Shown here: piece by piece, positions 1 through 28,903 of the stretch
How positions within the stretch are numbered: position 1 is the first letter of the stretch
Layout of the letters: each line of letters begins with the position of its first letter
IMG/VR virus record: IMGVR_UViG_3300021335_001836
Span: 1-28,903 of that record
Reading direction: 5' to 3' (one strand)
Length of the DNA stretch: 28,903 bases
From: a virus
Made by a program: the position numbers and the translations under genes
Notes under the pieces: model-generated
Told to the model about the DNA's origin: nothing
Databases searched by the model: none
What the model saw: the letters and a program-made list of their open reading frames with translations, nothing else

Positions 1-298
1 TAAAACTACCATAGCTTCCAGTATATGTTTGCTGTGTACTTGTAATTGTAAACCAGTCAGCTTCAGCAGGTTCTACTGCTAAGGTTGCTTGTATTTCTAT
101 AACACCTGTAAATGTGTTATCTGCATTACCGGATATATTATATTGTACCGTATGGAAACCGTCAGCGCGGCCATAATAACCGTCACCTTTTAGTTTATTA
201 GAAGTCCGCGAAAGAGTACTACTATCGTTAGTATGTGTTAACTGTACTACGTTTGTTCCGCTTACTGTAAATTCAAAATTTTCACTACTTGCTGGCAT
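1..298 (-). CDS. Partial structural-looking protein, C-terminus beyond left edge
   Basis: An open frame starts at an ATG complementary to 296-298 and stays open to the first base of the window, giving about 99 residues beginning MPASSENFEFTVSGTN. The piece is rich in Thr, Ser, Asn and Gly, has no membrane segment, and contains alternating beta-type stretches such as FTGVIEIQATLAVEP. This resembles virion proteins of marine T4-like phages, but I do not recognise a family. It starts only 4 bases after the stop of the preceding 230-aa gene. A late-promoter-like GATAAATA sits 5 bases upstream of its ATG, which would fit a late structural gene. There is no clear Shine-Dalgarno sequence. The reading frame is well supported; the function is a guess. 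Confidence 0.6.
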   Translation of the reverse strand, partial: MPASSENFEFTVSGTNVVQLTHTNDSSTLSRTSNKLKGDGYYGRADGFHTVQYNISGNADNTFTGVIEIQATLAVEPAEADWFTITSTQQTYTGSYGSF

Positions 299-302
299 AC
301 TG

Positions 303-995
303 TTATTTATCAATATTTGTGACACAGACCAATTTGTCGATACGTTGTATACAGTCACCTGCTAGTATCTTAAATAGCATCAAAACTTTTTCATTAGTCA
401 TATACACATATCTACCGTTCATATACCGCATATCTCTATCGATATCATTTATAAACATATTAGATACTTTAACTTTGTCTCTGTTTACTTTCAACCACGG
501 AGATAATGTATCAGGAACAAGATTGTTACCAAATGTCACTTTAAATTTGTAAGTGTCATCTTTTACAATAATAGTGTTTGTATTGTTTTTAATAAATTCT
601 AAATGTTCTTTTGCAGGTTGATGCAATGATTTTGCATTTTTACATCTTTCAGCTAACCGTTGAAGCAATGACAAGTCATTGCAATATACATTTAAGTGCC
701 TATTTTCGCACCGGACTATATAAGGTCTTTTGTATCTAGTTAATTCATTATAGATTGTCCTTGCATCTATAAAATGTTCTATTTGTATAGGTTGAGTGTA
801 ATTATTTGTATTACGTACTAGAGGCTGTCCTGCTTCAAAGTTTGCTTGTAATCCATCTAAAACGGTACAAGCAAACTTGAAGTTTTTATTTCTAAATATC
901 GGAGTAAGTTCGTTGAAGATACTTAGCGAATACAGGTATTTGTTATAGAAAAGCTTCGTTGTATCATAATTCAACAGTTTCTTTTTTTGTGTCAT
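303..995 (-). CDS. Protein of unknown function, 230 aa
   Basis: I do not recognise this protein. It starts MTQKKKLLNYDTTKLFYNKY and overlaps the last 32 bases of clpA in another frame, so its translation is probably coupled to clpA. It is basic and Tyr/Asn/Lys-rich. It has no signal peptide, no membrane segment and no evident metal or nucleotide motif. Three cysteines are scattered (ACTVLD, VRCENR, ERCKNA), with two more near the C-terminus (GDCIQ, LVCVTN). The C-terminal third reads like a mixed alpha/beta globular domain. No in-frame ATG near the N-terminus would remove the overlap without losing much of the protein, so the 995 start is kept. It is the last gene of the DnaJ-deformylase-ClpA run, which hints at, but does not prove, a related role. 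Confidence 0.75.
   Translation of the reverse strand: MTQKKKLLNYDTTKLFYNKYLYSLSIFNELTPIFRNKNFKFACTVLDGLQANFEAGQPLVRNTNNYTQPIQIEHFIDARTIYNELTRYKRPYIVRCENRHLNVYCNDLSLLQRLAERCKNAKSLHQPAKEHLEFIKNNTNTIIVKDDTYKFKVTFGNNLVPDTLSPWLKVNRDKVKVSNMFINDIDRDMRYMNGRYVYMTNEKVLMLFKILAGDCIQRIDKLVCVTNIDK
304..311 (-). promoter_or_regulatory. Late-promoter-like octamer GATAAATA
   Basis: The minus strand reads GATAAATA, one mismatch from the T4 late consensus TATAAATA. It lies at the 3' end of the 230-aa gene. If the octamer occupies -13 to -6 as in T4, position +1 is the A of the ATG at 298, so the mRNA would be leaderless. AT-rich DNA makes chance matches common, so the position upstream of a structural-looking gene is the main support. 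Confidence 0.35.
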
Positions 996-3204
996 AAACT
1001 AGCACCAATTCTTTTTTAACTAGATCAATTTTACATTTGCCGCCGTCTTTTAACTTACCGAATAATAATTGTCTAGACAACGGCCGCTTAATTTCTTTGT
1101 CAATTACACGTTGCAAAGGTCTAGCTCCCATTTTTTTGTTAAAGCCTTTTTCTACTAGATAGTCAAGTGCTTCGTCACTAATAGTTATGTCGACTTTTTT
1201 ATCTTTAACTTGTGCTTTAAGTTCAACTAAGAATTTGCCAACAATCTTCATCATTACTTCTTTACCTAGTTTACTAAATGTAATAATACCATCAAGTCTA
1301 TTTCTAAATTCTGGTGCAAAGAATTTTTTCAATTCTTTATCTTCATAATCGTTGTCATCGTCACCAAAGCCTATTTTGTTCTTTTCAGCATCAATTGCAC
1401 CTAAATTAGTTGTTAGGATTAAAATACTATTACGTGCATCTGCTTCTTTTCCATTTGCTCCTGTAATTTTTCCGTTATCCATTACTTGTAGTAGTAATTG
1501 AGAAACATCAGGATGGGCTTTTTCTATCTCGTCAAGTAGTAAGACACAATTAGGATTTTCTTGAAGTTTAGTTATCAATATTCCATTATTTTCTTCGTAA
1601 CCTACATATCCTGGTGGTGAACCAATTAGTTTAGCAACACTGTGTTTTTCTTGATATTCACTCATATCAAAACGAACAAGTTTTACACCTAACTGTTTTG
1701 CAAGTTGTTTTGCAGTTTCAGTTTTACCTGTTCCTGTAGGACCCATAAACACAAATGCACCAATTGGTTTATCATCTGGTTTTAATCCTGCTTGTGCTAC
1801 AAGTATCTTATCAACAATCTCCTCAACTGCTTCATCTTGGCCGTAGACATCTCCTTTTATATTTTTTTCAAGATTTTTTAGATTGTCTGTTTCTTTTTCA
1901 GCTACTTGTTCAGCAGGTAAATTTATAACTTTTGCAAGCTCAAATTGTATTTCATTACTACTAACAATTTTAGTATCTGTATTTTCTTTAAGATTAAATC
2001 TACTACATGCAAGATCTATTAAATCAATTGCCTTATCTGGTAATTTTTTATCTGCTTGATATTTTACACTTAGTTTGATTGCTTCATCAATTGCTTCCTG
2101 TGTAATAGTTGTGTTATGATAATCTTCATAATATTTTTTGATTCCGTTTAAAATATCATTTGTAACTTCTGCGCTAGGTTCATCAACTGTTACCCTTTGG
2201 AATCTACGCATCAATGCACGATCTTTTTCAAAGTATTTTCTGTATTCGTCCCAAGTAGTTGAAGCAACAACTTTTATATTACCTTTGCTTAGAGCAGGTT
2301 TCAACATGTTAGCAAGATCGTTTGCACTGTTTGAACCTCCACCTGATCCAGCACCACTAATCATATGTGCTTCATCAATAAACATAATAGTCTTGCCTTT
2401 GGTTCTAAGACCGGCAAGCACAAGTTTAAAACGTTCTTCAAAGTCTCCACGATACTTACTACCTGCTAACATACTGCCTATGTCTAACATGTATACTTTA
2501 TATTCTTTTAAAAATTCTGGAACTGTTTCGTTAACAATATTCCATGCAAGTCCTTCTGCAATAGCAGTTTTACCTACGCCTGGATCGCCTACTAACAAGC
2601 AGTTATTTTTATTGCGTCTTCCTAAAGCAAGTGCAATAGTATCTAATTCATCTTCTCGACCAATTACAGGATCAATTTTTTCTTTTTTAACTTCTTGGTT
2701 TAGATCAGTTGTAAATTGACGTAAAGCACGTTGCCCTTCGCCTGTCAGTTCTTCGTCTTCAATACTAGTTTCAAGTTCTGTGTTAATATATTCCGCAAAT
2801 TGTTCTTTGATTAAACCGCCCTGTTCTAAGTAGAAATTACTCATAGATTTCTTTTCAGACATAATACTTAAAATTACATCCGTAAGTTCAATAGTGTTTC
2901 TACCCGCAAACAACACTTGTGTAAATGCACGGTTAAGAACACGCTCTACTGCTTGTGTTTTTTTAGGCTTAAATTTAGTAGTTTCAACTTTTAATTCATC
3001 GCATTTGTCTTTCAGATGATGTTCCAAATTAGTTTTTACATAATCTGCATCTGCTCCATAACCTTTAATGATTCCAAAAAAGGTTTCACTACACATCATA
3101 CTAAACAACACATGTTCTATAGTTATGTATTCGTGTTGTAACTTTTTTGCATCTGTAATTGCTTTATCAAATACTAGTTTTAGTTCTTCGCCAGGCTCAA
3201 CCAT
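964..3204 (-). CDS. clpA: ClpA-like AAA+ unfoldase (Clp protease ATP-binding subunit)
   Basis: This is a 746-aa two-ring AAA+ unfoldase, close to the length of E. coli ClpA (758 aa). Visible parts are a Clp N-domain (about 1-145); D1 with Walker A GDPGVGKT (206-213), Walker B IMFIDEAH (273-280) and pore loop KYRG (about 250-253); and D2 with Walker A GPTGTGKT (488-495), pore loop GYVGY (532-536), Walker B VLLLDEIE (554-561) and FRNRLD (634-639). There is no long ClpB/Hsp104 coiled-coil middle domain between the rings. An IGF tripeptide at 611-613 (NKIGFGDDD) sits where ClpA carries its IGL loop that docks on ClpP. By family knowledge the protein would unfold substrates and feed them to ClpP. 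No clpP is in the window, so the host peptidase is the likely partner. It overlaps the deformylase gene by 8 bases and is a full-length gene with both ATPase sites intact. Confidence 0.93.
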   Translation of the reverse strand: MVEPGEELKLVFDKAITDAKKLQHEYITIEHVLFSMMCSETFFGIIKGYGADADYVKTNLEHHLKDKCDELKVETTKFKPKKTQAVERVLNRAFTQVLFAGRNTIELTDVILSIMSEKKSMSNFYLEQGGLIKEQFAEYINTELETSIEDEELTGEGQRALRQFTTDLNQEVKKEKIDPVIGREDELDTIALALGRRNKNNCLLVGDPGVGKTAIAEGLAWNIVNETVPEFLKEYKVYMLDIGSMLAGSKYRGDFEERFKLVLAGLRTKGKTIMFIDEAHMISGAGSGGGSNSANDLANMLKPALSKGNIKVVASTTWDEYRKYFEKDRALMRRFQRVTVDEPSAEVTNDILNGIKKYYEDYHNTTITQEAIDEAIKLSVKYQADKKLPDKAIDLIDLACSRFNLKENTDTKIVSSNEIQFELAKVINLPAEQVAEKETDNLKNLEKNIKGDVYGQDEAVEEIVDKILVAQAGLKPDDKPIGAFVFMGPTGTGKTETAKQLAKQLGVKLVRFDMSEYQEKHSVAKLIGSPPGYVGYEENNGILITKLQENPNCVLLLDEIEKAHPDVSQLLLQVMDNGKITGANGKEADARNSILILTTNLGAIDAEKNKIGFGDDDNDYEDKELKKFFAPEFRNRLDGIITFSKLGKEVMMKIVGKFLVELKAQVKDKKVDITISDEALDYLVEKGFNKKMGARPLQRVIDKEIKRPLSRQLLFGKLKDGGKCKIDLVKKELVLVYDTKKETVEL

Positions 3205-3706
3205 TTATATACCTTTTTTCTCTTTTTGCTTTCTTTTTCATAGCCATTTCTAATTTAAGTTTAGAAACTCTATCTGTAAACTCTATACCCTGCAAGTGAT
3301 CATATTCATGTAAAAAGACTCTTGCATCATAATCTTCAAGTACTAGTATACACTCTTTTGCATCTGCGTCAAGAAACCTTGTTACCAATTTAATTGGTCT
3401 TTGGACTTTTAAAAATAAATTAGGATAACTTAGGCAACCTTCATACCGTAAATCAGTCTCTTTTGAGATCTTTTCTATTACAGGATTTATTATGGCGAAA
3501 GCATGTTTTAACTCTTTATGTCTTGTAGGTTGCATAACTAGTATCTGTGCATCTAGTCCTACTTGATTTGCACTAATGCCTATGCCCTTATTTGCCTCCA
3601 TTATATCTACCATACCTTGTGCAGTTTTTACAGCATCAATTGTTTCAAAATCAAAAGGTTTAACAGGTTTACTAAGCCAATCACTAGGTGCGTAAATTAA
3701 TTGCAT
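3197..3706 (-). CDS. def: Peptide deformylase
   Basis: This 169-aa protein carries all three deformylase motifs: GIGISANQVG (41-50), EGCLS (89-93) and HEYDH (133-137). By homology Cys91, His133 and His137 bind the catalytic metal and Glu134 is the general base. The enzyme removes the formyl group from the N-terminal Met of new proteins. The C-terminus is short and basic (KKAKREKRYING) and lacks the long helix of the E. coli enzyme. Deformylases occur in marine phages, where they are usually interpreted as helping mature phage or short-lived host proteins. The gene overlaps the upstream dnaJ-like gene by 23 bases and downstream clpA by 8 bases. The three are therefore almost certainly one transcript that covers N-terminal processing, chaperone delivery and unfolding. 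Confidence 0.95.
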   Translation of the reverse strand: MQLIYAPSDWLSKPVKPFDFETIDAVKTAQGMVDIMEANKGIGISANQVGLDAQILVMQPTRHKELKHAFAIINPVIEKISKETDLRYEGCLSYPNLFLKVQRPIKLVTRFLDADAKECILVLEDYDARVFLHEYDHLQGIEFTDRVSKLKLEMAMKKKAKREKRYING

Positions 3707-4520
3707 CTTTTATCTCTTGTACCTTTCTAGTTTCTTCACTGTTTAGTGCTGGAGTTATACCTATAACTTTAACGTACAGATTACCCCTATTATTTGTATT
3801 TACACGAGGAACTCCGTGACCAGTTATATTCATGGTAACGCCATTATTTGTACCTGGTGGTATAGTTAATGATATATTTTTTTGTTCAGGTGTGGTTAAT
3901 ATTACTGTTTTACCTAAAATCAAATCAAAAACATCAACCACAACTTCTGTGTAAAGTTGTTCGCCGTCTCTACGCCATCCTTTTGGCGTTTGAATATCTA
4001 GTTGTACTAGTAATATTCCTCTAGGTATACCTGGTATACTATCATCACCGTAACCTGGAAATTGTACAGTATCGCCATGCTTCATACCAGGCGGTATTCT
4101 TACATCTATTATCTCATTCCTACCACTAGGAGTTTGAAAAGATATCGATGTGCCTATTCCTGTATAAACTTGTGCAAAATCCATTTTATATCCTAGCCGG
4201 ATATCTTTGTTTCTCAAAGGTCTTCTGCGTTGTTGTTGTGCAAACCCTTGACCAAACATGTTTGAAAATAAATCTTCAAATCCTCCCATGCCTTCAAACC
4301 CGTTAGGACCAAATCCTTGCGAATATTGCGGTTGTGGATTATCGTACTGTTGTTTTTTATTAGGGTCTTTTAGTGTATCATACGCTTCATTAATGCCTGC
4401 GAAAGTTGTATGATCTCCACCACGGTCAGGATGATGCTTTAATGCAAGTTTCTTATATGCTTTCTTAATTTCATCAGGAGAGGCATTTCGTGATACACCT
4501 AAACGTTCATAGTAATCCAT
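3684..4520 (-). CDS. dnaJ: DnaJ/CbpA-like J-domain co-chaperone (type B)
   Basis: This 278-aa protein has a canonical N-terminal J-domain (1-60) with the HPD tripeptide at 30-32 (KHHPDRGG), which stimulates DnaK ATPase. A Gly/Phe linker follows (about 68-95, FGPNGFEGMGGF), then the two beta-sandwich substrate-binding domains (about 105-270; RIPPGMKHGD, GILLVQLDI, SLTIPPGTNNG). There is no CxxCxGxG zinc region, so it is the CbpA/type-B form rather than full DnaJ. By homology it would recruit host DnaK to chosen substrates. The start is an ATG at 4520 with a poor ribosome-binding site. It is the first gene of the run dnaJ-def-clpA. J-proteins are known helpers in phage assembly and replication, but which process this one serves cannot be read from sequence. 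Confidence 0.93.
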   Translation of the reverse strand: MDYYERLGVSRNASPDEIKKAYKKLALKHHPDRGGDHTTFAGINEAYDTLKDPNKKQQYDNPQPQYSQGFGPNGFEGMGGFEDLFSNMFGQGFAQQQRRRPLRNKDIRLGYKMDFAQVYTGIGTSISFQTPSGRNEIIDVRIPPGMKHGDTVQFPGYGDDSIPGIPRGILLVQLDIQTPKGWRRDGEQLYTEVVVDVFDLILGKTVILTTPEQKNISLTIPPGTNNGVTMNITGHGVPRVNTNNRGNLYVKVIGITPALNSEETRKVQEIKDAINLRT

Positions 4521-4537
4521 ACTATTACTTATAGTAA

Positions 4538-4948
4538 CTATTTTTTAGATTTACTAGATCCGGTATAAAGGCCAAACCATGCAGCGCCAGCACCAACTAC
4601 AATACTAACAAGGCCGCTTTGCTCAAAACTTGGAGCATCTAATGCCATAAACCATATTACTACTTTGTATAATAATACAATGTATACAGTTAAAAACATC
4701 CTTGGAAAAATTCTCCAAGCATCAATTGCTCTAGCTAAATGTATTAGCCTAGCATATGGATTAGGTCCCATATCTTTTACACTAGTATCTACTTCTAAGT
4801 CTAGTTTAACTTTGCGTGTTGTTGAATCGCTAGTTGAAACTACTTCTGCTTGGTACTCTTGTTCTTGGTACTTTATAGGTTCTCTCTTTGTTGCCGGCGC
4901 AGATGTCTCAGCCGGTTTATCTAAATCTTCAAGTTTTTTTCTTGGCAT
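4538..4948 (-). CDS. Small membrane protein with two predicted TM segments (holin candidate)
   Basis: This is a 136-aa protein with a charged, probably cytoplasmic N-terminal half (MPRKKLEDLDKPAETSAPAT) and two hydrophobic stretches. One is around residues 79-101 (MFLTVYIVLLYKVVIWF) and one around 110-128 (LVSIVVGAGAAWFGLYTG). It ends in a basic SSKSKK tail. The two-helix layout and its place right after the spanin and endolysin genes make it a reasonable holin candidate, but I see no diagnostic holin family signature. The 70-residue soluble N-terminus is longer than in simple class II holins. It overlaps the preceding 99-aa membrane protein by 20 bases, so the two are probably made together and may interact. 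The coding call is secure; the lysis role is inferred from context. Confidence 0.75.
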   Translation of the reverse strand: MPRKKLEDLDKPAETSAPATKREPIKYQEQEYQAEVVSTSDSTTRKVKLDLEVDTSVKDMGPNPYARLIHLARAIDAWRIFPRMFLTVYIVLLYKVVIWFMALDAPSFEQSGLVSIVVGAGAAWFGLYTGSSKSKK

Positions 4949-5228
4949 TTTTCTTTCCCTCTAGTTTATTTAAACGCTGTTCAAGCTCATCTATTTTACT
5001 TGTAATTTTTGGATATTTTACACGCCAAGCATTTGGATCATTTTGAAACCAGGTCCAACCCCAACGTATTGCTAGGTACTCTAATGTGGCATCGAACTTT
5101 GTTACGCCCCATGTTGCCATTCTTGTGTCTTTGAACCAGAATAAAAAAGCTGCGCCAAATACTGATCCAGCTAATGCTGTATAAATCCATAGACGATTGC
5201 TCGCCATTTGTTCAATCATTTCCCACAT
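4929..5228 (-). CDS. Small single-pass membrane protein, Trp-rich, basic coiled-coil tail
   Basis: This 99-aa protein has one hydrophobic helix near the N-terminus (about 13-32, LWIYTALAGSVFGAAFLFWF). A Trp-rich segment follows (TWGVTKFD, IRWGWTWFQNDPNAW), then a short coiled coil with a very basic end (KIDELEQRLNKLEGKKNAKKKT). The start at 5228 follows a good ribosome-binding site (GAGG before GATTAAT). A CATAAATA late-promoter-like octamer lies about 25 bases upstream. It could be the holin or a holin-associated membrane factor, because it sits directly downstream of the spanins and overlaps the two-TM protein. I do not recognise the family. Confidence 0.75.
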   Translation of the reverse strand: MWEMIEQMASNRLWIYTALAGSVFGAAFLFWFKDTRMATWGVTKFDATLEYLAIRWGWTWFQNDPNAWRVKYPKITSKIDELEQRLNKLEGKKNAKKKT

Positions 5229-5253
5229 ATTAATCCCTCAATTATTATGTATG

Positions 5254-5261
5254 TATTTATG
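5254..5261 (-). promoter_or_regulatory. Late-promoter-like octamer CATAAATA
   Basis: The minus strand reads CATAAATA immediately after the stop codon of the 51-aa lipoprotein gene and 25 bases before the start of the 99-aa membrane protein. With T4 spacing, transcription would begin near 5248, giving a 20-base leader that contains the GAGG ribosome-binding site. This would allow the two membrane-protein genes to be transcribed separately from the endolysin and spanins. Confidence 0.4.
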
Positions 5262-5417
5262 TCAGAAATTGCATGAAACAGATGCACCAGGGTCAATATT
5301 AACACTGCGTTCGTCTATTTGTACCTTAGGGTCAGGTTTTGCTTTACAGTTGATGTTTTTTGTACAACTACTTGTCAGTAGTATTGTCAGTAGTATCAGG
5401 CTTAACAGCGTTTTCAT
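5262..5417 (-). CDS. Small lipoprotein, 51 aa, overlapping the o-spanin gene
   Basis: Reading the minus strand from an ATG complementary to 5415-5417 gives 51 residues. They begin with a textbook lipoprotein signal: basic MKT, a Leu/Ile core, and LLTSSC with the acceptor Cys at residue 18. The mature part is short, with two further Cys (INCK, SCNF), and ends ASVSCNF. The first 50 bases lie in a different frame inside the 3' end of the o-spanin gene. No clear Shine-Dalgarno precedes it, so translation may be coupled. The signal is too well formed to be a likely chance product. It may be a second outer-membrane lipoprotein of the lysis cassette, perhaps an accessory or alternative o-spanin. The alternative, a superinfection-exclusion or immunity-type lipoprotein, cannot be excluded. 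Confidence 0.65.
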   Translation of the reverse strand: MKTLLSLILLTILLTSSCTKNINCKAKPDPKVQIDERSVNIDPGASVSCNF

Positions 5418-5769
5418 AATATACAATAATTTCAGTTTGCTGTTCTATGTAGCGTCTTAGGTCTGCTATGTTGATTGCAAGGTTTTCGTAGTCTTTCATG
5501 GATAGTACAACATATGCTAATTCACCATGTTCGGCTGTAAATTCTTCCACAAAGGAATCGTAGTTTTCTGCTGTAACAACATAGACTCTAGTATCTACTA
5601 GGTCAATTGGTTTTGGTCGAGCTACTGTCGGTACTGTTGTCTTCTCTATCTGTGTTACTACTTTTATCTCCGGTTCGCGGAACGTCGAGCAACCAGTTAG
5701 GAAGAGGAGTATCGCCATCGCCGCCAGTAGCGGCTTCCAACTCGCGCCATAATTTAGCTGTGGCACCAT
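5368..5769 (-). CDS. o-spanin-like lipoprotein (Rz1-type)
   Basis: This 133-aa protein has an N-terminal lipoprotein signal ending LLFLTGC, with the acceptor Cys at residue 27. A periplasmic domain follows, with beta-type segments (RVYVVTAENYDSF, AYVVLSMKDYENL), a helix (IADLRRYIEQQTEIIVYYENA) and an acidic Thr-rich end. Its first 167 bases lie in another frame inside the i-spanin gene, the overlap typical of Rz/Rz1 pairs. An AAGGAAGG ribosome-binding site sits in the i-spanin coding sequence just before its ATG. By family knowledge o-spanins sit in the outer membrane and join the i-spanin across the periplasm to fuse the membranes at lysis. It is longer than lambda Rz1 (60 aa). The role is inferred from architecture and position. 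Confidence 0.8.
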   Translation of the reverse strand: MVPQLNYGASWKPLLAAMAILLFLTGCSTFREPEIKVVTQIEKTTVPTVARPKPIDLVDTRVYVVTAENYDSFVEEFTAEHGELAYVVLSMKDYENLAINIADLRRYIEQQTEIIVYYENAVKPDTTDNTTDK

Positions 5770-6091
5770 TCATCCTTCCTTCTAAATTAGCACTATCTCT
5801 AATAGCATCTTGTACTAAATCCAACTCACGCAATCTATTGCGTAAGTTGTCGCCGTATTGTTCGGCTTTTTGTAAATCTTTGGTTAATTGGTCTGATAAT
5901 GCATTTAGTCTTAGATTATCTTCTTTTAACATTGCAATACTTTTTTCGCTAGTTTCTACTGCTGTTTCAAGTTTAGCATTGTTTAGTCTTGCGATTTCTA
6001 AATTAGATTGTAGTTGTTTGACATAGAATAATCCACCTCCGGCCGCGGCCAGAACAACAAACACTAATGCAATTTTTAATCCACTAAACAT
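5603..6091 (-). CDS. i-spanin-like inner-membrane protein (Rz-type)
   Basis: This 162-aa protein has a single N-terminal membrane anchor (about 5-24, LKIALVFVVLAAAGGGLFYV). A long predicted coiled coil follows (about 27-100, with LNNAKLETAVETSEKSIAML and NLRNRLRELDLVQDA). The C-terminal tail is low in complexity and rich in Ser, Thr and Asp. This is the classic layout of an Rz-type i-spanin: N-in anchor, periplasmic coiled coil, and contact with the o-spanin at the far end. The o-spanin start lies inside this gene at 5769. The gene begins 8 bases after the endolysin stop codon. The disordered Ser/Thr tail is encoded by the DNA that also encodes the o-spanin signal peptide, which explains its odd composition. 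Confidence 0.82.
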   Translation of the reverse strand: MFSGLKIALVFVVLAAAGGGLFYVKQLQSNLEIARLNNAKLETAVETSEKSIAMLKEDNLRLNALSDQLTKDLQKAEQYGDNLRNRLRELDLVQDAIRDSANLEGRMNGATAKLWRELEAATGGDGDTPLPNWLLDVPRTGDKSSNTDREDNSTDSSSTKTN

Positions 6092-6099
6092 ACTATTAT

Positions 6100-6948
6100 T
6101 TAGCCTAGTAACTTTCCCAGCGTTTTAGGTCCAACTATGCCATCTGCTGTTAGTCCTTGACTTGATTGCCATTCTTTGACAATACGTGCTGTACCTGGAC
6201 CAAAGATTCCGTCTGCTGGTGCAATGTTAAGTTTCTCTTGAACTTCTGCTACTAATGGACCTCTTGATCCTTGTTTTACTGTTTGATTATAATCAATGGT
6301 TGGTTCTTCGTAGTCGCCACCTAATACATCGATAGCATGTAGATAGTGTTTTTTACGATCGTCTAATCCGATTGTACCACCATTAATTCTTTTGGTAGCA
6401 CCTACAACGTCCATAGCATCACACCATTTGTTAATATTGTTTGTATCCCAAAACCAACATGCTGAATCTAGTGCGCCTTTTTTAGTGCGTACATAGTCAA
6501 CTGCTTCTTCTGGAGTCATTTCCATTTCTTTAGCAAATTGTGTGTAATTGTATCTTCCAGTTAGTTGAAGTATTCCACCACCCCTAAAGCGCCAACCGTC
6601 GCCACTATCAGTATCGCCGTTGTCCATGCGGTTAGCATATATAACGTTCGCAATTCTTTCAGGTTGTCTATGATATTCTTGTGCATCTCTACCTGCCCGT
6701 ATAAAGTATTTAGGGAATATTTTGTTTAGAGCTGCGGCGCTATAGTTTAAGTTTTCACTCATTACTCTAAAGCCGCCTGATTCGTGACCACACTGTGCCA
6801 CAAACATAGCAACCCTTTCGATTGTATTGACTTCCCATAAAGGCAATATCTCACACATTGCCTCATACCAATCTTTCCAATCGTCTCTATGGATAAGCTC
6901 TTCTGCCATCCATTCTTCAAAATCAAATTTAAAATGTTCTTTAGCCAT
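6100..6948 (-). CDS. Endolysin: GH19 chitinase-like domain plus peptidoglycan-binding domain
   Basis: This is a 282-aa two-domain cell-wall hydrolase. A GH19/lysozyme-like catalytic domain fills about 1-215, with the catalytic-Glu motif HESGGF (55-60) and the substrate-cleft stretch RFRGGGILQLTGRYNY (120-135). A PG_binding_1 domain follows (about 224-282), with two GIFGPGT/GIVGPKT-type repeats. There is no signal peptide, so export through a holin is expected. I chose the ATG at 6948 (MAKEHFKF) rather than the longer in-frame start at 6993. It has a good ribosome-binding site (AAGGAAA, 6 bases upstream). The first 15 codons of the longer version would also lie inside the 50-aa zinc-ribbon gene. 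The start overlaps that gene's stop by 8 bases. The i-spanin follows 8 bases after the stop. Confidence 0.92.
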   Translation of the reverse strand: MAKEHFKFDFEEWMAEELIHRDDWKDWYEAMCEILPLWEVNTIERVAMFVAQCGHESGGFRVMSENLNYSAAALNKIFPKYFIRAGRDAQEYHRQPERIANVIYANRMDNGDTDSGDGWRFRGGGILQLTGRYNYTQFAKEMEMTPEEAVDYVRTKKGALDSACWFWDTNNINKWCDAMDVVGATKRINGGTIGLDDRKKHYLHAIDVLGGDYEEPTIDYNQTVKQGSRGPLVAEVQEKLNIAPADGIFGPGTARIVKEWQSSQGLTADGIVGPKTLGKLLG

Positions 6949-7093
6949 TTTCAGTTTCCTTTTGTTCGCAAGAGTTGCATCTGCAATGGTCACAAATTTT
7001 TATTTGATAAGTTGCACCATTATAATCTGTTTCTGTACGATGGTGCGAATTACCGCAATGTGAATCGTGTCCGCAATTTTTGCAACTGTGCAT
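6941..7093 (-). CDS. Small zinc-ribbon-like Cys/His-rich protein, 50 aa
   Basis: An ATG complementary to 7091-7093 opens a 50-residue frame with seven Cys and six His. It begins MHSCKNCGHDSHCGNSHH, followed later by ICDHCRCNSCEQ. The CxxC, CxxC and CxxC spacings with His clusters are a strong sign of one or two zinc sites, and they are unlikely in random AT-rich DNA. The gene lies between the 239-aa unknown and the endolysin, and its stop overlaps the endolysin ATG in the arrangement ATGGCTAA. It has no convincing ribosome-binding site. A perfect TATAAATA lies 5 bases upstream, so the transcript could start at the ATG. It might bind nucleic acid or a partner protein and could tune lysis timing. 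That is inference from position only. Confidence 0.7.
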   Translation of the reverse strand: MHSCKNCGHDSHCGNSHHRTETDYNGATYQIKICDHCRCNSCEQKETENG

Positions 7094-7098
7094 ATGGA

Positions 7099-7106
7099 TA
7101 TTTATA
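7099..7106 (-). promoter_or_regulatory. Late promoter, perfect TATAAATA
   Basis: The minus strand has the exact T4 late-promoter octamer TATAAATA. It overlaps the stop codon of the 239-aa gene and lies immediately upstream of the lysis cassette. With T4 spacing (-13 to -6), +1 falls on 7093, the A of the zinc-ribbon ATG. The promoter would drive zinc-ribbon, endolysin and spanins together late in infection. Confidence 0.6.
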
Positions 7107-7821
7107 TAATTCTTTCAAGGACCAATGTATGTCCTGAATTATCTAAAGTCAATTTGTTACCGTACTTGGTTATGTTATAGTCGCCTATGTATTTGCATAA
7201 AAATATTATTTCTGCAAAATCCTGTGTGTTAAAGGATTCTTGAATATTGTTTATTGTTTTAACTGTAGGACCAAAATCTATAAATTTAAACATCAATGGA
7301 TCAGCATATTTTTTCTTAATTGTTATTTCGTCATTGCTTTCCATTACTACTTCGTCTACATAACTATTTGAAAAGAAATTTTTATAATTGTTTAGATGTG
7401 ATTCTTTAATTGTAAGTCCGTAATTTTCTGGATCTTTAGGAACGTGTATATCTAAATTTTCAATTGTTAAATCATGTCCTTTGAAACTTTTGTAATAACG
7501 AAAGCGGAATTTATTTATGTCTGCTAATTTACTAATACCGTCCATTATTTCCATAATGTTTTCGTTACTTTTACTATTGCGTTCTAGCTCAATAAACACT
7601 TTGTATGTGCCATCAGCTTGTTCTCCTGCTGTAACATCTGCATCAAGTATAAATGTATAACCGCCTTCAAGAAATTTTACTAAATCATCTGCTGGTTGTT
7701 TATGTGCTAAACTAAAACTTAGTGTAACAATGTTTTTGTCTGCACCCATTTTAGATTGGTATGAATCAATTTCAAATGTATTGTCAATTAAGTTTTGAAT
7801 ATCTCCTTGTCTAAGTCCCAT
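7102..7821 (-). CDS. Protein of unknown function, 239 aa
   Basis: I do not recognise this protein. It begins MGLRQGDIQNLIDNTFEIDS and looks globular and soluble, with alternating beta and helical stretches (KNIVTLSFSLAHK, YTFILDADVTAGE, KVFIELERN, FRFRYYKSFKG). It contains no membrane segment and only one Cys. It is joined to the preceding 185-aa gene by a TAATG junction, so the pair is probably co-translated. Both sit behind the late-promoter-like sequence at 8407-8414, which suggests a late product such as a virion or assembly protein. The alternative, an early regulator, is less consistent with the promoter. Confidence 0.8.
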   Translation of the reverse strand: MGLRQGDIQNLIDNTFEIDSYQSKMGADKNIVTLSFSLAHKQPADDLVKFLEGGYTFILDADVTAGEQADGTYKVFIELERNSKSNENIMEIMDGISKLADINKFRFRYYKSFKGHDLTIENLDIHVPKDPENYGLTIKESHLNNYKNFFSNSYVDEVVMESNDEITIKKKYADPLMFKFIDFGPTVKTINNIQESFNTQDFAEIIFLCKYIGDYNITKYGNKLTLDNSGHTLVLERII

Positions 7822-8378
7822 TATACTACTGGTGCCTCCGGAGTTGCTGTCGGATCTGCACCTGGTGCTGTTGTAGTACCTCCTGTCGGATCAGCCATCG
7901 CAGCATCTTCTGCCGGTTGTCCTTGTGGTATAGTTCCTGGTACATCCAATTGTAATTTTACATCTTGGCTACCACTGTATATATCTGCTACAAGTTTTTT
8001 TGGCATTTTTATTTCTACAATCCAAATACCGTGTCTGTCTAATTTACCTTTTTTACTACTTGGTCTAATATCACCTGGCTCACGAATCTTTCTTGGTTTA
8101 ATTACATAATCTTTTTTGAAAAATACTTTACAATCATAATCTAATAAACGCTTTCCGCCCATTGGATCTGGCATTTTAGATCTTGGCCACATAAACTTAC
8201 AACTAATCCAATGTCGATCTATAGTAGGACCTTGTGCTAATTCACCATCTTCCCAGTTTTTATACACATAGATATCTAATTCATCTAAAACCCTTTCAAA
8301 ATCTTTAAGTACTTGAAAGGAGGTATTTGAATCGTATATACCTTCTATGTTTTTGACTATGTCGTAAATGTCTTGCAT
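7821..8378 (-). CDS. Protein of unknown function, 185 aa, with Pro/Ala/Thr-rich tail
   Basis: I do not recognise the family. Residues 1-145 form a compact, charged domain with several Trp (YKNWEDGE, DRHWISCKFMWPRSK, GIWIVEIK) and an initial helix (MQDIYDIVKNIEGIYDS). Residues from about 150 onward are a low-complexity tail rich in Pro, Ala, Thr and Gly (TTTAPGADPTATPEAPVV), probably flexible. The start ATG has AGGA about 9 bases upstream, and a GATAAATA late-promoter-like octamer lies about 30 bases upstream. It is the first gene of the minus-strand block that leads into the lysis cassette and is divergent from phoH. A late virion or assembly role is plausible but unproven. Confidence 0.8.
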   Translation of the reverse strand: MQDIYDIVKNIEGIYDSNTSFQVLKDFERVLDELDIYVYKNWEDGELAQGPTIDRHWISCKFMWPRSKMPDPMGGKRLLDYDCKVFFKKDYVIKPRKIREPGDIRPSSKKGKLDRHGIWIVEIKMPKKLVADIYSGSQDVKLQLDVPGTIPQGQPAEDAAMADPTGGTTTAPGADPTATPEAPVV

Positions 8379-8406
8379 TAATCTATCCTATAATTTACAC
8401 TACACT

Positions 8407-8414
8407 TATTTATC
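8407..8414 (-). promoter_or_regulatory. Late-promoter-like octamer GATAAATA
   Basis: GATAAATA on the minus strand lies in the 158-base divergent gap between the 185-aa gene and phoH. With T4 spacing, +1 would be near 8401, giving a 23-base leader with an AGGA ribosome-binding site before the ATG at 8378. Confidence 0.45.
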
Positions 8415-8461
8415 ATGATTTGCCGAGAAGAATACATTTCTGTAAATTATATATTTTATAG

Positions 8462-8469
8462 ACTAAATA
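8462..8469 (+). promoter_or_regulatory. Possible phoH promoter (ACTAAATA)
   Basis: ACTAAATA on the plus strand resembles the late octamer with two mismatches. With T4 spacing, +1 would be 8475, two bases before the structured leader. A weak sigma70 pair upstream (TTGCCG at about 8421-8426, then TAAATT 17 bases later) is an alternative. Either would start a transcript that contains the leader hairpins. Neither match is strong. Confidence 0.3.
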
Positions 8470-8476
8470 CTTTTGT

Positions 8477-8530
8477 AGGGCACTAGCCCAACTGGGTTAA
8501 GGCACTACTTACACAATCCATGTAAGGAGG
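8477..8530 (+). other. Structured, partly tRNA-like 5' leader of phoH
   Basis: The leader reads like the 5' part of a tRNA: AGGGCAC, then TA, then a D-arm-like GCCCAACTGGGTTAAGGC (8486-8503) with GCC/GGC stem, A14, GG and A21 equivalents in place. It is followed by a 6-bp hairpin CTTACA-loop-TGTAAG (8508-8526) whose 3' arm runs into the ribosome-binding site AAGGAGG (8524-8530). A competing hairpin GGGC-ACTA-GCCC (8478-8489) is possible. No T-arm or acceptor 3' strand follows, because phoH starts at 8537. It is therefore not a complete tRNA. It may be a regulatory leader that partly hides the ribosome-binding site, or a tRNA fragment. Confidence 0.4.
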
Positions 8531-8536
8531 ACTTTA

Positions 8537-9256
8537 ATGGGTGCAAAAAGAAAGAATGCTAACCGGCATTCAAATTCCCACAACAATGTTGTGAATATAA
8601 ACACTTTTCAAAAAAAACAATCAGTTAATATACTTCCAAGAAATAGAAACCAAGAACAATATGTACTAAAACTACTAGACGATACTAAGGACATAGTCTT
8701 TGGAATCGGCCCTGCAGGTACGGGAAAAACTCTGTTAGCGGTTCAGGTAGCTGTCAAACTGTTCAAGGCTGGAAAAATTGACAAGATAATTGTAACCAGG
8801 CCCGCAGTCAGTGTGGACGAAGATTTAGGTTTTTTACCAGGAACGCTAGAAGAAAAAATGGCGCCTTGGACTAGGCCTATATTTGATGTCCTACGCGAAT
8901 ACTTTAATGCACGAGAAATAGAAGGAATGATAGCAGAAGGCATTATTGAAATAGCACCACTAGCATATATGCGGGGAAGAACATTTAAGCATAGCTTTAT
9001 ACTTGCAGATGAAATGCAAAACGCAACCCCAAATCAAATGAAAATGTTACTAACAAGATTAGGCGAAGGCTCACAAATGGCGGTAACAGGCGATTTGAAT
9101 CAGGCAGATCGGAAAAAAGATAATGGTTTAATCGACTTTACAAAACTATTGTCAAACACCAATCAAACATGTTTGGACATAGTCCACTTTGCACAAGGAG
9201 ATATCGAAAGGCATGCTGCTGTTAAGGCAGTATTAGAAGTATACGGAGACGTATAA
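8537..9256 (+). CDS. phoH: PhoH-like P-loop ATPase
   Basis: This 239-aa protein has the PhoH signature. Walker A is GPAGTGKT (58-65), the sensor stretch is TRPAVSVDEDLGFLPG (87-102), Walker B is FILADEMQNAT (154-164), and TGDLNQAD (184-191) follows. The Asn/His/Lys-rich N-terminus (1-30) looks disordered. PhoH is very common in marine phages and was named for phosphate-starvation induction in E. coli. Its biochemical role in phages is not settled, with RNA-related ATPase activity suggested for the family. It has a very strong ribosome-binding site, AAGGAGG six bases before the ATG. It is the only plus-strand gene here, flanked by a divergent promoter region and a terminator hairpin, so it can be expressed independently of both minus-strand neighbours. 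Confidence 0.96.
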   Translation: MGAKRKNANRHSNSHNNVVNINTFQKKQSVNILPRNRNQEQYVLKLLDDTKDIVFGIGPAGTGKTLLAVQVAVKLFKAGKIDKIIVTRPAVSVDEDLGFLPGTLEEKMAPWTRPIFDVLREYFNAREIEGMIAEGIIEIAPLAYMRGRTFKHSFILADEMQNATPNQMKMLLTRLGEGSQMAVTGDLNQADRKKDNGLIDFTKLLSNTNQTCLDIVHFAQGDIERHAAVKAVLEVYGDV

Positions 9257-9257
9257 C

Positions 9258-9279
9258 GAAAGGGGCTTAGTCCCCTTTC
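9258..9279. terminator. Hairpin between convergent phoH and thyX
   Basis: A perfect 8-bp stem, GAAAGGGG / CCCCTTTC, encloses the 6-base loop CTTAGT. It begins one base after the phoH stop codon, and the thyX stop codon lies in its loop. The 3' flank on the plus strand (AATTCTT) is only weakly U-rich, and the minus-strand flank is not U-rich. It could end both transcripts or protect their 3' ends. Confidence 0.7.
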
Positions 9280-9938
9280 AATTCTTCAACCAAAGGAAAT
9301 ATCTCAGCTATTGCTTTTGCACAGGCAATAGCAATTTCCATATGTTCTTTTTGTGTACCATTTGCACTTCGTAACTCAATATAATGCACCCAACTACGTA
9401 TAGTACCATTCATATATAATCTTGTTTTAGTAATACCTTCTGGCAAAACTTTACGTGCTTGTTCTTTAGCAATGCCTTTTTTGATTGCCCAATCGTATTC
9501 TTTTTTGGCTAATACAGCAATTCGTCTTTGAGCCCATTCCCATTCTTGCTGTAGTTTAGCATCATCTACTTCAATTGAGTTTTGTCTGTTTTTTGTATCT
9601 TGTAATCTTGCTTCACTATATTCAAACATATCACCTTGTTCGTCTGGATTGGCATAGCGTTGTGAGAACTCTTGGAATGCAAAACTTCTGTGTCTAACAA
9701 TTTGATGTGCAATATCTCTTGTAGTTTCTATTTCCATTACAGCATTTGCCATTTCTAAAGGAGACCAATGCTGATGCTTAATTAGATATCTTATTAAACG
9801 TTCGCTTGTTTCTTTGTTTATTTGTGATGCTGGATTCGAAACTTTTGCACAAAACGCAATGAGGTCTTGTACATTTTCTAATCCTTCTTTTTTCCATTCG
9901 CTTGTAGGCTGTGTATAACTTACTAATTTAACCTTCAT
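9267..9938 (-). CDS. thyX: Flavin-dependent thymidylate synthase ThyX
   Basis: ThyX makes dTMP from dUMP using FAD, NADPH and methylene-tetrahydrofolate. The 223-aa protein has the ThyX core HWSPLEM (57-63) and the signature RHRSFAFQEFSQRY (82-95). The family pattern is RHRxxSxNExSxRY, so here Ala replaces the first signature Ser and Gln replaces Asn. The late LRSANGTQKEHMEIA stretch carries the usual substrate-binding Arg region. The size is typical. It is the last gene of the early operon and supplies thymidylate for AT-rich phage DNA. Its ATG overlaps the 54-aa gene by 11 bases and has AAAGGAC seven bases upstream. Its stop lies inside the shared terminator hairpin. Confidence 0.95.
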   Translation of the reverse strand: MKVKLVSYTQPTSEWKKEGLENVQDLIAFCAKVSNPASQINKETSERLIRYLIKHQHWSPLEMANAVMEIETTRDIAHQIVRHRSFAFQEFSQRYANPDEQGDMFEYSEARLQDTKNRQNSIEVDDAKLQQEWEWAQRRIAVLAKKEYDWAIKKGIAKEQARKVLPEGITKTRLYMNGTIRSWVHYIELRSANGTQKEHMEIAIACAKAIAEIFPLVEELKGD

Positions 9939-10092
9939 TTTTTTGTCCTTTTAAGTTTCTTAGACGCATTTCTAAAAATGCTATAGTTGTATGTATATGT
10001 CCTGTGTCGTGTGGTTGTAATAAAGTTTTGTAATACTCTATTTCTTCTTCAAGTACATCTATGCGTACTATGTCATTAATTAATTTGTTCAT
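9928..10092 (-). CDS. Small helical protein, 54 aa, upstream of thyX
   Basis: Reading from the ATG complementary to 10090-10092 gives 54 residues, starting MNKLINDIVRIDVLEEEIEY and ending RLRNLKGQKNEG. It is highly charged and looks like two short helices, the first a possible coiled coil (VLEEEIEYYKTLL). A HDTGHIHT loop with three His lies in the middle. The start forms an ATGA overlap with the stop of the upstream oxygenase gene, and the end overlaps thyX by 11 bases. This fills exactly the only gap in the operon and strongly supports it as a real gene. The function is unknown. It could be an oligomerising adaptor for a neighbour. Confidence 0.7.
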   Translation of the reverse strand: MNKLINDIVRIDVLEEEIEYYKTLLQPHDTGHIHTTIAFLEMRLRNLKGQKNEG

Positions 10093-10631
10093 AATATATT
10101 ATAATTCACTATACATCTGCTGTGTTTGATTGGAATTCCACCTGCATGTAATATGTGTCCATTAAATAATACCGCTGTTCCTTTCTTAGGGGTAACACTT
10201 TTAATAATATTATTATTGCTATCAAAAAATACTGTATCTCCGTCTGCGTCATTTACATAATATAAAATAACTCCATGATCTATAACTAAATCAGTATGCG
10301 GTTGCATATGAGCGTTATCTGATTCATAAGGATTTGTTAGAAATATTCTAGCATATGGAATATCACGTAAAGGAATATTCATACGCTGACAAACAAGTTG
10401 CGGAATAATACTAAACAAGTTTAGATACTGAGATTGCTCTGCATCACTTTTTAGTACATGCTTGTAACTAATAGGACTTTTGTCTGTCTCTATTGCTGTT
10501 GGTTCTCGCTTGACTTTAAAGTCAATAATAGGTTCAACTTCTACTCCATCACAAAGACCAAAAATCATTGTTTCAAAGTAGTCTGCTAATTTATCCGGAA
10601 TAGCATTTTCTATAATTTGTATTCCGTCCAT
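10089..10631 (-). CDS. 2OG-Fe(II) oxygenase, prolyl-hydroxylase-like
   Basis: This 180-aa protein has the double-stranded beta-helix signature of 2-oxoglutarate/Fe(II) dioxygenases. HTD (112-114, in HMQPHTDLV) and His162 (GHILHAG) would be the iron ligands, and Arg172 (KHSRCIVNY) would bind 2-oxoglutarate. The spacing and the FNGHILHAG stretch resemble the prolyl-4-hydroxylase-like group often found in marine T4-like phages. The substrate cannot be read from sequence and could be a protein residue, a nucleobase or a small molecule. It is joined to the parvulin gene upstream by a TAATG junction and to the 54-aa gene downstream by ATGA. Confidence 0.85.
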   Translation of the reverse strand: MDGIQIIENAIPDKLADYFETMIFGLCDGVEVEPIIDFKVKREPTAIETDKSPISYKHVLKSDAEQSQYLNLFSIIPQLVCQRMNIPLRDIPYARIFLTNPYESDNAHMQPHTDLVIDHGVILYYVNDADGDTVFFDSNNNIIKSVTPKKGTAVLFNGHILHAGGIPIKHSRCIVNYNIL

Positions 10632-10993
10632 TAACCAGTCCTATGTATAATATGTAATCCGTATGGTGTTTGAATTGGTTCGTCTAGCAAGTCGCCAACT
10701 TCATGTATCATACATGCGTTGTACAGTTCAGGTGTTATACCATCATTAAGATCAAACCAGCCTAGGTCTCCGTCCCTATACCAACTGTGTTGGCATGCAC
10801 TGTGTTCCTTTACAGCCTGTTCCCAACTATAGCCACCACGCTTTAATTCTTTTATAATTTGCTTCGCTTCAAATACAGCAAAATATATTCCTCTTGAGTG
10901 TGTGCTGTTAATTGCTTCGTCAAAACTAATAAGGATATGACTACAGCGTACTTTTTTCATGTGGTTGACATTAAACGTCTTTTCTAGCGCCAT
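10631..10993 (-). CDS. Parvulin-type peptidyl-prolyl cis-trans isomerase
   Basis: This 120-aa protein is a single parvulin (rotamase/PpiC) domain. CSHILIS (17-23) gives the first conserved His. GGYSWEQAVKEHSAC, GDLGWF (75-80), a region equivalent to MxxxFxxA, and the closing YGLHIIH (111-117) follow. It lacks a signal peptide and would act in the cytoplasm, helping proteins through slow proline isomerisation. The start at 10993 is preferred to an internal ATG at 10960 because AAAGGAG lies seven bases before it. It overlaps the previous oxygenase by 23 bases. Its place between two 2OG oxygenases, one prolyl-hydroxylase-like, raises the possibility of shared proline-containing targets. Confidence 0.88.
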   Translation of the reverse strand: MALEKTFNVNHMKKVRCSHILISFDEAINSTHSRGIYFAVFEAKQIIKELKRGGYSWEQAVKEHSACQHSWYRDGDLGWFDLNDGITPELYNACMIHEVGDLLDEPIQTPYGLHIIHRTG

Positions 10994-11612
10994 CGAAATG
11001 CTCCTTTGTTAAAATAATTGTGTCTTGATACATTCTACTATTAAATGCAAGTTGATTCAACATATCACGTTGTATTGTTTGATAACTGTGTACAGTTATT
11101 CCTACTGTAATTCTATCTTCTTCAGTTTCAATAGGTGCAACCATGTGGAACAATTCACAAGGAAACATATGAATAAAACCTTTTTTGTTTTCTCTTACAA
11201 TAGTTTTTTCATTAAATGGCTTGTATGTTATTCCAGGTTTAGTTGGTCCATCGATAAAAATATTGCAACTAAAACTTTTCCCCATTGCTCCATTATGATT
11301 ATGCCATTTAATCCCTTGACCTTTTCTATATACGTTTACCCAACTTTGTACAACAATAGGCCATTCTAAGTTAGGATTTGTTTGGGATAAAAAATCTGCA
11401 AACCTATCTGCATAGTGCGGATGTGCCGCTAGAAAATTATATCTAAAAAAATTGTTTGTAGTAACTACGTCTCCGAGTGAATCATTAGATCTAGTATCTT
11501 TAAAGCCGTTATCAATTAATTCTTTTTCTATTTTGTATGCATAATCTTTAACTTCTTCACATTCTTGTTCTGTAAAGAAAGGAAGTTCTACAACAATATC
11601 TTCAAAAGGCAT
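10971..11612 (-). CDS. 2OG-Fe(II) oxygenase-like protein with HxH motif
   Basis: This 213-aa protein has the beta-helix oxygenase pattern: KWHNHNGAMGKSFSCNIFID (103-122), FIHMFPCELFHMVAP (146-160) and EDRITVGITVH (165-175). His104, His106 or Asn105, and His156 are the candidate iron ligands, and Arg167 would bind 2-oxoglutarate. In place of the usual HxD it has HNH, as in the TIGR02466-type putative 2OG oxygenases of marine phages and bacteria. Either His106 takes the place of the acid or the iron site is unusual. The substrate is unknown. It is joined to the ferredoxin gene by TAATG and overlaps the parvulin gene. There is no signal peptide. Confidence 0.8.
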   Translation of the reverse strand: MPFEDIVVELPFFTEQECEEVKDYAYKIEKELIDNGFKDTRSNDSLGDVVTTNNFFRYNFLAAHPHYADRFADFLSQTNPNLEWPIVVQSWVNVYRKGQGIKWHNHNGAMGKSFSCNIFIDGPTKPGITYKPFNEKTIVRENKKGFIHMFPCELFHMVAPIETEEDRITVGITVHSYQTIQRDMLNQLAFNSRMYQDTIILTKEHFDGARKDV

Positions 11613-11968
11613 TAATCCCCCTTTCCGGGCTTTTCACTAAAATGTTCTTCTAACTTATTTGGTACGTTATCCCAATCGGCTGCATCTGCAGGTACGTCTT
11701 CAGGACGCATCTGTGTAATCACAGGCCAAAGTTCACTGTATTTACGATTGTGTTCTTCCCACTTGATTGCTTCTGCAGGATCTCCAAATGCATTATCAGG
11801 AAGAATAGCATTTACAGGACATTCAGGTTCACAAACACCACAGTCTATACATTCTTCAGGATTAATAACCAACATGTTTTCACCTTCGTAAAAACAGTCT
11901 ACTGGGCAAACTTCAACACAATCCATGTGTTTACATTTTATACAATTATCATTTACTAAGTATGTCAC
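11612..11968 (-). CDS. fdxA: 7Fe-8S ferredoxin, FdxA type
   Basis: This 118-residue protein is a bacterial-type ferredoxin with two cluster motifs. [14 protein letters not shown] has Cys at 9, 12, 17 and 21, and [12 protein letters not shown] has Cys at 40, 43, 46 and 50. The four-residue gap between the second and third Cys is the FdxA hallmark: Cys9, Cys17 and Cys50 would hold a [3Fe-4S] cluster, and Cys21, 40, 43 and 46 a [4Fe-4S] cluster. The FdxA-like C-terminal extension ([18 protein letters not shown]) is present. The start is GTG, forming TAGTG with the clamp-loader stop and preceded by GAGG. It carries low-potential electrons, but its partner is not identified. It is unusual in a phage replication operon and probably host-derived. 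Confidence 0.95.
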
Positions 11969-12882
11969 TACAACCTCGCTAATCTAATAAGCGTTGCCGC
12001 TAAGTTAATTTCAGGATCTGCAACCAAAGTATGATCAACAAGCCCTTGTTTTATTGTAAGTACGGCTGTATCTTGTTTTTCTTCGTCTCCGAACAATTCA
12101 ATATTGTCATACAGCCAGCGATATATTTCTTCCATTTCTTCAGGACGTACAGTACCGCACAACAGTTTACGTGCTTCTTGTATCTTCCCTGCTTTGAACA
12201 GTTCAACCATATCAAGTTTCCAATCACTTTCACCTGAATCACCTTCGTTAGGTTTAAGTAGACTGTTGTCTTGAATGTTCATCTGCACCATATTTATACA
12301 TTTACGCAAGTCTGGATATGTTGCTTTTACATATGTATCTAAAATATCTAAGTCTGGAGTTACACCTTCTGTAATACAAATCTCTGCAACTCTAGCTGTA
12401 AACTCTGTTTGATCAATTTTTGCAATATGAAAGCCTTGACATCTACTGTGTAGTGCAGGAATAATTCTATTTGGATAGTTACAAGTAAGGATAAATCTAC
12501 TTGTTGTGTGATACTCTTCCATAACTCCACGAAGTGCCGCTTGTGCGTTAGGCGACAAATAATCAGCTTCATCAAGCAATACAACTTTGAAGTCACCAAA
12601 CGGAATCATCTGTACAAAGTTTACAATTTTATCTCGAACATCATCTACTGAGTTTGTTCTACTCGCGTTTATTTCTAGTACGTCTAAATCGTTTATATCT
12701 AGCTCGTTGAATAATAGTTTTGCCAAGGTCGTCTTGCCAATGCCAGCATTTCCAGAAAATAACAAATGCGGAATAGTTTTGTCTTTTATCCATGTCTTCA
12801 CCTGTGTACGTTGTGCTTCATCTCGAAACACATAACCATCTACCGTCTTAGGACGATATTTTTCTACCCATAATTCTTTCAT
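11968..12882 (-). CDS. 44: Sliding clamp loader small subunit (T4 gp44 / RFC-like)
   Basis: This 304-aa AAA+ ATPase matches the T4 gp44 and archaeal/eukaryotic RFC small-subunit pattern. The N-terminal [14 protein letters not shown] (5-18) is diagnostic of clamp loaders. Walker A is GNAGIGKT (44-51), Walker B is VVLLDEAD (100-107), and the SRC motif carrying the trans-acting arginine is HSRC (145-148). The C-terminal collar domain covers about 210-304. With gp62 (not in the window) it would load the gp45 clamp for phage replication. It overlaps the preceding 67-aa gene by ATGA and shares TAGTG with the ferredoxin gene. Confidence 0.95.
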
Positions 12883-13082
12883 TTAGTTGCCTCAATAATT
12901 TGTTTTAATTTTGCCATTTCACTTGGTGTCAGTTGTATTGTATCGAGTACTTTATCTAAATCTTTCATACTGTGTTTATTAAATTTGACAGCATCAGTTT
13001 TTAATGGCATTGCTTCTCCAATCATTTCATAATCATTTGATAGTAGTTCTGCTATTATAGCAGTATTTTTAAAATTTGTCAA
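12879..13082 (-). CDS. Protein of unknown function, 67 aa (TTG start)
   Basis: I do not recognise this small, mostly helical protein. It has a hydrophobic N-terminal helix (NTAIIAELLSNDYEMIGEAM) and a C-terminal helix (TPSEMAKLKQIIEAT). The likely start is TTG at 13082, with GGAG eight bases upstream inside the MazG-like gene. The next in-frame ATG is at residue 20 and would remove the conserved-looking first helix. It overlaps the MazG-like gene by 14 bases and meets gp44 at an ATGA junction, so it is embedded tightly in the operon. A role as a small partner of the clamp loader is possible from position only. Confidence 0.65.
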   Translation of the reverse strand: MTNFKNTAIIAELLSNDYEMIGEAMPLKTDAVKFNKHSMKDLDKVLDTIQLTPSEMAKLKQIIEATK

Positions 13083-13353
13083 TCAATGTACTCCACGTTT
13101 TTAATTTTTCTCTTTTTACTTCAGAACGGTCTGCTACTTCTTTGTATGTAACTACACCATGATCAATCATTAGCTCAATCATACATTGTACATCGCCTAT
13201 TTCTTCCATAAGTTTTTTACGTTGATCTTCTTGTATGTCTTCTAGGGTTGTATACTTACGCATAATTTTACTACATCTCTGGGTAAGCTCTCCACACTCT
13301 TCCATTGTAATTGTCATTAATTGTTGTAGTGTGTTTATCGGACTGTCTTTCAT
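13069..13353 (-). CDS. MazG-like nucleotide pyrophosphohydrolase
   Basis: This 94-aa all-helical protein has the MazG-type metal motif: EECGE (18-22) in the first helix and EEIGD (50-54) in the second, followed by QCMIELMI. MazG-type enzymes hydrolyse NTPs or dNTPs to monophosphates and pyrophosphate. In phages they are proposed to clean nucleotide pools or alter alarmone-linked signalling, though the substrate of this one is not known. It is a single-domain, short form, and family members work as dimers or tetramers. It is joined to the exonuclease gene by ATGA. A second, different MazG-like protein is encoded at 14615-15019. Confidence 0.85.
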   Translation of the reverse strand: MKDSPINTLQQLMTITMEECGELTQRCSKIMRKYTTLEDIQEDQRKKLMEEIGDVQCMIELMIDHGVVTYKEVADRSEVKREKLKTWSTLIDKF

Positions 13354-13886
13354 CTTTTTAATCCTAACTCTTTGTAGGCCATTTGTATAGCCTTAGATTG
13401 ATAGTAAGCATCTGCTAATGCGTTGTGCAAATCGTTTTGTATTGCTTTGCGTGGATCTTGTTGACAACATCCAAAAAGTGTTCTAGAATCTCTTATAATC
13501 CAGAAGTTCCACGGAATAGGTGTTTTAGCTTGGCGGAACATGTCTTCCAGTATGGTATAGTCAAAACCGTATCCTTGCCCCCATAATGTATCAACACCAA
13601 CAACAAACTTCTTAATTTTTGTTAAAGCCTCTTGAACTGTAATAGCACCTTGTTGATCAAATGCTTCGTCCATAATTTTTGGATCTTGTTTACTCCACCA
13701 AGCAATAGTGTCATCACTTGCTGTTCTACCAAGTTTATCTTGATCATCAATACTAATCTTGAAATACATTTCTGAATGGGGCTCAGATTGGTCCAGCGGA
13801 TTAAATTTTACCGCACCTAAACTTAAAACAGTTGCTTGTGGGCAAGTGTCTATTGTTTCTAAATCTATTGTTGCATGTGTTGTCAA
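13350..13886 (-). CDS. DEDDh 3'-5' exonuclease (DexA-like), TTG start
   Basis: This 178-aa exonuclease has the four acidic/metal residues of the DEDDh class: Asp8 and Glu10 (ATIDLETID), Asp109 (GYGFDYTILE), and His154 with Asp159 (DLHNALADAYYQ). The size and the GxGFDYxILE spacing resemble the short phage DexA/Rv2179c-like group, which removes nucleotides from 3' ends of DNA or RNA. The start is TTG at 13886: AAGGAG lies six bases upstream and no in-frame ATG is near. It is the first gene behind a strong sigma70-type promoter, so it is expected to be among the earliest products of this operon. Confidence 0.88.
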   Translation of the reverse strand: MTTHATIDLETIDTCPQATVLSLGAVKFNPLDQSEPHSEMYFKISIDDQDKLGRTASDDTIAWWSKQDPKIMDEAFDQQGAITVQEALTKIKKFVVGVDTLWGQGYGFDYTILEDMFRQAKTPIPWNFWIIRDSRTLFGCCQQDPRKAIQNDLHNALADAYYQSKAIQMAYKELGLKR

Positions 13887-13909
13887 ACTAAACTCCTTAT
13901 ATGCTATAC

Positions 13910-13938
13910 ATTATAACGTATAATCTCAACGGAGTCAA
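13910..13938 (-). promoter_or_regulatory. Strong sigma70-type early promoter
   Basis: On the minus strand, TTGACT (complement of 13933-13938) is followed after exactly 17 bases by a perfect TATAAT (complement of 13910-13915). It is the best bacterial promoter in the window. It points at the exonuclease-MazG-gp44-ferredoxin-ThyX run, with the AAGGAG ribosome-binding site just downstream. It fits an early promoter read by unmodified host RNA polymerase. Confidence 0.88.
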
Positions 13939-13945
13939 GTGTTTT

Positions 13946-14614
13946 TTATTCGCGATTACCCATTAAATGTAGTAACATTTGGAATAAATTAATAAAATTA
14001 AGGTATAAACTTAGTGCAAATCTAATGCCCATACTACTGTCTTGGTACTGTAGATACATTGACTTTGCATTTTGGGTATCCCAGGCTGTAAGTCCTGTAA
14101 AAATTAACACGCCTAAAATACTAATCACAAATTGCATACCTGTGCTTTGTAAAAATAAGTTTACAATACTAGCAATAATAATACCAATTAATCCTACTAT
14201 AAGGAAACTTCCGAAACTTGTGAGGTCTTTTTTGGTCGTATATCCGTATAAGCTCGCTCCGGCAAATGTCGCTGATGTTACAAAGAATACTTGTACAATG
14301 CTGTAGGCTGTATAGACAGCAAAGATTGTGCTTAAACTAACGCCCATAACGGCTGTAAAAATATAATAAAAATTTGTAAGTGTGCTTTTGTTCCAGTTTT
14401 GTCCAGCAAAACTATAGTATAGTATCATACCTAATGGAGCAAGCATAAACAGCCACATAAGACTGCCCATTGCGTATAATGCTCCTGTTGAATATGTTAA
14501 CCATGCAACAACACCACTAACACCTAAACCTGCAGCTGTGTGATTATACATGTTAAGCATAAAATTACGTAACCCTTCGTCATAGGCTACACGGGCTTCT
14601 GTTAATGTACTCAT
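13946..14614 (-). CDS. Bax inhibitor-1 / YccA-YbhL family membrane protein
   Basis: This 222-aa polytopic protein has about seven hydrophobic helices. It carries the family pattern FFVTSATFAGASLYGYTTKK (about 108-127), followed by SFGSFLIVGLIGIIIASIVN and a conserved TAWDTQ stretch near residue 180. These identify the BI-1/UPF0005 family. In bacteria, E. coli YccA of this family binds and restrains the FtsH membrane protease, and BsYetJ is a pH-sensitive calcium leak channel. The phage copy could therefore protect phage membrane proteins from FtsH or adjust ion leak, but neither is shown. The acidic pore-type Asp in AWDTQ is present. The gene starts immediately after the MazG-like gene. It lies just before the early promoter. 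Confidence 0.92.
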   Translation of the reverse strand: MSTLTEARVAYDEGLRNFMLNMYNHTAAGLGVSGVVAWLTYSTGALYAMGSLMWLFMLAPLGMILYYSFAGQNWNKSTLTNFYYIFTAVMGVSLSTIFAVYTAYSIVQVFFVTSATFAGASLYGYTTKKDLTSFGSFLIVGLIGIIIASIVNLFLQSTGMQFVISILGVLIFTGLTAWDTQNAKSMYLQYQDSSMGIRFALSLYLNFINLFQMLLHLMGNRE

Positions 14615-15019
14615 TTACAAATCTCCTTCTTTTCTATTCTCGCTATAGTGAACATCAAACTCACCGCCTGGATAGCGACTTTTAAGTTTGTTTACATTTT
14701 CTTCGATTACATCGTTAGGGTCCAACCCAAGAGCACGGCAAGAATTAATCCAATACCACATAATATCGCCAAGTTCTCGTTTACAATGAAATACAGTTTC
14801 ATCGTCCATTGGTTTACCTTGGAAGATACACTTCTTAACAATTTCTGCAAATTCTCCTCCTTCACTTGCAATACCAATTGCACCTGTTAGTAGCAATGAT
14901 GCATTGGCCCATTCGCTCATCTCCATCATTCTATCTGTCATTGCCGACACATTATCACTTTGTTCGCTTGTTACTTCCTGTACAAACTCTTTATACTTGT
15001 TTAAATCTACCTTACTCAA
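14615..15019 (-). CDS. MazG-like pyrophosphohydrolase, second copy (TTG start)
   Basis: This 134-aa helical protein has a MazG-type metal motif split as SEGGEFAE (52-59) and KRELGDIMWYW (80-90), followed by RALGLDPNDVIEENVNKLKS. The last stretch is typical of phage MazG-like enzymes that act on nucleoside triphosphates. The motif has Ser where many members have the first Glu. The rest (Glu53, Glu56, Glu82, Asp85) is intact, so activity is likely. The start is TTG at 15019, with only a weak purine-rich GAGAAAG before it. It differs from the 94-aa MazG-like protein in length and motif context, so the two are not recent duplicates. It abuts the Bax inhibitor gene. Confidence 0.85.
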   Translation of the reverse strand: MSKVDLNKYKEFVQEVTSEQSDNVSAMTDRMMEMSEWANASLLLTGAIGIASEGGEFAEIVKKCIFQGKPMDDETVFHCKRELGDIMWYWINSCRALGLDPNDVIEENVNKLKSRYPGGEFDVHYSENRKEGDL

Positions 15020-15033
15020 TTTATTTACTTTCT

Positions 15034-15462
15034 CTAAGATGCGTTTACAAAACTAGACGGATCAATACTTACACTTTCGCCGTCACTATATTCTGCACCA
15101 ATTGTAACATCATCAGGTTTCTCATCTGACATTGCAAGGATGCTTTCTGCCTCAACCATTCTAATGGTTAATTTTTCTCCGTTGTCTTGATCAAGGTCAA
15201 TACCTCTAGTCCAACGTCCATGTTCTACAAGCACCCAGTCACCAATATTATAATCTTCTTTATTGGTTGGGCCTTTTGCATACACCTTACCCCATCGCGG
15301 GTAAATACCTCTTGTTTCACCATCGTCACTTCTAATAATTAAACCTGCTTTAGTTTTTTGTTCACCGAAATGCATATGACTTACAAGTACTCTATTCTGT
15401 ACTGGTTTTAGACTACCTTTAATAGTAGGTGTTACTTTAAATCCACCACCGTCAAATTCCAT
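15034..15462 (-). CDS. 31: GroES-like co-chaperonin (T4 gp31 type)
   Basis: This 142-aa protein has a GroES-fold core: KPVQNRVLVSHM (19-30) matches the first strand of Cpn10. The GEQKTKAGLIIRSDDGETRG stretch (33-52) occupies the mobile loop that contacts GroEL, with GLIIR in place of the GroES GIVLT. GKVYAKGP and VGDWVLVEHG-like strands (58-82) complete the barrel. The C-terminal tail is acidic. In T4, gp31 replaces GroES so that GroEL can fold the major capsid protein. The same role is likely here, given the homologous family in marine T4-like phages. It lies 2 bases after the 100-aa gene. Confidence 0.88.
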   Translation of the reverse strand: MEFDGGGFKVTPTIKGSLKPVQNRVLVSHMHFGEQKTKAGLIIRSDDGETRGIYPRWGKVYAKGPTNKEDYNIGDWVLVEHGRWTRGIDLDQDNGEKLTIRMVEAESILAMSDEKPDDVTIGAEYSDGESVSIDPSSFVNAS

Positions 15463-15464
15463 AA

Positions 15465-15767
15465 TTAGTTTCCTTTTTGTACAAAGTTTCCGTCTTTATC
15501 TTCAACCCAATCATCAGTTAGATCTTTTTGATCCTCAATGACCGGAGTTTCTTCTTTTATACCTGGATTTGATGCATAATATTCATTCATGATATCTTCA
15601 CGTTTACGAATAATTTTGCCACCTGGTCCTAGCTCGTCGCCACGTGCATTTACACGCACATTACCTACAGCTGGTGTTAGTTCATTTTTTTGTCTTAGCA
15701 AGTCCATATCTACAATCTTACCGTTTGCTGATTTATGTAACTTACGTCCTGTTTGTTTCATTGGCAT
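15465..15767 (-). CDS. Protein of unknown function, 100 aa
   Basis: I do not recognise a family. The protein is small, very charged and probably flexible. The N-terminal half is basic (MPMKQTGRKLHKSANGK; GGKIIRKREDIMNEYY) and the C-terminal half acidic (EETPVIEDQKDLTDDWVEDK). There are no Cys and no membrane segment. It has an excellent ribosome-binding site, AGGAGG seven bases before the ATG at 15767, which suggests strong expression. It sits directly before the co-chaperonin gene. A structural, scaffold-like or adaptor role is possible but not supported by any motif. Confidence 0.75.
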   Translation of the reverse strand: MPMKQTGRKLHKSANGKIVDMDLLRQKNELTPAVGNVRVNARGDELGPGGKIIRKREDIMNEYYASNPGIKEETPVIEDQKDLTDDWVEDKDGNFVQKGN

Positions 15768-15794
15768 GATTATACCTCCTAGTTATATTGTTAC

Positions 15795-16325
15795 TTATCT
15801 TAAGAACTCTCTCCAATCCAGGCCAAACTGGATCGAATCTATTTTGTGTACGCCTATCAAATATAGTACATAACTTGCTACGCTTGACCCACGTCCTACA
15901 CCCCATACAATGTTATTCTTACGCATAAAGTCTACAAGATAAATCATATAACGCAATAAGTTGTGCATATCACGTTCTTTAAAAGCATCTAATTCTTCCC
16001 ATATACGGTCTTGTACGTGTTGCGGACAAGGTGTTTCTGCTTTGCCTAGTACATATTCATATACATTGATGTCTTTGTATTCATCAGGCATGAACCATTC
16101 ACTTTGACATACACCGTCAAAAGTCTGTTGATCTACATCTAATGGAATATACTTTTGTAGTTTGCTAAGACCTTGTTCTTCCATAGCCTCATTAAACTTG
16201 TCTACGTCATCACTTGGATCACATAGTACAACGTGTACCTTATCAGCATGACCAGTATAGATCATGTCCATAAGATCTTTATTTGTGAATCGCGGAATAC
16301 CGAGAGAGTCTGTTTTCATAAGCAT
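15795..16325 (-). CDS. Short DnaE-like protein (Pol III alpha fragment without catalytic aspartates)
   Basis: This 176-aa protein ends in a stretch very like bacterial DNA polymerase III alpha. MHNLLRYMIYLVDFMRKNNI then VGRGSSVASYVLYLIGVHKI (143-162) matches the GPGRGSGAGSLVAYxLGI block, followed by FGLDWREFLR like FxLLFERFLN. The protein then stops, exactly where DnaE continues to the catalytic PDxDxDF aspartates. The first 100 residues are not PHP-like in any obvious way. It is therefore not a working polymerase by itself. It may bind nucleotides, DNA or the host replisome. It follows the 76-aa gene after 9 bases. Confidence 0.75.
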   Translation of the reverse strand: MLMKTDSLGIPRFTNKDLMDMIYTGHADKVHVVLCDPSDDVDKFNEAMEEQGLSKLQKYIPLDVDQQTFDGVCQSEWFMPDEYKDINVYEYVLGKAETPCPQHVQDRIWEELDAFKERDMHNLLRYMIYLVDFMRKNNIVWGVGRGSSVASYVLYLIGVHKIDSIQFGLDWREFLR

Positions 16326-16334
16326 ACATGTATT

Positions 16335-16565
16335 TTAACTGATATTAATCAAATTGTCAAGAGAATTTTCATCATCATCTTTAGGAGCAATAGCTTTTGC
16401 TCTTCTAGCTTTTGATTCTTCTTTCAACATTTCGAGTATCGTACCAACTTGTTGTTGTAGTTGTGGATTTCTTGATTGAAAATATTTACGAGACAATTCT
16501 AAAATCTTAGATTCTAAATCATTATCTGACAGGTCAGAAAAATCGTCTACTAAAGGATTAAACAT
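16335..16565 (-). CDS. Small helical protein, 76 aa
   Basis: This charged helical protein begins MFNPLVDDFSDLSDNDLESK. A predicted long helix (QLQQQVGTILEMLKEESKARRAK) follows, then an acidic end (DDDENSLDNLINIS). Small proteins of this appearance occur in T4-like marine phage genomes, but I cannot attach a function. It meets the preceding 192-aa gene at a single shared base (TAATG type), so it is co-translated with a structural-looking protein. A role in assembly is plausible only from position. Confidence 0.75.
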   Translation of the reverse strand: MFNPLVDDFSDLSDNDLESKILELSRKYFQSRNPQLQQQVGTILEMLKEESKARRAKAIAPKDDDENSLDNLINIS

Positions 16566-17143
16566 TATGTATCAAATTTTCCAAGATCGCTTGCAAACAA
16601 AGTCACGCCGCCGTTGTGCGTCCAAAATTCTATAATCGTAGGATTTGCCTCACTATCAATTACAGGAGAAAAACTACTTGTAGTTTTAACTGAACCTGTT
16701 GAACTTGCGAAAATTGGAGATCTTGCTACATTTAATTTAGATCTAATCTCAAGTGTAATTTTTCCTAATTTACCACTTGCTGGTAGATCTGCTATTGTGA
16801 GAGTAAAATTGCCAGATAATGTAATAGTTTGGTAATGGCCGTTCAACCAACTAATAGTGTAATCTTCGCTTTTTTCGCCGTTTGCATATACAGTTTGTGT
16901 ATTTGCAATCATTTCGGCTTCGCGTATTATACTTCCATTAAAATCATTAGTATTTACACCGTCAACACTTGTATATACTACACCTTGTGCTGTTGATCCT
17001 TGTAGTGCTGTAATTTCATCACGAGCTGTTTCCAGTCCTGTTTTTGTTACAGCAAAATTTGTGCGGAATCCCTGACTATCATTGTCTTGTCCTGCTACAG
17101 GATATAATTCATTAAATCCTGTTAATATTATATTACTGGCCAT
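16565..17143 (-). CDS. Structural-looking protein, 192 aa
   Basis: The N-terminus (MASNIILTGFNELYPVAGQD, then SQGFRTNFAVTKTGLE and a short helix) matches the layout seen at the start of other virion proteins in this window. There, a G-x-D-D-S/L-R-x-F/N-F motif leads into a coiled coil. The rest is beta-rich (YTISWLNGHYQTITLSGNFT, LGKITLEIRSKL) and Ser/Thr-rich, with no Cys. It probably belongs to the tail or fibre apparatus. A GATAAATA late-promoter-like octamer and an ACAGGAGAG ribosome-binding site lie in the 31-base gap before its ATG. The family is not recognised beyond this resemblance. Confidence 0.75.
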   Translation of the reverse strand: MASNIILTGFNELYPVAGQDNDSQGFRTNFAVTKTGLETARDEITALQGSTAQGVVYTSVDGVNTNDFNGSIIREAEMIANTQTVYANGEKSEDYTISWLNGHYQTITLSGNFTLTIADLPASGKLGKITLEIRSKLNVARSPIFASSTGSVKTTSSFSPVIDSEANPTIIEFWTHNGGVTLFASDLGKFDT

Positions 17144-17162
17144 ATTTTATCTCTCCTGTTTA

Positions 17163-17170
17163 TATTTATC
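17163..17170 (-). promoter_or_regulatory. Late-promoter-like octamer GATAAATA
   Basis: The minus strand reads GATAAATA in the short gap between the 938-aa gene and the 192-aa gene. With T4 spacing, +1 would be near 17157, so the 14-base leader still includes the GGAG ribosome-binding site of the ATG at 17143. Confidence 0.5.
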
Positions 17171-17174
17171 TATA

Positions 17175-19991
17175 TTATACATTGTAATCATAATTTGCGA
17201 ACACAATATATTGATCTTCTGATACACCTTGTGTACTATCAATTAAAACTCTATCTATATCAAAATCAAATATACTGAAATCTATATTTTCAGATATTAA
17301 TTTGCTTGCTATACCTGCACTAGTGCCTGGTTTACAGTAACAAAGTGGTATTGCGTTAATCATTCCAAGTTCAGCTATTTGGTTTGCTTGACTAGATCTC
17401 ATCCATAACGGCATAAAATTCTTTTCAGTTTCGCCTATTGATCTAATGTTATCTTTTATATGATCTAAAGAACTATTATACTTGACTAAATCTTTAGATC
17501 CGTCTACAGTAACAGCTGATAAATCAACTGTAATTGGATTAGGATTATCAGGTCGCAATTTTTGACTTGTTAGTATCCCTGGCTTAAATGGAGATGGCAA
17601 CGGATTCCCTGATCTTTCTAAAACTTCAAATGTTGGTGCAATGTTTATAGGTAAATTATTGGTTGTAACATTTCTTGATTTAATAAAAACATTTTCTCTA
17701 ACATCAACATTTAAGTCATCACCAAATTTAATTTTGACTGTCCCATCTTCTCTTGTGTCAACATCTATACTGTAAAGTATATCATCGTAGTAATCATCAG
17801 GAACAGTATATTTACTGCTATTAACTAAGATCTTTTTCTTGTTGTCTATTTTAATTTTCTTTTTTGTTTTTCCTGGTTTGTTTGCTTCTTGTGGATCTAT
17901 AACATCTAAGTAAACTATTTCATATACAACATCTTTTGTACCTGGAGTAAGTGCTTGTGCTGTTCTTACACTACCTATATGGTAACGCTTACGTTTTGTA
18001 TTTTGTGATAATTTACCTACAAATTCATTAATATTCTTTGCTTCTATACCAGGATATAGTAGCATCTTAATTGTTTTTTGTAATCCAAAATTTGGATCAT
18101 TTGGTCTGTATAATGAAACTGGTGAAAATATTGTACTGTTGTTAATAATGTCTGCAAAATCCCTACGCTTTTGTGTGGTCATCATTGGTGCCATAAATAA
18201 GTTACTGTATAATTTATTATCTGGATCTGCAATTTTAACTGTAAACTCTCTATCTATTGCACTAAAGCCAAATTGATCTTGCGCTGTTATTGTAAAATTA
18301 TAAGTTCTGTCAAATCTAGTTGTATTTCTATCTGATTGGAAAGTACCACTATCAAATATTGTCAAACCTGGTTTTCCAGGTTGACCAAAACTATTAACTT
18401 TTCCTATTATTTCACCGTCTAATGCCAGAGTCAGCCCAGGTGGTAAACTTCCTGATTTCAAACTATAAAGTAATGTACCATTAGGAACAGTAGTTTCTGC
18501 CTTAACTGATAATGTACTAATATAGTTTGCACTAAAGTTTCCAAAATCACTTTGTGTAAGCCATTTGATTGTACTATCTACTTCACCTAATAATCTAATT
18601 TTGAATTGTTTGGTGCTTATTGCTATTTCTTCTTCAACAAGTGTAATTGTTCCTAGGTTAATTGATAATCCTAAAGGTATACTATCGGATAATGCTGATG
18701 ATAAATTTAACACATCATAATCTTCATTGACTGTTGAAAGCACACTAATTACCTGATACGATCTTCCTAGATATGAAAATTCCTGTCCCGGAACTTTACT
18801 TAAATATGCTGTATCAAATTTGTTAACCTTTAATTGTGTTGATCCTGCAGGGGTTTCTTCTTTTGCAAATTTAAGTAGTTGTACACGATCAGCATCATAC
18901 CCTATTCTTTGAGCTGCAACTGTAAAATTATATTCTTTAGTAACTGCTGGTTGATAAGGAACACGACCTGCTATTTCTCCTGAAGTTGAATCTAACTCTA
19001 AACCTGGCGGTAAAATACTAGGCGAACCATCTTCGTTTAATGCTTTTAAATAATAAGTTACTACTCCACTTAGGGTGTTTGGATCGATTATGTCTAATAC
19101 AAGTGTTACATAATTATTTGCTCTTCTAAACCCGAAATCACTAGGTGTTATCCAAATAGGAACTCTAATATGTGTAATATCAGCTTGGAATGTATTTGTT
19201 CCTACTTGCAGGATAGTATTATCTGATCTTAGAAAATCGTCTCCTACGACATAAATTCTAAATGTTCTTTTTGTTATAGAATCTCCGTCACTTACACTAA
19301 CTTCAAATTCATAGTAACGATTTAACTTTTTTGGTGATCGGGTAGGTGTACTTAAATCATATGTAGTAATATCATAATAAAAACTGTCAAAGCCGTTATT
19401 ATCAGGAACGCTCCAATCAAATCCTGCTTTGTCGTCTTCGTCAAATCCTATTTCATCGTATCTTCCTGTTGCTGTTGCTAATTCTATTGCTCTAATAGGA
19501 TCAACAATACCAACAAGTCTACCGTCTGATGTTAATTTTATTCCTGGTGGTAATACTCCACCTCTACTGCCTATAAAGTATTCTAACTTTTGCCCTGCAG
19601 CTATATCAGGATCTTTAACTTGTAATTGAAAATCTATTGGGGCACTATCTAATATAAAATATGTATTATTATTACCTATAGGTAAAAGTCCTGCAGGTGT
19701 TTCCCATAAAGGATTATCAGGGCCTTTTACAACTATTTTAAAAGTTCTATCACTTATTTGATTATTATATGTTGCACGTAGTACAAATGTACTTGTAGTT
19801 TCTCTTGAAACTTCGTGCGGGGTACCTCTAAGTTGATTGCCATCTAAATAAAGGCCACCTGGTAGGCTTCCACTAATTAATTTTATATCAGCATTTAGTT
19901 CGGATAGTGGTAATGTGTAAGGAGCAATAGTCACTTGTTCTTCAAGTGTTAAAATTGTTTCTCCTGAATTTTTAGTCCAATAATTTGACAT
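17175..19991 (-). CDS. Large virion protein with putative Ig-like (He_PIG) repeats, 938 aa
   Basis: The signature LPPGLxLxxxGxIxGxx of He_PIG/cadherin-like Ig domains appears four times: residues 43-57 (LPGGLYLDGNQLRGTP), 147-162 (LPPGIKLTSDGRLVG), 327-342 (LPPGLELDSTSGEIAG) and 516-530 (LPPGLTLALDGEIIG). Each is followed by a strand of the form YNFTVxAxD/R. WITPSDFG and WLTQSDFG repeat at about 281 and 478, suggesting duplicated larger units. Residues 600-938 form a different domain (KIKFGDDLNV, FMPLWMRSSQANQI, CYCKPGTSAG). Such proteins in tailed phages are surface or tail decorations that bind glycans or other proteins. A baseplate- or fibre-associated role is likely here. There is no signal peptide. 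Confidence 0.85.
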   Translation of the reverse strand: MSNYWTKNSGETILTLEEQVTIAPYTLPLSELNADIKLISGSLPGGLYLDGNQLRGTPHEVSRETTSTFVLRATYNNQISDRTFKIVVKGPDNPLWETPAGLLPIGNNNTYFILDSAPIDFQLQVKDPDIAAGQKLEYFIGSRGGVLPPGIKLTSDGRLVGIVDPIRAIELATATGRYDEIGFDEDDKAGFDWSVPDNNGFDSFYYDITTYDLSTPTRSPKKLNRYYEFEVSVSDGDSITKRTFRIYVVGDDFLRSDNTILQVGTNTFQADITHIRVPIWITPSDFGFRRANNYVTLVLDIIDPNTLSGVVTYYLKALNEDGSPSILPPGLELDSTSGEIAGRVPYQPAVTKEYNFTVAAQRIGYDADRVQLLKFAKEETPAGSTQLKVNKFDTAYLSKVPGQEFSYLGRSYQVISVLSTVNEDYDVLNLSSALSDSIPLGLSINLGTITLVEEEIAISTKQFKIRLLGEVDSTIKWLTQSDFGNFSANYISTLSVKAETTVPNGTLLYSLKSGSLPPGLTLALDGEIIGKVNSFGQPGKPGLTIFDSGTFQSDRNTTRFDRTYNFTITAQDQFGFSAIDREFTVKIADPDNKLYSNLFMAPMMTTQKRRDFADIINNSTIFSPVSLYRPNDPNFGLQKTIKMLLYPGIEAKNINEFVGKLSQNTKRKRYHIGSVRTAQALTPGTKDVVYEIVYLDVIDPQEANKPGKTKKKIKIDNKKKILVNSSKYTVPDDYYDDILYSIDVDTREDGTVKIKFGDDLNVDVRENVFIKSRNVTTNNLPINIAPTFEVLERSGNPLPSPFKPGILTSQKLRPDNPNPITVDLSAVTVDGSKDLVKYNSSLDHIKDNIRSIGETEKNFMPLWMRSSQANQIAELGMINAIPLCYCKPGTSAGIASKLISENIDFSIFDFDIDRVLIDSTQGVSEDQYIVFANYDYNV

Positions 19992-20014
19992 TTACTATTC
20001 CTTGTTTGGCCAAT

Positions 20015-20710
20015 TTAAATACCACCAAAATCAGAATCAATAGATGCTGGCGACACAACAGTTCCATATGAAAGAGTTGATTGTGATACTAAAAAATCTA
20101 ATGCATTAGTTGCATTTACTGTAATTTGTCCATAATCAAAACCAAGCACATTGGAAAGTTGGTTATAAAGATTTGTAATATTAATGCCATCAACTGTTCC
20201 AGTCAACGCTCCGTTAAATTCATTTGCTGTAATTATTGAAAAGTTAGTTGCATTAAAGTTACCGCCATTTAAATTACCTCCAAGTTGAGGAGATGTATCA
20301 TTAACAACTAAACCTTCTCCATCTATGTCTACTGTAATTGTATTGTGCAATGCTGTGGTTGAAATATTATTTCCACCTTGTACAACTAAAGTCCTGTTTG
20401 GTCCAGTCATTGCACCTACACCAGTTGACCCTTGCAAAACAATGCTTCCTTCGTTTGAGATAGTTATTGTATCTGCATCATTAGTAATTTGAATATTAGT
20501 TCCAGCTACAAGACTTTTCAGTCCTAATACGCCATCTTCTTTTGAATAAAATATACCTGTGCCTGCACCTAAGTTTGTTGCTGTAGCTTGTCCTGTAACT
20601 TTTGCATTTAGTTCATCAAAGTTATTATTGACTTTAACAAATGCCTGACGTAGATCATCACCTGTTCCATCATTTGCTAGTGTTCCTACATTTACTCTTT
20701 CTATTGCCAT
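20015..20710 (-). CDS. Fibre-like structural protein, 231 aa
   Basis: The N-terminus (MAIERVNVGTLANDGTGDDL, then RQAFVKVNNNFDELNAKV) is a motif found at the head of phage tail-fibre proteins, probably an attachment and trimerising segment. The body is a Gly/Asn/Thr-rich beta repeat region (GGNLNGGNFNATNF, GNNISTTALHNTITVDIDG). It ends in a short tail SPASIDSDFGGI that resembles fibre termini. It has no Cys or membrane segment. It lies between the 286-aa and 938-aa virion genes, with 12 and 23 bases of spacing. It is probably a component of the same adsorption apparatus as the giant fibre. Confidence 0.82.
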   Translation of the reverse strand: MAIERVNVGTLANDGTGDDLRQAFVKVNNNFDELNAKVTGQATATNLGAGTGIFYSKEDGVLGLKSLVAGTNIQITNDADTITISNEGSIVLQGSTGVGAMTGPNRTLVVQGGNNISTTALHNTITVDIDGEGLVVNDTSPQLGGNLNGGNFNATNFSIITANEFNGALTGTVDGINITNLYNQLSNVLGFDYGQITVNATNALDFLVSQSTLSYGTVVSPASIDSDFGGI

Positions 20711-20722
20711 TTGTTATCTCCG

Positions 20723-21583
20723 TTAAACTATTCCGCTTAGTGCTGTACGTTTCCAACCTGAAGCTGTTTTAATATACAAGTAATTGTCGTCATATCTTAT
20801 TTCTCCTGTGTCCCCAGGATCAGCATTTGCTGTTGGTGCAGCTGCTGTTGATGCAACGATCGATCCTTTTACAGCTCCTGCAAAATATGCATCTTTAAAT
20901 CTTACGGTATCGTTACCTAAGTCCCATGTATTGTGTTGATTAGCATTTGGTACAACATTTCCTCTTATAGTTCCATCTAAATTTACTGCGGCTAATATAC
21001 TATCAATCATTACAGTTGAATCATCTGCAAACACACTACCAACTAGGTCTCCAGAATTATTAACATCAACAGTAATAACTCCATTTTGTAAATCTGGTAA
21101 TGTAACATATTGACTATCGTTATTTAATGTAGATATGTTCGCACCTGCTTGTAAAGCTGTGGTAGCCAATGCACCTTGTAAACTTGTTGCCGCATCTGTG
21201 ATTCCGTATCCGCCTAAGGTAGTAGGAGTTGAAGTTAAATCATTAAATGCAACTGTAGTAAGATAGCCAATATCGTTTGTAAACACACTTACATTATCAC
21301 CTGAAGACCTAAATGCTAAATCGTTTGTAAATTGGCTAAGTGCTGTAGGTACACCTGTTAAGTCACTGTATGCACCGGATGTTGCAATATTATTTAAAAC
21401 ATTGCCTTGGTATGTTATATTTCCGCTAACTATTACATCGTTTGCTGTAACTGTTCCTGATGCTGTAATATTTATAACACCTGTTATACTGTTTCCGGTT
21501 AATAGTAGATTATCACCGTTAGGTATTTCTTTTAGTCTATTATTATCAGATGTATCAATTACTAAAGGATATCTATTGGCCAT
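20723..21583 (-). CDS. Tail-fibre-like protein, 286 aa
   Basis: This is a low-complexity fibre-type sequence. The N-terminus MANRYPLVIDTSDNNRLKEI is followed by TASGTVTANDVIVSGNITYQ and repeated YSDLTGVPTALSQFTNDL-type units (about 70-115: SDLTGVPT, NDLTSTPT, each with a following FTND or GYGIT). These are typical of trimeric fibre shafts. Near the C-terminus are NTWDLGNDTVRFKDAYF and a knob-like TGEIRYDDNYLYIKTASGW that ends tail fibres in many phages. It is probably a smaller fibre or tip adaptor. A late-promoter-like AATAAATA and a GAGG ribosome-binding site precede the ATG. Confidence 0.87.
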   Translation of the reverse strand: MANRYPLVIDTSDNNRLKEIPNGDNLLLTGNSITGVINITASGTVTANDVIVSGNITYQGNVLNNIATSGAYSDLTGVPTALSQFTNDLAFRSSGDNVSVFTNDIGYLTTVAFNDLTSTPTTLGGYGITDAATSLQGALATTALQAGANISTLNNDSQYVTLPDLQNGVITVDVNNSGDLVGSVFADDSTVMIDSILAAVNLDGTIRGNVVPNANQHNTWDLGNDTVRFKDAYFAGAVKGSIVASTAAAPTANADPGDTGEIRYDDNYLYIKTASGWKRTALSGIV

Positions 21584-21601
21584 TTTGTTCCTCGCTATGT
21601 A

Positions 21602-21609
21602 TATTTATT
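21602..21609 (-). promoter_or_regulatory. Late-promoter-like octamer AATAAATA
   Basis: The minus strand reads AATAAATA in the 33-base gap between the giant fibre gene and the 286-aa gene. With T4 spacing, +1 lies near 21596, leaving a 13-base leader with GAGG before the ATG at 21583. Confidence 0.5.
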
Positions 21610-21616
21610 CTATTCA

Positions 21617-24600
21617 TTATACTCTACCTACAACAGCGTGAACTGTTCCTTTTTCGGTATCATCTTTTGATCCTATTGCTTTTCCAATAACGCTTCCTAC
21701 TTTAGGATCATTATCTACAACCGCGTAACCTGGGATAGCACTTGCTACCAACATGTCACCTTTTTCAACTTTACCAATTACATTAACAGGTACTTTACCT
21801 TGTAGTGCAACAAGTGTTCTAATGCCTTGACAGTCTTGATTCATAGTATAAGCACTTTGGTCACTTACAACACCAGCAACTTTTGTTGAGCGATGTTCGT
21901 TACTCATTGTAACTTCTTTGTCGCCTCCAAATATAATTACTGTTCCAACTTCATACTCTTTATCGCCTTCATAATACTCAGCTAAGTCAGCGTATGTTGC
22001 TTCGAAGCGTGAGTTTGTTGATAGACTCCATCTACCTGTAATAGTACCTGTAGTAGTTGCTGCACCTGTGCTTAATCCTCTTACACCACTTAATGTTTGT
22101 GTGCTAGGGTTATATGTGAAGTGTGCATTATCTGTATCAATATATTGTCTTTGATAACCTGTACCATTTGCTGTACTAAATGTAACTTGATAGTTTACAG
22201 AGTCATTCTTTTCATCAATGTTAATATTATCAGCATTGTCAATAGTTCCTGTAATTTGTCCTGTAACAGTCATTGTATCAGCTACTCTAACTGTTCCTGT
22301 GCCATTTGCACTTAAAGTTAAGTTAGTATTTGCTGTTAAACTTCTTAAGTCATCTGCTTCTAGTCCTGCAGTTGTTGCTCTTGCTTCAACATTGCCACCA
22401 GTTACAAATGTAATAACGTCAGCGCCACCATCACTAAATCCTGTATTAGTACCTAAGCCTATACCTGTGCCACCTACACCTAGTTCGTTAGCTGCTTCAA
22501 TGAATGATGTGTACATCCAACGTGATGCTATGCTTGATGTTTCTGTAGTGCTTCCTGCTGCTCCACCTACTGTACCGTATGGTGAGTTTTTATGAATTTC
22601 ACTTTCAACTATGCTTGGAGTATCACCAACATTAATTGCACCACCTGTGTTCATTGCAGGTTTACTAGATCCAATTGCTGTAAGTATTGTTCCACCTTCA
22701 GGAGTACTAAAGGTAAGTGTGTTTGAACTTTCGCTTAATACTGTGTTTGTCGCATTACCACCAATGATAAATGATGTTGCTTGTAAACTACCATCGTTTC
22801 TACGTTTTGCAATACTAGTTGCTTCGTTGTTGTATGCAATTTCACTTGTTGTATATGTTCCTGCACCTGTTTTAACTAATGCTTGTCCTGGATCATTAAC
22901 TGGGTTACCGTATGCTTGTACAGCACTAAAGTCACCGTCTGCTAGTCCTAAACCTTTGTCTACCACGTTTGCATAAGTATCAATTTCTGGGCTACCACTG
23001 CTGTTTGTAGTCCTACCAAAAACTTGATATTGTGTTAATGTAGGTAAATCATCTAAGTCAACTTCATTTTCTTTTAGTGTTACCCAACCATCTGTAACTG
23101 TAAAGTCATCACTATCAAAACCTGCAACACCTAATGTAGCCTGTTTCGCCTGTTCTGTACCTGTCGGCGCTGCAGCTGTAGCTGTTGCTTTGTTCATGTT
23201 AAGTTTTTGCTGTGTAATACCTAGCGTAGTAAATTCAGTATTGTTTATAGGTAAATGAACATCTGAATCTATAATAGTATCGTCTGCAATTTGTAGATCC
23301 CATTCTGAACTTGAAGCACCTCTAGTAATAGTTAATTCTATATCACTGTCTGTCGCTTCTGTAGCATTTACAATTTCGTCAATCGGTGCTTCTAATATTG
23401 CACTTGAAACACTTGGACTTGTTTGCTGTACTGATCCTAAATTTGTAAAATCAGTTGGTCCAGGGATATAAGTTAAAATAACAACATTTTCATTTCTCAC
23501 TTTATCAAAACGTGCTTCTCTATCAATAAGTGTACCAGTCGCACCAGCTGCTCCAGTAAGTGCTAGGTTTGCACTAGCTGGATCAAATAATGTACTTGAT
23601 TCAGGCTCAACAACAATTCTTCTTACTCCTGAGTATGTAATTAATTGTTTTGTTTTATTGACTGTACTTACAACAGACTTTGTAACGTTTCTAAGATCTT
23701 CAAATTCATCATAAGATGATACAGCCTGATCTAAGTAATCTTTTGTTACAGCATCATTAGCATCTGTAGGATCTAATAGGTTAGCAATTTTATTACTACC
23801 CATATCCATGTTTGCTTCCATTGCTGTTGATCCATTAAGCGCCACAAATCCCGGGTTAATTCTATTTGCTCCAGTAAGCTGTGCAGATCCATTGTGTCCT
23901 AATCTTCTACTTACATAGTTTGCAATAGCTTTTTCTGTAGGTACAGCGGTATCTGATAAGTCTGTAAAGAGTTCATCATTTGAGAATTCATCAATAGTAA
24001 CACCTTCTTTGAATCCTAATGATGCAGCTCTTGAAATACCAACTTCGCCAGCAAAAGTAATCGATCCAGTTGACTGATCTACTACAAAGAATTTTCCAAC
24101 TCTAAAAAATCCATCATTATCAGAAGTGATAAAGAACACTCTACCTTTTCTTCGTTCCCAAACTTGAGATGAATTAGCATCATCAGCATCTGTGTAGTAA
24201 CCTGCTTTTGCAGATGCTCCACCAATTGGTTCACCTAATAAAACATTAGGATAGTTACTTGTGTTAAATCCGCCTGTACCTATTTCAGTAAAGTCATGGC
24301 CTGTAGCTCTTAGTAATGAAATAGCTACAGTAATTTCTGCTGTTGTTCCTTTTATTATTCCTGCAAATACACTTCTGTCAGTTGTAATAGTACCAATGTC
24401 GTTGGTTGTATCACCTGTTACATCATCTGCTGTAATTGCTTGTACTTTAATGTAGTAGCTACTATCAGTTTTAGTGTATGTACCTGTTCCAGGAACATGA
24501 GGATCAAACGATCCACCATTTGTTGCAGTAGTTTGGCCAGCATCATCATATAATACAAATTCATTAGATGTTACATCACCTACCCATTTTTCTACACCGT

Positions 24601-27600
24601 TAAGTTGCGTAGTTCCTTGAAGTCCTGTAAATAAAACCTTGTCACCGTTAGTTAGATTATGTGCTGTACTGGTGTTAATAGTTATTTCACCAGTAGGACC
24701 ATCTATGAGTAGTGTATTAATACTTCCGGTAAAGACCGCACCGTATTCTATAATTTGTAATTTTCTCGAACCATATGGAAATATCATACCACCAGTATAA
24801 CCTACATCACCTGGAGATAAAATAGTTTGGTTTAATGGATCAGTAGCATCCTGTACTATTCTTGTAACGTCTAATGGATTTGATAAAGGTTTAACAGACA
24901 TATAATTATCTGTTGTTGCCGCACCCATTGTTCCACTACCGCCAACTAAGTTTGCATTTGTTGTGTTGTTTGCCGGATCTAATTCTAATTCTACATATTT
25001 AAAATCAGTATCAAATACAGCTTTAATTTCTGTTGAAAGTAAGTCTAAATTTTGATCGTCCTTGGTAGTAAATCCAGTACTACGATAAGTTGTTAGATCA
25101 CTTTCATCAAAGTTAATAGCTGTGCTTGGACGCTCTGTAATATTTTGGCTGGCAACACCATTAAAGATCAATGTTTCACCGTGTCTATATTCCACAAAAC
25201 TGTTATGAGCCAGTGCTTCTTGTAAGTCTGGAAAGAAGTCGTTATTACTTGAACCTTCTTGGATAGTTAGTCTGTAAATATCATTACTAAATGTTCCTTG
25301 TGTTGTTTCGTATACCAATAAAACTTTTACAGTTATATCATTTGTTACTGAAACTCCACCTATATCGGCTCCATCAATTACTATGTCATCGTTGATTGAA
25401 AAATTAGAACCACTATTAGCAAGTGTAATAGTAGCATTACCGCCTGCAATAGTAATATTAAATCTTGCGCCAGTACCTGAACCTGTTGCTGACTTCTGTG
25501 GCTTATCTAAAAATATTCCACTTACAGCAGGCAATGTTCCTGTAAATCCATTACCACCACCTATTGTGGTATCTAATGCATTAATTCCTGTTGCTACTGG
25601 TGAACCTTCTGCTCCAGTAACTCCATCGTTGTTTGGAGTTGATAGGTTTTGAATATTTGTAATTTTATAATTTAATGGTCCTGCTGTAGGATGATCAATA
25701 GTTACAAAACTATTTTTTAAAGGTCTCTCTTTAAAATCATATACAGTAAAACTTGTATCAGCTAGTGCATTTGTAAATCCACCTGTTGAATATGTAAATG
25801 CTTTTACTGTTTGCCCTGTATCACGTGATGTTACAACTTGATCTGGAATCTCGTTTGGATCAGCACCTTCAGCAACTAAACCAAAGTTACCATAACCGTT
25901 TGAACCGTTAAGTGATCTAATCTCTGAACCGTTTGCTGCATAATATGCCGCATGTGTGTAGTATGTAAACATACTAACCATTTCTGAGAACGCACCGTTG
26001 TTAGTAACAAGTCCATAACCTAGGTCGTTTATTTGTGTAAAGTCGTTACCAAGAATCGATCTGTTACCTGCTGTTTGTAAGAATATATCTTGTACAACAT
26101 CATCTACAGCATGACCTGGATCACCAGGAACATCAGTTCCTGTTTTTACGTAACCATTTCCACTGTTACTGTTTGGATCTAAGTAAAGCACAGCTCTACC
26201 TAATCCACTATCATAGTTTGAAATTGCATTTACCTGATAACGTATACCTTCAAAGTAGAATGGTGCAGGAAGTTGTGGTAGACGTAGTTTTAAACCTTGC
26301 GGCTCACCGCCTACATCTAAACTTTCAACTGCAATACTAAATGAATCCAATGTAACATTACCGCCACTAACGCCTACATCCGTACTGTTTCCGCTGTTTG
26401 CAAGTATACGCATTGGTATGTTACCACAATAAGCGTCAACATACATTCCGCCTCTAAATGCCTTCTTGTTTGCACTTAAAGAGAAACTTGAAGCTGTTTG
26501 AATATAAGGTGATTTAGTTAATACTTGTCCGTCCGGATCAAGCACACACATAAAGCCTCCGTGACCTTGTACTGTTACATTACGTACAATAGTTGCGTCA
26601 TCCATCAAGAACACATCCATTTCATCGTTACGTTTTGGTGGATTGTAAGTTGATGGAGATTCTAAAGGAAGTTGAACAATGTCAATTAATTGTCCTATCA
26701 AGGTTACATCATATGTAACTTCGATCCATTTGTCTTCGGTAAGAATAATATTACCAGTTCCTGCTTCTGTAACTTCATCTGCTGATGAACTGGTATGAGC
26801 TGTTAAAGATCTATAATATCTTGAACCACCACCTGTGCCACGGACAACAAAGTCTCCTTGAGCGTAAATGGTATCTGTAGTCCAAGTTGTAAAAGAAGGA
26901 CCTTGACTAATGTCAGGATCAAAGTTTGTGCCTGCGCTCTTAGTTGGAGCAATGCCTTGTACAAGTTGTGCAGCTAATGTACTAATATGACCAATTGCGG
27001 CTGCTGTTTCGTTTTCTTGTCCAGCAAAACCATTACCAACATATGCATTATAATATTGACCTTGATTTTCTAAAGCAAACTCTCTACCGCCTCTTTGTAA
27101 ATCTTTAATTACACCATCAACAATGTAACCGGTGTCTCTTCTACACTTTGCTTCGTTGTAAACAAAGTTCAAGAAGTTGCTATCAATAAAATCAATTACA
27201 TCATCTATAAGTGCAGATGCTCCTGCATCAATTGCCGCTTTCGCTGCTTGCTCAGTTGCACTTTCGTTTGTTACTACAGGCATAACTTCTGCTGGTAATC
27301 CGCCAATGCCATTTGCTGTAATAACATCAGTAACAATAGTTATTAATGTATCTATCTGTGTTGCTTCTGTTGCTGTGGCATCATTACCTGTTGTGCTTTG
27401 GGTTTCTGTATTACCTGTTGTTGGCGTTACAGATACACCTTGAATCACATCATCAATTACACCACTAATGTGTTGATAAGCCGCGACAGTTTTTGCTTGT
27501 TGAGCAACTGGAAGTTGTGCTGTTGCCCCTTCAAAATAACTTTCTGCAACAATTCTTGATGCATAGTTACCGCCATATAAAATATCATATGTAAGTCCGT

Positions 27601-28903
27601 CTACAAGATATTTTGCATCACGTAAACATTTTGCCTGATTGTATCCTGCTGGTGGCGAATTATCATTTACAAATGCAACTATTTCTGCTGCAAGAAAATC
27701 TCTGTTTGCTTGTAATCTTGATGCTGCATCATCTGCATCTGTAGTTGGTAATGCACCCGGCGCAGGAAATACTAATGCATCAGCTGCTGTATCTGTACTG
27801 ACCGTACCGTTTGTAATAATGTCAATAATTTCGTTGAAGTATGCAAGTAGTCTTGTGTTTGTAGTTGTATCTCCGCCACCGTTTGTTGCTAGTGTCTGAG
27901 CACCATCTCTTAAAAATGTTATTGCTTGTACAGTTGCATTGAACTGATCACTTAGAACATATGCACTATTTGCTCTTTGATATGCTAAACCATTTGTGAC
28001 AGCGTTGTAGTTTGTACCAAATGCAATATCAAAACCTGCGCCTTCTAAAATAATTGCACTATCTCTTCTACATTTTGATTCATCATATGAGAAACCTGTG
28101 TTTACAAAGTTTGTGTTGATAAATGCAATTACTTCATCAATAATAAATTCTTTGTTGCTTTTAATTATTGATGCTGTCTTATTATATTTTCCAAGATTAC
28201 TTACATTAGAGCCAACTTGAATACCTCTGGTGTTATCCGTAAGATAGTTAAATCCAAAGAATCCAGTTACTTCACCTGATTGGTTTGTAAATGGTGTACC
28301 TGTTGTAATGATAGTATTACCATCAAATTCTCTATCTCTATAGAAATAAGTCTGTGCCCATTTACTTTGTGATACACGCTGTTTAGGACGTATAATTACT
28401 CGTCTAAATTCATCGCCTTTTAATGATACGTTATTTGGAAGTCTAATTGGATAATCTTCTTCATAAATTCCTGTTTCAACTCTAATTGTAACTTGTTTGG
28501 CTTTAACAAAATTACCCATTTCAAGTTCTTCACCTGGTGCTTGTGTTGCATTGTCCTGTGTGGCATCAAACTCTTTAGGTTCAAGTAGTTGCATAAAGAA
28601 TGTTGTTTCATTTGTTGTTTGGCTAAATGTAATAATTCTACCAACAGCACCTGACCGTTTACCTTTAATAACTTTACCTGGTAATGCATCAACGTTATCT
28701 GGGTTCGTCTGATCAATAAATCCGCTTGTATTATTATCAACTGTTAAAAAATATCTACTTCCGTACACTATGTCTGCGCCAACATCTATACCATTTTCAA
28801 TAATGTTATTTAATAACACTACATTGTTAGCAATGCCAGCCGCCGAATTTGGTTCAGCTCCACCGCCTGCTCCGTCACTGACTTGAGTGCCACTTGTATC
28901 TTG
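21617..28903 (-). CDS. Giant tail-fibre/adhesin-like protein, N-terminus beyond right edge
   Basis: The frame runs from the stop at 21617 to the last base without interruption, at least 2428 residues. The GTG at 28819 is not a credible start: the 28 codons above it stay open (SDGAGGGAEPNSAAGIANN), and no ribosome-binding site is seen. Early sections have right-handed beta-helix character (VTIRVETGIYEEDYPIRLPN, NVSLKGDEFRRVIIRP; NVTVQGHGGFM). Three copies of a Y-N-x-A-K-C-x-R-D-containing module lie near 27.1-28.1 kb. A long Thr/Asp/Gly-rich shaft follows. The C-terminal approx. 120 residues (LAEYYEGDKEYEVGTVIIFG, later VALQGKVPVNVIGKVEKGDM) form a conserved end domain that resembles the Peptidase_G2-type chaperone/cleavage domain of phage appendages. 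Probable receptor-binding protein. Confidence 0.88.
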   Translation of the reverse strand, partial: QDTSGTQVSDGAGGGAEPNSAAGIANNVVLLNNIIENGIDVGADIVYGSRYFLTVDNNTSGFIDQTNPDNVDALPGKVIKGKRSGAVGRIITFSQTTNETTFFMQLLEPKEFDATQDNATQAPGEELEMGNFVKAKQVTIRVETGIYEEDYPIRLPNNVSLKGDEFRRVIIRPKQRVSQSKWAQTYFYRDREFDGNTIITTGTPFTNQSGEVTGFFGFNYLTDNTRGIQVGSNVSNLGKYNKTASIIKSNKEFIIDEVIAFINTNFVNTGFSYDESKCRRDSAIILEGAGFDIAFGTNYNAVTNGLAYQRANSAYVLSDQFNATVQAITFLRDGAQTLATNGGGDTTTNTRLLAYFNEIIDIITNGTVSTDTAADALVFPAPGALPTTDADDAASRLQANRDFLAAEIVAFVNDNSPPAGYNQAKCLRDAKYLVDGLTYDILYGGNYASRIVAESYFEGATAQLPVAQQAKTVAAYQHISGVIDDVIQGVSVTPTTGNTETQSTTGNDATATEATQIDTLITIVTDVITANGIGGLPAEVMPVVTNESATEQAAKAAIDAGASALIDDVIDFIDSNFLNFVYNEAKCRRDTGYIVDGVIKDLQRGGREFALENQGQYYNAYVGNGFAGQENETAAAIGHISTLAAQLVQGIAPTKSAGTNFDPDISQGPSFTTWTTDTIYAQGDFVVRGTGGGSRYYRSLTAHTSSSADEVTEAGTGNIILTEDKWIEVTYDVTLIGQLIDIVQLPLESPSTYNPPKRNDEMDVFLMDDATIVRNVTVQGHGGFMCVLDPDGQVLTKSPYIQTASSFSLSANKKAFRGGMYVDAYCGNIPMRILANSGNSTDVGVSGGNVTLDSFSIAVESLDVGGEPQGLKLRLPQLPAPFYFEGIRYQVNAISNYDSGLGRAVLYLDPNSNSGNGYVKTGTDVPGDPGHAVDDVVQDIFLQTAGNRSILGNDFTQINDLGYGLVTNNGAFSEMVSMFTYYTHAAYYAANGSEIRSLNGSNGYGNFGLVAEGADPNEIPDQVVTSRDTGQTVKAFTYSTGGFTNALADTSFTVYDFKERPLKNSFVTIDHPTAGPLNYKITNIQNLSTPNNDGVTGAEGSPVATGINALDTTIGGGNGFTGTLPAVSGIFLDKPQKSATGSGTGARFNITIAGGNATITLANSGSNFSINDDIVIDGADIGGVSVTNDITVKVLLVYETTQGTFSNDIYRLTIQEGSSNNDFFPDLQEALAHNSFVEYRHGETLIFNGVASQNITERPSTAINFDESDLTTYRSTGFTTKDDQNLDLLSTEIKAVFDTDFKYVELELDPANNTTNANLVGGSGTMGAATTDNYMSVKPLSNPLDVTRIVQDATDPLNQTILSPGDVGYTGGMIFPYGSRKLQIIEYGAVFTGSINTLLIDGPTGEITINTSTAHNLTNGDKVLFTGLQGTTQLNGVEKWVGDVTSNEFVLYDDAGQTTATNGGSFDPHVPGTGTYTKTDSSYYIKVQAITADDVTGDTTNDIGTITTDRSVFAGIIKGTTAEITVAISLLRATGHDFTEIGTGGFNTSNYPNVLLGEPIGGASAKAGYYTDADDANSSQVWERRKGRVFFITSDNDGFFRVGKFFVVDQSTGSITFAGEVGISRAASLGFKEGVTIDEFSNDELFTDLSDTAVPTEKAIANYVSRRLGHNGSAQLTGANRINPGFVALNGSTAMEANMDMGSNKIANLLDPTDANDAVTKDYLDQAVSSYDEFEDLRNVTKSVVSTVNKTKQLITYSGVRRIVVEPESSTLFDPASANLALTGAAGATGTLIDREARFDKVRNENVVILTYIPGPTDFTNLGSVQQTSPSVSSAILEAPIDEIVNATEATDSDIELTITRGASSSEWDLQIADDTIIDSDVHLPINNTEFTTLGITQQKLNMNKATATAAAPTGTEQAKQATLGVAGFDSDDFTVTDGWVTLKENEVDLDDLPTLTQYQVFGRTTNSSGSPEIDTYANVVDKGLGLADGDFSAVQAYGNPVNDPGQALVKTGAGTYTTSEIAYNNEATSIAKRRNDGSLQATSFIIGGNATNTVLSESSNTLTFSTPEGGTILTAIGSSKPAMNTGGAINVGDTPSIVESEIHKNSPYGTVGGAAGSTTETSSIASRWMYTSFIEAANELGVGGTGIGLGTNTGFSDGGADVITFVTGGNVEARATTAGLEADDLRSLTANTNLTLSANGTGTVRVADTMTVTGQITGTIDNADNINIDEKNDSVNYQVTFSTANGTGYQRQYIDTDNAHFTYNPSTQTLSGVRGLSTGAATTTGTITGRWSLSTNSRFEATYADLAEYYEGDKEYEVGTVIIFGGDKEVTMSNEHRSTKVAGVVSDQSAYTMNQDCQGIRTLVALQGKVPVNVIGKVEKGDMLVASAIPGYAVVDNDPKVGSVIGKAIGSKDDTEKGTVHAVVGRV
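27089..28090 (-). repeat. Three diverged protein-repeat modules in the giant fibre
   Basis: Three modules share the core (Y)xxAKCxRDxxYIVDGxxxDIxxGGN: around 28012-28090 (SKCRRDSAIILEGAGFDIAF), 27569-27646 (AKCLRDAKYLVDGLTYDILY) and 27089-27160 (AKCRRDTGYIVDGVIKDL). Each is preceded by an IVAFVNDN/VIDFIDSNF-type helix. The core is followed by Tyr/Ala-rich helices (for example AYQHISGVIDDVIQG, AIGHISTLAAQLVQG). The invariant Cys codons are about 440 and 480 bases apart. The DNA itself is not repetitive, so this is an old duplication. Confidence 0.75.

Follow-up and report, generated by a model that had tools for sequence, protein, structure and literature searches.

The window, by which we mean the whole stretch of DNA analysed, is a 28,903-base viral fragment (record IMGVR_UViG_3300021335_001836) that carries a clpA gene on its minus strand (964..3204), with 25.7 kb of sequence upstream of it. 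The gene begins with an ATG and encodes 746 amino acids, arranged as an N-domain followed by the AAA+ modules D1 and D2, with the M-domain absent. It lies in a cluster of overlapping genes with the order dnaJ-def-clpA, where a dnaJ-like co-chaperone gene (3684..4520, minus strand; 278 amino acids; Pfam DnaJ and DnaJ_C) overlaps by 23 bases with def, encoding a peptide deformylase (3197..3706, minus strand; 169 amino acids; Pfam PF01327, 134 bits), which in turn overlaps by 8 bases with clpA. The 3' end of clpA overlaps by 32 bases with the gene for a 230-amino-acid protein (303..995, minus strand) that has no assigned family, with no match in Pfam or PHROG. A further protein-quality gene accompanies dnaJ and clpA in the window, namely a GroES/head-morphogenesis-like co-chaperonin (15034-15462, minus strand). 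Elsewhere, an overlapping pair of spanin-like genes (5368-6091, minus strand) lies beside an endolysin with a peptidoglycan-binding domain (6100-6993), a 176-amino-acid piece (15795-16325, minus strand) matches DNA polymerase families and is possibly a fragment of a split polymerase, and a 938-amino-acid protein with no PHROG match (17175-19991, minus strand) adjoins the tail-fibre genes. The search of the window for tRNAs, Rfam RNAs, promoters and terminators returned either nothing or matches at chance level.

The window ClpA has at least 593 relatives in IMG/VR, the best 80 of which are 70-79% identical to it and include a longest contig of 357,559 bases. The genome from which the window derives is almost certainly several hundred kb long, and its source is a large aquatic virus of bacteria, a T4-related jumbo phage. 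Among the same best 80 of at least 593 relatives, dnaJ lies upstream of clpA in nearly all that have long enough sequence, as it does in the phages Atu_ph07, PAC2 and Phosso, and a homologue of the 230-amino-acid gene (26-40% identity) directly follows clpA in nearly all; def is found upstream of clpA in many relatives, but not in all. In a quick tree, the window ClpA falls within a clade of aquatic phages (support 100) that is separate from bacterial ClpA (100). The arrangement of the locus also differs, as clpS directly precedes clpA in 72 of 75 bacterial loci and does not do so in the phage loci. L210-L214, five contigs assigned by binning to bacterial or archaeal genomes, either share phage neighbours or group with the phage clade; they are probably phage contigs placed in the wrong bin. 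For the window itself, the new clpA is an ordinary result, adding one more member to a widespread phage family.

Domain organisation and the predicted docking loop

The N-domain (residues 1-143; 2776..3204, minus strand) is recognised by Pfam Clp_N (E=9e-7) and by the ClpA N-domain structure 1mbu (E=2.8e-9), and is folded in the AlphaFold2 model. The D1 module (residues 165-435; 1900..2712, minus strand) contains Walker A at residues 206-213, Walker B at 273-279 and the pore loop KYRG at 250-253, and the D2 module (residues 440-740; 985..1887, minus strand) contains Walker A at 488-495, Walker B at 554-560 and the pore loop GYVG at 532-535. The arginine fingers and sensor 2 are likewise intact. 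The earlier note had read both ATPase sites, both pore loops, an IGF tripeptide at residues 611-613 and an adaptor-accepting N-domain from the letters; the motifs are confirmed in register with E. coli ClpA, and the N-domain is indeed present, in a diverged form. Of the solved structures, that of E. coli ClpA is the closest (1ksf, 662 bits, far more than chance would give), and it aligns in a single unbroken stretch over residues 6-738. Colinearity over these residues and common catalytic, pore and docking motifs are the likeness to the E. coli protein (1ksf, 1r6b, 6w1z and 7uiv), whereas the differences are an IGL tripeptide there in place of IGF and a window clpA that does not lie beside clpS. 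ClpB and most ClpC chains align to the window protein in two pieces rather than one, which indicates that it lacks an M-domain. The fold of the model matches ClpA of the ClpAP and ClpAPS complexes.

Family searches lead to the same assignment. The top PHROG is the phage ClpA family phrog_4871 (831 bits, with the second family at 57 bits), and the best NCBIfam family is the ClpA equivalog TIGR02639, yet its score of 866.5 bits lies below the 993-bit cut-off, so that we class the protein as ClpA-like on a phage branch and not as the bacterial equivalog. PADLOC matches were much weaker than the ClpA match and were set aside as generic AAA+ similarity. As judged from its sequence, the gene is a complete and genuine ClpA-type unfoldase. 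Identity to E. coli ClpA is 51% in D1, 51% in D2 and 23% in the N-domain, which is 69% identical to that of the nearest phage relative; by these comparisons the N-domain is diverged and faster-evolving than D1 and D2. In E. coli, ClpS docks on the ClpA N-domain; a search of the open-access literature found no paper naming the ClpA N-domain residues that touch ClpS.

The IGF tripeptide (1366..1374, minus strand) aligns with the IGL of E. coli ClpA, a loop that seats in hydrophobic clefts of ClpP (PMC7707817), and conforms to the pattern [ILVM]G[FY] present in ClpA of 75 of 75 bacterial loci. Across 73 non-redundant relatives from the window's clade, the isoleucine is retained in 72 and the glycine and phenylalanine in all 73, whereas some of the highest variability of the stretch (entropy 2.1-2.8 bits) is found at residues 610, 614-616, 618 and 619. 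An invariant tripeptide amid hypervariable neighbours appears unlike the pattern expected of a bare structural loop. The AlphaFold2 model assigns no secondary structure to residues 608-619 and a pLDDT below 50 to residues 609-618; burial of the tripeptide, which would have spoken against the earlier reading, is ruled out on this basis in favour of a flexible loop. Thus, the IGF of the window ClpA is a real and strongly constrained predicted docking loop, which the model presents as exposed.

ClpP and ClpS in related phage genomes

No ClpP family match is present in the 28.9-kb window record, and to this extent the earlier note, which described a ClpA without a ClpP, was accurate. For the phage as a whole the absence is uninformative, because the fragment covers only a small part of a genome that is almost certainly several hundred kb long. 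Relatives encode ClpP. Of 13 related contigs that contain a ClpP-family gene, 12 have it 28.8-65.4 kb upstream of clpA and in the same orientation; the exception is G021, where clpP is located 29 kb downstream. The window reaches only 25.7 kb upstream of clpA and so falls short of even the smallest distance; an absent clpP is to be expected. Only 12.6 kb separates the two genes in PAC2, a more distant phage, so that the distance argument relies on the clade to which the window belongs. Where clpS is found on the upstream side, it lies 59-100 kb from clpA.

Among the close relatives, G001, G007, G008 and G025 encode ClpA, ClpP and ClpS, and ClpA and ClpP are found on the sequenced piece of G005, G009, G028 and the contig of L044/L165. 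The more distant G020, G021 and G023 encode all three. As G020, G021, G023, G025 and G028 were chosen via ClpP, only their ClpA and ClpS are informative; in the converse direction, all three ClpP-picked contigs of at least 245 kb carry ClpA and ClpS. The same association is observed among named phages. ClpP matches were obtained in all ten ClpA-bearing jumbo phages tested (Atu_ph07, 121Q, PAC2, Vibrio 2.275.O, Phosso, GAP32, RaK2, XaC1, Hallingskeid and Munch), as were ClpS matches, which passed the Pfam cut-off in nine and fell short of it in XaC1 (E 5e-4). The eight ClpA-less jumbo phages searched (phiKZ, 201phi2-1, Ea35-70, G, phiR1-37, KVP40, P-SSM2 and Aeh1) yielded 0/8 ClpA, 0/8 ClpS and a ClpP-like match in three, strong only in phage G. 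Fisher tests of the association with ClpA give p = 2e-5 for ClpS and 0.007 for ClpP, values that ignore kinship, seven of the ten ClpA-bearing phages forming a single ClpA clade. The sought-for clpP and clpS genes are found elsewhere in the genomes of close relatives, with no ClpP detected in one long contig.

This contig, G019:C57 (335 kb), carries a ClpA with an intact IGF together with ClpS, and neither a search with Pfam PF00574 (E up to 10) nor an unfiltered six-frame search with two local ClpP profiles detected a ClpP. The same searches returned nothing convincing from G014 (330 kb), a contig that breaks 6 kb upstream of clpA; the best score of the local profiles on either contig was 10 bits (E 0.06). 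Compared with G007, G014 is shorter by 27 kb, and a map of shared genes suggests that its lost part may be the region that holds clpP in G007. G019:C57 looks to be either a real exception without clpP or a case in which clpP lies in a missing part. We note that G019:C57 (L356-L372; also L210) is jumbo-phage DNA that had been placed in a Neomarinimicrobiota genome bin. In G015 no ClpP is found within 52 kb upstream of clpA. G017 and G018 (L114 and L115) contain only a divergent ClpP-like protein of approximately 26% identity with Ser-His-Asp in place, the gene of which lies at the distance from clpA where relatives keep canonical ClpP. A minority of the aquatic phage clade may use host ClpP.

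The canonical phage ClpPs retain Ser97, His122 and Asp171, as well as L48 and Y62 of the docking region and, except in PAC2, L114; in the aquatic clade the docking pocket, judged by the residues taken to form it in E. coli ClpP, is largely kept. The Atu_ph07 and Phosso enzymes share 63-64% identity with E. coli ClpP, and the aquatic-clade ClpP scores 223 bits against a solved bacterial ClpP. In addition, a 10-residue insertion is located in the handle region, a dozen residues past the active-site histidine, of aquatic (L100-L102 and L130-L209 type; for example L101 1495-2112, minus strand) and PA5oct-type ClpP. The insertion is missing from ClpP of E. coli, Atu_ph07, G007/G008 and the RaK2 type, and solved ClpPs align to the aquatic protein over approximately 10-12 fewer residues. 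The structure predicted at this position is weak, with a pLDDT below 50 at residues 124-145. The aquatic-clade ClpS keeps N34, D35, T38, H66 and E79, with M62 replaced by T, at positions taken to form the N-degron pocket. A new specificity, which had been suggested for the window ClpA, is not indicated for the aquatic lineage, where the ClpS of relatives appears to keep this pocket. In E. coli, N-degrons are made by Leu/Phe-tRNA-protein transferase; sought as a phage N-degron maker, this enzyme was found in 0/17 genomes.

A proposed ClpA-ClpP-ClpS machine and its alternatives

We propose, with a probability of about 0.7, that the window ClpA is part of a phage-encoded ClpA-ClpP-ClpS machine and not a lone unfoldase that takes host ClpP. 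As a functional hexameric unfoldase, ClpA would dock onto ClpP via the IGF loop and thread substrates into it. The partner ClpP would most likely be encoded by the phage itself, by a gene that shares the strand of clpA and lies upstream of it, past the end of the window; clpS would likewise lie upstream, on the same strand and past the window, and its product would deliver substrates through the ClpA N-domain. The assembled machine may degrade host or phage proteins during infection. That the window's own phage possesses ClpP and ClpS, that the three proteins assemble and that they degrade proteins during infection is what we infer. Given the co-occurrence of ClpP and ClpS in relatives and the limit of 25.7 kb, the lack of ClpP is probably an effect of the fragment, and we have dropped the inference that the phage has none.

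Host Clp proteases are exploited by phages, and the earlier note had expected the same here, with a phage ClpA unaccompanied by a phage ClpP docking onto the host enzyme, for which it would compete with host ClpA and ClpX, and diverting degradation in the host. The IGF fits the loop form of bacterial ClpA (75 of 75 loci), the window itself is without ClpP, and G019:C57 pairs an IGF-bearing ClpA and ClpS with no ClpP detected in 335 kb. Against this, ClpP is encoded by most of the relatives whose sequence extends far enough, the window ends too soon to show clpP, and in RaK2-like phages the ClpA loop and the phage ClpP pocket both depart from the usual residues, which fits a phage-phage pairing. 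We therefore regard the use of host ClpP as unlikely, though it is the main rival reading, and a need to compete for it is unsupported as stated, since the relatives carry ClpP and ClpS of their own. It is also conceivable that ClpA acts with DnaJ purely as a chaperone, in remodelling, disaggregation or virion assembly, with no peptidase involved. The steady presence of dnaJ beside clpA would agree with such a role, as would the use suggested for phage ClpA by Iyer et al. 2021 (PMC7824862); however, an invariant docking tripeptide amid hypervariable neighbours would hardly be kept without a peptidase partner, and ClpP and ClpS co-occur with ClpA, making this reading very unlikely.

Equally to be weighed is the origin of the association itself, as the sampled phages share ancestry and several records of the PA5oct group annotate ClpP as a head maturation protease. 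The phage ClpP could then be a prohead protease unrelated to ClpA, with co-occurrence a mere lineage effect. We consider this highly improbable, because the Atu_ph07 and Phosso enzymes are close in sequence to E. coli ClpP (63-64%), the aquatic ClpP matches solved bacterial ClpP with 223 bits and keeps the triad and most pocket residues, and ClpS tracks ClpA (10/10 versus 0/8 named phages). ClpS is a ClpA adaptor and is not known to act in head maturation.

The individual components are not new, as ClpA, ClpP and ClpS in jumbo phages have already been reported (Atu_ph07; Iyer et al. 2021). ClpX, ClpA, ClpB, ClpP and ClpS occur together in Atu_ph07, and ClpA is noted as conserved among Rak2-like phages (PMC6102473), but the Atu_ph07 set is read there as separate functions. 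Iyer et al. 2021 describe some jumbo phages with ClpP and others with ClpS 'instead', feeding host ClpAP, and suggest that phage ClpA may be a translocase or assist assembly (PMC7824862). In the open-access papers searched we found no functional test of jumbo-phage ClpA, ClpP or ClpS and no statement that all three travel together. In contrast to the proposals of ClpS as an alternative to ClpP and of ClpA as an assembly chaperone (Iyer et al. 2021), the co-occurrence favours a pathway run by the phage in most of these genomes. If ClpA-bearing jumbo phages bring both peptidase and adaptor, the separate finds of ClpP, ClpS and ClpA would become one machine, the targets of which could be searched for. 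What is worth following is the linkage of the three parts, the inserted ClpP and the parallel drift in RaK2-like phages.

The phrog_4871 ClpAs of RaK2, PBECO4/121Q, GAP32, PA5oct, Atu_ph07 and Phosso share the architecture and family of the window ClpA, and Phosso shares the dnaJ-def-clpA order, with dnaJ-clpA found in Atu_ph07 and PAC2. However, these proteins are only 37-44% identical to the window ClpA, which belongs to a separate and well supported clade of aquatic viral contigs. Unlike the window, the RaK2-like members are without dnaJ and def neighbours and mostly depart from IGF. Their loops read IGM, IGV, LGM, IGG or MNM, with VGF in XaC1 and IGV in Vibrio 2.275.O. Their ClpP has G or T at position 114, and H66 is gone from their ClpS, as is K84 save in Vibrio 2.275.O. 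Such parallel drift across the three proteins is compatible with a phage set whose parts match, but because it follows one clade it represents at most one or two independent events.

Tentatively, and with more doubt than confidence, we extend the proposal to many jumbo phages, which could possess a self-contained ClpA-ClpP-ClpS protease orthogonal to that of the host, in which the loop and both pockets have changed together, strongly so in RaK2-like phages, whose ClpS no longer has the N-degron pocket. The insertion in aquatic and PA5oct ClpP may block mixing with host ClpP, giving the phage a targeted degradation pathway of its own during infection. The changes in RaK2-like ClpS suggest a putative second adaptor specificity. 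The ClpS-like proteins concerned (L118-L123) are those of GAP32, Munch, Hallingskeid, RaK2, 121Q and XaC1, in which the pocket histidine and lysine 84 are lost.
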